DNA from: Psychrilyobacter atlanticus DSM 19335
Lineage (GTDB): Bacteria; Fusobacteriota; Fusobacteriia; Fusobacteriales; Fusobacteriaceae
DNA: 64,000 bases
NCBI RefSeq assembly: GCF_000426625.1
Contig: NZ_KE384547.1
Span: forward strand, 2,099,159-2,163,158
Direction: 5' to 3'
Shown here piece by piece: positions 1 to 64,000 of the stretch. Every line of letters starts with the position of its first letter. Position 1 is the stretch's first letter. The notes beneath the pieces were generated by a model, which was not told the origin of the DNA, did not search any database, and saw nothing but the letters and a program-made list of their open reading frames with translations. A program made the translations under genes and the position numbers.

Positions 1-1242
1 TAAAATTTGGAATTCTACCTTATCTCCTACAGCTAATTTGTTCTCTAACTTAGCCCAAGCGAAGTCAGATGTATGGATAAATGCATCGATTCCTTCTTCA
101 ACTTCAACGAAAACTCCGTAAGGTTTTGTATCAACTATTGTTCCAGTTGCTTTATCTCCCTCTTTGAATTTCTCATCGATGATAGCCCAAGGATCTACGC
201 TTAATTGCTTGATTCCTAATTTTAATTTCTTGTCTTCAGAGTTTAAATCTAAGATTCTAACTTGTACTTTATCTCCAGCTGAAATAAATTCACCTAAGTT
301 GATTTTCTTGTTGTTCCAAGAGAAATCAGAGATATGAACTAATCCTTCGATTCCGTCTTCTAATTTAACGAAAGCTCCAAATTTAACAATTTTAGTAACT
401 TCTCCTTCAACAGTTGTATCTACAGTATACTTATCTGCTGCTGTTGCCCAAGGATCTTGAGATAATTGTTTGATAGATAATTTAAGACTCTTCTTCTCAG
501 CATCTAATGTGATGATTTGAGCATTGATCTTATCTCCTGCTTTATATAAAGTGTTTAAGTCGTCTACCTTACCCCATGAAATTTCAGAGATATGGATGAA
601 TCCTAATACATTTTCTACTCTTACAGATAATCCAAATTTTAATACACTCTTAACTTCTACTTCAACGATTTGATTTTCGCTTAATTTAGCAAATGCTTCT
701 GCTTCTACCATAGCTACTACATCTCTTCTAGAAACTAATACTTTCTTTCTGTTTCTTTCTGTTTTGATATCTTTAACTATAACTTCTACTTCTAAACCAA
801 TTACGTTTTCTGTAGAATCTTTTCTGATTTGAGATAAAGAGTTAGGCATGAATGCTGAGTGAGCCATTACTTCTACTATATATCCACCATTTACTTTTCT
901 TACGATTTTACCAGTTACTACTTCTTTATTTTCAAGGGCAGCTTCTAATTTAACTACAGCTTCCTCTTGTACAACTGCTCTTCTTGATACTCTGATATGT
1001 CCTTCATCATCACTGTCTTCAGTGATAGCTACTCTGATCATATCTCCTACTTCAAATTCAGTTATTTCTTCAGTTCTAACGATTCCTTCAGTAGCTCCTT
1101 TTATATCTAAGTAAGAATAATCTCTCTCCTTACTAATTATTTCAGCTTCTACTATTTCCCCTCTTTGTACCTGCTTTGGTGCATATTGATTTAACATTTC
1201 CTCAAAGCTTAATTCCTCAAAATTCTCTGTGTTATCAACCAT
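1..1242 (-). CDS. rpsA: 30S ribosomal protein S1 (N-terminal 414 residues; gene runs off the left edge)
   Basis: S1 helps place mRNA on the 30S subunit during initiation. The visible part reads as successive S1/OB-fold repeats of about 70-85 residues, each with the pattern GxVxxVxxFGxFVxLxxGxxGLVHISD; clear examples read KFGAFVKLEDGIEGLVHISD and KPYGVFVEVEEGIDAFIHTS. The ATG at 1242 lies inside the last codons of ispH and is preceded by AGGAGG at 1251-1256, which fixes the start. The reading frame is open to base 1, so the C-terminal repeats are outside the window. It is the last visible gene of ptsI-ptsH-ispH-rpsA. I recall ispH and rpsA being one fused protein in Fusobacterium; here they are separate frames overlapping by 8 nt. 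Confidence 0.95.
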   Translation of the reverse strand, partial: MVDNTENFEELSFEEMLNQYAPKQVQRGEIVEAEIISKERDYSYLDIKGATEGIVRTEEITEFEVGDMIRVAITEDSDDEGHIRVSRRAVVQEEAVVKLEAALENKEVVTGKIVRKVNGGYIVEVMAHSAFMPNSLSQIRKDSTENVIGLEVEVIVKDIKTERNRKKVLVSRRDVVAMVEAEAFAKLSENQIVEVEVKSVLKFGLSVRVENVLGFIHISEISWGKVDDLNTLYKAGDKINAQIITLDAEKKSLKLSIKQLSQDPWATAADKYTVDTTVEGEVTKIVKFGAFVKLEDGIEGLVHISDFSWNNKKINLGEFISAGDKVQVRILDLNSEDKKLKLGIKQLSVDPWAIIDEKFKEGDKATGTIVDTKPYGVFVEVEEGIDAFIHTSDFAWAKLENKLAVGDKVEFQIL

Positions 1243-2110
1243 TACAACGTCCTCCTAATAATATACTTTCTATTTTTTCAACTATTTCATCAGGTGTGGA
1301 AGCACCTGCTGTTATACCTATTCTGTTACCCTTTTCAAACCATTCAAAATCTAGATCTTTATAAGTTTGTATCAGATAGCTCTTTTGGTTTATCCCCTTG
1401 GAGATATTGTATAATTTTTTTGTATTTGAACTATTTTTCCCACCTATAATGAGCATTACATCTACCTCGGTAGATAATTTTTCTACTGCTTTCTGCCTTT
1501 CAAAAGTAGCACCGCAAATAGTATTTCCAACCTTACAGTTTTCATATTTATTTTCTATGTATTCAGTCATCTCTTTATAGAGATTTTTATTTAAAGTAGT
1601 CTGAGCTAATATATAGTATTTTTCTGATTCCTCAAATTTCATCTTTTTTAATTCATCAAAATCTTTTACTACTTTCACATCACATCCGAAAGATATGATC
1701 CCCCTAACCTCAGGATGAAATTCATCTCCTATGAAGATGATCTTATATCCACTTTTTTCATGATTTATAAGTTCTTCCCTACTTCTTTTTACAAAAATAC
1801 ACGCTACATCATACATTCTAACATTTTTTTGATTTAAAATCTCATATATTTTTTTTATTGTTCCATGGGCACGAATTATTACAGAGTCTCCCTGACGGAT
1901 TTCATCTCTTCCCTCTAGAACTTCTTCCTCTGTGACAACTATAATCCCCTTAGACTTTAATTGCTCTATCACCTGTTCATTATGGACTAGCATCCCCAGC
2001 ATGTATATTTTTTGATCTGATTTTATGGTTTCAGCTAGATCTACAGCTTCCTTTACACCAAAACAAAAGCCCATCTTCTCTGCTCTTTTTAATATATAAT
2101 TATTCTTCAT
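1235..2110 (-). CDS. ispH: 4-hydroxy-3-methylbut-2-enyl diphosphate reductase (IspH/LytB)
   Basis: Last enzyme of the MEP isoprenoid pathway: a [4Fe-4S] reductase converting HMBPP to IPP and DMAPP. The 291 residues match the family length. The three cluster cysteines are present: C16 in MGFCFGV, C104 in DVACIFV and C199 in NTICGAT. The HPEV histidine is H132, and AHGT and ASTPDE motifs are also present. Around the second cysteine the usual DATCP is replaced by DVACI, an unusual change next to an otherwise intact active site. The start overlaps the end of ptsH by 11 nt and has no strong Shine-Dalgarno, suggesting translational coupling. The end overlaps rpsA by 8 nt. Confidence 0.93.
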   Translation of the reverse strand: MKNNYILKRAEKMGFCFGVKEAVDLAETIKSDQKIYMLGMLVHNEQVIEQLKSKGIIVVTEEEVLEGRDEIRQGDSVIIRAHGTIKKIYEILNQKNVRMYDVACIFVKRSREELINHEKSGYKIIFIGDEFHPEVRGIISFGCDVKVVKDFDELKKMKFEESEKYYILAQTTLNKNLYKEMTEYIENKYENCKVGNTICGATFERQKAVEKLSTEVDVMLIIGGKNSSNTKKLYNISKGINQKSYLIQTYKDLDFEWFEKGNRIGITAGASTPDEIVEKIESILLGGRCNG

Positions 2111-2369
2111 TAAAGGTGTCTACTTCTACTAATTTTTTTAGTGCTTCTAATGCTGCACCTTCATCTTCACCGTCTGCTGTGATAGTTAATGTTCTTCCCT
2201 GCTCTGCAGCTAACAGCATAAGACCCATGATACTCTTTCCATTTATTTCTTCGTCATCACAAATAACCATTATCTCTGAATCATATTCAGTAGCTATCTG
2301 TACAAATAATGAAGATGGTCTGGCATGTAATCCTGCTTTATTTTTAATCTCTACGTCTATCGTTTTCAA
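2100..2369 (-). CDS. ptsH: Phosphocarrier protein HPr
   Basis: Small cytoplasmic phosphocarrier that passes phosphate from enzyme I to EIIA domains. At 89 residues it has the usual length. H15 lies in AGLHARP and the regulatory serine S46 lies in GKSIMGL, so both the enzyme I site and the HPr-kinase-type site are present. The start codon is TTG at 2369 with AGGTGA at 2376-2381. It begins 26 nt inside the end of ptsI. No sugar EIIB/EIIC genes are in this window; the only EIIA-like partner here is the EIIA-CBS protein at 28254. Confidence 0.95.
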   Translation of the reverse strand: MKTIDVEIKNKAGLHARPSSLFVQIATEYDSEIMVICDDEEINGKSIMGLMLLAAEQGRTLTITADGEDEGAALEALKKLVEVDTFNEE

Positions 2370-4113
2370 CTGTAATCACCTCTATATATTCTTTTAGAAT
2401 CTCTTTAACTTCCTTTCCATTATTACATTTTAGTAATTTAGGTTTTAGTTTGTTTTGGAGATCTCTTCTATCTAATCTTAAAATTGTTCTCTTTGCCATG
2501 GGTATATAAGTCGATAACATACTGAACCTATCTATCCCAAAACTCATAAGGGCTGCTATAGCCATTGGATCATTAGCCATCTCTCCGCAGACACTTATTT
2601 TCTTCTTTTGCCTTATAGCTTCTTCAGCTATATGATTTATAGTCCGAAGAACTGCAGGTTCAAAATAATCATTCAGATAAGCAACATCGGCGCTTAGCCT
2701 GTCTGCTGCCATGACATACTGAGTAAGATCATTAGTTCCCAGACTAAAGAAATCTACATACTTTGAAAATTTATCTATCAAGAATGCAGTCGAAGGGACC
2801 TCTACCATTACCCCAGTTTCTATATAACCAGCATATTCTAACCCTTCTTCTTTCAACTCTTTTTTTACTGAAGCCAGTATTTTCTTTATTTGAATTATCT
2901 CCTGTAGATTAGATATCATAGGAAACATAACTTTTATTTTTCTATCCTTTGCTACCCTTAGGATTGCCCTTAACTGAGTTCTAAAGATATTTTCATGGGC
3001 CAGGGTAAATCTGATCCCTCTAAATCCTAAAAATGGATTTTCTTCAAAAGGCATCTCATAATAAGGAAGTTGTTTATCTGCTCCTATATCCAGAGTTCTT
3101 ATAATGAGCTCTCTCTCTCCCTCTAATTTTTCCACTTTTTTATAGGCTCTTTCATATAGCTCTATCTGCTGTTGCTCTGTAGGGAAAAATTTACTTTCCA
3201 TATATAGAAATTCTGTTCTGAGAAGTCCTACCCCATCTGCCATACTATTATTTAGTGACAGAAGATCTGTTATCCCACCAATATTGGCATTTAAGACTAT
3301 CTCTTTACCATCTTTAGTTACAGCAGGCAGGCCCTTTAATTTTTTATTCTCTTCCCTTATGGCCAGTAACTTTGCTTTTTCTTTCTTATATTCTATAATT
3401 TGCTCATCTGTAGGATCTTTGATTACACAAGGTTCACCTTTTCTGGTATCCAATATTATCTTGTTTTTCCATTCCATTCGAGATACATTTTTTACCCCCA
3501 TAAGGGTAGGTATCCCAAAAGTCTTAGCTAAGATAGCCACATGTGAAGTTGCCCCACTATATTCAGTAACTATTCCCAATAAATTGATCTTATCATGATG
3601 CATCTTAAATAGTTCCGACGGAAGGATCTCCTTGGTTACTAGGATCTTATTATCTAATTCATGCAATTCACAGTTTTCCACCATTAACTGCCCTATTATC
3701 TTTTCTCCAACGTCTTGGATATCTACAGCTCTCTGTCTATAAACAGGATCTTTCATGTCTTTAAACATATCTACATAAAATTCCACTACATCTGCTACAA
3801 TTTTTTCAATATTAACTAATTCTTTTTTTAATCTTTTACCTATCTCTGATAATAATACTGGGTCATCTAATATCATAAGATGTACATTTAGGATCTTTAA
3901 ATCATTGCTTTTTACTTTTCCTTTTAACGACGATTTTAAAAATTTAAGTTCTTGTTTGGCATCTCTTATTGCCGCCTCAAATCTCTTTATCTCATCTTCT
4001 AGCATATGTGGCTCTATCTTGTATTCCTCTAGTGCTGCCTGTTTTTTCCCTCTTAGATATGGTTCCCCTATTACTATACCTTCAAAAATAGCCTTTCCCA
4101 TTATCTTTTCCAT
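2344..4113 (-). CDS. ptsI: Phosphoenolpyruvate-protein phosphotransferase (PTS enzyme I)
   Basis: Autophosphorylates from phosphoenolpyruvate and phosphorylates HPr. The 589 residues have the family layout: N-terminal HPr-binding/phosphohistidine part with H191 in GATSHVAI, then the PEP-utiliser barrel with DGVGLLRTEFLYM, FSLGTNDLTQY and the catalytic cysteine in VCGEMANDP. AAGGGG sits about 7 nt before the ATG at 4113. It is the first gene of the ptsI-ptsH-ispH-rpsA chain, so sugar signalling, isoprenoid synthesis and a ribosomal protein appear to share one transcript. Confidence 0.95.
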   Translation of the reverse strand: MEKIMGKAIFEGIVIGEPYLRGKKQAALEEYKIEPHMLEDEIKRFEAAIRDAKQELKFLKSSLKGKVKSNDLKILNVHLMILDDPVLLSEIGKRLKKELVNIEKIVADVVEFYVDMFKDMKDPVYRQRAVDIQDVGEKIIGQLMVENCELHELDNKILVTKEILPSELFKMHHDKINLLGIVTEYSGATSHVAILAKTFGIPTLMGVKNVSRMEWKNKIILDTRKGEPCVIKDPTDEQIIEYKKEKAKLLAIREENKKLKGLPAVTKDGKEIVLNANIGGITDLLSLNNSMADGVGLLRTEFLYMESKFFPTEQQQIELYERAYKKVEKLEGERELIIRTLDIGADKQLPYYEMPFEENPFLGFRGIRFTLAHENIFRTQLRAILRVAKDRKIKVMFPMISNLQEIIQIKKILASVKKELKEEGLEYAGYIETGVMVEVPSTAFLIDKFSKYVDFFSLGTNDLTQYVMAADRLSADVAYLNDYFEPAVLRTINHIAEEAIRQKKKISVCGEMANDPMAIAALMSFGIDRFSMLSTYIPMAKRTILRLDRRDLQNKLKPKLLKCNNGKEVKEILKEYIEVITVENDRRRD

Positions 4114-4146
4114 ATACTTACCCCTTTTAATTTATTATCTCTTATA

Positions 4147-4175
4147 ATTATATTCCATTTTCGTAGTTTTTTCAA
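4147..4175 (-). promoter_or_regulatory. Sigma70-type promoter for ptsI-ptsH-ispH-rpsA
   Basis: On the minus strand TTGAAA (4170-4175) and TATAAT (4147-4152) are separated by 17 nt, with the ptsI start about 35 nt downstream. Seen directly; use as a promoter is inferred. Confidence 0.75.
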
Positions 4176-4263
4176 GAAGTTCTGTAATTATCGTAAGAAT
4201 ATATAACACTAAATATTACAAGTAATAATTCGTCTCCTAATTTATTTTTTAGAGACAAAAAGT

Positions 4264-4313
4264 AACGTGACATTGTATCTAGACAGGCACAATCTAGATT
4301 TTTATAATTTTTA
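4264..4313 (+). repeat. 50-nt dispersed hairpin element, copy A
   Basis: This sequence matches 52572-52621 at 42 of 50 positions in the same strand orientation. Seven of the eight differences are transitions. The middle forms a hairpin with stem ATCTAGA/TCTAGAT and loop CAGGCACAA, followed by a T-rich tail. It lies between the glp-type operon terminator and the ptsI promoter region, outside any gene I accept. Function unknown. Confidence 0.65.
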
Positions 4314-4354
4314 GAAATTTTGGTGATACTTCTTGTGATTAGTTTTTCCAAAAC

Positions 4355-4394
4355 TAAAAAAGATAGAGTTTTCAATTGAGAAAACTCTATCTTT
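4355..4394 (-). terminator. Intrinsic terminator of the glycerol-3-phosphate operon
   Basis: A near-perfect 14-15 bp stem (AAGATAGAGTTTTC and its complement) with loop AATTGA sits 6 nt beyond the stop at 4400. On the minus strand it is followed by a T run. Confidence 0.85.
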
Positions 4395-4399
4395 ATAAT

Positions 4400-4744
4400 T
4401 TACATATCTCTTGTTATTACTATATTTACCCCTGTATCAAAAATATTTTCACTGACAATATCTCCCATCTTTACCGGAGATTTAACCTCTAAGGTATTTA
4501 TCAAATCCATACATTTAAAGTTTAACTCTTTAGGGATATCTCCTGCTGTTTTTACAGGTACCCTGTTATGAATTCCACCTGATATCTTAATCGTTGAAGT
4601 TACTACACGGGTAGGAGCAGTCAATTCTTTTTTACCGTATACAGCTCCTCTAGGACACTGATTTCCTGTTGTTTTGTAGTCATTTTGTTCGTCTACCTCT
4701 ATATGACATCCCATTGGACAAACTATACATATTAGTTTTTTCAT
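4400..4744 (-). CDS. DUF1667 family protein, cysteine-motif partner of the G3P dehydrogenase
   Basis: A 114-residue protein of the DUF1667 type, normally encoded next to GlpA-like dehydrogenases. Four N-terminal cysteines, C6, C9 and C13 in CIVCPMGC and C30 in NQCPRG, look like a [4Fe-4S] ligand set. By family context it probably serves as an electron-transfer subunit in place of GlpC, but that role is inferred. It lies 11 nt after the FAD/NAD oxidoreductase gene and is the last gene of a three-gene operon ending at the 4355-4394 terminator. Confidence 0.8.
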   Translation of the reverse strand: MKKLICIVCPMGCHIEVDEQNDYKTTGNQCPRGAVYGKKELTAPTRVVTSTIKISGGIHNRVPVKTAGDIPKELNFKCMDLINTLEVKSPVKMGDIVSENIFDTGVNIVITRDM

Positions 4745-4755
4745 CTATTCTCCTC

Positions 4756-6009
4756 CTATCTCTTTATTGTAACTTCGATCTTATTTGTTTTGATCTTATC
4801 CATAAATACTTTTGGAATCATTATTTTTTCCATCTCTCCAGGGGCCATATGAGATTTTTTCAAACTCATTATTGTTTCATCCCCACATCTTACTTCTAAT
4901 TTTACATCTTTAAATACTTCTCTAACTCTCATAAATACTTCTAAACCTTTATCTACATTTTCTTTTCTAAATTTTTGAGGAACTGTATAGCTGACACCGT
5001 TAGTTCCATCTATCTCTACAAATTCTTCATTTCTTTTAATTTCATTTTTTATATATTTAGCAGCATTTATCCCTGCTCTTCTAGATTCAGCACTTACGAA
5101 ATCTACTAAGTCATGTACATGAACTACATTTCCACATGCAAATATTCCTTCAATAGATGTTTCCATAGACTCATTTACAATAGGTCCTGATGTTCTTCTA
5201 TCTAATACAATCCCTGCATTTCTAGAAAGATCATTCTCTGGGATTAATCCTACAGATAATAATAGTGTATCTACATCATAGTTGATCTCAGTTCCTGGAA
5301 TAGGTTTTCTGTTCTCATCGACCTTTGCTACTGTTACCCTTTCTAGTCTACCGTCACCTTTTACATTTGTAACTGTATGACTGAGTAGTAATGGTATATC
5401 ATAATCTTCTAAACACTGTACTATATTACGAGTAAGTCCACCTGAGTAAGGCATAAGTTCCACTACAGCTTCTACTTTTGCTCCCTCTAATGTCATCCTT
5501 CTAGCCATGATAAGTCCGATATCTCCAGATCCTAAGATAACTACTTTTTTTCCTACCATATATCCTTCCATATTTACAAATCTTTGAGCCGTTCCTGCTG
5601 TAAATATTCCTGCTGGTCTATCTCCTGGAATCGCTATAGCTCCCCTTGTTCTTTCTCTACATCCCATAGCTAAAACTATCGCTTGAGCTTCTATCTCCAT
5701 ATATCCGTCTACAGAGTTGATAGCCTGTATTTTTTTCTCCGCACTTACATCTAGTACCATTGTATCTAATTTATATTCTATTCCCTGTTCAGCCATTTGA
5801 TTTATAAATCTTTGAGCATATTCAGGTCCTGTAAGTTCCTCTTTAAACTCATGTAATCCAAATCCATTATGGATACACTGCTGCAAGATCCCTCCTAATT
5901 CATTATCTCTTTCAATAATAAGTACTTCTTTAATCCCATTTTTTTTAGCTTCTATTGCTGCAGCCAGCCCTGCCGGTCCACCACCTAATACTACTAATTC
6001 ATATTTCAT
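4756..6009 (-). CDS. FAD-dependent pyridine nucleotide oxidoreductase, glp-operon partner
   Basis: A 417-residue flavoprotein with two dinucleotide folds. The N-terminal FAD site is LGGGPAGLAAAIEA, an internal NAD(P)-binding site reads ILGSGDIGLIMARRM, and a C-terminal FAD-contact motif reads GIFACGNVVHVHD. A GGILQQCIHNG segment carries a cysteine near the flavin. Proteins of this type sit between a GlpA-like dehydrogenase and a DUF1667 protein, and are thought to pass electrons from glycerol-3-phosphate oxidation onward; the exact acceptor is not known from sequence. GGAGG lies upstream of the ATG at 6009. There is a 154-nt gap to the upstream gene, holding a dispersed repeat. Confidence 0.82.
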   Translation of the reverse strand: MKYELVVLGGGPAGLAAAIEAKKNGIKEVLIIERDNELGGILQQCIHNGFGLHEFKEELTGPEYAQRFINQMAEQGIEYKLDTMVLDVSAEKKIQAINSVDGYMEIEAQAIVLAMGCRERTRGAIAIPGDRPAGIFTAGTAQRFVNMEGYMVGKKVVILGSGDIGLIMARRMTLEGAKVEAVVELMPYSGGLTRNIVQCLEDYDIPLLLSHTVTNVKGDGRLERVTVAKVDENRKPIPGTEINYDVDTLLLSVGLIPENDLSRNAGIVLDRRTSGPIVNESMETSIEGIFACGNVVHVHDLVDFVSAESRRAGINAAKYIKNEIKRNEEFVEIDGTNGVSYTVPQKFRKENVDKGLEVFMRVREVFKDVKLEVRCGDETIMSLKKSHMAPGEMEKIMIPKVFMDKIKTNKIEVTIKR

Positions 6010-6072
6010 CTATTTCCTCCAAAATTATAGTTTAATTTTAAATTCCTTTCTCTTCGGTGTTTCCACAAGGTC

Positions 6073-6128
6073 ACGAATATTAAAAATTTCTTATAGTTAA
6101 AAAGAATTTTCTAAATGTGATATTAGAG
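6073..6128. repeat. Degenerate dispersed repeat, copy 1
   Basis: About 55 nt resembling 40406-40458, sharing ACGA-TATTAAAA, CTTATA, AAATGT and ATTAGAG blocks in the same order with small gaps, at roughly three-quarters identity by eye. It fills most of the 6010-6163 gap inside the glp-type operon. Function unknown; it may be a decayed mobile repeat. Confidence 0.45.
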
Positions 6129-6163
6129 GAAACTATTGTACTACCTCAGATATTTTCTTGAAT

Positions 6164-7597
6164 TTATTTTTTAGTTTCTCCAGTTAATATGTATGAATCT
6201 GCCTTATCTAATACAATTTCTTCCAAACTTTTCCCTAATTCACGAGCTAAGATCTCTTGTATTCTAGGACCACAGAATCCACCTTGACACCTTCCCATTC
6301 CTGGTCTGCATCTTTTTTTCACACCATCTACTGTAGTCGCTCCTACATTTCTATGAATAGAATCTATTATTTCACCCTCAGTGATATTTTCACATCTACA
6401 TATCATGTTTCCATATCTTCTGTCCTGGTTGATTAATTCTGCTTTTTTTTCAGCAGTTTCACTTATAAATTCATAGTGTTTTTTTCTGTTAGGCTTAAAC
6501 TCTTTATTTAATTCTACATCTCCTAAGATCTTTTTAGCTATCTCTACCACGTCTGCTGCAATAGCTGGAGCTGATGATAATCCTGGTGATTTTATTCCTG
6601 CTACATCTATAAATCCTTTAGCTCCCTCTACCTCTTCAATTATAAAGTCGTTTGTACTAGGCTGAGCTCTAAGTCCTGCAAAGTTTCTGATACCTTCTCT
6701 GAAATTTAACTCCTTTATAGATTTTAATGCGTGTTCCCTTACAAAATCTAATCTTTCTGCTGTAGTAGCTAAGTTAGCTCTGTCACTTAGATCCTCAGCA
6801 TCTGGTCCTGCCAATACATTTCCATGAACTGTAGGAGTTACTAAAACACCCTTTCCTAATTTAGTAGGACATTGGAATATTACGTGATTAACTAATTCTC
6901 CCTGTGTTTTGTCTAAAACGAAATATTGTCCCCTTCTAGGAGTTATTTTAAATGTTTCCTCTGCTACCATTCCATGTATTTTGTCTGCATATACTCCAGA
7001 AGCATTTATGATACATCTAGTTTCATAATCTCTTTGGTTTGTGATTACTCTATATCCACCCTCTATTTTTTCTATATTCAAAACTTCTGTATTTAAGTCT
7101 AATTTCACACCATTATCTACAGCATTTTCCATAAGTGCTATAGTCATCTCCCATGGTCCTACTACTCCACCTGTAGGAGCTAATAGTGCCGCAACTGCAT
7201 CTTCATTTATCTTTGGTTCAACTTTTTGTAATTCTTCTTTCTCTATTATTCTTACACCTGGAATATTATTTTCTATTCCTCTTTGTAATAATTCTTCTAT
7301 ATGAGCTCTTTCCTCTTCACTGTTTGCAACTACCAATGATCCTATTCTTTTGAATGGAAAGTCTAATTCCTCACTTAATTTATCAAACATTGCATTTCCC
7401 AAGGCATTATATTTAGCCATCAAAGTTCCCTCTGTAGCATCGTATCCTGCATGTACAATGGCTGAATTCGCCTTAGTTGTTCCATTGGCTACATCTGTTT
7501 CCTTATCTAATACCACCACATTCAGACTATATTTTGAAAGTTCCCTTGCTATAGATCCCCCTATTATTCCTGCCCCTACTATTAAAATATCTTGCAT
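6164..7597 (-). CDS. Glycerol-3-phosphate dehydrogenase-like FAD oxidoreductase with C-terminal [2Fe-2S] domain
   Basis: A 477-residue DAO-family flavoprotein related to GlpA, oxidising glycerol-3-phosphate to dihydroxyacetone phosphate by family assignment. The N-terminus MQDILIVGAGIIGGSIAREL is the FAD-binding site. The C-terminus is a Bfd-like [2Fe-2S] domain with cysteines in MICRCEN, KRCRPG, GRCQGG and FCGPR. An in-frame upstream start at 7657 exists, but AAGGAGG at 7603-7609 directly precedes the ATG at 7597, so the shorter form is chosen. First gene of the operon with the 4756 and 4400 genes. Its leader contains a terminator hairpin behind a clear promoter, suggesting regulated antitermination. 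Confidence 0.85.
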   Translation of the reverse strand: MQDILIVGAGIIGGSIARELSKYSLNVVVLDKETDVANGTTKANSAIVHAGYDATEGTLMAKYNALGNAMFDKLSEELDFPFKRIGSLVVANSEEERAHIEELLQRGIENNIPGVRIIEKEELQKVEPKINEDAVAALLAPTGGVVGPWEMTIALMENAVDNGVKLDLNTEVLNIEKIEGGYRVITNQRDYETRCIINASGVYADKIHGMVAEETFKITPRRGQYFVLDKTQGELVNHVIFQCPTKLGKGVLVTPTVHGNVLAGPDAEDLSDRANLATTAERLDFVREHALKSIKELNFREGIRNFAGLRAQPSTNDFIIEEVEGAKGFIDVAGIKSPGLSSAPAIAADVVEIAKKILGDVELNKEFKPNRKKHYEFISETAEKKAELINQDRRYGNMICRCENITEGEIIDSIHRNVGATTVDGVKKRCRPGMGRCQGGFCGPRIQEILARELGKSLEEIVLDKADSYILTGETKK

Positions 7598-7634
7598 TGC
7601 TACCTCCTTAAAAATAACTAAATCTAATTTTATT

Positions 7635-7689
7635 TGAAAACAAAAATAGCTGAACAAAACAGAATACGTATACTCTGTTTTGTCCAGCT
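7635..7689 (-). terminator. Leader terminator/attenuator of the G3P dehydrogenase operon
   Basis: Two 19-nt arms (7648-7666 and 7671-7689) pair almost perfectly around CGTA. On the minus strand a T-rich tract follows (7635-7647). The promoter at 7726-7754 lies upstream and the start codon about 40 nt downstream, so the hairpin is inside the mRNA leader. Immediately 5' of it is CTAGAGATGAAGAG (7690-7703), similar to the sequence before the glpQ leader hairpin. It could also end mgtC transcripts. Confidence 0.75.
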
Positions 7690-7725
7690 CTCTTCATCTC
7701 TAGCTTCTATTCAATTTATACCATA

Positions 7726-7754
7726 ATTATACACTATAACCCTTATTTTTACAA
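7726..7754 (-). promoter_or_regulatory. Sigma70-type promoter of the G3P dehydrogenase operon
   Basis: TTGTAA (7749-7754) and TATAAT (7726-7731) on the minus strand, 17 nt apart. Transcription would start near 7719, giving a leader of about 120 nt that includes the 7635-7689 hairpin. Confidence 0.75.
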
Positions 7755-7796
7755 TTTTTATTTAATTTTCTATTTATTATTCTTTAAAACCTTTTT

Positions 7797-8516
7797 TTAA
7801 TTAATCCGGGTTACACTTATAACTTCTTCAAATTTCCTTATTATGTTGAAAAAATATTTTGAACTTACATATTTAGGCAGTGAAAAATGCATTACTTTTT
7901 TTATAAGGATGCGTTCTCCATCATCTATCTCACTTATTTTTTTATCTACAACTATCTTTATATCCTTTTCTTTGGCAATCTCCTTAATTATACTCTCTAA
8001 GTCGTCACTTTGTTCGTACTCTAAGATCACCTTCTTTATCTTCCTCTTCTCAATAAATGTCGTTTCAATCTTTTTCATCAGATACGACAGTAATAATATC
8101 ATGGCAGAAGCTGGGAGGATAAAAGGATAAAATCCATACCCTATTCCTATTCCTAATATTGCTACAAGCCAAAGTGTCGCGGCAGTAGTTAGACCCCTGA
8201 CCTTGTCTCCCCCTGTCATAATTACCCCAGCACCTAAAAATCCCAGCCCTGATATAACCTGAGCTGTCAGTCTGGTAGGATCGGCTTTTACATTACCTAT
8301 ATTCAACCCTGCTTCGGCTGTTTTATTAGATATCATAAGCTGGATTACCGATACTATTGCAGCTCCTGCACAGGCCAGCATATTTGTTTTCATTCCTGCA
8401 GGTTTCCCACGACTTTTTCTCTCTAATCCAAACAATGCCCCAACTACGCAGGCTATAAATACTCGAAGCATAAATTCATATAAACTCATTCCATAAAGCG
8501 TCATTATCATTTCCAT
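7797..8516 (-). CDS. mgtC: MgtC/SapB family membrane protein
   Basis: A 239-residue inner-membrane protein of the MgtC/SapB family, linked elsewhere to magnesium limitation and to modulation of the F-type ATPase; the role here is not shown. The N-terminal half has about four membrane segments with the family signatures GLERKSRGKPAGMKTNMLAC and GLGFLGAGVIMTGG. The C-terminal part after residue 150 is a soluble domain of about 85 residues. GGGAG lies upstream of the ATG at 8516. The short leader holds two stable hairpins (8537-8570). Confidence 0.88.
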   Translation of the reverse strand: MEMIMTLYGMSLYEFMLRVFIACVVGALFGLERKSRGKPAGMKTNMLACAGAAIVSVIQLMISNKTAEAGLNIGNVKADPTRLTAQVISGLGFLGAGVIMTGGDKVRGLTTAATLWLVAILGIGIGYGFYPFILPASAMILLLSYLMKKIETTFIEKRKIKKVILEYEQSDDLESIIKEIAKEKDIKIVVDKKISEIDDGERILIKKVMHFSLPKYVSSKYFFNIIRKFEEVISVTRIN

Positions 8517-8536
8517 AATTTATCCACTCCCTGCAC

Positions 8537-8570
8537 GGGCTACCCTAGCCCTAATCCATCCTTAACGGAT
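8537..8570 (-). promoter_or_regulatory. Two tandem hairpins in the mgtC leader
   Basis: On the minus strand ATCC-GTTAA-GGAT (8558-8570) is followed by the perfect stem GGGCTA-GGG-TAGCCC (8537-8551), ending about 20 nt before the mgtC start. No T run follows, so this is not a simple terminator. It may be a structured leader, but I do not recognise a known riboswitch class. Confidence 0.4.
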
Positions 8571-8584
8571 ACCATCTACTATAT

Positions 8585-8628
8585 TCTAAAAAAGAAGCTT
8601 TGTATACCTTAATCTACAAAACTTCCTT
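8585..8628 (-). terminator. Intrinsic terminator of the glpQ-TRAP-HAD operon
   Basis: Stem GAAGCTTTGTA/TACAAAACTTC flanked by A and T runs, 10 nt after the stop at 8638; a T run follows on the minus strand. The plus-strand side also has a T run. Confidence 0.8.
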
Positions 8629-8637
8629 TTTATTTTT

Positions 8638-9432
8638 TTATTTCAAATTTTTATGTATTGTTTTCACAGATTCAAATATATAGGTTGGTAAGATATTAGA
8701 TGTTTTCACATCCTCCTCTGTAGCTTCACCTGTAAGCACCAAGATAGAATCTATTCCAGCATTCTCTCCTAATTTCATATCTGTATAGAGTCTGTCTCCT
8801 ACCATAACTACATCTTCCGGTTCCAGATTATACTTATCTAAGATAGACTCTATTATCAGTTTATTGGGTTTACCTATAATCTTTGGAGATACACCAGCAG
8901 CTGCTTCAAACATCTTTATCATAGCACCTGTATCAGGCATACTCTTTCCCATAGGTAGAGGACACACATAATCTGGATGGGTAGCTAAAAACTCCACCCC
9001 ATCCTTTATATAATCACAAGCTATCCATATCTTTTCATAGGTTAAAGTGGTATCAAACCCTAAAACTACATAGTCCGGATTAGAATCCCTGTCTTTAACT
9101 AAGATGAATCCATTTTCTTCAAACTCTGCCTCTAAATATTCATTTCCCAGTAAATAAATTTTGGCTCCTGGTTTGAACTTATTTATATAGATCCTGGTTG
9201 CTTCCCCTGAGGTAAATATCTTATCCTCTTCCACTTCAAATCCCATCTTCTTTAATTTCTCACAGTAAACTCCACTATTTTTAGAGGAATTATTGGTTAA
9301 AAATACAAAGTTTTTTCCTATCTTTTCTATATGTTCTAAAAGCTCCACAGCTCCATCTATAAAATTATCTCCCAAATAGATGGTTCCGTCCATATCAAAT
9401 ATAAAACATTTTTTATTTTTCAATTCACTCAT
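8638..9432 (-). CDS. HAD-IIA family (NagD-like) phosphatase
   Basis: A 264-residue cytoplasmic phosphatase. HAD motif I is FDMDGTIYLGD with the two aspartates, motif II is LTNNSS, the motif III lysine is in IGKPNK, and motif IV is MVGDRLYTDM. The C2 cap sits between motifs II and III, as in NagD, AraL and phosphoglycolate/glycerol-phosphate phosphatases. It starts 8 nt after dctM, so it belongs to the glpQ-dctPQM transcript. Dephosphorylation of glycerol-3-phosphate or a related ester would fit, but the substrate is inferred from context. Confidence 0.87.
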   Translation of the reverse strand: MSELKNKKCFIFDMDGTIYLGDNFIDGAVELLEHIEKIGKNFVFLTNNSSKNSGVYCEKLKKMGFEVEEDKIFTSGEATRIYINKFKPGAKIYLLGNEYLEAEFEENGFILVKDRDSNPDYVVLGFDTTLTYEKIWIACDYIKDGVEFLATHPDYVCPLPMGKSMPDTGAMIKMFEAAAGVSPKIIGKPNKLIIESILDKYNLEPEDVVMVGDRLYTDMKLGENAGIDSILVLTGEATEEDVKTSNILPTYIFESVKTIHKNLK

Positions 9433-9439
9433 AATTCAT

Positions 9440-10726
9440 CTACCCCAGTAAATTTGGTATAAACATAGCTACAGGTGCTGAATAAGTTAGAAGTATCAAT
9501 ACTAACATCAGAGCCACTATGAATGGTATTATCTCTTTTACGAAATCATCTAATTTGACGCCGACTATGGTACAGGTCGTAAACATCATAGACCCGAATG
9601 GAGGAGTTATTCCACCAATCATAATATTAACTATCAGGATTACCCCAAAGTGAATAGGATCTATTCCCATACTTGTTACTGCCGGTACTAATAATGGTGC
9701 TAATATAATAAGAGCTGCTCCACCCTCTATAAACATCCCGATAAATAATAATAATAAGTTAATTATTATTAGTAATACAAACTTACTGTCTGTAAAGTCC
9801 ATCAAGAATGTTGTAATAGTTTGAGGTATTCTTTCTAAAGTTAGATAATAACCAAATACTTTAGCTCCTATGATAAGGAACATAACCGATCCGGTACCGT
9901 ATACCGTATCTCTTAAAATAATTGGTATATGTCTTAACTTTAATTTTTTATATACAAAAGTTCCTATTACTACACAAAATAATACCGCCATTCCTCCTGC
10001 TTCTGTAGGAGTAAATAGTCCAAAACGCATTCCTAATATAATTCCAAATGGAATAAGTAGTGCCCAGATAGAATCTTTAAACTGGATAGCAATCTCTTTA
10101 GGAGTAGCCATCTTGTCTCTTGAAGGCAGATATCCTCTTTTTTTAGAGATTACATGAACAGTTATCATAAGCGCTAATGTCATCAATACACCTGGTGTAT
10201 ATCCTGCTAAAAACATCTTTGATACAGATACATTGGCTATCAATGCATAGATAATCAGATTTGTTCCTGGTGGTATTACTGGACTGACAGAAGATGAAGC
10301 CGCAGTTACTGCTGCTGAAAAGGGAGCACTAAACCCTCTTTTTCTCATTTCTGGCACTAGTATTTTAGATTGCATGGCTGCATCTGCATTTGCAGATCCT
10401 GATATACCACCCATCATCATACTTAAAACTACATTTACTTGAGCTAATCCGCCGGCCATATGCCCTGCTAATACCTCTGCCATTGCCATCAAACTATTAC
10501 TAATTCCAGAATAGTTCATTACCGATCCTACCATTATAAAAAACGGTACCGCTAAATATGGAAATGACTCAATAGAGGTTACAAATCTTTGCATGATCAT
10601 GTTCATTGACATAATATTATCTACGAAGATAAAATAATACATCGATGCACCCATTAATGCAAAGGCTATCGGTATATTTAAGAAAAACAATATAAATAAA
10701 ATTATTATTGGATAAAAACCTTCCAC
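9440..10726 (-). CDS. dctM: TRAP transporter large permease, DctM type
   Basis: The 12-TM-type channel subunit of a tripartite Na+-driven uptake system; 428 residues, strongly hydrophobic throughout. Family signatures include GGISGSANADAA, the SSSVSPVIPPGTN segment and GGITPPFGSM near the C-terminus. The start is a GTG at 10726 preceded by AAGGAAG. It lies between dctQ and the HAD phosphatase. With GlpQ at the head of the operon, the likely substrate is a phospholipid-derived compound such as glycerol-3-phosphate; that is inference. Confidence 0.92.
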   Translation of the reverse strand: MEGFYPIIILFILFFLNIPIAFALMGASMYYFIFVDNIMSMNMIMQRFVTSIESFPYLAVPFFIMVGSVMNYSGISNSLMAMAEVLAGHMAGGLAQVNVVLSMMMGGISGSANADAAMQSKILVPEMRKRGFSAPFSAAVTAASSSVSPVIPPGTNLIIYALIANVSVSKMFLAGYTPGVLMTLALMITVHVISKKRGYLPSRDKMATPKEIAIQFKDSIWALLIPFGIILGMRFGLFTPTEAGGMAVLFCVVIGTFVYKKLKLRHIPIILRDTVYGTGSVMFLIIGAKVFGYYLTLERIPQTITTFLMDFTDSKFVLLIIINLLLLFIGMFIEGGAALIILAPLLVPAVTSMGIDPIHFGVILIVNIMIGGITPPFGSMMFTTCTIVGVKLDDFVKEIIPFIVALMLVLILLTYSAPVAMFIPNLLG

Positions 10727-10750
10727 TTTCTCACTTCCTTTTCGACTAAA

Positions 10751-11233
10751 TTAATTTTTTTCTACTTTTCTTTGCTCATCCATGAATAAGATTATATCCT
10801 TAACCAAAAATTCCAATGAATAAAAGGTCATCAATCCGAATGAAACCACTATAGATGAATTTATATATACATAAGATACCTCTAACGCCGAAGTAATCTT
10901 ATCTGATCCTACTGTGTAGTTGTAACTCAAATAAAAGAGGGTTGCTGTTAAAATAAATAAGAAACTATATATTATTAATTCTAAAAACCTTCTTCCTTTA
11001 TATGGAAGTGCCTGCGTCAAAACCTCCACTCCTATCAATGCTTTGTCTTTATAAGCTGCTGTAGCTCCTAAAAATACAGTCCATATGAAACATCCTACAG
11101 ATACCTCTTCAATCCAAGCAAATTGAATTCCAAAACCATATCTTAAAATAACATTCGTTATTACAGATAATACTGTGACACTTATCGTTATACTCCCCAG
11201 AATTACTTCTATATTTCTAAAGAAATTTTTCAT
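10751..11233 (-). CDS. dctQ: TRAP transporter small permease, DctQ type
   Basis: A 160-residue four-TM subunit that pairs with DctM. The typical FAWIEEVSVGCFIWTVFLGA segment is present after two hydrophobic helices. A longer form starting with TTG at 11251 is possible, but GGGGTGG just before the ATG at 11233 supports the shorter protein. A large stem-loop separates it from dctP. Confidence 0.88.
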   Translation of the reverse strand: MKNFFRNIEVILGSITISVTVLSVITNVILRYGFGIQFAWIEEVSVGCFIWTVFLGATAAYKDKALIGVEVLTQALPYKGRRFLELIIYSFLFILTATLFYLSYNYTVGSDKITSALEVSYVYINSSIVVSFGLMTFYSLEFLVKDIILFMDEQRKVEKN

Positions 11234-11270
11234 ATTCCACCCCATATTCAATTATCTTTAATGTATAAAG

Positions 11271-11323
11271 GATAATCGTGAACAGTCAGTGATAAACTCC
11301 TACCACAACTAGTCACGATTATC
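11271..11323 (-). promoter_or_regulatory. Intercistronic stem-loop between dctP and dctQ
   Basis: A perfect 11-bp stem GATAATCGTGA (11271-11281) / TCACGATTATC (11313-11323) with a 31-nt loop, and no T run. Such structures commonly protect the upstream message, so the binding protein can be made in excess over the permeases. That use is inferred. Confidence 0.55.
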
Positions 11324-11356
11324 GAATTATACCTTTAAAATTTTAATTTTTTCTTA

Positions 11357-12376
11357 TTATTTAGCTCTGATTACTTTTAATTCTTTTTCAATTTCACCGT
11401 AGATTCCAGGAGTCCACTTAGGGAACTTAGAGAATACTTTAGCAGTTTCTACATTGAATGAAGGTAGATCTACCTCATTGAATTTAACTCCTAATTCCTC
11501 TAACTTAACTTTGTATTCTGTTTGTAACTCGACAGTAACATCATTGTTATATTTAGCTCCTGCATCAAATTCTTCTTGGATGATAGTTCTTTGGTTCTCA
11601 GATAATCCTTCCCATACTGTTTTAGAGATAGAAACTGCTGATACACCTAATAAATGATTAGTTAAAGAAACATTTTTTCTAACTTCATATATTTTAGTTC
11701 CATAGATAGTCATTAGAGATCCCTCTAAACCATCTACTACTCCTTGTTGAATTCCACTGTATACCTCTGTAAATGGTAATGGAGTAGGGTTCGCTCCCAT
11801 TGCTTCTAATGTGTACATGTATAATTGACTGTTTGGTACTCTTATTTTTAACCCTTTAAGGTCTGCAGGAGTTTTTACTACTTTATCCGTTAACATACTT
11901 CTGAATCCAAATAAGTAATCTAAAGATAATACTTTGATTCCTTTTTTGTCTGCTTCACCTTTTAATTTTTTTACTAAATCTGATTGAGTCATTGCTAAAT
12001 ACTCATCAAAGTTCTTATATAACATAGGTCCGTTGATAGCGTTAAAATCAGGTACATAGTCTCCTATGAAGTTAAGTCCGTCTACTGATATCCAGTTTGC
12101 ACCATTAGCTACTTGTTCCATACTGTCCTTACCGATTGGTAATTGTCCACCGGCGTATACTTGAATTTCAACATTTCCATTAGATCTTTCCTTGATCTTT
12201 TCAGCTACTCTTTTTAATGACTTAGCTGTCTGCTCGTCTTCTACAAACTTAGTACTTAATTTAATAACTACCTTTTTCTCACCATTTTCTGTTGCTGCTT
12301 CTTCTTTTTTACCACAACTAACAAATAACATAGTAGCTGCTATTAACAATGTTAACATCTTAAAAACTTTCCTCAT
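11357..12376 (-). CDS. dctP: TRAP transporter substrate-binding lipoprotein, DctP family
   Basis: A 339-residue extracytoplasmic solute receptor. The N-terminus has a lipoprotein signal ending LFVSC, so it is anchored rather than free. Family hallmarks are the arginine in LKGLKIRVPNS, which binds a substrate carboxylate (or here perhaps phosphate), and GVVDGLEGSL. Residues LPFTEVYSGIQQG form the usual hinge region. AGGGGG precedes the ATG. Encoded between glpQ and dctQ. Confidence 0.92.
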   Translation of the reverse strand: MRKVFKMLTLLIAATMLFVSCGKKEEAATENGEKKVVIKLSTKFVEDEQTAKSLKRVAEKIKERSNGNVEIQVYAGGQLPIGKDSMEQVANGANWISVDGLNFIGDYVPDFNAINGPMLYKNFDEYLAMTQSDLVKKLKGEADKKGIKVLSLDYLFGFRSMLTDKVVKTPADLKGLKIRVPNSQLYMYTLEAMGANPTPLPFTEVYSGIQQGVVDGLEGSLMTIYGTKIYEVRKNVSLTNHLLGVSAVSISKTVWEGLSENQRTIIQEEFDAGAKYNNDVTVELQTEYKVKLEELGVKFNEVDLPSFNVETAKVFSKFPKWTPGIYGEIEKELKVIRAK

Positions 12377-12435
12377 TTTTTTCCCCCTATTATTTAATTT
12401 TTTATTTTAATAAACGGTTCTTATTAATAACTTTT

Positions 12436-13512
12436 TTATTTATTTATAAAGTTTACGGCACGATCAGGGAAATCTGTAAATACCCCATCTACTCCAACCT
12501 TATTATAAAAGATATCCAGCATATCTTCAAAATCCGATGCATACGCAGGTATTCTACCCTCATCTAATCTGAATGTATAAGGATGTACTTCCATTCCATA
12601 TCTATGAGCATCTTTCACCATATCTGTAATAATCAAATTGTCTTTTGTAGATTCGTCTGTTACAAGCATAGGCTTCCAAGGTCCTATTCCGTCAGCATAT
12701 TGAGATATCTTTTTCATCCCTCCATCTTCAAACATCCAGTCGTAGTTGTAAGGAACTGCTTTTCCATCTTCATATACCATTGTTTCATCCCAGCTAGTCT
12801 CTGCTATTAACTGTACTAACTTAATATCCATTCCAAATTCTGGTAATAATTCTTCTTTTAAACGCACAACTTCATTCGGGTCAAAACATTGTAAATAAAC
12901 TAGATCACTTTTTTTAGTATATCCATACTTTTTAAGAACTTTCAATACTGCTACACTGATGTCTTTCCCTTCATGTCTATGGAACCAAGGCGCCTTAATC
13001 TCTGGATAAATTCCAATATTTTTACCTGTACTTTTATTTAATCCCTGGATTAATTCGATCTCCTCAGCTAAAGTATGAACTTTAAAGTCTGATTTCCAAA
13101 TTGGGAATCTTTCAGGAAATCCTGCTACTGTTTTCCCATCCTTAACATTAAACCCTTCAGTCATCTTAAGACCCTTTATCTCCTTTAACGTAAAGTCGAT
13201 AGCATAATATCTACCGTCTTCCCTCTTTCTATATGGATAAACTTCAGCTACATTGGTTACTCTGTCTAAATAATGATCATGCAGTACAACCAATTCATTA
13301 TCCTTAGTCATAACTACATCCTGTTCAATATAATCTGCTCCCATTGCATATGCCATAGATTTTGCTGCCATACTATGCTCAGGTAAATAACCACTAGCTC
13401 CCCTGTGAGCTACTACAATTTTTTTTGTTTCTTCTTTTTTCTCCCCTGCAACACCTGTACTACTACATCCCACAAATGCCAGCATCAACAATAAACCAAT
13501 TATTTTTTTCAT
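12436..13512 (-). CDS. glpQ: Glycerophosphodiester phosphodiesterase, lipoprotein
   Basis: Hydrolyses glycerophosphodiesters to an alcohol and glycerol-3-phosphate outside the cytoplasm. The 358 residues begin with a lipoprotein signal peptide ending AFVGC. Catalytic motifs follow: VAHRGASGYLPEHS (His-Arg, Glu), EQDVVMTKD and VLHDHYLDR (catalytic His), later YPEIKAP, and FTDFPD near the C-terminus. An in-frame start at 13554 exists but GGGAGGG directly before the ATG at 13512 and the signal peptide support the short form. It heads glpQ-dctP-dctQ-dctM-HAD, a plausible salvage route from lipid headgroups. Confidence 0.92.
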   Translation of the reverse strand: MKKIIGLLLMLAFVGCSSTGVAGEKKEETKKIVVAHRGASGYLPEHSMAAKSMAYAMGADYIEQDVVMTKDNELVVLHDHYLDRVTNVAEVYPYRKREDGRYYAIDFTLKEIKGLKMTEGFNVKDGKTVAGFPERFPIWKSDFKVHTLAEEIELIQGLNKSTGKNIGIYPEIKAPWFHRHEGKDISVAVLKVLKKYGYTKKSDLVYLQCFDPNEVVRLKEELLPEFGMDIKLVQLIAETSWDETMVYEDGKAVPYNYDWMFEDGGMKKISQYADGIGPWKPMLVTDESTKDNLIITDMVKDAHRYGMEVHPYTFRLDEGRIPAYASDFEDMLDIFYNKVGVDGVFTDFPDRAVNFINK

Positions 13513-13631
13513 CTTCCCTCCCTTTTTATTTACGATAAAATATCGCCTTTCCACTAGATAAACATAATCTGACTTTTTTTAACCTTTTTCTCCCTAAACG
13601 TCTCTAACGTCTGATATTTTAACACTTTCAT

Positions 13632-13667
13632 GTAAATTCTTCGTATTTTCTGAGTAAATTCTTCGTA
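13632..13667. repeat. 14-bp direct repeat, 22-bp period, in the glpQ leader
   Basis: GTAAATTCTTCGTA occurs at 13632-13645 and again at 13654-13667, perfectly conserved and two helical turns apart. It lies between the leader hairpin and glpQ. It could be a regulator site for a second promoter, or part of an RNA element. Confidence 0.5.
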
Positions 13668-13675
13668 AAGACAAC

Positions 13676-13726
13676 AAAAAAAGTTATTATAAAAATATTG
13701 TATGCAACCATACAATTTATAATAAC
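13676..13726 (-). terminator. Leader terminator/attenuator of the glpQ operon
   Basis: An 11-bp outer stem (13683-13693 / 13716-13726) and a 7-bp inner stem (13698-13704 / 13709-13715) separated by a 4-nt bulge. On the minus strand seven Ts follow. It lies downstream of the promoter at 13771-13799 and about 170 nt before glpQ, so it is in the leader. CTAGAGTAAATAGAG (13731-13745) lies just 5' of it, resembling the G3P dehydrogenase leader. Confidence 0.78.
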
Positions 13727-13770
13727 CCTACTCTATTTACTCTAGGTGTATTTATTTTTGTCTTATATTA

Positions 13771-13799
13771 AGAATATGACATAAATACTCAAAAGTCAA
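13771..13799 (-). promoter_or_regulatory. Sigma70-type promoter of the glpQ-TRAP operon
   Basis: TTGACT (13794-13799) and TATTCT (13771-13776) on the minus strand with a 17-nt spacer. Start expected near 13764, giving a leader of about 250 nt. The rest of the 13513-13934 gap holds the hairpin, the direct repeat and the next gene's terminator; I see no further gene there. Confidence 0.7.
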
Positions 13800-13894
13800 G
13801 AAAATTGTTCGTTTTATAATATAAAGTGGTTATTTTTTTCACATTTTATGCAATTACGGGGCTATTTAAATAATTTTTCATTACAAAAGTCCAT

Positions 13895-13926
13895 TTTAAA
13901 ATAAAAAACCACCTAAAAGGTGGTTT
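13895..13926 (-). terminator. Intrinsic terminator after the 13935 lipoprotein gene
   Basis: Stem AAACCACCT/AGGTGGTTT with loop AAA and runs of A and T on both sides, 9 nt after the stop. T tract on the minus strand, also one on the plus strand. Confidence 0.88.
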
Positions 13927-13934
13927 TAATTTTT

Positions 13935-14420
13935 TTATTTCTTTTTAAATACAAATACTGCTGCTGCTGCTACTAATATAGCTCCTAAAATTCCAAAAAG
14001 AGTTTTATTGCTGCTACTCTCTTCAACTGGAGTTTCTACCTCTACGGCTTTAGTCTCAATTTCTGTCTTTGCTACTTGCTTGTCTACGTCTGTATCTACA
14101 GTATCATCTACAGATGTTTCCATAACTGCTTCTACTGGTTTTACAACTACTTCTTCCTTCATAGGTTTAGGAGCAGGTTTAGTTTGCTTTTTCACTGATT
14201 TTTTTATCGGTTCCGATACTGACTTATAGTCCTCATCGGTTAAAGCTGGTTTTTCTACCTCTACCGTAACTACTTCAGTAGCTACTACCTCTTCTTGAAC
14301 AACAGCCTCTTCTTGAGGTGCCACCACTTCAACTGTCGTTTCTTTTTTTACAGTTTCATCTTTGCTAGAACAACTTACTAATACTCCTGTTATAGCTAAA
14401 ATTAACATTATCTTCTTCAT
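13935..14420 (-). CDS. Low-complexity Glu/Val/Lys-rich lipoprotein with a C-terminal membrane segment
   Basis: Not a family I recognise. The 161 residues begin with a lipoprotein signal ending GVLVSC (C17). The middle (about 20-135) is a charged low-complexity linker rich in Glu, Val, Thr and Pro, with a short Lys/Pro stretch (KKQTKPAPKPMK). The end is a single hydrophobic helix, LFGILGAILVAAAAVFVF, followed by KKK. Lipid anchor plus C-terminal membrane helix would tether both ends; no LPXTG-type motif is seen. AGGAGG precedes the ATG. It lies 35 nt after yajC, probably in one transcript. Confidence 0.8.
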   Translation of the reverse strand: MKKIMLILAITGVLVSCSSKDETVKKETTVEVVAPQEEAVVQEEVVATEVVTVEVEKPALTDEDYKSVSEPIKKSVKKQTKPAPKPMKEEVVVKPVEAVMETSVDDTVDTDVDKQVAKTEIETKAVEVETPVEESSSNKTLFGILGAILVAAAAVFVFKKK

Positions 14421-14455
14421 GATTAACCTCCTATTATTAGAGTTACTCTTAATTA

Positions 14456-14758
14456 CTATAATACTTTTCTTATAGAATCTTTTGTAAAAGTAAGTCTAAC
14501 TCCTTTATCTACTCTGATCACAATATATTGATCGCTTACAGATACAACTTCGCCTTTGATTCCTCCAGCAGTTATAACATCTTTTCCAGGTTGTAAGGCA
14601 TCTATCATTTCAGCATGTTTTTTTTGCTTCTTTTTATTCGGTCTGATTAAAAACAAATAAAAAATTGCCCCCCATATAATAAGTGTTACTGCCATCCCCG
14701 TGTAGCCAGATGTTTTTCCTGCTTGATCCGCTCCAAAAGCTAAAAAATTACTAAACAT
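14456..14758 (-). CDS. yajC: Preprotein translocase subunit YajC
   Basis: Small inner-membrane accessory of the Sec-DF complex; 100 residues. One TM helix (about 22-40) ends in FYLFLIRPNKKKQKK, the family signature. A soluble domain with GGIKGEVVSV follows. AAGGAG precedes the ATG at 14758, with an extended -10 promoter upstream. Confidence 0.93.
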   Translation of the reverse strand: MFSNFLAFGADQAGKTSGYTGMAVTLIIWGAIFYLFLIRPNKKKQKKHAEMIDALQPGKDVITAGGIKGEVVSVSDQYIVIRVDKGVRLTFTKDSIRKVL

Positions 14759-14792
14759 ATCGTACTCCTTTTTGTTAAGTTTTATTATCTAA

Positions 14793-14801
14793 AGTATAGC
14801 A
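14793..14801 (-). promoter_or_regulatory. Extended -10 promoter upstream of yajC
   Basis: TGCTATACT on the minus strand, about 35 nt before the yajC start. No good -35 at 17 nt; the TGn extension may compensate. Confidence 0.5.
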
Positions 14802-14924
14802 CTATCTTTCACATTTTAAAAATTTTTTTTAGATTATTCTAGGAATAATCATTCATTAAACTTCTACATAATTAAACTTTAAATCCTCAATCTTATTTTT
14901 TTCCATAACTCTACTTAAATATAT

Positions 14925-14957
14925 AAAAAAAAGAGAAGATTTCCTTCTCTTTTTTTA
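14925..14957 (-). terminator. Intrinsic terminator of dnaJ
   Basis: Stem AAAAAGAGAAG/CTTCTCTTTTT with loop ATTTC, 12 nt past the dnaJ stop; T run on the minus strand. Confidence 0.85.
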
Positions 14958-14968
14958 TTTTTTTCTAT

Positions 14969-16111
14969 CTATTTAAATAGATCTTTTAATTTATCAAAAA
15001 ATCCTTCTTTCATACCTGTGTTTTTGTCCTTTAAACTATCTTCAAAAGCTTTCAATAATTTCTTTTGTTCTGAGTTTAATTTGGTAGGAGTCTCAACTAC
15101 AACTTTTACCAATTCATCTCCTACTCTTCCACCTCTTGTACTAGGTATTCCCTTTCCACGAAGTCTGAATACCTTTCCAGTTTGAGTTCCCTCTGGGATC
15201 TTTATCTTTATTGCTTCATCTAGGGTAGGAATTTGTATATCTCCTCCTAAAACAGCCTTAGTATAAGAGATCGGTACTTCACAAACAATGTCTGATCCGT
15301 GTCTTTCAAATATAGCATGTTCTTTTACTCTTATAAATAGATACAGGTCCCCATTTGGTCCACCGTTTTCACTAGCTTCTCCTAATCCACCTAATCTAAG
15401 TCTTTGACCATCATCTATTCCAGCCGGGATCTTCACATGTTTTTCTACTTTTTCCTTCTCTACCCCTGTTCCATAACAAGTAGGACACTTTTCTGTAGGA
15501 ACCTCTCCCTGACCATGACAGTTATCACATTCAACTACATTCTCAAAGTTTCCAAACATAGTTCTCTGAATTTCTTTTACCCTTCCATTACCATGACATT
15601 TTGGGCAGGTTTTCTTACTTGTTCCTGGCTTAGCTCCAGTTCCATGACAAGTATGACATTCACCTTTTCTAAAATATTTAACCTCTTTTTCTGTACCCTT
15701 TGCAGCTTCTTCAAGGGTGATTTCTACAGTATATCTAAGATCCGCCCCAGGTTCTACACGGGGACCACGAGAACCTCCGCCTCCAAAGAATGAACCGAAA
15801 ATATCTTCAAAGCCTCCGCCTCCGCCGAATCCACCGAATCCGCCAAAGCCTCCAGCTCCGCCTCCTCCTTGGGAAAATGCATCATGACCAAATCTGTCAT
15901 ATTTAGATTTTTTTTCTCCATCTGAAAGGACTTGATATGCATCATTTACCTCTTTAAATTTGTGCTCTGCATCGTCTTTTTCCTTTGAAGTTGCATTGCT
16001 GTATTTATCTGGATGATATTTCATAGCTTTCTTTCTATAAGCTTTTTTTATCTCACTTTCACTGGCTCCTTTAGGTATTCCCAGCGTTTCATAAAAATCT
16101 TTTTTAGACAT
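14969..16111 (-). CDS. dnaJ: Chaperone DnaJ
   Basis: Co-chaperone that delivers substrates to DnaK and stimulates its ATPase. Full type-I architecture in 380 residues: J domain (1-70) with HPD in MKYHPDKYS, a Gly/Phe-rich linker (about 79-112), four zinc-finger repeats (CHTCHGTG, CPKCHGNG, CDNCHGQG, CPTCYGTG) and a C-terminal substrate domain. Separated from dnaK by two unrelated genes and a weak hairpin. No CIRCE is visible in the 100 nt before it, so it may depend on read-through or an unrecognised promoter. Confidence 0.96.
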   Translation of the reverse strand: MSKKDFYETLGIPKGASESEIKKAYRKKAMKYHPDKYSNATSKEKDDAEHKFKEVNDAYQVLSDGEKKSKYDRFGHDAFSQGGGGAGGFGGFGGFGGGGGFEDIFGSFFGGGGSRGPRVEPGADLRYTVEITLEEAAKGTEKEVKYFRKGECHTCHGTGAKPGTSKKTCPKCHGNGRVKEIQRTMFGNFENVVECDNCHGQGEVPTEKCPTCYGTGVEKEKVEKHVKIPAGIDDGQRLRLGGLGEASENGGPNGDLYLFIRVKEHAIFERHGSDIVCEVPISYTKAVLGGDIQIPTLDEAIKIKIPEGTQTGKVFRLRGKGIPSTRGGRVGDELVKVVVETPTKLNSEQKKLLKAFEDSLKDKNTGMKEGFFDKLKDLFK

Positions 16112-16211
16112 TTTTTTCTCCTTTTTTTCTTCTTCTTTTTGCCACTAATTTACAGTTGTTTAGTGATTCAGTTTCTATTTTTTTAATATAGATCTTAATT
16201 ATCAGTTATTT

Positions 16212-17084
16212 CTAACCTTCAACCTTTATCTTTAGACTAGCTTCATATTTTCCCTGACCCTCTAATTTAAGAATCCCATCTTTTTCCTCTAATCTGCCAC
16301 TTGCATCAACAAAGTCAGCTATTCCATTCCAAGGCTCCAGACATACAAATTCTGCTCCTACCTTATTCCAGAATGCAATATATTTAAAGTTACTATAGTC
16401 CATAGTTACAACTCTAGTATTTTTTTTACATCTTAAAGACACATTTTTAGACTCCAGATCTTTAAATATAAGAGCATCATTTTTAAACAGATCTTCAGTC
16501 AGCTCTATTTTTTTAGTGTCCTCTAAAAATTTTATGGTATTTCTAGATATATTACTTCCTTCTAAAGGAAGTATTGACGCTGTTTCATTTTTTTCAAATT
16601 CCAAATAATAATCCGAAATTTTAATATCCTTATCTACAGGAGTACTAAAGGCAGGATGTGCTCCTATTGAAAAATACATCTCCTCATGGGATATATTTTC
16701 TATCTTGTATTCAATAGATAGACGCCCATCTTCTAGACTATATTCCATATATAACTTAAACTCAAATGGATATTTTTTTAGTGTTTCTTCATTTGATTCA
16801 AATAAAAAAACTACCTTAGTTTCCCCATGGAAAATAACCTCAAATTTATTGTCCCTTGCAAATCCATGCTGTCCCATCTCATAGGTTATCCCATGGTAAC
16901 TATATTTACCATCTTTTAATCCCCCTACAATAGGAAACAATACAGGTGAAGTTCTTCCCCAAAATTCAGGGTCAGCATTCCACATAAATTCTTCATTGGT
17001 TTTTAAAAATTTTAAACTTTTTAATTCTGCACCATGACTATCTATAACAGCCTCCGCAATTCCATCAGTTATCTTATATCCCAT
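16212..17084 (-). CDS. Aldose 1-epimerase family protein (LacX-like)
   Basis: A 290-residue galactose-mutarotase-like protein, close in length and motifs to LacX-type sugar or sugar-phosphate mutarotases. Seen motifs: SPVLFPIVGGLKDG, GQHGFARD (first His), GAHPAFS (second His) and CLEPWNG with the likely catalytic Glu. These proteins interconvert alpha and beta sugar anomers; the natural substrate is not evident. It sits between a GNAT gene and dnaJ, an unusual insertion into a heat-shock cluster. AAGGAG precedes the ATG. Confidence 0.85.
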   Translation of the reverse strand: MGYKITDGIAEAVIDSHGAELKSLKFLKTNEEFMWNADPEFWGRTSPVLFPIVGGLKDGKYSYHGITYEMGQHGFARDNKFEVIFHGETKVVFLFESNEETLKKYPFEFKLYMEYSLEDGRLSIEYKIENISHEEMYFSIGAHPAFSTPVDKDIKISDYYLEFEKNETASILPLEGSNISRNTIKFLEDTKKIELTEDLFKNDALIFKDLESKNVSLRCKKNTRVVTMDYSNFKYIAFWNKVGAEFVCLEPWNGIADFVDASGRLEEKDGILKLEGQGKYEASLKIKVEG

Positions 17085-17119
17085 AGTTATTCTCCTTATT
17101 CAAAGTCCAACTTTTACAG

Positions 17120-17572
17120 TTATATTCCTTTGTTTAAATATATATCAGTTATATCATATCCCATTTTCTTGTATACTGCTATATTTTTTTCATTATATCC
17201 ATATGAATGTACATTTATTTTTTTTATATCTAACTCATTAGCCTTTTCTTCGATTAGCTCGATGAACTTTAACTCATATTCTTTTTCCTGAAACTCTTCA
17301 AAGATAGAAGTGTTATTTACAAACATTTCATTGTTAAATTTATTCATCCAAACAAATCCTACCTTAATTTCATCTTCATAGGCATTTAATAAATAGTGGT
17401 TAGGAGTAGCTATTCCTTCACTTAAAATCTTATCCAACGCTTCCTTAGATAACTCTAAAGCATCTCTATCCGACCAGTGTCCAACCTTTACCTTGTCTTT
17501 AGCATAATCAGCAATCATCTTTCCCTTTACCATATTAAAGTCCGATTCTGACATTCTCTCTAATTTTAACAT
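17120..17572 (-). CDS. GNAT family acetyltransferase
   Basis: A 150-residue N-acetyltransferase of unknown substrate. The C-terminal half has the GNAT pattern: strand IKVGFVWMNKF, the FQEKEYELKFIELIEEKA helix in the acetyl-CoA site region, and the closing NVHSYGYNEKNIAVYKKMGY. The usual QxxGxG loop is poorly conserved (FQEKEY). AGGGGG lies before the ATG. 35 nt upstream of the LacX-like gene, so probably cotranscribed. Confidence 0.75.
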   Translation of the reverse strand: MLKLERMSESDFNMVKGKMIADYAKDKVKVGHWSDRDALELSKEALDKILSEGIATPNHYLLNAYEDEIKVGFVWMNKFNNEMFVNNTSIFEEFQEKEYELKFIELIEEKANELDIKKINVHSYGYNEKNIAVYKKMGYDITDIYLNKGI

Positions 17573-17667
17573 CTATTGTATCCCCCTATTTCAAGTCATT
17601 TTTTTTACTTCATCTGTCTTTTCAGATATCAATTCATATATGAAAAATATAAATTTCCACACCATAC

Positions 17668-17699
17668 AAGAAGAGAGGCTAAACCCTATAAGCTTAGCC
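17668..17699 (-). terminator. Weak hairpin downstream of dnaK
   Basis: Stem GGCTAA/TTAGCC (17677-17682 / 17694-17699) in the 172-nt gap after dnaK. On the minus strand it is followed by a C/T-rich rather than pure T tract, so termination may be partial. Confidence 0.4.
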
Positions 17700-17744
17700 C
17701 CTTTCTATATTTAACCCTTTATTCTACCATAAGGAAGAGGGTTC

Positions 17745-19610
<1,866 letters not shown>

Positions 19611-19644
19611 CTACCCTTATATTATAATTTTATACCAATGAATA

Positions 19645-20184
19645 CTATTTCTTACAAACTTTTACCATTGAAGGTCTGATTACTCTTTCCTTCATCTTAT
19701 ATCCTTTTTGTAATTCCATTATGATGTGATCGTTATCGATCTCTTCACAATTTTCTGTCATTACAGCTTGGTGAAGATGAGGATCAAATTCTTCTCCTAA
19801 TGCTTCAATTGGTTCTACACCTTCTGTATTCATGATTCCGTGCATTTGAGATAATGTCATCTCTACACCTTTTACCAATGCATCAAAGTCTTTTGTTTCA
19901 ACAGATGCCGCAACTCCTCTTTCAAGGTTATCTACAGCTTCTAATACTTTTAAGATTACTTTTTCTGAAGCATATTTTCTAAATTCTTCTAATTCATTTT
20001 GCTTTCTCTTAGTAAAATTTTGAAATTCTGCATTCTTTCTAGCGTATGCACTCTTCCAATCTTCAAGGTCAGCCTCGATCTTAGCCATTTTCTCATCTAA
20101 CGTTTCCTCTACAACCTCTTCTACTTTTTCCTCATTTAATACTTCTTCTACTTTTTCTTCTTCAACCTTTTTTTTCTTACTCAT
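19645..20184 (-). CDS. grpE: Nucleotide exchange factor GrpE
   Basis: Promotes ADP release from DnaK. 179 residues: a highly charged Lys/Glu N-terminal tail (1-35), a long helix (DWKSAYARKNAEFQNFTKRK) used for dimerisation, and a C-terminal beta domain with the GYKMKERVIRPSMVKV signature. The ATG at 20184 lies 8 nt inside hrcA and is preceded by AAGGAGAC. Confidence 0.94.
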   Translation of the reverse strand: MSKKKKVEEEKVEEVLNEEKVEEVVEETLDEKMAKIEADLEDWKSAYARKNAEFQNFTKRKQNELEEFRKYASEKVILKVLEAVDNLERGVAASVETKDFDALVKGVEMTLSQMHGIMNTEGVEPIEALGEEFDPHLHQAVMTENCEEIDNDHIIMELQKGYKMKERVIRPSMVKVCKK

Positions 20185-21202
20185 GACTGTCTCCTTTTTT
20201 TAGTGCTATATTAATCATACTATTAACTTCTTCTGTAACGTATTCTACCAAGCCTACAGTTTTAGAATAAGCCATACGTTTAGGTCCTACTACTCCTATA
20301 ATTCCCTGGGAATCACCATTTTTATAGAAAGAATATACAAAGCTGAAATCTTTCAGGGCTTTTATATTTAGTTCATCCCCAAATACTACATACACCTCAC
20401 CTTGTTTATGCTCCCTTGTACTGACCAGTTCTTTGAATATCTCATCGAGGCCCTTACGTCTGTTAAAAATTTCCAAGGCTTCTTTGGCTTCCTCTACTGT
20501 CTTATCCTCAAATATAGTAGAAGCACCATTTATAAAAAATTCTCCCTCCATATCCTGATATACTTTATCCGATATAGATTCTAATACTGGGTTTCCTTTT
20601 TCCTTTACAAATTCCTCTATCTCAAAGGTCTGAACTTCACCTTTAGATGATTTTTCATTTAATTTTATACATATTTTTTTTAATTCTACTTCATTTATCG
20701 AGTTTTCAAAATGTATCTTTCTTGTCCTTACTGTAGAGTCATCCATAACTATTACAGCCATAGCCATATAGTCAGTTACATGGACTAATTCAACCTTTTT
20801 TATTGTCTCATGACTTATACTGGGTTCTAGTACTATCCCTGCATAAGATGTTAACTTAGACAATAAATTAGAAGTCTTTCTCAGTATCCCATCAAATTCT
20901 CCGATCTTTTCATCGTATATTTGATGTATCTTTTCCATCTCTTTCCTGGATAATTTTTCTATCTTTAGAAGTTCCGAAAGATAAAATTTATATCCAAGAT
21001 CTGTGGGTATCCTTCCCGATGATGTATGGGTTTTCGACAGATAACCTAAATCCTCTAAATCAGCCATTACATTTCTAATGGTTGCCGATGAATACTCTAT
21101 ATTATATTTTTTTACTAATGTTCTAGAACCTATGGTCCCACCTGAAGTCAGGTAGTAATCAATTATCGCTCCTAACACTAGCTTTTCTCTATCTGTAATC
21201 AT
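20177..21202 (-). CDS. hrcA: Heat-inducible transcription repressor HrcA
   Basis: Represses the heat-shock operon by binding CIRCE. 341 residues: N-terminal winged helix (about 1-75, ATIRNVMADLEDLGYL), then the dimerisation/GAF-like domain. An upstream in-frame start at 21238 would place CIRCE inside the coding region. The ATG at 21202, with GGAG/GGTGAAG upstream, leaves CIRCE in the 5' leader as expected, so it is chosen. Heads hrcA-grpE-dnaK. Confidence 0.94.
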   Translation of the reverse strand: MITDREKLVLGAIIDYYLTSGGTIGSRTLVKKYNIEYSSATIRNVMADLEDLGYLSKTHTSSGRIPTDLGYKFYLSELLKIEKLSRKEMEKIHQIYDEKIGEFDGILRKTSNLLSKLTSYAGIVLEPSISHETIKKVELVHVTDYMAMAVIVMDDSTVRTRKIHFENSINEVELKKICIKLNEKSSKGEVQTFEIEEFVKEKGNPVLESISDKVYQDMEGEFFINGASTIFEDKTVEEAKEALEIFNRRKGLDEIFKELVSTREHKQGEVYVVFGDELNIKALKDFSFVYSFYKNGDSQGIIGVVGPKRMAYSKTVGLVEYVTEEVNSMINIALKKGDSHE

Positions 21203-21227
21203 CTTCACCACTCCAATCAGCCAGTTG

Positions 21228-21254
21228 TTAGCACTCATTAGATTAGATTGCTAA
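21228..21254 (-). promoter_or_regulatory. CIRCE operator of the hrcA operon
   Basis: TTAGCACTC, nine bases, GATTGCTAA: the CIRCE consensus TTAGCACTC-N9-GAGTGCTAA with one mismatch in the second arm. It lies about 10 nt downstream of the -10 box and 26 nt before the hrcA start. Confidence 0.95.
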
Positions 21255-21263
21255 CTTATGATG

Positions 21264-21292
21264 AGTATATACCTCTTTGCTAACTTTGTCAA
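21264..21292 (-). promoter_or_regulatory. Sigma70 promoter of hrcA-grpE-dnaK
   Basis: Minus strand TTGACA (21287-21292), 17 nt, TATACT (21264-21269), immediately upstream of CIRCE. Near-consensus. Confidence 0.9.
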
Positions 21293-21302
21293 CACTTTTT
21301 CT

Positions 21303-21336
21303 TATAAAATTAGCCACCTATCATCTAGGTGGCTAA
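21303..21336 (-). terminator. Intrinsic terminator after the 21391 gene
   Basis: Perfect 11-bp stem TTAGCCACCTA/TAGGTGGCTAA (21310-21320 / 21326-21336), followed on the minus strand by TTTTATAAG. It also insulates the hrcA promoter. Confidence 0.85.
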
Positions 21337-21390
21337 AACGTTGGAATCAGTTTTTTTAAAATTTAAACCGCCCCTCCATATCATAATTTA

Positions 21391-21816
21391 TTATTTACTT
21401 TCTTTAGCTATTTGCTCCTCTAACTCTTCAATCTCTTCAAATTTTTCATCAAAGAACTCTCCAAACTCTTCCTCGATCTTCTCTTCATAGATATCTAAGT
21501 CTCCATTGGGAGCTTCCATCTCATATACACAGTTAAAGTCATTGATATGACATAGTTCTACCATAGCTTCAAACTCTACTTCCTCTTCCTCGGCAGTAAA
21601 TGTATATCCTATTCCTTTATTTCCATTATCTTCTTCAAAATCATACAGTTCCCATTCCATTCCTGCATTCATTCTTTTTTCAGATAGTTCCTTAGCTAAT
21701 TTTTCAGCTACTCCCTCTTTTACACAAACATATATATTACACATTACTTCATTTTCTATGCCGCAAGTAATCTTATACCCATCATTTGTCATTTCCATAT
21801 AGTTAAATTTTTTCAT
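21391..21816 (-). CDS. Acidic protein of unknown function
   Basis: Not recognised. 141 residues, strongly acidic, with a mixed alpha/beta first part containing five cysteines and a Glu-rich helical C-terminus (about 105-141). No signal peptide or membrane segment. An in-frame TTG at 21828 precedes it, but GGAGG within that extension is clearly the ribosome site for the ATG at 21816. It has its own extended -10 promoter and terminator, so it is a free-standing expressed gene. Name it hypothetical. Confidence 0.8.
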   Translation of the reverse strand: MKKFNYMEMTNDGYKITCGIENEVMCNIYVCVKEGVAEKLAKELSEKRMNAGMEWELYDFEEDNGNKGIGYTFTAEEEEVEFEAMVELCHINDFNCVYEMEAPNGDLDIYEEKIEEEFGEFFDEKFEEIEELEEQIAKESK

Positions 21817-21874
21817 CTTTACCTCCAACTTTAATAATTAATTTCCCCACAAAGAACGAATTAATTTTTTCTAT

Positions 21875-21883
21875 ATTATACCA
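21875..21883 (-). promoter_or_regulatory. Extended -10 promoter for the acidic protein gene
   Basis: TGGTATAAT on the minus strand, about 60 nt before the ATG at 21816. The -35 region is poor. Confidence 0.5.
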
Positions 21884-21887
21884 CACT

Positions 21888-21932
21888 CTATAAAAAAACG
21901 ACTAAATCCATTTTTCAGATTTAGTCGTTTTT
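21888..21932 (-). terminator. Intrinsic terminator after the FAH-family gene
   Basis: Stem AACGACTAAATC/GATTTAGTCGTT with A and T runs outside; on the minus strand seven Ts follow. It lies about 100 nt past the stop at 22036. Confidence 0.85.
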
Positions 21933-22035
21933 CTGACCTCTCTCTTTTTTTCTCTCTCTTATATCAGGAGAAAGAAAGCTGTATTCTCTCTTTGGTCTCT
22001 CCTAGTTTAAGAGAAAGCATAAAAAGGATGAGATC

Positions 22036-22932
22036 TTATCCTTTCACTATGTTTTTCAACACTCCTATCCCCTCGATCTCACACTCTATAACATCTCCAT
22101 CTTTCAAGTACTTTGGTGGATCAAAGGACATCCCTACCCCTGCTGGAGTTCCTGTAGAAATTATATCTCCTGCTTCTAAAGTCATCCCCTTTGATATATC
22201 CGAAACCAATCTATCTATATCAAATATAAAGTTTTCAGTATTGGAATTTTGTCTCAATTCTCCGCTTACCTTAGCGGCTATATTTAGTTTAACGGGATAA
22301 TCTATATAGTCTTTATGAACGATACACGGTCCCATTACTACAGCTCCATCCAGACCCTTGCCGATAGTCCACTGCTGATGTTTAACCATAAGATCCCTGG
22401 CAGATATATCATTCATAATTGTATATCCAAAGATACTATCCTTTACCTCTGATTTTGCAGTCTTAGAGGTTTCTTTTCCCATTACTACCCCTAATTCTAC
22501 TTCATAGTCTAATTTTTTTGTAATATCATCATGTAATGGTATTACAGCTTCACTGCCACCTGCATGTCTTGCTCTTTTACTGAATATTACAGGGCTCACA
22601 GGGATCTCATTTTTCATATTTAACTCAGCTACCGTCTCTAGTATATGCGCCTTATAATTTAACCCGACACATATAATGTCGTGTAGGGGCAGAGGAATAG
22701 GAGCTAATACTAAAACCTTATCAAAATCGTAATATACATCTGCTTTTTTCTCCCCCTTCCAGAGTTTATCTAATTTTTCTATATCACTTTTTTCATGGGT
22801 CTCTATAAAATCATTCATATCAAAGAACTCCTGACTCAACTCAACCTCATCTATGGGTATTATTTTTTTCCCATCCTTTGTTAGTATACCTATCTCTTCT
22901 AACCCTTCGTATTCAAATGTAAAAAATTTCAT
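22036..22932 (-). CDS. Fumarylacetoacetate hydrolase (FAH) family protein
   Basis: 298 residues. The catalytic FAH fold occupies the C-terminal two-thirds: metal-ligand acidic motif LDYEVELGVVMG (Glu-x-Glu), then NDISARDLMVKHQQWTIGKG with the metal Asp region, and TGTPAGVGM. Family members act as acylpyruvases, oxaloacetate decarboxylases/tautomerases or dienoate hydratases, and sequence alone does not decide. A start four codons upstream (22944) is possible, but its codons contain the GGGGGA ribosome site for 22932. 32 nt after the AI-2E family gene, probably cotranscribed. Confidence 0.85.
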   Translation of the reverse strand: MKFFTFEYEGLEEIGILTKDGKKIIPIDEVELSQEFFDMNDFIETHEKSDIEKLDKLWKGEKKADVYYDFDKVLVLAPIPLPLHDIICVGLNYKAHILETVAELNMKNEIPVSPVIFSKRARHAGGSEAVIPLHDDITKKLDYEVELGVVMGKETSKTAKSEVKDSIFGYTIMNDISARDLMVKHQQWTIGKGLDGAVVMGPCIVHKDYIDYPVKLNIAAKVSGELRQNSNTENFIFDIDRLVSDISKGMTLEAGDIISTGTPAGVGMSFDPPKYLKDGDVIECEIEGIGVLKNIVKG

Positions 22933-22964
22933 CCTGTCCCCCATGTTATCTTAAAATTAAATAG

Positions 22965-24035
22965 CTAATCGCCATTTTTTGTTTCATTTTTTTCTACCAA
23001 GGCCACTATAAATTTATATCCCAAAGCTAAAATTACAGGTCCGGCAAAAAGCCCGATTATTCCATAAGTAAGCATCCCTCCTAAAGATCCCAGCAGGATC
23101 ACAAGCATGGGAATATCCACACCTCTCCCCAAGAGAAACGGTTTCAATAGGTTATCTAATATTCCCACAAACAGAGTCCATACTATGTAAAGTACACCTA
23201 TGGTTATAGTCTGCGTGGAATACACATATACAGCTATGGGTACCAGTATTATCATTGGCGGCAATTGGATTATAGCTAAGATCATAACCAATATACTCCA
23301 TACCCCAGCACCTGGGACTCCTGCTGCCAGCATTCCGATTCCTGCAAAAACAGCCTGAATTACTGCTATTCCTACAACTCCCTGGACGACACTTTTTATG
23401 GTTCCTGCCGCTACTTCATGAAAATCTTCAACAAATTCTCCTATCAATATTTTAAAAATTTTACCGGCTCCCCTGCTGGAAACCTCTGCATTCATAAGAA
23501 ATATTCCTCCTATCAATATGGAAAATATAAATTGAACTATGGTTAACCCTAATGCTGAAATTATTCCTAAAATTTTAGGAGCATATATTTGAAGCTGAGG
23601 AGCCACTCCTTCTATTATATCGCTAAAATCTCTTGTAAACAATGTCCAAAGTTCACCTATTTTTTTCCCCAATACAGGAATTTTTTTTATCTCTTCGCTC
23701 ACCGGAGGTATTGTCAGTGTTCCGGCCTTTAAATTTCCTGCTATCTTCCCCAGGCTCTCTATTGTAGAATCCATAAATAACACCACAGGTAAGATCACAC
23801 ATATTAAGCCTGTGAGTACCAATAATATTGCCGATAGTTTATCTCTTCCCCTTAATATTTTGGTTAGCCCTTTGTGGAGCGGAAAGCTCGATACCGCTAT
23901 TATTATCCCCCAAAGGGTAATCATAAAAAGTGGTTTTATTATTGTAAAGCTCCATATAAAAAGGATCGCTATAAAACTTATCCGTATAAATATATCTACA
24001 GCTTTTCGTGTTTCCTGATTTTTTTTATCTTCCAT
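22965..24035 (-). CDS. AI-2E transporter family (PerM/YdiK-like) membrane protein
   Basis: A 356-residue polytopic inner-membrane protein with about eight TM helices and a central amphipathic region (about 90-150), as in the AI-2E/TqsA/PerM family. The family motif PGAGVWSILVMILAIIQLPP and GILDNLLKPFLLGRG are clear. Members export autoinducer-2 or act as Na+/H+ antiporters, so the substrate is open. GGGGGGAG before the ATG at 24035 rules out the upstream start at 24059. Confidence 0.87.
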   Translation of the reverse strand: MEDKKNQETRKAVDIFIRISFIAILFIWSFTIIKPLFMITLWGIIIAVSSFPLHKGLTKILRGRDKLSAILLVLTGLICVILPVVLFMDSTIESLGKIAGNLKAGTLTIPPVSEEIKKIPVLGKKIGELWTLFTRDFSDIIEGVAPQLQIYAPKILGIISALGLTIVQFIFSILIGGIFLMNAEVSSRGAGKIFKILIGEFVEDFHEVAAGTIKSVVQGVVGIAVIQAVFAGIGMLAAGVPGAGVWSILVMILAIIQLPPMIILVPIAVYVYSTQTITIGVLYIVWTLFVGILDNLLKPFLLGRGVDIPMLVILLGSLGGMLTYGIIGLFAGPVILALGYKFIVALVEKNETKNGD

Positions 24036-24203
24036 AATCTCCCCCCTGTTATAACACAATTATCTTAACAGAGTATACTACTTCTTCTTTTTATTTCCTG
24101 TCACTTTTTTCTTATAAATCTCCTAATTTAAAATATTAAAAGGAAAATATATAAAATACAGTATTATCTAAAATAACAAAATATTTTTTAAGAGGTGATT
24201 ATT

Positions 24204-24377
24204 ATGTTAGTCGTAATTTATAAAAATGGGGATATATATATCGGGCGAAAAGAATTTTATTTGGACAGTAAAGACAGTACTATCAAAGTAGGGGATAAAA
24301 TAAGCAACCTTTCCGATGTAAGTACAATTATAGTTGGCAGCAGAACTATCTATGGAGATACAATGGAAGCATTTTAA
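24204..24377 (+). CDS. Small protein of unknown function (57 residues)
   Basis: Not recognised. MLVVIYKNGDIYIGRK starts a compact, beta-rich sequence with a KVGDKISNLSDVSTIIVG core and no signal or membrane segment. AGAGGTGATT precedes the ATG and a strong terminator follows 14 nt after the stop, so it looks like a genuine monocistronic gene, divergent from the AI-2E family gene. The 24036-24203 gap holds only presumed promoters. Confidence 0.7.
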   Translation: MLVVIYKNGDIYIGRKEFYLDSKDSTIKVGDKISNLSDVSTIIVGSRTIYGDTMEAF

Positions 24378-24390
24378 CAGAATTCACAAA

Positions 24391-24421
24391 GGAGCAGATT
24401 TTTTTCTGCTCTTCTTTTATT
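24391..24421 (+). terminator. Intrinsic terminator after the 57-residue gene
   Basis: Stem GAGCAGA/TCTGCTC around a T-rich loop, followed by TTCTTTTATTTT. Confidence 0.85.
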
Positions 24422-24560
24422 TTGTAGGTAAATAACAAATAAAGCAGTAAATAAATAGTACCTGTTAGGAAAGTTAAAAAGCAGAAAAAAATAGTTTATC
24501 GGTCATATTTTTATAAATTAACAATAAAGTTTTAGTTTAAAAATAAGGGAGGTATTGGAT

Positions 24561-27257
24561 ATGGGTAAGATTTATAGGTTCGGTAATGGAAAAGCCGACG
24601 GTGGAGCAGAACTTAAAAATTTACTGGGAGGAAAGGGGGCCAATCTAGCTGAGATGGCTAAAATTGGTGTCCCAGTGCCTCCCGGATTTACATTGACTAC
24701 TGAAATGTGCAATTTTTATACTGAGTTCGGGGAAAAAGCCCTGAAAGATTCTATTTGGAGTGACGTAAAAGATGGGATTCTTGAAGTTGAAAATATCTTA
24801 AATAAAAAATTTGGTGATTCTAAAAACCCACTATTATTTTCAGTCAGATCTGGGGCCAGACAGTCTATGCCTGGGATGATGGATACAGTTTTAAATCTGG
24901 GACTCAACGACGAAATAGTGGAAGGGTTGGCTGCTATCACTGATAATCCAAGATTTGCCTGGGACTCCTACAGAAGATTTATTCAAATGTATGGAGATGT
25001 TGTCTTAGGAATGACCCCAGAATCCAAAGAGGATCTCAACCCCTTTGAAAAGATAATCGACAACTATAAAAAGGAACTAAAGATAAAAACTGATCTTGAT
25101 TTCAATGTGGAAAACCTAAAAGTATTAGTGAGTAGGTTTAAAGACGCTATACAAGAACAAATGGGTATCCAATTTCCCCAGGATCCATATGAACAGCTAT
25201 GGCTGGCTATATTGGCGGTATTCAGAAGTTGGATGAATGACAGAGCTATTACCTATAGAGCTATCGAAGGGATCCCATCTAATTGGGGAACTGCTGTAAA
25301 TGTACAGTCTATGGTCTATGGAAACACCGGTTCTGATTCTGCTACCGGGGTAGCCTTTACAAGAAATGCTGCTACTGGTGAAAATTATTTCAATGGAGAA
25401 TTTTTAATAAATGCCCAGGGGGAAGATGTAGTTGCAGGTGTCAGGACCCCATGGCAAATAACTAAAAAAGAGTCTCTTGAGTGGGCAGTTCGGAATAATA
25501 TCCCTATGGAAGAGAGAAGAAGAAACCATCCATCTCTAGAAGAACTCATGCCTGAAGTATACAAAGATCTCTATAAGATTCAGAGAATATTAGAAGATCA
25601 TTATACAGATATGCAGGATATGGAATTCACAGTGCAAAATAGAAAACTTTGGCTCCTCCAGACCAGAACTGGAAAGAGAACCGGTATGGCCATGATTAAG
25701 ATAGCAATGGACCTCTATAACGAAAATAAGATAAATTCAGAGGAAGTTATCAGAAGGATAAAACTCAGCAAGATTGATGAACTTCTACACCCAGTATTTG
25801 ATAAAGATAAAATAGACATAGAAGTCCTTACCCGTGGACTCCCTGCTGCACCAGGAGCTGCTGTAGGTCAGGTAGTTTTCTTTGCTGATGAGGTAGAAAA
25901 GTATGAAAAAGCAATCTTAGTCAGACTTGAAACCTCTCCCGAGGATATCAACGGTATGAATTTAGCTCAAGGATTCTTGACTGTTCGTGGGGGGATGACT
26001 TCCCATGCAGCTGTAGTGGCCCGGGGAATGGGGAAATGCTGTATTGCCGGAGCTGGAGAGATAGTGATTGATTATAAAAAAAGAAAATTTAAAGTAGGAG
26101 ATAGGGTATTCAAAGAGGGAGATTTTATCTCTATCGACGGTAGCACTGGGATGGTCTACGAGGGTAAACTTGTCACTAAAGCTCCTAAGTTAGACAATAA
26201 TTTTCACCAAATTTTAGAGATTGCTGACAAATTAGCCAGGATGGAAGTCAGAGCAAATGCAGATACTCCAAAAGATGCTAAAAAAGCCATTGAATTTGGA
26301 GCAAAAGGAATTGGTCTCTGCAGAACAGAACATATGTTCTTTGAAGAAGATAAGATAAAAGCTATGAGGGAGATGATCTTAGCTCCAAATACAGAAGGAC
26401 GGGAAAAAGCTCTAGCCAAGATGCTTCCCCTTCAAAGGGAAGATTTTATAGGTATCTTTGAAGTTTTAAAAGAAAAACCCGTAACAATAAGGCTGCTCGA
26501 CCCACCTCTCCATGAATTCCTTCCACATACCAAGGAAAAACAAGAGGAATTGGCTCACGAAATTCATGTTCCAGCTGGAAAAATCAGAGAAGCTGTAGAG
26601 CATCTAAAAGAATCCAACCCAATGTTAGGACACCGTGGATGCCGTCTGGGAATTACCTATCCTGAGATCACCGTTATGCAGACCCGGGCTATTATAGAAG
26701 CTGCTCTGGAGGTTCATTCTAGAGGAATCGATGTCTATCCCGAAATAATGGTTCCCCTCATTGGAAAGGTCGAGGAATATAGATTACAAAAACAACTTAT
26801 CTTAGATACTATTACAAAGGTATTTGAAGAGAAAAATAGCAGCATTAAATATAAAATAGGAACTATGATCGAAGTTCCCCGGGCTGCTCTTACAGCTGAT
26901 AAAATAGCTTCAGAGACAGAGTTCTTCTCCTTCGGTACAAACGACCTGACACAGATGACCTTTGGATATTCTAGAGATGATACAGGAACATTTTTACCGA
27001 CCTATCTAAAAGAAGGAGTATTGGAAGTTGATCCATTTAAAATAATAGACACAGAAGGTGTCGGCCAGCTTATGGATATTGCTAGTACTAAAGGACGAAA
27101 TATTAATAAAGATTTGGAAATTGGAATATGCGGCGAACATGGAGGTGAACCTCATTCCATTAAATTTGTAAATGGCTTGGGCTTTGACTATGTCAGCTGT
27201 TCCCCATATAGAATTCCTATAGCAAGACTCTCTGCAGCTAAGGCAGAGATAAAATAA
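24561..27257 (+). CDS. ppdK: Pyruvate, phosphate dikinase
   Basis: Interconverts pyruvate + ATP + Pi and PEP + AMP + PPi; it can run in either direction in anaerobes. 898 residues, the family's usual length. N-terminal ATP-grasp domain (GGKGANLAEMAKIGVPVPPG; SVRSGARQSMPGMMDTVLNL), central phosphohistidine H482 in GGMTSHAAVVARGMG, and the PEP barrel with RTEHMF, FSFGTNDLTQ and catalytic C857 in CGEHGGEP. GGGAGG lies 8 nt before the ATG at 24561; a TTG two codons upstream is less well spaced. Stands alone with its own terminator. Confidence 0.96.
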   Translation: MGKIYRFGNGKADGGAELKNLLGGKGANLAEMAKIGVPVPPGFTLTTEMCNFYTEFGEKALKDSIWSDVKDGILEVENILNKKFGDSKNPLLFSVRSGARQSMPGMMDTVLNLGLNDEIVEGLAAITDNPRFAWDSYRRFIQMYGDVVLGMTPESKEDLNPFEKIIDNYKKELKIKTDLDFNVENLKVLVSRFKDAIQEQMGIQFPQDPYEQLWLAILAVFRSWMNDRAITYRAIEGIPSNWGTAVNVQSMVYGNTGSDSATGVAFTRNAATGENYFNGEFLINAQGEDVVAGVRTPWQITKKESLEWAVRNNIPMEERRRNHPSLEELMPEVYKDLYKIQRILEDHYTDMQDMEFTVQNRKLWLLQTRTGKRTGMAMIKIAMDLYNENKINSEEVIRRIKLSKIDELLHPVFDKDKIDIEVLTRGLPAAPGAAVGQVVFFADEVEKYEKAILVRLETSPEDINGMNLAQGFLTVRGGMTSHAAVVARGMGKCCIAGAGEIVIDYKKRKFKVGDRVFKEGDFISIDGSTGMVYEGKLVTKAPKLDNNFHQILEIADKLARMEVRANADTPKDAKKAIEFGAKGIGLCRTEHMFFEEDKIKAMREMILAPNTEGREKALAKMLPLQREDFIGIFEVLKEKPVTIRLLDPPLHEFLPHTKEKQEELAHEIHVPAGKIREAVEHLKESNPMLGHRGCRLGITYPEITVMQTRAIIEAALEVHSRGIDVYPEIMVPLIGKVEEYRLQKQLILDTITKVFEEKNSSIKYKIGTMIEVPRAALTADKIASETEFFSFGTNDLTQMTFGYSRDDTGTFLPTYLKEGVLEVDPFKIIDTEGVGQLMDIASTKGRNINKDLEIGICGEHGGEPHSIKFVNGLGFDYVSCSPYRIPIARLSAAKAEIK

Positions 27258-27273
27258 AATTAGCATTTTTAAA

Positions 27274-27315
27274 TAAAAAGTAGTTAAACACACTGTTTAG
27301 CTACTTTTTATTTTG
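27274..27315 (+). terminator. Intrinsic terminator of ppdK
   Basis: Stem AAAAAGTAG-TAAACA / GTTTAG-CTACTTTTT, followed by ATTTTG, 17 nt after the ppdK stop. Confidence 0.85.
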
Positions 27316-27366
27316 CCTTTAATAAGGTATGATGTTAATAGTTGAAAAGTAAGGAGTTGAAAATTT

Positions 27367-28035
27367 ATGAAAAAAACAGCTATAGATATAGCCTACGAAT
27401 ATATTGAAAAAATGATAATTAAAGGTGATTGGAAGGCGGGGGACAAGATCACTCCCGAAGTCAGACTTGCCGAAGAATTGGGGATAAGCAGGGTTTCTGT
27501 AAGGTCTGCTATTGAAAAATTAGTAGCACTAAATATCTTATCTAAAAAAAGAGGAGGGGGAAGTTTTGTAAATAAGGTCGATGAAGGAACTTATTTAAAT
27601 AATCTTATTCCTTTTATGGCAATTAGTGGAAGCAGTTATCACGAAATCTTAGAATATCGTAGTTACATGGATGTTCTTGCAGTGGAACTTTTTATAAAAA
27701 ATGCTAACAAAGAAAATAAAGAAAACTTACAATCTATATTTAATAAAATGAAAATCAGCCATGGAGGAGAGGATTTTTTTCTTTTGGATATGGATTTTCA
27801 TCAAGAGATTGCAAGTGGCAGCCAAAATAAGATGTTATCTAAGGTAAATCAGATAATTTTTAATATCCTAAAATATAATTATACCGAAGAATACCATAAA
27901 CTTCCTCCTGCTGAAAGAATAGAGGAACATAAGAAAATACTAGATGCTATCTTAGACAGGGATATAGAGATGGCAAAATTATCAACTAAACTGCATATAT
28001 TGAGGTCTTTAAAAGATTTAGATAAAATAAAATAG
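27367..28035 (+). CDS. GntR family transcriptional regulator, FadR/FCD subfamily
   Basis: 222 residues. N-terminal winged helix (about 5-72) with the GntR signature PEVRLAEELGISRVSVRSAI. The C-terminal FCD ligand domain (about 90-215) has the metal-type residues in LDMDFHQEI and a later histidine. FadR-like members sense organic acids; the ligand here is unknown. Its position between ppdK and the EIIA-CBS/ion-transporter pair makes those the likely targets. A 218-nt AT-rich gap follows, containing a weak AAGGAAA/TTTCCTT hairpin (28097-28125) but no clear T tract. Confidence 0.88.
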   Translation: MKKTAIDIAYEYIEKMIIKGDWKAGDKITPEVRLAEELGISRVSVRSAIEKLVALNILSKKRGGGSFVNKVDEGTYLNNLIPFMAISGSSYHEILEYRSYMDVLAVELFIKNANKENKENLQSIFNKMKISHGGEDFFLLDMDFHQEIASGSQNKMLSKVNQIIFNILKYNYTEEYHKLPPAERIEEHKKILDAILDRDIEMAKLSTKLHILRSLKDLDKIK

Positions 28036-28253
28036 TCTTTCTTGATCTTATATAATTTATTTTGATTTTATCATAATGATTCACTTATATATAACAAAGG
28101 AAATTAGTATTATTAAATTTTCCTTAAAAGTTATATAATACCTTGAAGTAATTGAGAGATATTACCATGTTAATAATTTTAATAAAATAAAAATAAAAAA
28201 AATATGAATAAATTGTATAATAAAATATAAAATAAAAATTTTGGGGGTTATAT

Positions 28254-29177
28254 ATGAAATTATCAAGTTATCTGAATCCTAGGTGTATCTACTTAAATTT
28301 AGAGGGAGATACCAAGGAAGATATCATCGGTCAAATGATCGACAACACTGCTAAAAATGACAAAATATTCAATGAATCTGTAGACCTGATCAGGAAATCA
28401 GTCTTTGCCAGGGAAGCTGAAGTCTCTACTGCAATGGGAAGCGGTATCGCTATTCCCCATGCCAGGGTAGATGGATATGACGATATCCTCATCTCTATAG
28501 GTATCATGAAAGAACCTATTGAATGTGATATGGCAGATATGAGAAATAAAGATCAGGTTAAGATCTTCTTTATGATTACTGCCGAAACTCTAAAAAGTAA
28601 AGTCATCTTAAAGATCATGTCTTCTATTACTAAGATAGCTATCAAAGATAAAGTCCTATTAGAAAAATTGAAAAATGCCAAGACAGGATCTGAAGTCTAT
28701 GATTTACTTAGCCATATCGATGTAAAGATCGAGAATAAGATCACTGCTGAGGATGTTATGGATCCTACAATAAAACCAGCGAGTCCAAATGATACCTTAG
28801 ACGATATAGCGAGAAGACTTATCACTGAAGAAAAACCTGGATTTCCTGTAGTAGATGACAAGGGATATTTTTTAGGTGAGATGACTGAAAGAGAGCTTAT
28901 CTCCTACGGAATGACTGATTATACTTCGGTAATGGATGACTTAAATTTCTTCACCATAGGAGAACCCTTTGAGGAATATTTAAAGAATGAAAAAACAGCC
29001 ACAATCAGTGAAATTTATAGAAAAAAAACAATAGTTGTAGACAGAAAAACTCCTATAATGGAAATATGCCTGCTCATGGTAAATAAAGGCTTTACCAGAA
29101 TATATGTGGTTGAAAAAGGAAAGTATTACGGTACAATCTTAAGATCACATATAATCAAAAAAGTTTTACATATATAA
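28254..29177 (+). CDS. PTS EIIA (fructose/Ntr type) domain fused to two CBS domains
   Basis: 307 residues. The first about 155 are an EIIA-2 domain with the phospho-acceptor histidine in GSGIAIPHARVDG. The rest is a CBS pair (TAEDVMDPTIKPASPNDTLD ... GFPVVDDKGYFLGEMTERELI, and a second ending YYGTILRSHIIKKVL), which often binds adenine nucleotides. No EIIB/EIIC is present. It is encoded 19 nt before an ArsB/NhaD-type transporter, so it probably controls that transporter according to PTS phosphorylation and energy charge; this is inference. GGGGG precedes the ATG. Confidence 0.88.
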   Translation: MKLSSYLNPRCIYLNLEGDTKEDIIGQMIDNTAKNDKIFNESVDLIRKSVFAREAEVSTAMGSGIAIPHARVDGYDDILISIGIMKEPIECDMADMRNKDQVKIFFMITAETLKSKVILKIMSSITKIAIKDKVLLEKLKNAKTGSEVYDLLSHIDVKIENKITAEDVMDPTIKPASPNDTLDDIARRLITEEKPGFPVVDDKGYFLGEMTERELISYGMTDYTSVMDDLNFFTIGEPFEEYLKNEKTATISEIYRKKTIVVDRKTPIMEICLLMVNKGFTRIYVVEKGKYYGTILRSHIIKKVLHI

Positions 29178-29196
29178 GTTTAGGAGGAAAGTAAAG

Positions 29197-30471
29197 ATGC
29201 AGTTAGCAATAGGTTTAATTATATTTATAGCAACATTTTATTTAATAATAACAGAAAAGGTTCCAGGTCCCATAGCCACTCTTTTGGGTGGTCTTTCTAT
29301 GGCACTTGTAGGAATCATAAATGAGCACGAAGCTCTCCATGCTATCGGCTCAAGACTAGAGATCATCCTCCTTCTGGTAGGAATGATGATAATAGTTCAT
29401 TTTATCTCTGAGACAGGGGTATTTCAGTATCTAGCAGTAAAGGTAGCACAATTAGTAAAGGGGGAACCTTTTCCATTACTTGTACTCCTTGCAGTAATTA
29501 CAGCTGTATGTTCAGCATTTTTAGATAATGTAACTACTATCCTACTCATGGCACCGGTATCTATCTTACTGGCAAATCAGTTAAAGGTAGACCCATTTGT
29601 ATATATTATGACCCTTATAATGTCAGCCAACATAGGTGGATTAGCTACATTGATCGGTGACCCTACTCAGCTTATCATAGGTGCTGAGGGGAAGCTCGGT
29701 TTCAACGATTTCCTGGTTAATACAGCTCCAGTTGCCGTTATTTCACTGGTTGCACTTCTTATCACAGTTTATTTTATGTATGGTAGAAAGATGGTAGTCT
29801 CTAGAGATCTAAAAGCCAGAGTAATGGAACTCGATGCCTCTAGATCCCTAAAAGATATGAAATTACTTCAGGAATCAGCTACTATATTTGCTTTGGTAAT
29901 TTTTGGATTTTTGATGAACAACTTCATCGATAAAGGATTAGCAATCATGGCACTTACTGGTGCAGTGGTATTAATCCTGATAACTAAAAGGGAACCTATA
30001 GAAGTTTTCAAACATGTAGAATGGGATACACTATTTTTCTTTATGGGATTATTCATGTTAATCCAGGGGATAGAAGCTACAGGAATAGTAGATCTTGTAG
30101 GAGATAAAGTTTTAGAGTTAGCAGATGGTCATCTACACTATGCTGCAGCTATGGTACTTTGGGTATCGGCTGCTTTTACATCTGTTATAGGAAATGTAGC
30201 CAATGCGGCTATGGTTTCTAAGATCATCCATTTTATGCTTCCTACTTTTTCAGAGGGAAATACCATGTCACTTTGGTGGGCACTATCTATGGGATCACTC
30301 CTAGGAGGAAACATCACCATCTTAGCATCAGCAACCAATGTAGTGGCTATAAACTCCGCCAATAAGGCAGGATGCAAGATAAGTTTTGGTAAATTTATGA
30401 AGTTCGGTATTATCATAGCTGTTCAAACTTTAGTCATAGCTAACATCTATCTATTCATTAAGTATTTTTAA
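29197..30471 (+). CDS. ArsB/NhaD (ion transporter superfamily) permease
   Basis: 424 residues, about 11-12 TM helices, in the ion-transporter superfamily of ArsB, NhaD and SLC13. Motifs: FLDNVTTILLMAPVS, IGDPTQLIIG, and the repeat-half equivalent GNVANAAMVSKI with GSLLGGNITILASATNVVA. Na+/H+ antiport is the most likely activity by similarity to NhaD, but arsenite or carboxylate transport cannot be excluded. AGGAGG precedes the ATG. Cotranscribed with the EIIA-CBS gene. Confidence 0.85.
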   Translation: MQLAIGLIIFIATFYLIITEKVPGPIATLLGGLSMALVGIINEHEALHAIGSRLEIILLLVGMMIIVHFISETGVFQYLAVKVAQLVKGEPFPLLVLLAVITAVCSAFLDNVTTILLMAPVSILLANQLKVDPFVYIMTLIMSANIGGLATLIGDPTQLIIGAEGKLGFNDFLVNTAPVAVISLVALLITVYFMYGRKMVVSRDLKARVMELDASRSLKDMKLLQESATIFALVIFGFLMNNFIDKGLAIMALTGAVVLILITKREPIEVFKHVEWDTLFFFMGLFMLIQGIEATGIVDLVGDKVLELADGHLHYAAAMVLWVSAAFTSVIGNVANAAMVSKIIHFMLPTFSEGNTMSLWWALSMGSLLGGNITILASATNVVAINSANKAGCKISFGKFMKFGIIIAVQTLVIANIYLFIKYF

Positions 30472-30489
30472 AGAATAAAATATCAGAAT

Positions 30490-30530
30490 AAAAAAAGCCA
30501 CTGACAAATCTAATTGTCAGCGGCTTTTTT
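30490..30530. terminator. Bidirectional terminator between the ion transporter and speB
   Basis: Stem AAAAAGCC-CTGACAA / TTGTCAG-GGCTTTTT with A and T runs on either side. It serves the plus-strand operon ending at 30471 and the minus-strand spe operon ending at 30531. Confidence 0.92.
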
Positions 30531-31379
30531 TTATACCATAGTTAAGATTACTTCTCGTAAAACTTTACATGCTGTTGCTGTAGAAGCTCCACTTGTATCG
30601 TAGTTAGGAGATAATTCTACTATATCTCCTCCTACAACATTTAATTTTTCAAATTCTTTTATTCCCTTTATAATCTCAGTGAAGGTAAGTCCTCCTGGCT
30701 CTGGTGTTCCAGTTCCAGAAAAAATAGAGGGATCCAGAATATCCAGATCAATAGTTATATATACTGGAACATCTTTTAATTTTTCCGTTATCTCAGCTAA
30801 GGTATCTATACCAAATTTTTCCATATAGGTATGATCTTTAGCCCACAAAAATTCTTCCTTGTTCCCAGATCTAATGCCGAATTGATAGATCTTCCCGTCT
30901 CCTAAAAGGTCCCAGCACCTTCTTAGTACCGATGCATGAGAAAATTTTTCTCCCATATAGTCATCCCTCAGGTCTGCATGAGCATCTAGATGAATAACAT
31001 GAAGATCAGGATATTTCTCATGTACAGCCTTTATTGTTCCATAGGAAACCAGGTGTTCTCCTCCTACCATAAATGGAACTTTATCATCTTTTAATATTTT
31101 TTCTGCATATTTATATATGCTTTCTAAAGTACTCTTTGGATTTCCAAATGAAAACTCTAAATCTCCTCCATCGAAAACATTATAATTTTCTAAATCTTTT
31201 TCTAAATAAGGGCTGTAAGTTTCTAATCCGTAAGATTCTCTCCTCATTACTTCTGGAGCAAACCTGGTACCAGGTCGAAAAGATGTGGTTCCATCAAAGG
31301 GAGCACCAAACACTACTATTTTAGATTCGTGATATTCATTATCAAATCCAATAAAAGTAGAAATATTTTTATTTCTCAA
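30531..31379 (-). CDS. speB: Agmatinase
   Basis: Hydrolyses agmatine to putrescine and urea with a Mn pair. 282 residues of the ureohydrolase family. Metal ligands: His in MVGGEHLV, DAHADLR, and DLDILDPS; the GTGTPEPGGLT motif is present. The start is TTG at 31379, 11 nt inside speE, with AAGGAG upstream. Last gene of speA-speD-speE-speB, completing arginine to putrescine. Confidence 0.93.
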   Translation of the reverse strand: MRNKNISTFIGFDNEYHESKIVVFGAPFDGTTSFRPGTRFAPEVMRRESYGLETYSPYLEKDLENYNVFDGGDLEFSFGNPKSTLESIYKYAEKILKDDKVPFMVGGEHLVSYGTIKAVHEKYPDLHVIHLDAHADLRDDYMGEKFSHASVLRRCWDLLGDGKIYQFGIRSGNKEEFLWAKDHTYMEKFGIDTLAEITEKLKDVPVYITIDLDILDPSIFSGTGTPEPGGLTFTEIIKGIKEFEKLNVVGGDIVELSPNYDTSGASTATACKVLREVILTMV

Positions 31380-32226
31380 TCTCTAACATCTCCTTAACAT
31401 AATTCGGTAGAGCAAAACAACCTCTGTGCAGCTCTGAATTATAATATCTAGTTTTTATATTTAATTTTTCCCATTCCTCTGGGTTATGATCCTTTATAGG
31501 GTCGAATTTTTTAGATGCAAATCCAAATAACCAGTGTCCTGAAGGATAAGTAGGCTGATGGAATTGATATACTTTGGCTATTGGAAAAGTATCCAATATT
31601 TTTCTATGAGCTTTCTGCATCTCTTTTGAAAACTTTTCAAAATATGGAGATTCATGCTGATTTATTAAGATTCCTTCCTCTCCTAATACTCTGAAGCAGT
31701 TGTTATAAAATTCTGTTGTAAATAACCCCTCTCCTACAGATATTGGGTCGGTAGAATCCACTAAAATCAAGTCATATTTTCCTGCTTCTGCCTCTTCTAC
31801 AAATTTTAATCCATCTTCAAAATACATAGTTACTCTAGGATCCTCTAATTTTTCAGCTGTAACAGGTAAAAATTGTTGGGATAATCTTACTACCCTCTCA
31901 TCTATTTCTACCATATCTATTTTTTCTATATTTTTATATCTAGTAAGTTCTCTTACAGTTCCACCGTCGCCAGCACCAATTACCAATACTTTTTTTACCT
32001 TTGGATTCGTTGCCATAGCTACATGGGTAATCATATCATGGTAGATAAATTCATCTTTTTCTGTGACCATCATAAGTCCGTCTAGAGTAAAAAACTTACC
32101 ATATTCTTCCGAATCAAAAAAATCTATCTTTTGGAATTTACTCATCTCACTGTGAAGGTGTTCTTTTACCTTAATAGAGAATTTTGTATTCTCAGTCCAA
32201 TTTTCTGTATACCATAAATCTAACAT
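31369..32226 (-). CDS. speE: Spermidine synthase
   Basis: Transfers aminopropyl from decarboxylated AdoMet to putrescine. 285 residues. Motifs: VIGAGDGGTVRELTRY for the nucleotide, VEIDERVV, and DSTDPISVGEGLFT with the catalytic Asp region. AGGAGG precedes the ATG. Between speD and speB. Confidence 0.95.
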   Translation of the reverse strand: MLDLWYTENWTENTKFSIKVKEHLHSEMSKFQKIDFFDSEEYGKFFTLDGLMMVTEKDEFIYHDMITHVAMATNPKVKKVLVIGAGDGGTVRELTRYKNIEKIDMVEIDERVVRLSQQFLPVTAEKLEDPRVTMYFEDGLKFVEEAEAGKYDLILVDSTDPISVGEGLFTTEFYNNCFRVLGEEGILINQHESPYFEKFSKEMQKAHRKILDTFPIAKVYQFHQPTYPSGHWLFGFASKKFDPIKDHNPEEWEKLNIKTRYYNSELHRGCFALPNYVKEMLEIEK

Positions 32227-32245
32227 AACTTCCTCCTGATTTTAA

Positions 32246-32680
32246 TTAATAATTAACTGATTCTTGATTATCTTCCGGTTTAAATGTTACCTTTCCCAGT
32301 TGTTCAGGATGGAATTTTCTGATCTTTTCCACCATACCTCTAGGGATTTCCATAGATTCACTTCTATCTGCTTCAAATACACTCTCTAAAAAATCAAAAG
32401 CTGTCCATGGATTTATCTTGTCTCCACATGTAAATACATCCACTGCTGCATATCCATATTCCGGCCAAGTATGGATAGCCAAGTGAGATTCAGAGATAAT
32501 AACGGCTCCAGATACTCCGTAAGGATTAAAATGGTGAAATACCGAATTTACTATCGTAGCGTTGGCTATTTTAGCCGCCTTATTCATATGTTTTTCAACA
32601 AGTTCTGGACTCGCCAGTATCTCTTCATTACAGTTATAAAATTCTATCAAAATATGTCTTCCTAAAGTTTCTAACGTCAT
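32246..32680 (-). CDS. speD: S-adenosylmethionine decarboxylase proenzyme (small bacterial type)
   Basis: Pyruvoyl enzyme making decarboxylated AdoMet for spermidine. 144 residues of the SpeH/Thermotoga-type class 1B. Self-cleavage is expected between E64 and S65 in SESHLAIHTWPEYGYAAVDV; the catalytic cysteine follows in FTCGD. AAGGAG precedes the ATG. Confidence 0.95.
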   Translation of the reverse strand: MTLETLGRHILIEFYNCNEEILASPELVEKHMNKAAKIANATIVNSVFHHFNPYGVSGAVIISESHLAIHTWPEYGYAAVDVFTCGDKINPWTAFDFLESVFEADRSESMEIPRGMVEKIRKFHPEQLGKVTFKPEDNQESVNY

Positions 32681-32682
32681 TT

Positions 32683-34119
32683 CTATTCTCCTTTTAAAAT
32701 ACTTATATTATTCAATGTTTTATCGTTCATCCCAGTAATAACAGCCTTCTGTTCCTTTAAAAAATATATATGGTCTATCAAATCTTTTGAAATCCTTTCT
32801 CCTTGAATCAGCAGTGGAATCCCTGGAGGGTATACCATAATGGACTCTCCGCTTACTTTACCTATTGCTTTTTCTAATGGAATACTTTCAGTTTCTGAAT
32901 AGAAAGCATCCCTTGGAGACACTACTAGTTCCGGACTTTCAAGTTCATTAAAATCTATTGTTTTATTTGCCCCTTTGTGATCTTTCGCCATCTCTTTTAA
33001 TGCATCTATAAGTTTTTGATAGTCTTCCCAAACATCTCCTATACTGGCTATTCCAAGTATATTATGGGTATCAGCTAACTCCATCTGGATATTATATTTT
33101 TCCCTCAGGATGTCATAACCTTCAAATCCAGTAAGTCCAAGACCATGGAGATTGATACCTATCTTAGTCTCATCAAAATCATAGAGTTTATCTGATAATA
33201 TCGATTTAAAGCATCTTATCCCTGGAATGGAATTTAATTCCTCTCTAAATTTAGATATCATATCTAAAAGATTGGTAAAGATCTCCTCCCCTTCTGTAAC
33301 CAAAATTTTTCTAGCTACATCTAAACTGGTCATTAAAAGATACGAAGCACTTGTAGTCTGGGTCAAATTCAGCATTTTCTTTACCCTTTGCTGATCTATA
33401 AATCCACTTTTTAAAAGAAGTACCGAACTTTGAGTCAGAGATCCTCCTGTTTTATGGATACTTATTGCAGACATGTCCGCCCCTAAAGCCATAGCATTTT
33501 TAGGGAAATTATCATGAAATGGAAAATGTGCCCCATGAGCCTCATCTACCAATACTACTATTTCTTTTTTATGACAGAACTTTATAATCTCCTCTAGGTC
33601 AGATACAGCCCCATAATATGTCGGATTTATTATAAATACTGCCTTAATATCCGGATCTTTTATCACAGCTTCTTTTATTTTTTCTATACTTACACCTAAA
33701 CTTATTCCCAGAGTTTCATCTACTTCAGGGTCTATATAGACCGGAGTAGCTCCGCTTAGAATAAGTGCATTGATAGCACTTTTATGAACATTTCTAGGAA
33801 GGATTATTTTATCCCCGGGATTACAGGCACTCATAACCATTGTCTGTATCCCAGAAGTCGTCCCATTGACAAGAAAAAAAGCTTCATCTGCACTATAAGC
33901 TTGAGCCATCAATTGATGTGCTTCCCTTATTACCCCAGTTGGGTTATTTAATATATCCAGTTCCTTCATGGAATTGGTGTCTAATTCTATTATTTTATGA
34001 CCTATATAATCTGAAAATTCATTTTGAAACCTTTTCTTATGTCCCGGAACATCAAAAGATACTATCTCTGTTTTATGATAGTTTTTTAATGCGTCGAAGA
34101 GTGGTGTCTTTTTTTGCAT
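32683..34119 (-). CDS. speA: PLP-dependent Orn/Lys/Arg decarboxylase, probable arginine decarboxylase
   Basis: 478 residues, the short fold-type I form found in Firmicutes. The PLP lysine is in SIHKTGGSLTQ and the cofactor aspartate in DEAHGAHF. With agmatinase in the same operon, arginine decarboxylation to agmatine is the likely reaction. AGGAGGG immediately before the ATG at 34119 rules out the upstream start at 34137. First gene of the spe operon, about 190 nt downstream of its promoter. Confidence 0.9.
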   Translation of the reverse strand: MQKKTPLFDALKNYHKTEIVSFDVPGHKKRFQNEFSDYIGHKIIELDTNSMKELDILNNPTGVIREAHQLMAQAYSADEAFFLVNGTTSGIQTMVMSACNPGDKIILPRNVHKSAINALILSGATPVYIDPEVDETLGISLGVSIEKIKEAVIKDPDIKAVFIINPTYYGAVSDLEEIIKFCHKKEIVVLVDEAHGAHFPFHDNFPKNAMALGADMSAISIHKTGGSLTQSSVLLLKSGFIDQQRVKKMLNLTQTTSASYLLMTSLDVARKILVTEGEEIFTNLLDMISKFREELNSIPGIRCFKSILSDKLYDFDETKIGINLHGLGLTGFEGYDILREKYNIQMELADTHNILGIASIGDVWEDYQKLIDALKEMAKDHKGANKTIDFNELESPELVVSPRDAFYSETESIPLEKAIGKVSGESIMVYPPGIPLLIQGERISKDLIDHIYFLKEQKAVITGMNDKTLNNISILKGE

Positions 34120-34162
34120 GATCCCTCCTATATTCAAAGTTTACTAATACTAAACCTTTTTT

Positions 34163-34206
34163 CTAAAAAAAATATTGTTCTTTCAAAAATTTGAAAGAGC
34201 AATATT
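34163..34206 (-). terminator. Terminator hairpin in the spe operon leader
   Basis: A 17-bp AT-rich stem (34171-34206, TCTTTCAAA/TTTGAAAGA at its tip) followed by eight Ts on the minus strand. It lies between the spe promoter (34317-34345) and speA, so it should act within the leader. The upstream pot operon has its own terminator at 34363-34399. Confidence 0.7.
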
Positions 34207-34263
34207 TTATTATTTATTTTTCCCATAAATTAGAATTTAGAAACCTTATTTTTTTAACTTATT

Positions 34264-34304
34264 ATGTTTTATATAACGCGTTTTAAAAAACAGTATTACT
34301 AAAC
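34264..34304 (-). promoter_or_regulatory. 41-bp polyamine-regulon element, spe copy
   Basis: Matches 38251-38291 upstream of potA at 36 of 41 positions without gaps. In both places it begins 12 nt downstream of the -10 box. Probably an operator for the XRE-cupin regulator at 38419, or a shared RNA leader element; both are inferences. Confidence 0.75.
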
Positions 34305-34316
34305 TTTTTTCATTTA

Positions 34317-34345
34317 ATTGTATAAAAAAAATAAAACTTTGTCAA
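34317..34345 (-). promoter_or_regulatory. Sigma70 promoter of the spe operon
   Basis: TTGACA (34340-34345), 17 nt, TACAAT (34317-34322) on the minus strand. Its -35 and spacer resemble the pot promoter. Confidence 0.85.
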
Positions 34346-34362
34346 TTTTTTTTATAATGGAT

Positions 34363-34399
34363 AAAAAAAGACCATAGATAACTCTGTTTATCTACGGTC
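34363..34399 (-). terminator. Intrinsic terminator of potABCD
   Basis: Stem GACCATAGATAA/TTATCTACGGTC (34370-34381 / 34388-34399) followed by seven Ts on the minus strand, 14 nt after the potD stop. Confidence 0.9.
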
Positions 34400-34412
34400 C
34401 TTCTTATTTTAT

Positions 34413-35432
34413 TTATTGAGTTAAAATTTCATTCCAAACTTCACTTTGAGGTGTCAATGCCTCACCTAAATCTTTCATGAGGTAAGCATCTTTTAGATCC
34501 TCTACATCATAAACAGGTTTAGTTTCTCTGATTTTATTTGCCCCTACATTTATAGAAGGAGTTTCTAAATAATCTACAATCTTTACATACACTTCCGGTC
34601 TATAGATATAATCTATAAATTTGTAGGCATTTTCAACATTTTTAGCTCCCTTTAGTATAACCATACTGTCGATATACATCTGAGCTCCCTTTTCTGGTAT
34701 GAAAAATACCATATTTTCAGCCTGTTCATCGGTCATATGAGCTACTATATTTTCATAGTACCCGTGAACCACTAAATACTCACCATTTGTAAATCCTTTT
34801 CCAAAACTCTCGCTGTCAAATTTCAAGATATTTTCCTTCCATCCTAAGATGATTTTTTTAGCATCTGCCAAGTCTTGTGGATCAGAAGATTCTGGCGAAT
34901 GTCCTGCAATGATTAATGCACTAGACATAACCTCTCTCATATCATCTAGAAGAGTCATCTTCCCTTTTAAATCTTCCCTGTTGTATATGTCAAATGACTT
35001 TTCAAAATTCTTTACATATTTTGTATTTACAGCTATCCCAGTTGCTCCTACAGAGTATGGGATGATATAGTCGTGATTTTTGTCAAAACTAATCTTAGAT
35101 CCAATCTCTTCATTCAGTTCTTTTAGGTTTGAAATTTTAGATTTATCTATCTTTTCCAACATTCCTTGTTTCATCATGATCTCAGCATAGTCAGTAGATG
35201 GAACAGTTATATCGTAGCCATCCCCTCCAGCCTTTATCTTTGCATACATCTCTTCGTTAGAAGAATAATAATCCGTTATAACTTTTATACCTGTTTCATT
35301 TTCAAACTCAGTAATCACTTCATTTGGAATATAGTCTGACCAGTTAAATAAATATAACTCGTTTTTCTGCTCCTCTTTTCCACAACCTACCAAGGCTAAT
35401 AACATTAAAATAAAAACAACACTTTTTTTCAT
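34413..35432 (-). CDS. potD: Spermidine/putrescine ABC transporter, binding lipoprotein
   Basis: 339 residues with a lipoprotein signal ending ALVGC. Type II periplasmic-binding fold typical of PotD/PotF: LFNWSDYIPNEVITEFE at the N-terminus, YDITVPSTDYAEIMM, and conserved acidic residues expected to bind polyamine amines. Last gene of potABCD. Confidence 0.94.
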   Translation of the reverse strand: MKKSVVFILMLLALVGCGKEEQKNELYLFNWSDYIPNEVITEFENETGIKVITDYYSSNEEMYAKIKAGGDGYDITVPSTDYAEIMMKQGMLEKIDKSKISNLKELNEEIGSKISFDKNHDYIIPYSVGATGIAVNTKYVKNFEKSFDIYNREDLKGKMTLLDDMREVMSSALIIAGHSPESSDPQDLADAKKIILGWKENILKFDSESFGKGFTNGEYLVVHGYYENIVAHMTDEQAENMVFFIPEKGAQMYIDSMVILKGAKNVENAYKFIDYIYRPEVYVKIVDYLETPSINVGANKIRETKPVYDVEDLKDAYLMKDLGEALTPQSEVWNEILTQ

Positions 35433-35447
35433 TTTTCCCCTCCTTTT

Positions 35448-36221
35448 TTAATTTACCATATATTTTTGTATCTTCTTCGTTGACATAGCTAGTGCTATTG
35501 TTCCTGCAATCAGTATCACTGAAAGCGCATTTATAATCGGTGAAACTCCAAATTTAATCATTGAGTAGATATGTAGTGGCAGGGTAGAAGATCCCGGTCC
35601 TGCCACAAAAAACGTTATTACAAAGTCATCCAATGACAGGGTAATAGACATTAAAAGCCCAGATATTATCCCCGGCATAAGGTTCGGTAATATCACCTTG
35701 GTAAGAGCTTGTTTTTCAGTAGCCCCAAGATCATATGCCGCTTCCACTATAGAATAATCAAAATCATGTAACCTAGATAATACTATAAACAGCACAAAGG
35801 GAATATTAAATGTTGTATGGGCCAAAAATATAGTCATTAATCCCAATTTAAACTTTATACTAGTAAATAAAATTAATAATGATACACCCATTATTATATC
35901 CGGCAAAACTAAGGGTAGATAAGATATTACCTGAAGATATTTTTTATGTTTAAAGCTATACCACTGAAGCGATATTGCTCCTAAAGTTCCTATCGCTGTA
36001 GATATAACAGCGGAAGTTAAGGCAATTAAGATACTATATCTGAAGGATTTCCATAACCTTGCAGAGTGGTTGAATAATTCATCGTACCACTTGAGAGAAA
36101 ACCCATCCCATGCTACTCCCTTACCTGAATTAAAGGATTGAACGATAAGAACTACCAAGGGAAGGTATAAAAATATTAAAGTTAATATAAACACATTCAG
36201 TGAAAATTTCTTTTTATTCAT
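35448..36221 (-). CDS. potC: Spermidine/putrescine ABC transporter permease
   Basis: 257 residues, six TM helices, with the cytoplasmic-loop EAA motif EAAYDLGATEKQALTKVILP that docks to the ATPase. Starts 3 nt beyond the potB stop. Confidence 0.93.
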   Translation of the reverse strand: MNKKKFSLNVFILTLIFLYLPLVVLIVQSFNSGKGVAWDGFSLKWYDELFNHSARLWKSFRYSILIALTSAVISTAIGTLGAISLQWYSFKHKKYLQVISYLPLVLPDIIMGVSLLILFTSIKFKLGLMTIFLAHTTFNIPFVLFIVLSRLHDFDYSIVEAAYDLGATEKQALTKVILPNLMPGIISGLLMSITLSLDDFVITFFVAGPGSSTLPLHIYSMIKFGVSPIINALSVILIAGTIALAMSTKKIQKYMVN

Positions 36222-36223
36222 CT

Positions 36224-37060
36224 CTATGCTTTCCCTCCCTTATGACCCTTGTCATATTTTGATAAAACAACGATAAATATAACCGTTATTATCGTTAAAA
36301 TTGTTGAAATAGCTGCAGCTTTGGGCCAGTTTCTAGTAATTGTAAGTTCCCTGGCTATGATATTTCCCAGCATTTGAGAGTCATTTCCTCCGACTAATTT
36401 TGGGATAGCATAAGATCCTAAGGCTGGTATAAATGTAAATAATGTAGCAGTTATGACCCCTGGTTTTATGTTGGGTAAAAACGTTTTAGTATAAGCCTTC
36501 ATCTTACTGGCGCCTAAATCTCTCGCTGCATCAATTATTGCAAAATCAAATTTTTCTATGGCAGAATACAGGGGTAAAATAGCATACGGCAGATATGCAT
36601 AAACACTTACCAATATTACTGCAAACTTATTATAGATAAACTGATGTGGTTCTAACCCCAATTTTATCAAAAGATTATTTAACAATCCGTTATTTCCAAG
36701 AAGAGCTATCCAGGAATAGATCCTTATTAAAAAATTTGTCCAAAATGGAATTATTATTAAAAACAATAAAAAGTTTTTATATTTAGATGTGGCTATATAA
36801 AGAGCCGTTGGTATAGCTATTAGGACTGTAATTACAGTTGCAATTACAGATATCTCCACTGTATTCCAAACTACTTTTAAAAAGTATGAACTGCTAAAAA
36901 AATTATATCCATCTGCAGAAAATATCCATTCCACCCCTCCATAGATCCCTTTTTTTAAAAAACTATAAACTATAACTATTAATGTAGGAGCCACAAATAA
37001 TAAGGTTAGCCAAAGGGTTATAGGAGCTGAATAGACTAAACCGCTTCTTTTATTTTTCAT
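36224..37060 (-). CDS. potB: Spermidine/putrescine ABC transporter permease
   Basis: 278 residues, six TM helices. The EAA loop reads DAARDLGASKMKAYTKTFLP. Starts directly after the potA stop. Confidence 0.93.
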   Translation of the reverse strand: MKNKRSGLVYSAPITLWLTLLFVAPTLIVIVYSFLKKGIYGGVEWIFSADGYNFFSSSYFLKVVWNTVEISVIATVITVLIAIPTALYIATSKYKNFLLFLIIIPFWTNFLIRIYSWIALLGNNGLLNNLLIKLGLEPHQFIYNKFAVILVSVYAYLPYAILPLYSAIEKFDFAIIDAARDLGASKMKAYTKTFLPNIKPGVITATLFTFIPALGSYAIPKLVGGNDSQMLGNIIARELTITRNWPKAAAISTILTIITVIFIVVLSKYDKGHKGGKA

Positions 37061-38164
37061 CTACATCACCTCTAAGAGGAAACTGTCAGCTGAATCCCAA
37101 ATAACATAGACCTCATCTTTCCAACGGATAGTTTCTGCATCTTCCTCAAAGAAATCTACATGTTGTTTAAATGCACTGAATAGTCTGTCTCCTACAGTTA
37201 CAAAAAACTTACTTTGGAATCCCGAGTAGATAACCTCCTCGATCTTTCCTTTGAATATATTATCATTGTTATCTAAATATCTAGGTTTCGATTTAGATAT
37301 CTTTACTTTTTCAGGCCTGATAGTTAATTTCACAGAATTTCCTACTATGACCTCCTTATCTAGTTCAAATTTTATCCTTCCATAATTCGGTGATTCCAGA
37401 TATCCAAATTCTCCTTCTATCTCAACAACTTCACCCTCGATAAAATTGGTTTCACCGATAAAGTTAGCTATATATGCATTAGCCGGACTCTCATAGATCT
37501 CACTAGGAGTTCCTATCTGGAGGACCTCTCCATCTTTCATTACTGCAATCCTATCAGATACACTGAGTGCTTCCTGTTGATCATGGGTAACAAATACAAA
37601 GGTAATTCCTACCTCCTCATGGATATTATCTAACTCTATCAGCATATGCTGTCTGAGTTTTGCATCCAAGGCAGATAGCGGTTCATCCAAAAGCAGAACC
37701 TTTGGTTTGTTTATCAGTGCACGAGCTATGGCAACTCTTTGTTTTTGTCCCCCTGAAAGTTGAGATGAATATTTATTTGCGTGTTCAGACAGTTTCACCA
37801 TCTCCAAATATTTTTTTACCTCTCTATCTATTTCTGCACCCTTTATTTTTTTTAACCTCAATGGGAATGCTATGTTCTCATAAATTGTCAGATGAGGAAA
37901 TAGTGCATAAGTTTGAAATATTGTATTAACATCTCTCTTGTCCGGACTTAGATGGGTGATATCATCTTTTCCTAGATAGATTGCACCGCCATCAGCTTCT
38001 ATAAATCCTGCTATCATCCTAAGAAGGGTAGTTTTACCACACCCAGATCCTCCTAAAATAGAAAAAAACTCTCCACCTTTAATTTCAAAACTAATTTTTT
38101 TTAATACTTCTACTCCGTCAAAAGACTTAGATATAGAATCAATTTTTATATTTCCTTGTTTCAT
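37061..38164 (-). CDS. potA: Spermidine/putrescine ABC transporter ATPase
   Basis: 367 residues. Walker A GGSGCGKTTLLR, signature LSGGQKQRVAIARAL, Walker B VLLLDEPLSALD, switch histidine in VTHDQ, and a C-terminal TOBE-type regulatory domain (about 240-360). All ATPase motifs are intact. First gene of potABCD. Confidence 0.95.
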   Translation of the reverse strand: MKQGNIKIDSISKSFDGVEVLKKISFEIKGGEFFSILGGSGCGKTTLLRMIAGFIEADGGAIYLGKDDITHLSPDKRDVNTIFQTYALFPHLTIYENIAFPLRLKKIKGAEIDREVKKYLEMVKLSEHANKYSSQLSGGQKQRVAIARALINKPKVLLLDEPLSALDAKLRQHMLIELDNIHEEVGITFVFVTHDQQEALSVSDRIAVMKDGEVLQIGTPSEIYESPANAYIANFIGETNFIEGEVVEIEGEFGYLESPNYGRIKFELDKEVIVGNSVKLTIRPEKVKISKSKPRYLDNNDNIFKGKIEEVIYSGFQSKFFVTVGDRLFSAFKQHVDFFEEDAETIRWKDEVYVIWDSADSFLLEVM

Positions 38165-38216
38165 AAAATCTCTCCTTGCTATATAAATTTTAACAGTATC
38201 AATTTCAGATAAAATA

Positions 38217-38239
38217 AACTTAATTCAACACATTAAGTT
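38217..38239 (-). promoter_or_regulatory. AT-rich hairpin in the potA leader
   Basis: Perfect 8-bp stem AACTTAAT/ATTAAGTT with a 7-nt loop, followed on the minus strand by TATTTTAT. It may be a weak attenuator comparable to the one in the spe leader. Confidence 0.4.
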
Positions 38240-38250
38240 ATTACTATTTT

Positions 38251-38291
38251 ATGTTTTATATAATACGTTTACAAAAATAGTATTACTAAAC
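38251..38291 (-). promoter_or_regulatory. 41-bp polyamine-regulon element, pot copy
   Basis: Counterpart of 34264-34304 (36/41 identical), beginning 12 nt downstream of the pot -10 box. This copy contains the inverted pair TAATAC/GTATTA on the minus strand. Confidence 0.75.
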
Positions 38292-38303
38292 ATCTAGCGT
38301 TAT

Positions 38304-38332
38304 ATTTTATAAAAAAAACTATACTTTGTCAA
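38304..38332 (-). promoter_or_regulatory. Sigma70 promoter of potABCD
   Basis: TTGACA (38327-38332), 17 nt, TAAAAT (38304-38309) on the minus strand. The -35 abuts the -35 of the divergent regulator promoter. Confidence 0.85.
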
Positions 38333-38361
38333 TTGATTTATTTCATATATCGAGCTATAAT
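38333..38361 (+). promoter_or_regulatory. Sigma70 promoter of the XRE-cupin regulator gene
   Basis: TTGATT (38333-38338), 17 nt, TATAAT (38356-38361) on the plus strand, directly back to back with the pot promoter. Confidence 0.75.
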
Positions 38362-38418
38362 ATTAAATAGATTTATAAATTTCAATAAATAATTTTAATA
38401 AATAAAAGGGAGTAAAAA

Positions 38419-38958
38419 ATGGATATAGGCAAAAAAATTAAAAGACTGAGACAGGAAAAATTTCTCACTCAAGATGAGTTAGCTATGAGGTGTGAACTAT
38501 CCAAAGGTTTTATATCCCAAGTAGAAAGAGATCTTACATCTCCATCTATAACTACCCTAATAGATATATTAGAGGGATTGGGCACCAACCTTCGAGATTT
38601 CTTTAATGAAGATGAGGATGAAAAAATCGTCTTTAAAAAGGAAGACGTCTTCGAGAATATCGATGAAGAATTAAAATATAAGATCGAGTGGATCGTTCCT
38701 AATGCACAAAAAAATCAAATGGAACCTATTCTTATAACTATAGAAGAAGGTGGAAGGTATAAGGAAGAACTCCCCCACGAAGGAGAGGAATTTGGGTATG
38801 TACTCAGCGGTACTGTCTTAATTCATTTGGGAGAAAAAACATACAAGGCCCGTAAAGGGGAGTCATTTTACTATAAATCTAGAAAAAATCACTACATTTC
38901 CAATGCAGGAAAAAATATAGTTAAAGTTCTATGGGTATCTAACCCGCCGGCATTTTAA
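38419..38958 (+). CDS. XRE-cupin transcriptional regulator (PuuR-like), probable polyamine regulator
   Basis: 179 residues. N-terminal HTH_3 domain (about 5-62: LTQDELAMRCELSKGFISQV, PSITTLIDIL) and C-terminal cupin (about 105-175: LPHEGEEFGYVLSGTVLIHL; KGESFYYKSRKNHYI). The same architecture as PuuR and other small-molecule repressors. Its divergence from potABCD and the shared element upstream of both polyamine operons point to control of polyamine synthesis and uptake; target binding is inferred. Confidence 0.85.
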   Translation: MDIGKKIKRLRQEKFLTQDELAMRCELSKGFISQVERDLTSPSITTLIDILEGLGTNLRDFFNEDEDEKIVFKKEDVFENIDEELKYKIEWIVPNAQKNQMEPILITIEEGGRYKEELPHEGEEFGYVLSGTVLIHLGEKTYKARKGESFYYKSRKNHYISNAGKNIVKVLWVSNPPAF

Positions 38959-39000
38959 AAAAAGGTATCAAAAGTACATTACTTTTGATACCTTTTTAGT
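38958..39000. terminator. Bidirectional terminator between the regulator and the M20 gene
   Basis: A long perfect stem AAAAGGTATCAAAAGTA / TACTTTTGATACCTTTT with a 3-nt loop, A and T runs outside. Serves both convergent genes. Confidence 0.92.
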
Positions 39001-39013
39001 TTTTTTAGAAAAA

Positions 39014-40177
39014 TTATACCGACAAGACATTTAAAATCTGAATAGTAACTCCTAAATGCAATGCTTCTTCATCTATATCAAAACATTCATTGTGAGCCGA
39101 TGCCGTTATACCTTTTTTTTCATTTTTTACTCCCAGATAAAAAAATACTCCTGGTATTTTTTCTAAATAATATCCAAAATCTTCTACACCCATATTAGCT
39201 TTTTCTTTTTCTATTACATTCTCTGCCCCTAAAATATCTGTGGCGTTTTTCTTGATTAACTCTACCATCTTATCATCATTAATAAGAGTTGAATATCCTC
39301 TTCCAACCTTTAATTTCCCCTTTCCACCCATGGAGACAGGTAGAGTATCCACCAAAATCTTTAATTTTTCTTTAACTAACTCTCTGATCTTAGGATCCAA
39401 AGTTCTTAAAGTTCCCGTTAATTTCACAGAATCCGCTATAATATTAGGTGCTGTACCTCCCTCTATCATCCCCACAGTCAATACTGCACTGTCTCTGGCA
39501 TCTATTCGGCTGACTATTGATTGCATAGCTGTTATCAATTGAGCTGTTATCACAATTGCGTCTACCCCGTCTCCAGGATAAGCTCCATGAGCAGATTTCC
39601 CCTGAATTTCTATCTCTATGCTGTCCGAAGAAGCATTCATCTGCTTATACCTGTATTCCACGCTTCCTTTTTCTATCAGAGAACTCACATGTAATCCAAA
39701 TATCGCGTCTACACCTTCTAAAACACCCTCTTTAATCATAGGTTCAGCTCCTCCTACAGTTTCTTCTGCAGGCTGAAATATAAATCTTACATTTACTCCT
39801 AATTCATCTTTTTGTTCACTGAGTATTTTAGCTACCCCCAAAAGGATAGTAGTATGGGCATCATGACCGCAGGCATGCATAACTCCAGAATTTTTAGATC
39901 TGTAAGAAACTTCATTTTTTTCCAAAATAGGCAGAGCATCGATATCAGCTCTAAGAGCTATAGTTTTAAATACATTTTTGCCCTTTATCTCACCTACTAC
40001 CCCAGTCTTTGCCATCTTTTTATGCAATATCCCAAATTCATCTAAATATTCACAAATTTTTCGCTGGGTACGAAACTCCTGCATTCCCAACTCCGGATAC
40101 ATATGAAAGTCTCCCCTGACTTTGGAAAGCCAGGGAGATATCTCTTTGGCTAATTTTAAAATTTTATTGCTATCCAT
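39014..40177 (-). CDS. M20 family amidohydrolase (hippurate hydrolase/N-acyl amino acid hydrolase type)
   Basis: 387-residue cytoplasmic Zn/Mn aminoacylase or amidohydrolase. Metal-binding motifs MHACGHDAHT and FQPAEETVGGA (catalytic Glu pair) are present, and the dimerisation-domain histidine in GKSAHGAYP. Closest in type to HipO/ YtnL/ AbgB-like enzymes; substrate not determinable. AGGAGGTG precedes the ATG. Confidence 0.88.
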   Translation of the reverse strand: MDSNKILKLAKEISPWLSKVRGDFHMYPELGMQEFRTQRKICEYLDEFGILHKKMAKTGVVGEIKGKNVFKTIALRADIDALPILEKNEVSYRSKNSGVMHACGHDAHTTILLGVAKILSEQKDELGVNVRFIFQPAEETVGGAEPMIKEGVLEGVDAIFGLHVSSLIEKGSVEYRYKQMNASSDSIEIEIQGKSAHGAYPGDGVDAIVITAQLITAMQSIVSRIDARDSAVLTVGMIEGGTAPNIIADSVKLTGTLRTLDPKIRELVKEKLKILVDTLPVSMGGKGKLKVGRGYSTLINDDKMVELIKKNATDILGAENVIEKEKANMGVEDFGYYLEKIPGVFFYLGVKNEKKGITASAHNECFDIDEEALHLGVTIQILNVLSV

Positions 40178-40589
40178 AAAAAATCACCTCCTAAAAAACA
40201 TCTAACCCATATCACACGGATCAAATCTTATAATAACTCTCATTATCGCTGATAAAATCCAATTTTTTTAGACTAAGCTCACAAAGAAAAAATTAGATAA
40301 CTCACTAAGTGGTTCTTTTCTTCTTACCGCGAATTGCGCGAATCTATAATCTAATTTTTATAAATTAAGAAAACCTATCAACACAGAGACTCACTGAGGG
40401 GTTATACGAGTATTAAAATTACTTATAACTAGAAGAAATTTTAAATGTATTATTAGAGTTTCACAGAGCTTTCTCTGTGTACTTTCTTTTTCTCCTCTGT
40501 GTATCTCCGTGTCCAAAGTTTTTTATCTTTTATTCTTGATTTGAACTTTTTTTGAATTTAAATTCTTTTTCTAGATGTTACCTTACTCT
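40178..40589. repeat. Intergenic stretch of degenerate repeats
   Basis: No gene seen in 412 nt. It contains short motifs typical of decayed dispersed repeats: ACCGCGAATTGCGCGAAT (40326-40343), CACAGAGACTCACTGAGG near 40382-40399, a copy of the 6073 repeat (40406-40458), the hairpin CACAGAG/CTCTGTG (40462-40479), and CCTCTGTGTATCTCCGTGTC near 40495-40514. Similar fragments (ACGCAGATG, TACACGGAA) occur at the right edge of the window. The dacB 3' end lies at 40590, but no clean T-tailed terminator is visible. Confidence 0.55.
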
Positions 40590-42086
40590 TTATTTCAAAT
40601 AATAGATACTTTCCATAACTTTTTCTAATTTTTTAGATATCCCAGTACCGCTCATCCCATGATGATTTATTATTATAGAGAATGCCAGGAGATCTCCATC
40701 AACATTATACATATACCCTCCATAAGATTTTACTCCTGTAAGGGTTCCACTTTTCCCATGAAGATTATCCACTAAAACTGTCTTTTCTTGAAAATTTTTA
40801 AAGGTTCCACCCTTTCCAGGCTCAGCTAAAGAATTATAAAAACTGAAAAATTCATTAGATTTATTCATATATTTCAAGACCTCTACTACAGTATTAGGAG
40901 TCACTCCATCGTAACGGGATAACCCACTTCCATCATAGATATAAAGACCCCTTGTAGATATACGATTACTCCAGTATCCCTTCATTGTTTCAACGTTATC
41001 TACCTTTGTCTCTTTATTTTTTTCCCTTAACTTTTTCTCCACTTCTATCTTTAGGTGTTCTGCAAATAAATTTACACTGTACTTATTCATATAGCCTATG
41101 ATCTCCTCCAACCTAGGAGAATATTGGGTATAAATAAGGTTCTTTTTATTTTTCGTTGTTTCAGCTCTATCCCTCAATCTGCTTCCATTATTTTCTATAC
41201 CGCCCCTTTCTAAAGTTTCAGAAAATATTCTCCCCAAGGCAGAAGCCGGATCCTGCATCACTGTATTATATGAAATTATAGATCTATTCATAGTTCCCAC
41301 TGCAATTATTTCATTGCTATAGGGAGGTACTACCAAGGTTATTTTAGATACTTTTTTATCATCTCCTACAACTCTATTAGTTACCACAGTATTAACCCAT
41401 GATGGAGACACACTTGCCCTGATATTTTTACCTTCCTTTCTCATTGTCAGCCTGATACTGTTATCCAAAAAAGTAAGTCCGCTGGGTTTTGAAGCAAAGG
41501 TATACCTCAAATCCCCCCATTCCCAGGTTTGAGACAGAGTTATTTCTGGATAATAAGACTGATCAGCAACTATCTGCCCATTAATTTTTTTTATCCCCAT
41601 AGTTTTTATTTTTTCTACCCAGATATTTAAAAATTCCAGTTGTTTCTTTTTTTCCTCCATCGTTACCCTTTCAGGATCTTTTGCAACCAGATATTTAGAT
41701 CCCAGAGTAGGGTCTCCTCCTCCAATAATATAGATATTCCCATCTAGAGTCCCATCTGTTCTAATTTTCCCATCATAAGCTATAATAGTTTTAAATCTAT
41801 AATCTGCCCCTAAAACTTCTAGTCCTACTCCTGTTGTCAACAACTTCATATTAGAAGCCGGTACCAGGGACTTGTCAGAATTTAATTCAAATAAAGTTTT
41901 ATCAGTTTCTAAGTTCATAACCTTTATCCCTAAACTGGCATTTTCTATTTTTGGCAGTTCCCTAAAATCACTTATCACTGTTTCTGTCTTAGATCTTATT
42001 GGAACAGTGGGTACCTCGGCACTCCTACATGAAATTATAGACACCAAAATTATCAATACAATCAATTTTTTTAACACATTCTTCAT
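40590..42086 (-). CDS. dacB: D-alanyl-D-alanine carboxypeptidase/endopeptidase (PBP4 family)
   Basis: Peptidoglycan DD-peptidase, 498 residues. Lipoprotein-type signal ending SIISC (C20). Active-site motifs: S78-N-M-K81 in PASNMKL, SVN in KYSVNLFAE, and KSG in HGKSGTLTG. The insert between the first two motifs matches class C PBPs. Overlaps the LD-carboxypeptidase gene by 4 nt (ATGA). Confidence 0.92.
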   Translation of the reverse strand: MKNVLKKLIVLIILVSIISCRSAEVPTVPIRSKTETVISDFRELPKIENASLGIKVMNLETDKTLFELNSDKSLVPASNMKLLTTGVGLEVLGADYRFKTIIAYDGKIRTDGTLDGNIYIIGGGDPTLGSKYLVAKDPERVTMEEKKKQLEFLNIWVEKIKTMGIKKINGQIVADQSYYPEITLSQTWEWGDLRYTFASKPSGLTFLDNSIRLTMRKEGKNIRASVSPSWVNTVVTNRVVGDDKKVSKITLVVPPYSNEIIAVGTMNRSIISYNTVMQDPASALGRIFSETLERGGIENNGSRLRDRAETTKNKKNLIYTQYSPRLEEIIGYMNKYSVNLFAEHLKIEVEKKLREKNKETKVDNVETMKGYWSNRISTRGLYIYDGSGLSRYDGVTPNTVVEVLKYMNKSNEFFSFYNSLAEPGKGGTFKNFQEKTVLVDNLHGKSGTLTGVKSYGGYMYNVDGDLLAFSIIINHHGMSGTGISKKLEKVMESIYYLK

Positions 42087-42997
42087 CTTACCGCTCCCTC
42101 TAAACTTCTAATCGTTAACTTATCACAATCTATCTCTACCTCTATCCCCAATGGAAGAGTTACCATGGGTTTACAATGGCCCGATTTAAAATTATAAATT
42201 ATAGGAATACCCAATCCCTTTAGTCTGTCCTCTAAGAGATCCATAAGGGGCATATCGTATTCTGATGCAGGAATACAATTGTTAAAATCTCCCAATATAA
42301 TTCCATTTAACTGACCCAGTTTTCCCGAATTTAAAAGCTGGGTCAGAGCGCGATCAACCTTATACGTAGGTTCTCTGATCTCCTCTATAAACAATATTTT
42401 TCCTTTAAAATCAAGCTCATTGGGAGTCCCCATATCCCCCATAAGAGTCGTTAAGTTCCCCCCTGCCACAACTCCTGTAGCCTTTCCATCTATCATAGAT
42501 TTTAATTCTGTTGGATTTATTATCTCTCTGCCACCAATATTTTCCAGACTTTCTACAAATGAATCCACCGTAAACTTTTCTATATCAAAAAAATTAGAAA
42601 CAGCCATGGGCCCATGAAATGTAACCAAACCAGCTCTTTGGTTCAAAGCACTATGAAGTGTTGTAATATCGCTGTACCCTATAAATATCTTAGGATTTCT
42701 CTTTATCATCTCAATATCCAGTGCCTCCACAATTCTGATACTTCCATATCCCCCACGAAGACACATGAGTGCATCTACCTCAGGATCTTTGAAAAAATTA
42801 TTTATATCCGATACTCTGCCTTTGTCTGTTCCTGCAAATGAATGCCAGGTATCAAAGATGTGCTTTCCTAATTTCACCCTGTATCCCAGGCTTTCTAACT
42901 TTTTTTTTGACCTAAGTACCTTCTCTTTAGAACCTGAATTAGCAGGAGCCACTATCCCTATGGTATCTCCCTTTTTTAAACTTTTCCCCTTTAACAT
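42083..42997 (-). CDS. LD-carboxypeptidase (peptidase family S66)
   Basis: 304-residue serine peptidase that removes the terminal D-Ala from tetrapeptides during murein recycling, or MccF-like. Nucleophile in FIGYSDITTLH; other motifs LRGGYGSIR and EEIREPTYKVDR. The ATG at 42997, with GGGGAGG six nt upstream, is preferred to the upstream start at 43042, which would run into the region of the plus-strand RNA promoter. Coupled to dacB. Confidence 0.88.
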   Translation of the reverse strand: MLKGKSLKKGDTIGIVAPANSGSKEKVLRSKKKLESLGYRVKLGKHIFDTWHSFAGTDKGRVSDINNFFKDPEVDALMCLRGGYGSIRIVEALDIEMIKRNPKIFIGYSDITTLHSALNQRAGLVTFHGPMAVSNFFDIEKFTVDSFVESLENIGGREIINPTELKSMIDGKATGVVAGGNLTTLMGDMGTPNELDFKGKILFIEEIREPTYKVDRALTQLLNSGKLGQLNGIILGDFNNCIPASEYDMPLMDLLEDRLKGLGIPIIYNFKSGHCKPMVTLPLGIEVEIDCDKLTIRSLEGAVR

Positions 42998-43027
42998 CTC
43001 CAGCCTCCCCTGTGATAATAATAAAGC

Positions 43028-43056
43028 TTTACATTTTTTCAAAAATAGGTTATAAT
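43028..43056 (+). promoter_or_regulatory. Sigma70 promoter of a putative small RNA
   Basis: TTTACA (43028-43033), exactly 17 nt, TATAAT (43051-43056) on the plus strand, where no protein gene follows. Confidence 0.75.
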
Positions 43057-43062
43057 TCTTTT

Positions 43063-43186
43063 GAAATGTGTTAGCGACATTATGGTGTTTCTAATGCAGA
43101 GCCAGTAAACTTTCTCAAAAGGTTTACTGGCTCTTTCACTTTATATAGTTATTCCCCTCCATCTATTCGATGGAGGGGATTTTTTT
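43063..43186 (+). ncRNA. Putative small RNA of about 124 nt
   Basis: A near-consensus promoter drives a gene-free interval that ends in a strong terminator: stem CCCCTCCATC/GATGGAGGGG (43154-43163 / 43169-43178) followed by A and seven Ts. Inside is a perfect 12-bp hairpin GAGCCAGTAAAC/GTTTACTGGCTC (43099-43110 / 43122-43133) and a small 5' CATTA/TAATG stem. The longest internal ORF is 8 codons without a ribosome site. Both flanking genes are on the minus strand, so neither needs these signals. I do not recognise the family. Confidence 0.65.
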
Positions 43187-43233
43187 ATTTAGGAAATTAC
43201 ACCTGCAAATTGAATGCAATCTCACGCTATTTT

Positions 43234-45309
43234 TTATTCTTCCACAGGAAAATACTTTTCTAACTTTAAGTTTACATATTTCCCAGTATCTTCTAATTTA
43301 AATTCAGCTGAATATACCTTTTCATTTTTACCCTTTATCTTCTTTACAGGAATCGTTTCCCCTTTTATTAATTTTTTAGCCCTGGTTTTAGATATTTTTA
43401 CCTCTATGGACTTGTATTTACTCTCCTTCCACAGAGTGAAGTTACACGGCGGGGTGTCTCTATACCCGACACATGAAAATCCCTTACTATTCTCATAGAT
43501 GTTTTTACCACACCTGGGACAGACTCCGATTATCTCCCTTTCTGAATCATTGTATACCCTAGGTATCTCTATATTCTGACCAATAATTCTCTGTAGTTCC
43601 TCTGTGACTAGGTCGATAGTTTCCTGGATAGTGCTATTTCCCTTATACACTTTTTTCAGGAGTTTAGAAAACTCTACAGTCTTTGTTTTATATAGATCTA
43701 TATTTAATTTATCCAATGTCTCAACTACTTTTTGTCCCAACGGTTCTAATGAAAAATTAGATCCCTTCTGGGATATATATTCATATTTTTTAGCATTTTC
43801 TATTATCCCTGTTCTTGTTGCCTCGGTACCTATCTCGATTCCCTTTAATATAGCCTTATACTCGTCTTCTTCGGTATCACTGTCCTTTCTGAATGGATTT
43901 TTTAAATGGGCTGCCAGTTCCCTTTCCGACACTTTCCTGGGAGGCTTAGTTTCCTTTAGTATTTTTTTGAACTCAACTTTGAAGGTATCTCCTACAATAA
44001 AATTAGGCAGTTTATTTTCAAAAGTTGCAGGTTCGTATTTGTAAAATCCTACCTGTACAACACTCTCTCCTGAAAGTTTAAATTTTTCATTTCCTACACC
44101 TATTGTTACTACAACCTTAGCTGTAATAGTTTCCTCAGCTAAAAAATTTGAGATAAAACGATTCAAGATAGTTTCATAGATTATTTTTTCCCGGCCGTTT
44201 AAATTGTTCTTAGGAAATTTCATAGTTGGAATTATTGCACTATGACTCTCCACCTTATCATCATCAAATATCTTTTTGGAATCTTTAAACTTTACATTGT
44301 GATCCTTTGAAAGTGCTTTAAGGAGCTGTTTAACTTTCCCCTTTTCATTCACAGCCAGGTATTCTGTATTTGTTCTGGGATATGTTATGTATCCATTCTC
44401 ATATAATTTCTGAATTATTTCCAAAGATCCTTTAAAATCTATCTTATTTTTTTTTGAAAGCTGGGACTGTAATTTTGACAATGAAAACAATTTCCCCGGC
44501 TGTTTTTTAATCTCCTTATTTTCCTTGGATAAAACTTCCCCCTCACAGGAGTTTAATTCTTCACACTTTGAATCTGCTTTTTTCTCATCTTTTATGAGAT
44601 ATTTTGTGCTTTTAGACAGTTTAAATTTAACCTCATCCTTCTCACACTCACTCTCAAGCTGAATATATTTTTCCTTAACAAATTTCTCTATAGCTGTGTC
44701 CCTGTCATAGATAAATTTTAATACAGGTATTAATACCCTACCTACCGGCATTAATTGACCACTTTTCAAGGTGATATATCTGGTCAAATTTATACCAAAG
44801 AGCCAATCCATAACAGTTCTAGAATATCCCTCGAATGCTAATTTTATATATTCTCTGTCAGGTTTTATATTTTTAACTTCCTCTACGATGGTTTCCTTAG
44901 TTTGTTCCGGAAGCCATAACCTGTATACCTCTTTTTTTATCTTGGATTCCTTTATAATCCTGTCTATTATTATCTGTCCCTCTCTGTCTGCATCTCCGCA
45001 ATTGATAATTCCTTCAACATCTTCCCTCTCCATAAGGTTTTTAAGAACTTTAAATTGTTCAGCTATTCCCTTGCTCTCCTTTAATTTAAATTTAAACTTC
45101 CGTGGTGTAAAGGGTAACTCGACCTCCTTCCACTTCATCTTCTTACCAAAATAATCATCCACATTTGATAGTTCGAACAGATGACCGAATGCCCAAGAAA
45201 CAATATATTTCTCCCCTTCTATATACCCGTTCCCTCTTTTTTTTAGTCCCAATGCACTGGCTATATTTCTCCCTAAACTGGGTTTTTCCGCTATAATTAA
45301 TTTTTTCAT
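43234..45309 (-). CDS. topB: DNA topoisomerase III
   Basis: Type IA topoisomerase, 691 residues. TOPRIM motifs IIAEKPSLGRNIASALG and NCGDADREGQIIID; catalytic tyrosine in YITYPRTNTEYL; C-terminal zinc-type module with VCPRCGKNIYE and later cysteines (SCVGYRDTPPC). GAGGAG precedes the ATG. Confidence 0.93.
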   Translation of the reverse strand: MKKLIIAEKPSLGRNIASALGLKKRGNGYIEGEKYIVSWAFGHLFELSNVDDYFGKKMKWKEVELPFTPRKFKFKLKESKGIAEQFKVLKNLMEREDVEGIINCGDADREGQIIIDRIIKESKIKKEVYRLWLPEQTKETIVEEVKNIKPDREYIKLAFEGYSRTVMDWLFGINLTRYITLKSGQLMPVGRVLIPVLKFIYDRDTAIEKFVKEKYIQLESECEKDEVKFKLSKSTKYLIKDEKKADSKCEELNSCEGEVLSKENKEIKKQPGKLFSLSKLQSQLSKKNKIDFKGSLEIIQKLYENGYITYPRTNTEYLAVNEKGKVKQLLKALSKDHNVKFKDSKKIFDDDKVESHSAIIPTMKFPKNNLNGREKIIYETILNRFISNFLAEETITAKVVVTIGVGNEKFKLSGESVVQVGFYKYEPATFENKLPNFIVGDTFKVEFKKILKETKPPRKVSERELAAHLKNPFRKDSDTEEDEYKAILKGIEIGTEATRTGIIENAKKYEYISQKGSNFSLEPLGQKVVETLDKLNIDLYKTKTVEFSKLLKKVYKGNSTIQETIDLVTEELQRIIGQNIEIPRVYNDSEREIIGVCPRCGKNIYENSKGFSCVGYRDTPPCNFTLWKESKYKSIEVKISKTRAKKLIKGETIPVKKIKGKNEKVYSAEFKLEDTGKYVNLKLEKYFPVEE

Positions 45310-45386
45310 CGTTTACTCCTCTTGTTTGACTAACTAAGGTTTTCTTTTTTACTTTATACTCTTCATAACAAAGGTTTTCTCTTTTA

Positions 45387-45415
45387 ATTTTAGAGTATTA
45401 GAAGGTTTAAATCAA
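45387..45415 (-). promoter_or_regulatory. Sigma70-type promoter of topB
   Basis: TTGATT (45410-45415), 17 nt, TAAAAT (45387-45392) on the minus strand, about 80 nt before topB. Confidence 0.6.
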
Positions 45416-45428
45416 GAAAAAAAGAAAA

Positions 45429-45458
45429 TTGACCTTATCCTCTTAATATTGATATAAT
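45429..45458 (+). promoter_or_regulatory. Sigma70-type promoter of the ftsE-ftsX-envC operon
   Basis: TTGACC (45429-45434), 18 nt, TATAAT (45453-45458) on the plus strand, about 75 nt before ftsE. Confidence 0.7.
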
Positions 45459-45533
45459 TTAATGATAAACAGGTAGTTATTTTCTATCCGTAAACTTTCA
45501 ATTATCAACTCTTGTTTCATAGGAGAAATCAAT

Positions 45534-46184
45534 ATGTTAAAATTTAAAAATATAACTACCAATGAGAAGAAACCCTATCTTAATAATTTAAATTTAAATG
45601 TTTCAAATGGAAGATTTGTCCTTTTAAATTATAAATCTAAAATAGAAAAAGATAAGATGATCGACTTAATCTGCCAGCTTGATACTCCTAAATCCGGTGG
45701 TATCATAATCGGAGGTAAAAACCTCTCTAAATTTAATTGTCGTTCAAAAATAATCCATAAAAGAATAGGAATTTGTTTTGAAGATTTGAAACTTATACAA
45801 ACAAAAGATGTCCTAGCAAATATAACTCTTCCTTTGGAGATCCATACAAAATTATCTCCTAAAAAACTCATTGAAACAGGTGAGAAGCAGTTAAAAAATT
45901 TCGGTCTTTTAGAGAAAAAAAATAATTCTTTAACAACTCTAAATTTAGAGGAAAAGCAAAGACTCAATATTGCCAGATCTCTAGTTTTAGATCCTGAATT
46001 GATTATCTTAGATAATCCTCAAATTCATTTAAAAATCGAAAAAATTGAGAGTTTGATGAAATATTTTCAAGATCTCAACAGCAAGGGAAAAACTATAGTA
46101 ATTTTTACCAACAATAAAAAAATTGAAAATATGATAAATTGTGACAAATATATCTTAGAGAAGGGAGCAATATCCAATGTTTAA
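45534..46184 (+). CDS. ftsE: FtsE-like ABC protein with all ATPase motifs lost
   Basis: 216 residues, collinear with FtsE from end to end and encoded directly before ftsX and an EnvC-like gene. FtsE normally powers FtsX, which activates murein hydrolases at division. Here every catalytic motif is changed. Walker A is LLNYKSKIEKDK (about 31-41), without GxxGxGKS/T. The Q-loop Gln is E83 (CFED). The signature LSGGEQ is LNLEEKQ (136-142). Walker B has N161 where the catalytic Glu belongs (ILDNPQ). The switch His is N193 (FTNN). The frame is intact and the ribosome site AGGAGAAAT is good, so this is a conserved-looking pseudo-ATPase rather than debris. Confidence 0.85.
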   Translation: MLKFKNITTNEKKPYLNNLNLNVSNGRFVLLNYKSKIEKDKMIDLICQLDTPKSGGIIIGGKNLSKFNCRSKIIHKRIGICFEDLKLIQTKDVLANITLPLEIHTKLSPKKLIETGEKQLKNFGLLEKKNNSLTTLNLEEKQRLNIARSLVLDPELIILDNPQIHLKIEKIESLMKYFQDLNSKGKTIVIFTNNKKIENMINCDKYILEKGAISNV

Positions 46185-47028
46185 AAAAATACGTCAAATG
46201 AATACCGAGATAAATGAATTGATCCAAAAAAATATAACCTACTATACCCTTAGTTTTACTACTTTGATCTTTGCATTTTTATTTTTTAATATAAGTGTTA
46301 TCTCCATCTATAACATCTATCAGAGCAATAAAACTTTAAACAAAAGTTATACTCTCAGTGTGTATATGAACAACAACGTCTCTCAAAATAGTATTGAGAA
46401 GATTGAAAAAAACATTCTAAACCTTGATGGTATTGAACAAATCAGCTATATAAACAAAGAACTAGCATTTAAAAAATTAGCTGATCAATTGGGTCTCAGC
46501 AATCGTGGAATAGGTAACCCTCTTTTAAACTCTTTCATATTAAAGACTGAGGGAGAAAAAAACTTAAATCAAGCAAAAGTTATCATCGATGAGATCGACG
46601 GTGTAAAAGAAGTCGTCATCAATCAAAAAACTATCAGTACATTAGATGAAAAAATCAAAAGAAATAATAAACTTCTAATTGGACTGCTTTTAATCACATT
46701 GCTTCCTATAAAAATAATGATATTTAATATAATGCATAGTAGTGTTGTCAGTCAAACTCATGATATAGAAGCTAAATTATATTTGGGGATGGAAAAAAGG
46801 GAGATCTTAAGACCTTATTATTTTATAAATAATATAAAATTTATCTCAGCAGCGATTATAGGGAGTTTAACATTTTTAAACCTCTATGAATTTATTCGAA
46901 GTGAGATAGCTGGATTAAATTATATAGTTCCAACCATCCAGGCTGGAATAGTTGTAGGAATCATAATTATCCTTGTCAGTTTAATTTTTCCATTTGTATC
47001 TTTTAACTTAATAAAGGTTAAGAGGTAG
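46177..47028 (+). CDS. ftsX: Cell division protein FtsX
   Basis: 283-residue membrane protein. One TM near 27-50, an extracytoplasmic domain (about 55-160) that would contact EnvC, then three TMs (about 165-190, 220-240, 250-272), the FtsX topology. Overlaps ftsE by 8 nt, supporting coupled translation and a complex. The cytoplasmic partner, FtsE, lacks ATPase motifs. Confidence 0.88.
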   Translation: MFKKIRQMNTEINELIQKNITYYTLSFTTLIFAFLFFNISVISIYNIYQSNKTLNKSYTLSVYMNNNVSQNSIEKIEKNILNLDGIEQISYINKELAFKKLADQLGLSNRGIGNPLLNSFILKTEGEKNLNQAKVIIDEIDGVKEVVINQKTISTLDEKIKRNNKLLIGLLLITLLPIKIMIFNIMHSSVVSQTHDIEAKLYLGMEKREILRPYYFINNIKFISAAIIGSLTFLNLYEFIRSEIAGLNYIVPTIQAGIVVGIIIILVSLIFPFVSFNLIKVKR

Positions 47029-47032
47029 ATCT

Positions 47033-48151
47033 ATGAAAAAATTAATATTTTTCCTGACTTTGATGATTATTACCACAAATACATTCTCCAATAGTCTCGA
47101 TGAAAAAAAAAATCAGATCAACAGAATAGAAAATGAGATCAAAAGAAAAGATGAAGAGATCAAAAAAAATACTCAAAAAATCAAAACTATAAATAAAAAA
47201 ACAGAAACCCTGAAAGAACAGATAATTCGTGTAGAAAAGGAATTAAAGATTATTGAAAGTGAAAAAGAACTCCTAAAGATAAAGATTAACGTAGTCAGCA
47301 GAAAGGTAGACTATGGTAAACGGAATCTAAAATTCAGTTCTAAGGAACTTACCAATATGGAAAATGATTATGTAGCGATGCTTCAGTCGTGGCAGAAAAA
47401 AGATATAACCGATGAGATCGATACCTATAATTTTAAAGAGATTTTAAAAGCCAACCAAGAGAGACAGGATGAGATCAAAAGTGTCCAAAATAATATAAAA
47501 AAAGTAAAAGAAGACATAGAAAAAGAACAGAGAAATCTAAAAAAACTCCAATCCCAATTGGCGTATAAAGAACGACAGCAAGAGAGCAAAAAGAGACAGC
47601 ATAATAACCTGATTGCCCAGTATAATAAAGACAAGAAACTAACTACCGCTAAGACAAAACAAGCCAAAAATACGATAACAAACCTTCAAAAGCAAAAAGC
47701 TGCCATTGAAAAAGAGATTGATAATATAATCAGAACAAGAACCAAACAACTAGGAAATGTAAATTATTCCACTGTTGCCAAAAACTTGGGAAGTTTTAAA
47801 AAACCTATCTCAGGAAAAGTTGTGGTCGGATTCAATCAAGCCAAGGTCGGAGGAATTCGTAGTTCAGGACAGGAGATCCAAGGAAACTTAGGAGACCGAG
47901 TTGTTTCTGCAAATAAAGGTAAAGTTATCTATGCAGGTAAATTTATGAATATGGGAAAAGTTGTCATGATAGACCACGGATATAACTTGATCACTATCTA
48001 TGGAAACCTAATCTCTAACTATGTAAAATTAGGGCAGACGGTAGGTAAAGGTAGTGAAATTGGAATTTTAGGACTTAACTCCGATGGAAGATCATATCTT
48101 TATTATGAGACGAGATTTAACCTTAAATCTTCTAACCCAAATAATTTTTAG
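47033..48151 (+). CDS. EnvC-like murein hydrolase activator (coiled coil plus degenerate LytM domain)
   Basis: 372 residues. Signal peptide ends near NTFSNS. A very long Lys/Glu-rich coiled coil (about 20-245) is followed by a C-terminal M23/LytM domain (about 255-372). The Zn ligands are missing: the first His/Asp motif is GGIRSSGQEI instead of HxGxD, and HxH is replaced by YLYYETR. This matches EnvC-type activators, which switch on amidases rather than cut murein. Four nt after ftsX, giving an FtsE-FtsX-EnvC module. Confidence 0.87.
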   Translation: MKKLIFFLTLMIITTNTFSNSLDEKKNQINRIENEIKRKDEEIKKNTQKIKTINKKTETLKEQIIRVEKELKIIESEKELLKIKINVVSRKVDYGKRNLKFSSKELTNMENDYVAMLQSWQKKDITDEIDTYNFKEILKANQERQDEIKSVQNNIKKVKEDIEKEQRNLKKLQSQLAYKERQQESKKRQHNNLIAQYNKDKKLTTAKTKQAKNTITNLQKQKAAIEKEIDNIIRTRTKQLGNVNYSTVAKNLGSFKKPISGKVVVGFNQAKVGGIRSSGQEIQGNLGDRVVSANKGKVIYAGKFMNMGKVVMIDHGYNLITIYGNLISNYVKLGQTVGKGSEIGILGLNSDGRSYLYYETRFNLKSSNPNNF

Positions 48152-48218
48152 AGATATCTAAAGACTAACTATAGTTAAAAAACTAAGATCACATAATCAG
48201 CCTAGGGATGAGAAGCTT

Positions 48219-48240
48219 CTAGAGAGACCTATATCTCTAG
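48219..48240 (+). terminator. Hairpin after the envC-like gene
   Basis: Perfect 7-bp stem CTAGAGA/TCTCTAG with loop GACCTATA, preceded by the palindrome AGAAGCTTCT (48211-48220). There is no T run after it, so it may be an RNA-processing or weak termination element. Confidence 0.4.
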
Positions 48241-48265
48241 GTTGAAAAAATATACATCATATATT

Positions 48266-48278
48266 TGACCATTGGTCA
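48266..48278. promoter_or_regulatory. Palindromic operator-like site before nadK
   Basis: TGACC-ATT-GGTCA is a perfect 13-bp palindrome, 15 bp before the nadK start. The form resembles TetR-family operators. No TetR gene is in the window. Confidence 0.45.
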
Positions 48279-48293
48279 CATAGGGGGAGAAAG

Positions 48294-49088
48294 ATGAAAA
48301 AAAAGGTATGTATCATATATAATACCTCTAAAAAAGATGCAATAAAATTTTATGAAGTATCCAAAGAATTCTTCGAAAATTGCGGTGTAGAGGTCCAGTC
48401 AGAGATAGAGGGATCAGCTTTTGTCGTGGTTATCGGTGGAGACGGAACTCTCCTACAGGCCAGCAAAGATATAGCTAATCACAATAAATTTGCTATTGCT
48501 GTAAATATGGGAAGTCTTGGATTTCTTACAGACATAAGAAGGATCGAAGCTCTTCAAGTTTATGAAGATGTTTTGATGGGAAACTACAAATTAGAGGAAA
48601 GACACATGTTAGAAGTAGAGGTCAGAGGAGAAAAATATACGGGACTCAATGAAGTGGTTCTGGCAAAGGGAGGAATCCTGCAAAAATTAATCAGAATTAG
48701 AGCTTCAGGGGAATACTATATCAATACCTACAGAGCAGACGGATTAATTATTGCTACTCCTACAGGATCAACTGGTTATTCCCTTTCTGCAGGAGGACCC
48801 ATCATCAGATCAAATTTAGACGTACTTCTAATTACTCCTATCGCTCCACACAACTTAAGCACTAGACCTATAATAGTAGACGGGAAAGAGGAAATCACAC
48901 TAAGATTAGAGGGTAGAGAGGATTCTGCCTATATAGCTGTCGACGGAGATGATGCTATCGAGGTTACCAAGGAGGATACTATCAAGATCAGATATTCAGA
49001 TAAAAAACTGAAGTTAGTGCTGCCAAAGTCGAGAAATTATTATTCTGTTTTAAGGGAAAAATTAAAGTGGGGAGATAAGATATGTTAA
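48294..49088 (+). CDS. nadK: NAD kinase
   Basis: Phosphorylates NAD to NADP. 264 residues, with the GGDGTLL site (VVVIGGDGTLLQA) and the downstream glycine-rich GSTGYSLSAGGPI motif. GGGGGAG precedes the ATG. Overlaps recN by 7 nt, a pairing seen in many bacteria. Confidence 0.95.
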   Translation: MKKKVCIIYNTSKKDAIKFYEVSKEFFENCGVEVQSEIEGSAFVVVIGGDGTLLQASKDIANHNKFAIAVNMGSLGFLTDIRRIEALQVYEDVLMGNYKLEERHMLEVEVRGEKYTGLNEVVLAKGGILQKLIRIRASGEYYINTYRADGLIIATPTGSTGYSLSAGGPIIRSNLDVLLITPIAPHNLSTRPIIVDGKEEITLRLEGREDSAYIAVDGDDAIEVTKEDTIKIRYSDKKLKLVLPKSRNYYSVLREKLKWGDKIC

Positions 49089-50740
49089 GGGAACTTCGAA
49101 TTGAAAATTTAGCAATTATAGATAAATTAGAATTAGAATTTCAAGATAAATTAATAGCTCTCACAGGGGAGACAGGGGCAGGGAAATCTATTATCCTTAC
49201 AGGTATCAACCTTCTTATTGGTGAAAAAACTAATATGGAGATGCTCCGGGATGGAGCTGACTACCTTCTGGCTGAAGGTGTCTTTGATGCCAATGAAAAT
49301 CAAGTGGAAGAACTCCATGAGATGGGAATAGACGTAGAAAATAATGAGATAATCGTTCAGAGAAGGATGGAATCCAATGGCCGGGGAAAAGCTTTTGTAA
49401 ATGGCAGAAGAGTCCCTATGAGCAACCTAAAGGAGATCATGGGAACCTTGGTTGATATCGTAGGCCAGCACTCCCATCAGATGCTCCTTCACAGAGGAAA
49501 TCATATAAAATTAATCGATAGATTTTTAAATAAAGATGAACACCTTATCAAAGATCAACTGGGAGATATTGTTTCTAGCTATGAGGAGATCCACAGACTC
49601 CTCATACAGCTTTCGGAAACAAGAAATAATATCAAAGAGAAAAAAGATCTCTACGAATATCAGCTGGCAGAAATTGAAGAGGTAAACTTATCTAAAAATG
49701 AAGATGAGGAATTAGAGGATGAATATAAGATCCTTTTTAATGCCGGGAAGATTACTGAAAAATTAAAAAATTCCTACTATAGTATAAGTGATGGAGAGGT
49801 AAATGTAACTTCTTTACTCCATGGAGTGAAAAAAAATATGGAATCCCTTTCTCAATATGGGAAAGACTATGAGGCTATCTTTGAAAAAGTAGAAAAAATC
49901 TACTATGAAGTTGAGGACCTCACATATAATATAGAAAACATTCAAGATAATATGGATGTAGATGAGTACCGGCTGAATGCTGTAGTAGATAGATTAGACA
50001 AGATAAATAACCTCAAGAAAAAATACGGAGAAGATATCTCAGAAATCTTAGAATATCGGGATAAGATAAAGAATGAATTAGATCTTTTAGATGAAAGTGA
50101 TTTTGAAGAAAAAAAATTAAATAAAAAAATACAAGATCTCCTAAAAAAATATAAGGAGATCGCTGGTAAATTATCTACTGTCCGTAAGAGTAAAGCTAAA
50201 CTTATCGAAGAACACCTTACCTCTGAGCTTGTATATTTAAATATGAAAGATGCTAGATTTAAAGTCGATTTTAAAGTCGATGAGAAGATCTCAAGGTCTG
50301 GAATGGATATAGTAGAATTCATGATTGCTCCCAACCTAGGGCAGGAGATGAAACCCCTTGCTAAGGTAGTTTCTGGGGGAGAGATGAGCAGGATCATGCT
50401 GGCTCTAAAGGTAATATTTTCAGCTGTAGATAATGTTCCTATACTGGTATTTGACGAGATTGATACTGGGGTAGGAGGGGAAACAGTGAGAAAGATCGCC
50501 GATAAACTATATGATATTGGAGAGAATGCTCAGATCATATGTATAACTCATTCCCCTGCAATTGCAGCTAAGGCAAGCCAGCAATTTTATATTAAGAAAA
50601 AAAATATTCAGGGAAAAACAATAGCTACAGTAAAAAATCTAAATCCAGAAGAGAGGATAGATGAGATCGCACGAATGTTGGCAGGAGATCAGGTCAGTGA
50701 CAGTGTAAAAAATCATGCAAAAGATCTGCTGAAGGGGTGA
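49082..50740 (+). CDS. recN: DNA repair protein RecN
   Basis: SMC-like ATPase in double-strand-break repair, 552 residues. Walker A GETGAGKSIIL, a central coiled coil (about 165-370), signature VVSGGEMSRIMLAL and Walker B LVFDEIDTGVGG. Motifs intact. Confidence 0.95.
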   Translation: MLRELRIENLAIIDKLELEFQDKLIALTGETGAGKSIILTGINLLIGEKTNMEMLRDGADYLLAEGVFDANENQVEELHEMGIDVENNEIIVQRRMESNGRGKAFVNGRRVPMSNLKEIMGTLVDIVGQHSHQMLLHRGNHIKLIDRFLNKDEHLIKDQLGDIVSSYEEIHRLLIQLSETRNNIKEKKDLYEYQLAEIEEVNLSKNEDEELEDEYKILFNAGKITEKLKNSYYSISDGEVNVTSLLHGVKKNMESLSQYGKDYEAIFEKVEKIYYEVEDLTYNIENIQDNMDVDEYRLNAVVDRLDKINNLKKKYGEDISEILEYRDKIKNELDLLDESDFEEKKLNKKIQDLLKKYKEIAGKLSTVRKSKAKLIEEHLTSELVYLNMKDARFKVDFKVDEKISRSGMDIVEFMIAPNLGQEMKPLAKVVSGGEMSRIMLALKVIFSAVDNVPILVFDEIDTGVGGETVRKIADKLYDIGENAQIICITHSPAIAAKASQQFYIKKKNIQGKTIATVKNLNPEERIDEIARMLAGDQVSDSVKNHAKDLLKG

Positions 50741-50744
50741 GAAG

Positions 50745-51602
50745 ATGCTCAGCAAAGTACCGGGATTCAAAGAATTTGAAAAACATATGAAAGACAGCAG
50801 CTTTAGTTATAACAGCTGCGAAGCCTACAAAAAAGATATCGATGATTTTTTTATCTTTATAAGATATAAACCTCTAAATGAAATAATAGAGGAAGATATC
50901 TTAAACTTCATAAAAGACCTAAAAAAAGTCTATTCCAATAACAGTATCAACAGAAAAATAATATCTATTCGAGGATATTTAAAATATTTTTACAAAAATG
51001 GTATAATTGATAGTCTGCCCATGGAAAAGATAAAAAATCTTCCTCCTGAAAAAAGAACTTTAGAGATACTGAGTTCCGAGGAGGTTGAGAAATTAAGAGA
51101 AGTTATGGATGATTCTCCCAAAGAATACAGGGACAACATCATCTTAGACATCCTCTATGACACCGGTATTTTAATCTCAGAAGTTTTAGATCTCAGATGT
51201 GAAGACCTAATCTCAGAAGATTATAAAATTATTACTCAAATTAAGGGTGTTAAGATAAATAAGATTTCTTTAGACAGCTCTTTAAGTGAACGATTGAAAA
51301 TATTTATAGAAGAAAAAAGAGATTCATTAAGAAATAAAAATACCAAGATATTTTCCAGTGTTTCCAGGCAAAATTATAGAGCCAGACTTATAAAATATGG
51401 TAAAAGAGCCAATCTAAATAGAGAGATCTATACCCATATGATTAGAAATTCTGTATTAAAAAATATTTTGGACACAGAGGGAGCTCATGTTGTAAAGGAT
51501 AGAATGGGATATTCTACCATTCAAAATACCAGTCTTTACAGCAGCAGAAATACTCAGCAGATTAAAAAGATATATATGGAGATAGGAATCGGAGACGAAT
51601 AA
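50745..51602 (+). CDS. XerC/D-like tyrosine recombinase with altered catalytic residues
   Basis: 285 residues with the two-domain Xer layout: core-binding SAM-like domain (about 5-90) and catalytic fold (about 105-280). H231 and R234 in THMIRN and the nucleophile Y265 in TSLYSS are present. The first catalytic arginine (GLRVSE in XerC/D) is L143 in GILISE, and the histidine of LGHS is Y256 in MGYS. RHT-type HxxRH is HMIRN. Losing Arg-I usually abolishes recombination, so it may be inactive or act with another subunit. 4 nt after recN. Confidence 0.8.
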   Translation: MLSKVPGFKEFEKHMKDSSFSYNSCEAYKKDIDDFFIFIRYKPLNEIIEEDILNFIKDLKKVYSNNSINRKIISIRGYLKYFYKNGIIDSLPMEKIKNLPPEKRTLEILSSEEVEKLREVMDDSPKEYRDNIILDILYDTGILISEVLDLRCEDLISEDYKIITQIKGVKINKISLDSSLSERLKIFIEEKRDSLRNKNTKIFSSVSRQNYRARLIKYGKRANLNREIYTHMIRNSVLKNILDTEGAHVVKDRMGYSTIQNTSLYSSRNTQQIKKIYMEIGIGDE

Positions 51603-51672
51603 CCTCTGCTTTTTTTAAAAAAGCAGGAGATAATAATAAAGATTAAAATTTAACAGGAAAAAAGGAGATTTA

Positions 51673-52569
51673 ATGAAAGCAGGATTTATTGCAGTAGTAG
51701 GAAGACCAAATGTAGGAAAATCTACATTGATGAATAAGATAGTAAATGAAAAGGTAGCTATAGTTTCTAATAAAGCTGGAACAACTAGAGATTCTATCAA
51801 GGGGATATTAACTATCCAAGATACACAATATGTATTTATTGATACCCCAGGAATCCATAAACCTAAACATCTTTTAGGTGAACATATGACTAACACAGCT
51901 ATCAGCGCATTAAGAGAAGTAGAAGCTGTTATGATGGTATTAGACGGAACTCAAGAGATCAGTACAGGAGACCAATTTGTTTTTGATAAAATTATGAAAG
52001 CTCCTAATACCCCTAGAATTGCCGTTATCAATAAGATTGACCTTATGAAAGATGAGGAAATCGAAGAAAAAATTGGAGAAATCAAAGCAAAATTAGGAGA
52101 TTTCCATAAGATTGTAACTATGTCAGCTGAATATGCTATCGGTATTCCTAAATTATTAGAAGCTATCGATCCATTTTTAGAGGAAGGAATCATGTACTAT
52201 CCAGAGGATATGTATACTGATATGCCTATGTATAAGATGATTATAGAGATCGTAAGAGAAAAAATATTAACTAGAACTAGAGATGAAATCCCTCATTCTA
52301 TTGCTGTTGAGATCATCAATGTAGAGAGAAGAGAAAATGGTAAAGATAAATATGATATCAATATCTATGTAGAGAGAGATTCTCAAAAAGGAATAGTTAT
52401 CGGTAAAAGAGGTGCCCTTTTAAAAGCTGTTGGTACCGATGCTAGAAAAGATATCGAGACTTTATTAGAGAAAAAAATCTACTTGAACCTTTGGGTTAAA
52501 GTTAAAGATAAGTGGAGAAAGAAAAAGCCATTCTTAAAGGAAATGGGATATAACTTAGATGAATTATAA
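51673..52569 (+). CDS. era: GTPase Era
   Basis: GTPase for 16S rRNA maturation and 30S assembly. 298 residues: G1 GRPNVGKSTL, G2 GTTRDSIKG, G3 DTPGIHKPK, G4 NKIDL, and a C-terminal KH domain with GIVIGKRGALLKAVG. AAGGAG precedes the ATG. An AT-rich hairpin CTGCTTTTTT/AAAAAAGCAG lies just upstream (51604-51629). Confidence 0.96.
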   Translation: MKAGFIAVVGRPNVGKSTLMNKIVNEKVAIVSNKAGTTRDSIKGILTIQDTQYVFIDTPGIHKPKHLLGEHMTNTAISALREVEAVMMVLDGTQEISTGDQFVFDKIMKAPNTPRIAVINKIDLMKDEEIEEKIGEIKAKLGDFHKIVTMSAEYAIGIPKLLEAIDPFLEEGIMYYPEDMYTDMPMYKMIIEIVREKILTRTRDEIPHSIAVEIINVERRENGKDKYDINIYVERDSQKGIVIGKRGALLKAVGTDARKDIETLLEKKIYLNLWVKVKDKWRKKKPFLKEMGYNLDEL

Positions 52570-52571
52570 AC

Positions 52572-52621
52572 AACGTGACGTTGTATCCAGACAGGCATAA
52601 TTTAGGATTTTACAATCTTTA
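52572..52621 (+). repeat. 50-nt dispersed hairpin element, copy B
   Basis: Starts 3 nt after the era stop. 42/50 identical to 4264-4313. The stem is kept as ATCC-AGA / TTT-A-GGAT with one bulge and one G-U pair. A separate conventional terminator follows at 52658, so this is not needed for termination. Confidence 0.65.
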
Positions 52622-52657
52622 ATTTACTTCATTAATTTATACTTTGTTTAAATAATA

Positions 52658-52686
52658 ATAAAAGGAGGATTTTTCCTCCTTTTTTG
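52658..52686 (+). terminator. Intrinsic terminator of era
   Basis: Stem AAAGGAGGA/TCCTCCTTT with a T loop and a final run of Ts on the plus strand. Confidence 0.88.
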
Positions 52687-52818
52687 CTAATACTTATAAG
52701 TTAACCACCAATTTCGTTAGCCTTAACGACTTTCAAAAAAAACTTATACACTAACTTAGAACACTTTTGAAAAATGATTTTTTATTTCGTAATAATACGT
52801 AACAAAAAGGAGAGGGAA

Positions 52819-53427
52819 ATGGGTAAAAAATATAAGATACTTATTATCAGTGATACAGAAATTTTAGGACGATATCCCATGGATAAGCTAAAAAAGATGT
52901 TTTCTGATATTGATTTTATAATCTCAGCAGGAGATCTGGGAAATGATTATTTAGATTATCTTTTTACAACTCTCAATAAGGATATCATCTATGTCAATGG
53001 AAATCATGTCCACAAAAAAGGACACGATATCTCATTCTGTAAAAATATAGATGGAAAAATCATAAGATATAAAGGTCTAAAAATATTTGGTTTAGGAGGA
53101 AGTAAAAAGTACTCCTACCAGGAAAATCAATATTCAGAATTTGAGATGACTCAAAGGATAATTTTAAATTTAGGTTACCTTTTCTGGGGAAGGAAACTAG
53201 ATATCATGGTAACCCACACTCCTCCACGGAGGATAAATGATCGGGAAGATTTTACCCATCAGGGATTTGAAGTATTTCATAAAATTTTAAAGTATTTTAA
53301 ACCTAAATTATGGATCCACGGACATATTCATCTGGTTTCTCATATGGATACCCAGGAGACTACCATAGGTGATACTCGGATTATCAATGCCTATGGATAT
53401 AAAGTTATAGAATATATGAAAAATTAG
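52819..53427 (+). CDS. Metallophosphoesterase family protein
   Basis: 202-residue calcineurin-like phosphoesterase. Motifs: SDTE (12-14; normally DxH, so the usual His is Glu14), AGDLGN (39-), NGNHVH (GNHD-type, 60-65), VTHTPP, and WIHGHIH. The substrate is unknown. AAGGAGAGG precedes the ATG at 52819, ruling out the longer frame from 52774. It heads a three-gene run with the 588-residue unknown protein 9 nt downstream. Confidence 0.82.
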   Translation: MGKKYKILIISDTEILGRYPMDKLKKMFSDIDFIISAGDLGNDYLDYLFTTLNKDIIYVNGNHVHKKGHDISFCKNIDGKIIRYKGLKIFGLGGSKKYSYQENQYSEFEMTQRIILNLGYLFWGRKLDIMVTHTPPRRINDREDFTHQGFEVFHKILKYFKPKLWIHGHIHLVSHMDTQETTIGDTRIINAYGYKVIEYMKN

Positions 53428-53436
53428 GAGGTCTTT

Positions 53437-55203
53437 ATGAATAATTCATATATCCAGGAAGAAGCTAAAAATGCTTACGATAAATTTGTCGGGAAGGGAA
53501 AGATCTTAGGAATTTCAGTGGGCCACAGGGAAGAATTAAAAAAGTTTTCAGATATACAAAAAAAACTTTCAGCCTATAACAACTCCCACCTAGGACTTCA
53601 AAGTGTTCCCCTCTCTAAAATTGTAGGTAGTGTGCAGAAAACTGAAGATTTTAAGAAGGGGTTTATTCCTAAAAACAGTATCGTCAAGATTAGATGGTGC
53701 AATATCTATATCGAGATGCTGGGAGATTTTAAACTCCCTCCAGTTGAACTTTATAAAATAAGAGATGAATACTATGTCTATGACGGTAACCATAGGATCT
53801 CTGTGGCTAATTTCCTTAATTTTTCATCTATAGAAGCAGTTGTAACGGAATTTTTTTCAGGAAAAGATACTGAAGAGGAGATAAACTATAGGGAAAAATT
53901 TAAATTTACCAAACAAACTCAGCTTAATCTTGATTTGACAGAGAGCGGTGACTATAAAAAAATCCTGTATGATATTCAAAGTTTGGAAGGTCATGGGAAC
54001 ATTATCGAAAAATCTAAATATTGGCATCAAAATATATACACTCCAATTATAAAAATTTTGCAATTTAATGGGATGGTTTTAGAGAAAAGGTTAGAGGGTG
54101 ACCTCTATATAAAATTTTTAGAGCATAGAAGATATTTGATCAACAACACTAAAAAATATGATTACTCCTATGCTCTGGTAGATTATCTAAATATGGTCTA
54201 CCTGCAAAATAAGTACACTATCCAGACTCAAATAAAGATCAATCGCTATATAGATTCCCTCATTAGAAGGCTCTATAAGTTAGATAAAGAAAGTTCTATG
54301 GCTCAACTTCAAAAGGATAAACTTTTAGACCTCCGAGAATTAATTAGAGGTGATTTTACAGATGAACTCTATTTTTCCAAAGTAATTAGGAGGGATATCA
54401 GGTCATGGTATTACACAAAACTTCGAACAACTATCGATATTTTTAAAGACAAATCTAGATTATTCGAACAATCCAGATTAATTCAAAATAATCAGCTTAA
54501 ATTATACAGAGAATTAAAAGACTATATGAATTATTATAAAAAAAATTATTCCAATGTCTCCATAAGAGAAGGAATTTTAGACTATATCCTGGAGATTTTA
54601 ATCCCGACATTTGACTATCTTTCCCATAAAAAAATAAATGAAGATGAATTTGTTGAACAATACTTTAAATTCAGCCATAGAAAAATTAAATTTTTAAAAA
54701 ATGGAAAAAATATAGGCTTGGAAGAATTAGAAGACCTCTACTTAGATATTGGATCGGAAAGTTCTACCATCCAGGACTGGCTCTCTAAAACACTGAAAAA
54801 GGAAAAAACTTTTAAGGGTGATATCCTCAAGGGAGTCAAAGAACTCCTCCTTATAAAGGGGCAGGATGTAGATACTTTTGTTGAATTGATGGACCTTTAC
54901 GAGGGAACTACAAACTATAAGACTATCCTGCATATAAAAAAACAGATATGGGACTTTGTAGAACAAAATCATTCCGGTGACTGGGTCAAAGAAAAATTTG
55001 CTCTTGATATAGAAAATTTAACTCACAACAAAGAGGGGTTAAAGTTTTTTAAAACCGAGAGATTTATGCACTTTATCAGGGGAAAATCAAACACCTATAC
55101 CATCATTGATTTCTATATGGATATCATCCATTATAAGGAAAAAAATGACATTGAAAATGCAATAGATATAGATACGTTACTGATGCAGTATATTAACAGA
55201 TAG
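53437..55203 (+). CDS. Large protein with an N-terminal ParB/sulfiredoxin-like motif, function unknown
   Basis: 588 residues, not recognised as a named family. Residues about 55-140 resemble the ParB/Srx fold: VPLSKIVGSVQ, then PPVELYKIRDEYYVYDGNHR and ISVANFL, where DGNHR (116-120) matches the DGxHR phosphate-binding box of ParB-like nucleotide-dependent proteins. The remaining 440 residues are rich in Lys, Tyr, Leu and Glu, mostly helical, with no HTH or membrane segment. It sits between a phosphoesterase and a HAD phosphatase with gaps under 10 nt, so a phosphate- or nucleotide-linked role is a reasonable guess only. Confidence 0.65.
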   Translation: MNNSYIQEEAKNAYDKFVGKGKILGISVGHREELKKFSDIQKKLSAYNNSHLGLQSVPLSKIVGSVQKTEDFKKGFIPKNSIVKIRWCNIYIEMLGDFKLPPVELYKIRDEYYVYDGNHRISVANFLNFSSIEAVVTEFFSGKDTEEEINYREKFKFTKQTQLNLDLTESGDYKKILYDIQSLEGHGNIIEKSKYWHQNIYTPIIKILQFNGMVLEKRLEGDLYIKFLEHRRYLINNTKKYDYSYALVDYLNMVYLQNKYTIQTQIKINRYIDSLIRRLYKLDKESSMAQLQKDKLLDLRELIRGDFTDELYFSKVIRRDIRSWYYTKLRTTIDIFKDKSRLFEQSRLIQNNQLKLYRELKDYMNYYKKNYSNVSIREGILDYILEILIPTFDYLSHKKINEDEFVEQYFKFSHRKIKFLKNGKNIGLEELEDLYLDIGSESSTIQDWLSKTLKKEKTFKGDILKGVKELLLIKGQDVDTFVELMDLYEGTTNYKTILHIKKQIWDFVEQNHSGDWVKEKFALDIENLTHNKEGLKFFKTERFMHFIRGKSNTYTIIDFYMDIIHYKEKNDIENAIDIDTLLMQYINR

Positions 55204-55211
55204 GAGGACAA

Positions 55212-55994
55212 ATGATAAAAGCTATTATGCTCGATCTAGATGGGACATTATTAGATAATCTTCATAAGATCAGCGAGACAAATAAAAAAGTACTAAAAAA
55301 GTTAGAGAATAAAGGTGTAAAGATATTTTTAGCAACTGGTAGAAGTTTTGAATCTATGAGGTCATACCATGAGGAACTTAATTTAACGACTCCTGCTATC
55401 TGCTATAATGGAGCCAAAATAATATATCACAACGGGGTTGAAAAAGAGTATCCTATAAAGGAAAGATCACTAAAAGCACTGATAGAGATTGCTAGGGAGC
55501 ATAAAACTCATCTAAATCTATACCAGCATGAGATATGGTACTCTGAAAATATCCAAAACAAAGAAACTGAAATATATAAAGAGATTTCAGGACTAGAACC
55601 TGTAGAAAAAGATTTTAATCATTTGGATGAGATGTTTTCCACAAAGGCCCTCTATGTAGGGGATCACGAAGATCTATTAAAGATAGAAAAAGATATAAAG
55701 GATAGGTTAGGAGATTACGTCTATACTACTTTTTCAAGACCATTTTTTCTGGAAATTTTAGACGGGAATGTCAACAAGGGCACGGCTATGAAAAACATCA
55801 TGGAGGCTGAGAATATCTCTCTGTCTCAGGTTATAGCCTTTGGAGATGGGTTAAACGACAAGGAGATGTTGGAAACTGCCGGAGTCGGAGTTGCTATGGA
55901 CGGTGCCTTCGAAGAATTAAAGCAGGTTGCTGACCATATAACTGCCTCTAACGATGAATCTGGAGTAGGAGAATTTTTAAAGAAATATTTATAG
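55212..55994 (+). CDS. Cof-type HAD-IIB family phosphatase
   Basis: 260-residue HAD hydrolase with the C2 cap typical of Cof/YidA sugar-phosphate or cofactor phosphatases. Motif I MLDLDGTLLD, motif II LATGRS, motif III Lys in VNKGTAM, motif IV AFGDGLNDKEML. GGAGG precedes the ATG, 8 nt after the ParB-like gene. Substrate unknown. Confidence 0.9.
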   Translation: MIKAIMLDLDGTLLDNLHKISETNKKVLKKLENKGVKIFLATGRSFESMRSYHEELNLTTPAICYNGAKIIYHNGVEKEYPIKERSLKALIEIAREHKTHLNLYQHEIWYSENIQNKETEIYKEISGLEPVEKDFNHLDEMFSTKALYVGDHEDLLKIEKDIKDRLGDYVYTTFSRPFFLEILDGNVNKGTAMKNIMEAENISLSQVIAFGDGLNDKEMLETAGVGVAMDGAFEELKQVADHITASNDESGVGEFLKKYL

Positions 55995-56021
55995 CTCTTT
56001 CTTTAAAAACTTACAATAGAT

Positions 56022-56062
56022 AAAAAATCTCCTCCTAAATTAATTTAGGAGGAGATTTTTTA
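56022..56062. terminator. Bidirectional terminator between the HAD and UxaA-type genes
   Basis: Perfect long stem AAAAATCTCCTCCTAAAT / ATTTAGGAGGAGATTTTT with loop TA; serves both convergent genes. Confidence 0.92.
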
Positions 56063-56070
56063 TCTCATTT

Positions 56071-57246
56071 TTATCTATTTTTACAATTTCCCAATAGCTT
56101 ATCTAATCTTTGATCTTTTTGATATAACGTCAGAGTTGAACTTCCAAGGTCTTCTAACTGTGTCTTTTCACCGTTTGCAACTTCAATAATTTTTTTAATT
56201 ATATTATTACCTACATTATCAACAGTATCTGATCCATTCATTATCCCTCTTGCATCGATATCCATATCATCATTGAATAGATCTTCATTTCCACTTATAC
56301 GAATAACAGGAATAATTGGGTTGTTAAATCCCGCAGCTCCACTTGTCCATAAAACCATTTGAGCTCCTAAAGATGCAAAATTTACTCCAGCTCCACCACA
56401 TAACATTGTTGTTTCCGATAGGTAAAATCCACTCTGTTTTGGTTTATCAATAAAATATTTATTGATCTCTAAAATATCTTTTATTGGTTTGGTACCCATT
56501 TTATAAAGTGCACCAAGTGATTTTTCCTCAATAGTAGTAAGTCCTCCTACACTATTACCAATACTCATTGTTTCAACATTTGTTCCTTCTACACTCCATC
56601 TTAACCTTTCAGCTTCAATCAATGAATCTATTTTATTAAACACTTCTTGAGAAACAGCACGCCTTCTTAGATTTTCTTGGCACCCTTGAAGTTCAAATAA
56701 TTCTCCACCAATTCCTATTCCACCTGCATCAATTAATTTATCAATAGCATTTCCTGCACTAGGATTAGATGCCATTCCAGAGCTCGTATCCGACCCACCA
56801 CACTTGACACCTACTATCAATTCAGCAATCGAAACATCTTCTCTTGGAGTTTTGTTAATCTTATCTGATATTGTTTTTAATTTTTGGATTCCTGTCTCAA
56901 TTGTTCTACGTGTCCCGCCATTTTTTTGACACGTCAGTATATCTACAGGCTTACCTATTTTGGCAATTGGTTCAGCGATTTGCTCAGGTAAAATACTTCC
57001 ACACCCCATTGCAATAACTAAAACTCCTCCAACATTTGGATTTTTTCCAACTGCTATCATTTGGTTAAAAGTTTCTTCATTTCCACCAAGCATACAAGTA
57101 TACGAATTAGTCAAAACTACTGAATCTTTTACTTTTTCTGAAATATTTCTGGCAATTCCATCACAACATTCATCTACTGCTATAATCAGAGTTTTATTTC
57201 TAATCCCGATACTTCCATCTTCTCTTCTATATCCTTTAAAGTTCAT
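56071..57246 (-). CDS. UxaA family dehydratase/lyase, large subunit
   Basis: 391 residues matching the C-terminal catalytic part of altronate/galactarate dehydratases (UxaA/GarD) and SuyB-type sulfo-lyases. Motifs: GYRREDGSIGIRN, MGCGSILPEQ, GGTRRTIETG, VGVKCGGSDTSSGMASNPS, TTMLCGGAG. The conserved cysteines fit an iron/manganese site. In single-chain UxaA the SAF domain is fused at the N-terminus; here it is the separate gene just upstream (11-nt overlap). The substrate is a hydroxy acid or sulfo-hydroxy acid; the BCCT transporter in the operon suggests something zwitterionic. Both are inference. Confidence 0.82.
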   Translation of the reverse strand: MNFKGYRREDGSIGIRNKTLIIAVDECCDGIARNISEKVKDSVVLTNSYTCMLGGNEETFNQMIAVGKNPNVGGVLVIAMGCGSILPEQIAEPIAKIGKPVDILTCQKNGGTRRTIETGIQKLKTISDKINKTPREDVSIAELIVGVKCGGSDTSSGMASNPSAGNAIDKLIDAGGIGIGGELFELQGCQENLRRRAVSQEVFNKIDSLIEAERLRWSVEGTNVETMSIGNSVGGLTTIEEKSLGALYKMGTKPIKDILEINKYFIDKPKQSGFYLSETTMLCGGAGVNFASLGAQMVLWTSGAAGFNNPIIPVIRISGNEDLFNDDMDIDARGIMNGSDTVDNVGNNIIKKIIEVANGEKTQLEDLGSSTLTLYQKDQRLDKLLGNCKNR

Positions 57247-57592
57247 TTACTTCACCTTCTTTTTGTATAACTTTAATTTGTCTCATTATTTCTTTTTTAA
57301 ATTCTCTTGGAATATCTACTGTTAAACTTTTTACATTATGTACATGCACTAAGTCTCCTTTTTTTATATCTTCTGTACACACCCCTATAACTTCACCATA
57401 TTTATAAATTTTGTCTCCATTATTAATATCATTTAGAGCGATTTTATTCCCATGGGGTATCATTTCGTTAGAGTATATATTTGTCAAATGTTCTCCATTA
57501 GATAGGTAAATATGGGCTTCTTTATTTTTTCCTAAATCAACTAATGCTGTTGCAACATTATCTTTTTCATCCTTTTTACTAAATCTATTCAT
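57236..57592 (-). CDS. UxaA family dehydratase/lyase, small (SAF-domain) subunit
   Basis: 118 residues of SAF domain: DNVATALVDLGK, PHGNKIALNDI, GDKIYKYGEVIGV, GDLVHVHNV, the typical UxaA N-terminal half. The frame remains open to 57646 with a TTG and an ATG further up, but AAAGGA upstream supports the ATG at 57592; an earlier start would add up to 18 residues and overlap the BCCT gene. A 30-nt tandem repeat (57567-57619) covers this start region. Translationally coupled to the large subunit. Confidence 0.78.
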   Translation of the reverse strand: MNRFSKKDEKDNVATALVDLGKNKEAHIYLSNGEHLTNIYSNEMIPHGNKIALNDINNGDKIYKYGEVIGVCTEDIKKGDLVHVHNVKSLTVDIPREFKKEIMRQIKVIQKEGEVNEL

Positions 57593-57614
57593 AACTTCAT
57601 CCTTTTCACTAAAT

Positions 57615-59228
57615 TTATTTATAATTTTCTTCTTTTTCATTATCAATTAAAACATAATTATTTTCTTTTTTTGTATGAACTTGGTAATCTTTTACCATCC
57701 ATTTAATCCATCCATAAACCATTATTATCATAAGGAATATTATCGGTACTCCTGTAATAATTGCTGCTGTTTTGATTGTATTTAAATTTGCTCCTATAAA
57801 GATCATTACTAAAGGAACTAAAGCTAATAATACACACCAGAACAATCTATGAATTGGATGTGGATTTTCATTTGATTTTAATCCAGGTGTAGCTGTAGAC
57901 GCCATTGTAAACGCTGCTCCGTCTAAAGTTGTTGCTAAAAATAATACAGCTATAATTGAGAACATCATCATGAATACACTACCTAAAGGTAAAGTTTTCA
58001 TAACTTCGATTATGGCAAATGTATCTTTACCTGCACCTAATAAACCAGTCATGTCAACCAAGCCTCTCAGTTGTCTGTCTATAGATAAACTTCCAATTAC
58101 TCCAAAGAAAGAAAAACATCCAATACTTCCACTAACTAAAGTATTTATAATCACTGACCTAATAGTTCTTCCTTTTGAAACTTTTGCAATAAATATTCCT
58201 GTAAATGGAGCATAAGTTATCCAGTATAACCAGTAAAATATTGTCCATGACTGAGGAAATCCAGTTTGACCTATTGAATCTGTAAATAAACTCATACCAA
58301 CAAAATTTTGTAACATTAATCCAAGTGAATTAGTAATATTATTCATGATAAATAAACTAGGACCTAAAACTACAATTGCTAATAGGAAGAAAATCGCTAA
58401 TTTACCATTCCAATCTGATATTCTGGCCATTCCTTTTTCGATACCAATATATGAACTGAGGGAATAAACTATGGAAATTAATAAAATTAATGCAACATTC
58501 ATTCCAAAAGTAGGTGTGATCCCAACTACAGCACATAATACCTGTGAAACTAGAGGCACTGATACTCCTAAAGTAATACTTAATCCACCAAAGCAGATGA
58601 AAATAAACATAACATTAATAATAGTAGCAAGAACACCATCTTTTTTTATTCCGGTAATTTTGCTGATTATAGAACTAAGGCTAAGACCTTCGTTTTTTCT
58701 AACATAAAAATGGTAACACATTGGTAATCCGACTAAAGCATATAACGTCCAAGCACTGAATCCCCAGTGGAACATATTGTACGGCAGTGCCATTTCAAAT
58801 GCTCTTATTGAATTAGCTTCTATTCCTAATCCAGGATTTCCTATATAATAAGCCCATTCTATAAATGCCCAATAAATAGTAGCTGATCCCAATCCACAAC
58901 TAATCATCATTGCAACCCATTTAAAGGTCGTATGTTCAGGTTTATGATCACCTAGTTTAATGTTTCCGTATTTGGACAATGCTACACCTATTAATAATAC
59001 AAAACCTGAAAAAGTAAAGATTAATGTAAACGACCCAAACCAATTTGTCATTTTACCGAATATTATATTTGCAATTTTCTGAGAAGCTTCAGGATTTGTA
59101 TATAATAATCCAACGAGTAGAATAACAAAAAATATACTAATTGAGATTAATACTTTGTCGATTCTGGCCCCTTCTATTTTTTTTTCTATTTTTAATTCTC
59201 CAACATTTACACCTGTTTTTTTATTCAT
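57615..59228 (-). CDS. BCCT family transporter
   Basis: 537 residues, about 12 TM helices. Betaine/choline/carnitine family signature QSWTIFYWLYWITYAPFTG and the GLGSATIYWAFIEWAYY segment with substrate-binding aromatic residues. BCCT members carry trimethylammonium or related zwitterions, either Na+/H+-driven or as exchangers such as CaiT. No Gly-rich Na+-site call is made here. Second gene of the sigma54 operon. AGGGGG precedes the ATG. Confidence 0.9.
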   Translation of the reverse strand: MNKKTGVNVGELKIEKKIEGARIDKVLISISIFFVILLVGLLYTNPEASQKIANIIFGKMTNWFGSFTLIFTFSGFVLLIGVALSKYGNIKLGDHKPEHTTFKWVAMMISCGLGSATIYWAFIEWAYYIGNPGLGIEANSIRAFEMALPYNMFHWGFSAWTLYALVGLPMCYHFYVRKNEGLSLSSIISKITGIKKDGVLATIINVMFIFICFGGLSITLGVSVPLVSQVLCAVVGITPTFGMNVALILLISIVYSLSSYIGIEKGMARISDWNGKLAIFFLLAIVVLGPSLFIMNNITNSLGLMLQNFVGMSLFTDSIGQTGFPQSWTIFYWLYWITYAPFTGIFIAKVSKGRTIRSVIINTLVSGSIGCFSFFGVIGSLSIDRQLRGLVDMTGLLGAGKDTFAIIEVMKTLPLGSVFMMMFSIIAVLFLATTLDGAAFTMASTATPGLKSNENPHPIHRLFWCVLLALVPLVMIFIGANLNTIKTAAIITGVPIIFLMIIMVYGWIKWMVKDYQVHTKKENNYVLIDNEKEENYK

Positions 59229-59243
59229 TTTTCCCCCTATTTT

Positions 59244-60380
59244 TTACTTAAATAAATCACTAATCTTTACCCTATATTTTTCAATTATTTCTTCATCAAG
59301 TTCAATTCCAAGACCTGGTTTATTACTGACGTTGACATATCCATCTTTAAAAATTGGAGCTCCTTTAACTAATTTTGTCACTAAAGGACTTTGACTTTCA
59401 GAGAATTCCATCAATGTTCCATACTCTCTTGAAGCTAAAAACTGTACAGAAGCCGCAAGTAAAATTCCAGTACTAAATCCATGAGGGATCAATCTTACTC
59501 CATGCATTTGAGACATATCATATATTTTTTTTATTTCAGTAATCCCACCACATCTAGTGATATCTGGCTGAACTATATCGGCATCATATTTCTCTAAAAA
59601 TTCTCTAAATTCATGCACGGTAGTCAGAGCTTCTCCTCCTGCTAATTTAGCTTCTACACAGCTAGAAAATTTTGCATATCCATTTGAATCATCAGCCAAG
59701 ATAGGTTCCTCTATCCAATTTAAATTAAATTCCTTCAGTCTATTCGCCATATAGATAGCGTGACCTGATGTTCTCCACTTGGTAGCTAGATCTATTTGAA
59801 GTTCAATTTCTTCTCCTATCTCTTCCCTTACAGCCTTAACAATATTATAATCTGTATCTGGGTCTTCTCCGAAAACTCCTCCACCAAACTTAAGACTTTT
59901 AAAACCTTTGTCCACAAGACGTCTTGCTTCCTCTTTATTTTTTTCTAAATCACTATATGGAATAAAAGTTCCATATGCCATTATCTCATCTCTATATTTA
60001 CCACCTAAGAGTGTATGAACTGGAACACCATAGTGTTTTCCTGCAATATCCCAAAGAGCTATATCGATTGCACTGATTGCGTGAATCCCTGCTCCTCTTC
60101 TTCCCATATAATTAGATGCCCAATACATCTTATTCCATAATTTTTCAATTTCTAGTGGATTTTCACCGATCAATAATTCCTTTAATCCATAGCAATATAG
60201 ATTTGAATTGGGAGTCTCTATTATTGACTTTATAACAAGTGGTGATGAATCACTTTCACCTATTCCTACAATCCCGCAGTCTGTATGTACTTTTACAATA
60301 ACTGCGTCATCACCCCAAGTACATGTTTTCCCTATTTCTGGAACTCTAAGTATAATTACCTCAATATCTGTTATTTTCAT
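59244..60380 (-). CDS. Mandelate racemase/muconate lactonizing enzyme family protein (enolase superfamily)
   Basis: 378 residues: N-terminal capping domain (1-125) and barrel. Metal ligands Asp in LQIDLATKW, Glu in NWIEEPI and Glu in AGGEAL; general-base candidates are the Lys in SLKFGG and the His in IPHGFSTG, which places it among sugar-acid dehydratases or epimerases of the mandelate-racemase type. Acts in the cytoplasm. First gene behind the sigma54 promoter at 60415. AGGAGG precedes the ATG. The BCCT partner allows a betaine-like substrate (compare hydroxyproline-betaine epimerases). Confidence 0.87.
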   Translation of the reverse strand: MKITDIEVIILRVPEIGKTCTWGDDAVIVKVHTDCGIVGIGESDSSPLVIKSIIETPNSNLYCYGLKELLIGENPLEIEKLWNKMYWASNYMGRRGAGIHAISAIDIALWDIAGKHYGVPVHTLLGGKYRDEIMAYGTFIPYSDLEKNKEEARRLVDKGFKSLKFGGGVFGEDPDTDYNIVKAVREEIGEEIELQIDLATKWRTSGHAIYMANRLKEFNLNWIEEPILADDSNGYAKFSSCVEAKLAGGEALTTVHEFREFLEKYDADIVQPDITRCGGITEIKKIYDMSQMHGVRLIPHGFSTGILLAASVQFLASREYGTLMEFSESQSPLVTKLVKGAPIFKDGYVNVSNKPGLGIELDEEIIEKYRVKISDLFK

Positions 60381-60414
60381 GTTAACCTCCTATTATCTTT
60401 TCACTTATACGTTT

Positions 60415-60430
60415 AGCAAAAATCGTGCCA
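60415..60430 (-). promoter_or_regulatory. Sigma54 (-24/-12) promoter of the MR-BCCT-UxaA operon
   Basis: On the minus strand TGGCACG-ATTT-TTGCT, an exact match to the consensus TGGCACR-N4-TTGCW. It lies 35 nt before the enolase-superfamily gene, and rpoN with an activator gene is immediately upstream. Confidence 0.92.
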
Positions 60431-60493
60431 AACCTTATTTATCAATGATTTAAAAGATAAAAAAAGTAATAAAACTTTTTTTTCATAATATAA

Positions 60494-60521
60494 AACAAAA
60501 ACGAGTCTTAAAAGACTCGTT
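60494..60521 (-). terminator. Intrinsic terminator of the rpoN-activator genes
   Basis: Stem AACGAGTCTT/AAGACTCGTT followed on the minus strand by TTTGTTTTATAT; about 80 nt past the activator stop. Confidence 0.82.
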
Positions 60522-60572
60522 TTATTTTAGTTTTTTTATATTGCATATAGAACATATAGACTTCAAATCAGA

Positions 60573-60594
60573 GAGTCCATTGTGACTCGCGAGT
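60573..60594. promoter_or_regulatory. Candidate activator-binding site (UAS) for the sigma54 operon
   Basis: GAGTC-N6-GACTC (60573-60588) overlaps the perfect palindrome ACTCGCGAGT (60585-60594), about 150-170 bp upstream of the -24/-12 site, a normal distance for an enhancer site. The terminator hairpin nearby also contains GAGTC/GACTC. Confidence 0.45.
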
Positions 60595-60597
60595 TTT

Positions 60598-61929
60598 TTA
60601 TGACTCAATGTATTTTTTTATCAATCGATTGGACTTACTTTGACTTATTTTTAATTCCTTTGCCAATTTTCTGGAGCTTGGATACAATTCATAGTATTTT
60701 TTTATTATCTTCTCTTCATATTCTCCCATTATTTCATCTAAATTTATATCTGTACTTTCAAAATCATTCTCCCCTTCATCTTGAAGTGTGAAGAATTCAC
60801 TAGGTAAAATATCAGGCTTTATCTTAGTGTTTTCAGATGTCACTACCAATCTTTCAATTATATGGGAGAGCTCCCTCACATTTCCCGGCCAGGAATATCC
60901 CAGCATTATTTTCAATGTTTTTTCATCTAAATAACAATTCCTTCCATATTTTTCATTATTTTTATTCAAAAAATAATTAGCTAAAGGAATTATATCTCTT
61001 TCTCTTTTTCTTAGAGGTGGGATAAGAAGTTCAAAAATATTCAGCCTGTAATAAAGATCTCTCCTAAATTTTCCGATATTTACCATCTCTTTTAGATTTC
61101 TATTGGTCGCAGCCACTATTTTAATATCTATCTTAACAGGTTTAGTTCCTCCTACCGGGATAAACTCCCTGTCTTGAATCACATGGAGAAGTTTAGCCTG
61201 TAGTTCTAAGGGCATCTCACCTATCTCATCTAAAAATAAGATCCCCTTATCTGCCATCTGGATAAATCCCTTCTTTCCACTTCCCACAGCTCCTGTAAAA
61301 GCTCCTTTTACATATCCAAATAACTCCGATTCCAAAAGATTCCCATTGATAGAAGCACAATTTATAGAGATAAATGGATTTTTATTTCTCCTGCTTTTTT
61401 TATGTAGATGTTTGGCTAAAAATGTTTTTCCCGTTCCTGATTCTCCCTGAATCAAAACTGTTGAATCTATCTTTGCTATCTTTTCAGTCAAGATTAAGAG
61501 ATCATTCATCTCTTTACTCATGGTAATAAAATTTTTGTTTTCTAATTCCACAGTATCTTTGACCGTAGAAGTTTCTTCTGAAACTACATCCTTTACATTC
61601 ATAGCAACATATTCTAATTTTCCCTTAGTTGAAAAAATAGGTACTGCCGTGGTTTTTATTTTCGACCCCAAATGAGTTTTTTGAATTATACTTACAATTC
61701 TTGGATTTTTATATACATCAGGCAAAACAGAGGGATACCAATACTCTTTTTTCGTCAATTCAAAAAATGATTTCCCTATAAGTTCCTCCGGTGATACCCC
61801 ATAGTGCCGATAACTTGCCTTATTCACATAGACTATCTTATAGTTATCATCCCACACTATTACTTCATCGTAGAGATTATCCACTAAATTTTTAAATACT
61901 GAATATTTCAGTTCATTTTTATCACTCAT
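60598..61929 (-). CDS. PAS-domain sigma54-dependent transcriptional activator
   Basis: 443 residues. PAS sensor (about 10-115), AAA+ domain (about 135-360) with Walker A GESGTGKT, the sigma54-contact loop GAFTGA (ELFGYVKGAFTGAV), Walker B GILFLDEIGEMP, and a C-terminal HTH (SSRKLAKELKISQSKSNRLI) of the TyrR/PrdR type. It should bind upstream of the 60415 promoter and respond to a ligand or redox cue through PAS. Overlaps rpoN by 8 nt. Confidence 0.92.
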   Translation of the reverse strand: MSDKNELKYSVFKNLVDNLYDEVIVWDDNYKIVYVNKASYRHYGVSPEELIGKSFFELTKKEYWYPSVLPDVYKNPRIVSIIQKTHLGSKIKTTAVPIFSTKGKLEYVAMNVKDVVSEETSTVKDTVELENKNFITMSKEMNDLLILTEKIAKIDSTVLIQGESGTGKTFLAKHLHKKSRRNKNPFISINCASINGNLLESELFGYVKGAFTGAVGSGKKGFIQMADKGILFLDEIGEMPLELQAKLLHVIQDREFIPVGGTKPVKIDIKIVAATNRNLKEMVNIGKFRRDLYYRLNIFELLIPPLRKRERDIIPLANYFLNKNNEKYGRNCYLDEKTLKIMLGYSWPGNVRELSHIIERLVVTSENTKIKPDILPSEFFTLQDEGENDFESTDINLDEIMGEYEEKIIKKYYELYPSSRKLAKELKISQSKSNRLIKKYIES

Positions 61930-63079
61930 AGATCTTTCTCAGCCTCCCCTTTAATATTCCCAATTTTTCCCTGTATTTAGTTATGGTTCTCCTGGCAATC
62001 ACTATTTCATTTTGTTCCAGCCTTTTTCTTATCTCCTCATCGGAATATGGGTTAGTTTTATCCTCTGCATCCACTATCCTTTGGATCTCAACAGACAACC
62101 TCTGGGATGAACACCCCTTTCCTGCCTCTCCTACAAAAAAATCATTTAACCTATACTGTTTGTAGTTATATTCCAATATCTTATCCTTACATGCTCTGCT
62201 TATGGTCGATATATGTAGCTCCAGTTCCTCAGCAATATCCGATAACTTTAAAGGAACCATATATCCCCCCTTAAAAAAGTCCATCTGTCTCTTTAAAATT
62301 ATTTTACCTATATTTAAAAGTGTCTTCCTTCTTTCTTTCAAAGCTGTATTAATTAGATCTATCTCCTTTAATTTTTTTTTAGATAAAAACTGAGATAGTT
62401 CACCACCGTCAAATTGATATTCATATCTTTTGTCTAAAGTTAAAATAAGTTCATTGGATATTATTATATCTGAACTTTGAATCATAGCTTTTTTGGCCGT
62501 GAAATCTCTCCTGGGATGAGATATAAAACTTCTCACAGGAGCTATAAGATCCTTTAAATCATTCATTGAGATATCTAATTTTATAGCTGCGCGATCCAAC
62601 CTCATATTCAAAATATCACCCCATATCTTAGGAGGTATCTTTTTCAATTCCTCATAATCCCTGCTCTGGATAATAATGGCTTCCTTTAAGTTTCTAGATC
62701 CTATCCCTGCCGGCTCCAGGGTCTCTAATATTTCCTTTACTTCTTTAACCTTAAAGGCTGTAGTTTTAAATTTCTTTACAACTGAATTCAGTGAAATATT
62801 TAAATAGCCTTTGTCATCTAAGCTTTCTATAAAATATCTGCAGATCTCCTCTTCTAGCTTTCCTATTTTTAAAAATCTGAGTTGTTCCCATAAAAATTCC
62901 TCTAACGATTCCCCTTTTTTCTCATAGACCTCATCTGTTAATTCCGTTGTAGGTATAAAATTTTCATTCTTAAATTCCCATAAAAAACTATTCAGTTCAT
63001 CTGTATTCATCTCTAAAAATTTTAATTTTCTCATGTTTTTTTGGGATAACATCTGTTTTGTCCCTAATAAAATATCCAT
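61922..63079 (-). CDS. rpoN: RNA polymerase sigma-54 factor
   Basis: 385 residues, on the short side for RpoN. N-terminal region I (MDILLGTKQMLSQKNMRKL) contacts polymerase and activator, the core-binding region follows, then an HTH (LHISTISRACKDKI) and the RpoN box ARRTITKYREKLGI near the C-terminus, which reads the -24 element. GAGG before the ATG at 63079 is preferred over the start at 63100. It is encoded in one unit with its probable activator. Confidence 0.93.
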   Translation of the reverse strand: MDILLGTKQMLSQKNMRKLKFLEMNTDELNSFLWEFKNENFIPTTELTDEVYEKKGESLEEFLWEQLRFLKIGKLEEEICRYFIESLDDKGYLNISLNSVVKKFKTTAFKVKEVKEILETLEPAGIGSRNLKEAIIIQSRDYEELKKIPPKIWGDILNMRLDRAAIKLDISMNDLKDLIAPVRSFISHPRRDFTAKKAMIQSSDIIISNELILTLDKRYEYQFDGGELSQFLSKKKLKEIDLINTALKERRKTLLNIGKIILKRQMDFFKGGYMVPLKLSDIAEELELHISTISRACKDKILEYNYKQYRLNDFFVGEAGKGCSSQRLSVEIQRIVDAEDKTNPYSDEEIRKRLEQNEIVIARRTITKYREKLGILKGRLRKIYE

Positions 63080-63279
63080 TATAACCTCTTCTACCCCCAT
63101 ATGCTTTGTACTAAATATGTTAGCATTAAAAAATTTAATTTACAAATCACATAAAAAAGTTGATTAAGATAAATTAATTTGAATAAAATAAAACGACATG
63201 GTAGTATAAAATAAGCACATTAATAACGAAAAAGTTAATTTGTGTGTTGAATTTTTAAGTTTATGGAGGAAATTTAATC

Positions 63280-63918
63280 ATGAAAAAATTCTTTTTATTC
63301 GTATTAATAGTCTTATCAACTATATCATTTGCTGAATCTGATTTTTATATAAATACAAAAATTGGTGGAGATATAACATCTGGATATGAAAGAACTTATG
63401 ATGATAATGGAAAAACTCTCTTAAATAATAAAACAACAGGATTTGGTGGAGAAGTAGCAGTAGAAGGGTATAAAGTTTTAAATGAAAATATAGATTTAGG
63501 TGTAGGTGTAGCTTATCAAATTCACGCTCCTAGAAAACATTTTGACTACACAAGTAACGTAGATGTCTCAGGTGTACAATATAGGTCTGTACCAGTATAT
63601 GTAACTGGTAGATATAATTTTCTTTTAAATTCAAAAATAGATCCGTATTTAAAGACCAATTTAGGGTATTCATTCAATTTTGATTCTTCTGATTTAGAAG
63701 CAAAAAATACAACCAATGGCGAGACAGAAAAAAACGCAACAGATGTAGATAGCGGTTTATACTGGGGAATAGGTGCCGGGATGGAATATAAAAATTACAC
63801 GATGGAATTAATGTATGCAGTCAATAAGTGTAAAGCTTCAGCTAAGGGCAGTGATTCAAAAAAAAGAGCTGACTATGACAGAATTTCCCTTTCAGTCGGT
63901 TATAGATTTAATTTTTAA
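63280..63918 (+). CDS. Small outer-membrane beta-barrel protein
   Basis: 212 residues. Signal peptide of about 18 residues (cleavage after SFA). Alternating hydrophobic strands and long polar turns, with a C-terminal aromatic ending SVGYRFNF, typical for insertion by the BAM machinery; probably an 8-strand OmpA/OmpW-like barrel. Function unknown. GGAGG precedes the ATG. The upstream 200 nt hold a TATAAA-type -10 near 63205 but no convincing -35. Confidence 0.82.
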   Translation: MKKFFLFVLIVLSTISFAESDFYINTKIGGDITSGYERTYDDNGKTLLNNKTTGFGGEVAVEGYKVLNENIDLGVGVAYQIHAPRKHFDYTSNVDVSGVQYRSVPVYVTGRYNFLLNSKIDPYLKTNLGYSFNFDSSDLEAKNTTNGETEKNATDVDSGLYWGIGAGMEYKNYTMELMYAVNKCKASAKGSDSKKRADYDRISLSVGYRFNF

Positions 63919-63950
63919 AAAGCAGCAAATGTTGCTTTTTTATTTTTTTT
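63917..63950 (+). terminator. Intrinsic terminator of the beta-barrel gene
   Basis: AAAAGCAGCAAATGTTGCTTTTTT stem, followed by a long T tract, right after the stop. Confidence 0.85.
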
Positions 63951-64000
63951 GATTTTTAAGCTAAAAGAAATAGAACGCAGATGTTATCACATACACGGAA

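Follow-up and report, generated by a model that had tools for sequence, protein, structure and literature searches.

The FtsEX complex is described as a machine in which cytoplasmic ATP use sets free enzymes that cut the wall on the outer side of the membrane. In the E. coli FtsEX-EnvC-AmiA/B system (FtsE b3463, FtsX b3462, EnvC b3613), ATP binding is held to drive EnvC activation by releasing its restraining arm, and EnvC is toxic when unregulated (PMC12505981). Recruitment of FtsEX and EnvC is independent of ATP hydrolysis, and FtsE binds the C-terminal peptide of FtsZ (Du 2020, PMC7343993). Moreover, FtsE(D162N)X still brings in EnvC and supports cell separation provided that it cannot block FtsA (PMC7343993). 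In F. nucleatum, the ftsX locus carries no ftsE, ftsX and envC mutants filament, and both proteins are required for normal division, for which a stand-in ABC ATPase was suggested (Wu 2018, PMC5915739). FtsX-EnvC therefore works in that species without an adjacent FtsE. While the absence of ftsE from F. nucleatum is already published, we found no natural pseudo-FtsE in the openly licensed papers that we searched, and the catalytically dead intermediate described below appears to be undescribed in that literature.

Psychrilyobacter is a marine bacterium. We analyzed a 64,000-nt stretch of the P. atlanticus DSM 19335 genome (hereafter the window; GCF_000426625.1, NZ_KE384547.1:2,099,159-2,163,158, forward strand), in which ftsE, ftsX and envC follow one another and are succeeded by nadK. 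The features of the locus, numbered from the first base of the window, are:

45429..45458, + strand: promoter-like TTGACC-18-TATAAT with a TG 5' of the -10 element, upstream of ftsE (11/12 consensus match, which alone is no proof of function)
45522..45533, + strand: ribosome-binding site GGAGAAA (GGAGAAATCAATATG) preceding the ftsE start, read from the sequence
45534..46184, + strand: pseudo-ftsE, 216 aa, predicted FtsE fold without ATPase motifs (TIGR02673, AF2 model, PDB match)
45630..45656, + strand: YKSKIEKDK (residues 33-41) at the former Walker A site, retaining K39 but neither the glycines nor the Ser/Thr (E. coli FtsE alignment, as for the next four features)
45780..45782, + strand: former Q-loop Gln, now E83
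45939..45959, + strand: LNLEEKQ (residues 136-142), where the LSGGEQ signature used to lie
45996..46016, + strand: ELIILDN (residues 155-161) at the former Walker B site, with D160 unchanged and N161 in place of the catalytic Glu
46110..46112, + strand: former switch His, now N193
46177..47028, + strand: ftsX, 283 aa, FtsX_ECD domain (PF18075, 50.0 bits), overlapping ftsE by 8 nt
46750..46824, + strand: FtsX cytoplasmic coupling region SQTHDIEAKLYLGMEKREILRPYYF, kept as in E. coli FtsX (alignments)
47033..48151, + strand: envC-like gene for a putative amidase activator with a coiled coil and a LytM/M23 domain that has lost its zinc ligands (PF01551, 67.9 bits; E. coli EnvC alignment)
48294..49088, + strand: nadK (NAD kinase), a downstream neighbor conserved among the relatives examined

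The preliminary description of this locus had listed reading frame, ribosome site, ftsX overlap and EnvC partner as preserved, and all four read that way in the sequence. The order ftsX-envC-nadK is the same as in F. nucleatum; there ftsX has no ftsE beside it, whereas Psychrilyobacter retains a selected but catalytically dead FtsE. In E. coli, envC lies elsewhere in the genome rather than adjoining ftsX.

The top family model for the ORF at 45534-46184 is FtsE (TIGR02673), with a score of 122.8 bits that does not reach the curated cut-off of 264.85. An AF2 model of the protein (pLDDT 91.6) has as its closest match among the PDB chains searched E. coli FtsE from an FtsEX-EnvC structure (8hd0_A), with a TM score of 0.94, a Z score of 29.9 and an rmsd of 1.6 across 215 residues, and we consider the FtsE fold a confident prediction. 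By fold, family and operon the ORF is FtsE, though far under the family cut-off.

Alignment with E. coli FtsE shows how thoroughly the ATPase site has been rewritten. The Walker A sequence GHSGAGKST is replaced by Y33KSKIEKDK41, the Q-loop glutamine by E83, the Walker B glutamate by N161 and the switch histidine by N193, and the LSGGEQ signature falls within L136NLEEKQ142; the protein thus has no GxxGxGK[ST], LSGGQ-type or Walker B DE motif. None of the three P-loop glycines survives, nor does the Mg-binding Ser/Thr, and E38 sits where the phosphates would lie. An initial claim that every ABC ATPase motif was lost goes slightly too far, as two key residues are left: lysine K39 of Walker A and aspartate D160 of Walker B. 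In the AF2 model, helix 1 is predicted to take the place of the P-loop: it begins three residues ahead of K39, leaving only a 2-residue loop (34-35), whereas the intact-like FtsE of another Fusobacteriota genome (G063), modeled in the same way, has a 6-residue P-loop and a helix starting at the Walker lysine.

These replacements are shared well beyond one genome. E83, N161 and N193 are identical in 7/7 Psychrilyobacter genomes, and because these separate assemblies agree, neither sequencing error nor chance accounts for them. As noted at the outset, sequence quality is no explanation, and RecN and PotA in the window have canonical motifs. E38-K39 and, in the signature region, E140-K141 are common to all pseudo-FtsE proteins, which we found in Psychrilyobacter (g1), g9, g10 and g14 (Propionigenium maris), at least four genera of the Fusobacteriaceae. 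The most divergent Psychrilyobacter pseudo-FtsE is that of genome G058 (L022, L051), which is missing 16 residues around positions 60-75 of the window protein with its frame intact.

The partners of FtsE are retained. FtsX has its extracellular domain, and its FtsE coupling region is kept in the pseudo-FtsE genera (HDIEAKLYLGMEKREILRPYYF, against a 22-residue counterpart in E. coli). In the crown genera without ftsE this region is lost, with a 3-residue deletion, while several ftsE-less genera of family f4 retain a version of it. The window EnvC combines a coiled coil and a LytM domain without zinc ligands next to ftsX, and E. coli EnvC likewise has no zinc ligands (PMC11627006). Elsewhere, the P. 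atlanticus genome encodes FtsA, one Amidase_3 protein and an FtsZ ending in DLEIPAWMRRNN, with the C-terminal peptide IPAWMRR. The FtsE fold, the ftsE-ftsX overlap, the FtsX extracellular domain and coupling region, the degenerate EnvC LytM domain and the FtsZ C-terminal peptide are all shared with the E. coli system; the ATPase motifs, in contrast, are erased.

We judge it fairly likely that the protein is a true FtsE descendant turned pseudo-ATPase, which selection retains as a structural subunit. Our best reading is that it is a nucleotide-independent scaffold holding FtsX-EnvC at the division ring, a role that we infer from the behavior of E. coli FtsE. Pseudo-FtsE would dimerize beneath FtsX, dock onto the retained coupling region and tether FtsX-EnvC to the Z-ring, and EnvC would activate its amidase in response to something other than ATP cycling by FtsE, for example recruitment or the geometry of the septum. 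EnvC activation in Psychrilyobacter presumably cannot depend on a normal FtsE ATP cycle, and since ATP binding is held to activate EnvC in E. coli, an ATP-free trigger must be assumed here. The closest laboratory parallel is E. coli FtsE(D162N)X, which does not hydrolyze ATP, as would be expected of the natural protein, and with which EnvC recruitment and some cell separation persist (Du 2020, PMC7343993); that mutant is thought to be ATP-locked, whereas the natural pseudo-FtsE has probably lost nucleotide binding too.

The two remaining key residues would allow a different role, in which pseudo-FtsE is a nucleotide sensor that binds ATP or another nucleotide non-canonically through K39 and D160 and switches FtsX without hydrolysis. 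K39 is invariant across pseudo-FtsE and in 16/16 aligned sequences, and D160 is nearly so, which could reflect residual nucleotide binding and counts against the scaffold; in g9 and g14, moreover, the residue at the catalytic glutamate position is still acidic. We nonetheless regard such a sensor as unlikely, given the substituted glycines and Ser/Thr, the glutamate at the phosphate site, the helix modeled in place of the P-loop, and the loss of the signature, glutamine and histidine.

Catalysis could instead be supplied by another ABC ATPase, acting by itself or paired with the dead subunit in a heterodimer. The P. atlanticus genome has many intact ABC ATPases, and an FtsX pulldown in F. nucleatum yielded a cation ABC ATPase, a match that its authors deferred to further work (Wu 2018, PMC5915739). 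We found no FtsE above the TIGR02673 cut-off in any of 98 Fusobacteriota genomes, so by this test there is no second canonical ftsE; the nearest is that of G063, at 249 bits and beside its ftsX. In the P. atlanticus genome, no ABC protein is nearer to FtsE than general ABC similarity, and we found one copy of FtsX. The intact second ftsE that would have overturned the preliminary description was thus not found by family cut-off in this genome. Moreover, in those ftsE-less genera that we examined, the gene immediately upstream of ftsX does not encode an ABC ATPase. Overall, a substitute ATPase seems improbable to us for Psychrilyobacter; for F. nucleatum, it is neither confirmed nor excluded by the present data.

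We estimated selection on ftsE and ftsX by profiling omega on a grid in IQ-TREE, alongside pairwise Nei-Gojobori values. In Psychrilyobacter, omega is ~0.12 (ftsE) and ~0.10 (ftsX), and in the three g9 genomes the respective values are ~0.16 and ~0.06, all approximate because the kappa grid ended at 4, the best value in most sets. Omega = 1 is rejected for ftsE in both groups (2dlnL 250 and 76, respectively), and the frame is uninterrupted in 7/7 Psychrilyobacter copies and in g9, g10 and g14. Constraint acts on ftsE, a little less tightly in g9, and with dN/dS at ~0.12 and omega = 1 strongly rejected its decay is not neutral; the dN/dS near 1 that would have spoken for simple decay is not what Psychrilyobacter shows. 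Two observations count against the scaffold: ftsE outpaces ftsX in g9, and the former motif positions show no significant enrichment in conservation over the rest of the protein within Psychrilyobacter (19/38 versus 67/178, p 0.20). A decaying relic, kept chiefly for translational coupling to ftsX and heading for loss, would fit the 8-nt overlap, the faster evolution in g9 and the absence of ftsE from the sister clade, but is very unlikely in view of this constraint, the intact frames and the retained FtsX coupling region.

We detected ftsX in 80/98 Fusobacteriota genomes by combined protein and FtsX_ECD searches, and found four states of the ftsE locus. Two genomes, G062 and G063, have an intact-like ftsE. 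The four g25 genomes have a partly decayed gene, with a shortened Walker A, the signature LSYQEK and the histidine lost but DE kept. The third state is the degenerate ftsE of g9 (3 genomes), g10, g14 and 7/8 Psychrilyobacter genomes, the contig of the eighth beginning within ftsX. Finally, no ftsE adjoins ftsX in roughly 50 genomes examined, where a transketolase gene usually precedes ftsX; this count leaves out a small number of ftsX loci, and a small number of contigs ended too soon upstream of ftsX to be scored. The ftsE-less genera, including Fusobacterium and Cetobacterium, retain ftsX-envC. In g21 (13 genomes), g18, g22 and G001, these searches did not find FtsX, and the entire FtsEX system seems to be gone.

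In a tree of RpoB, the single marker on which our species order is based, g10, then g1, then g9 and g14 diverge successively below an ftsE-less clade of g2-g7, g12 and g13 (support 100/99), to which Fusobacterium and Cetobacterium belong, with weaker support for the branch separating g10 from the rest (88/82 to 94/86). An AU test rejects the pseudo-FtsE genera as a single clade (p-AU 0.014), for a group defined after the first tree was inspected. The shared E38-K39, which stands in place of the GK of intact FtsE, is consistent with an already dead ancestral protein that was carried through several divergences of genera. Loss of the ATPase motifs probably preceded loss of the gene, and pseudo-FtsE looks like a stage towards the complete disappearance of ftsE seen in genera such as Fusobacterium and Cetobacterium; with ATP dispensable, the crown Fusobacteriaceae would have been free to drop ftsE entirely. 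The ftsX genes of g8 and g11, which branch at the base of the family, likewise have no ftsE next to them, and parsimony requires at least 5 presence/absence changes.

Family f4 (G064-G096) shows a separate peculiarity. FtsA exceeds its family cut-off in nearly all genomes outside f4, genus g13 and G097, whereas f4 has only short partial matches of ~150 residues, which look MreB-like to us. FtsE is also decayed or absent in f4, and because the division block caused by ATPase mutants of FtsE in E. coli acts via FtsA, the two losses may be linked.

The preliminary description had proposed a pseudo-ATPase serving as a scaffold or some other drive for septal hydrolysis. Motif loss, constraint and the lack of a spare FtsE above the family cut-off support the pseudo-ATPase, and a scaffold is its likeliest role. 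It is an even call whether FtsX-EnvC is here a naturally evolved division switch that runs without an FtsE ATP cycle, with FtsE long kept as a non-nucleotide adaptor between Z-ring and FtsX and the phylum preserving the series from intact-like to dead to absent. A lineage with a dead FtsE, together with relatives that have FtsX-EnvC only, offers natural material for separating the structural from the enzymatic role of FtsE. The finding is also relevant to FtsE-free division in Fusobacterium, whose ancestors probably gave up FtsE catalysis before they gave up the gene, and it suggests that the Psychrilyobacter lineage may trigger wall-splitting at division without ATP.
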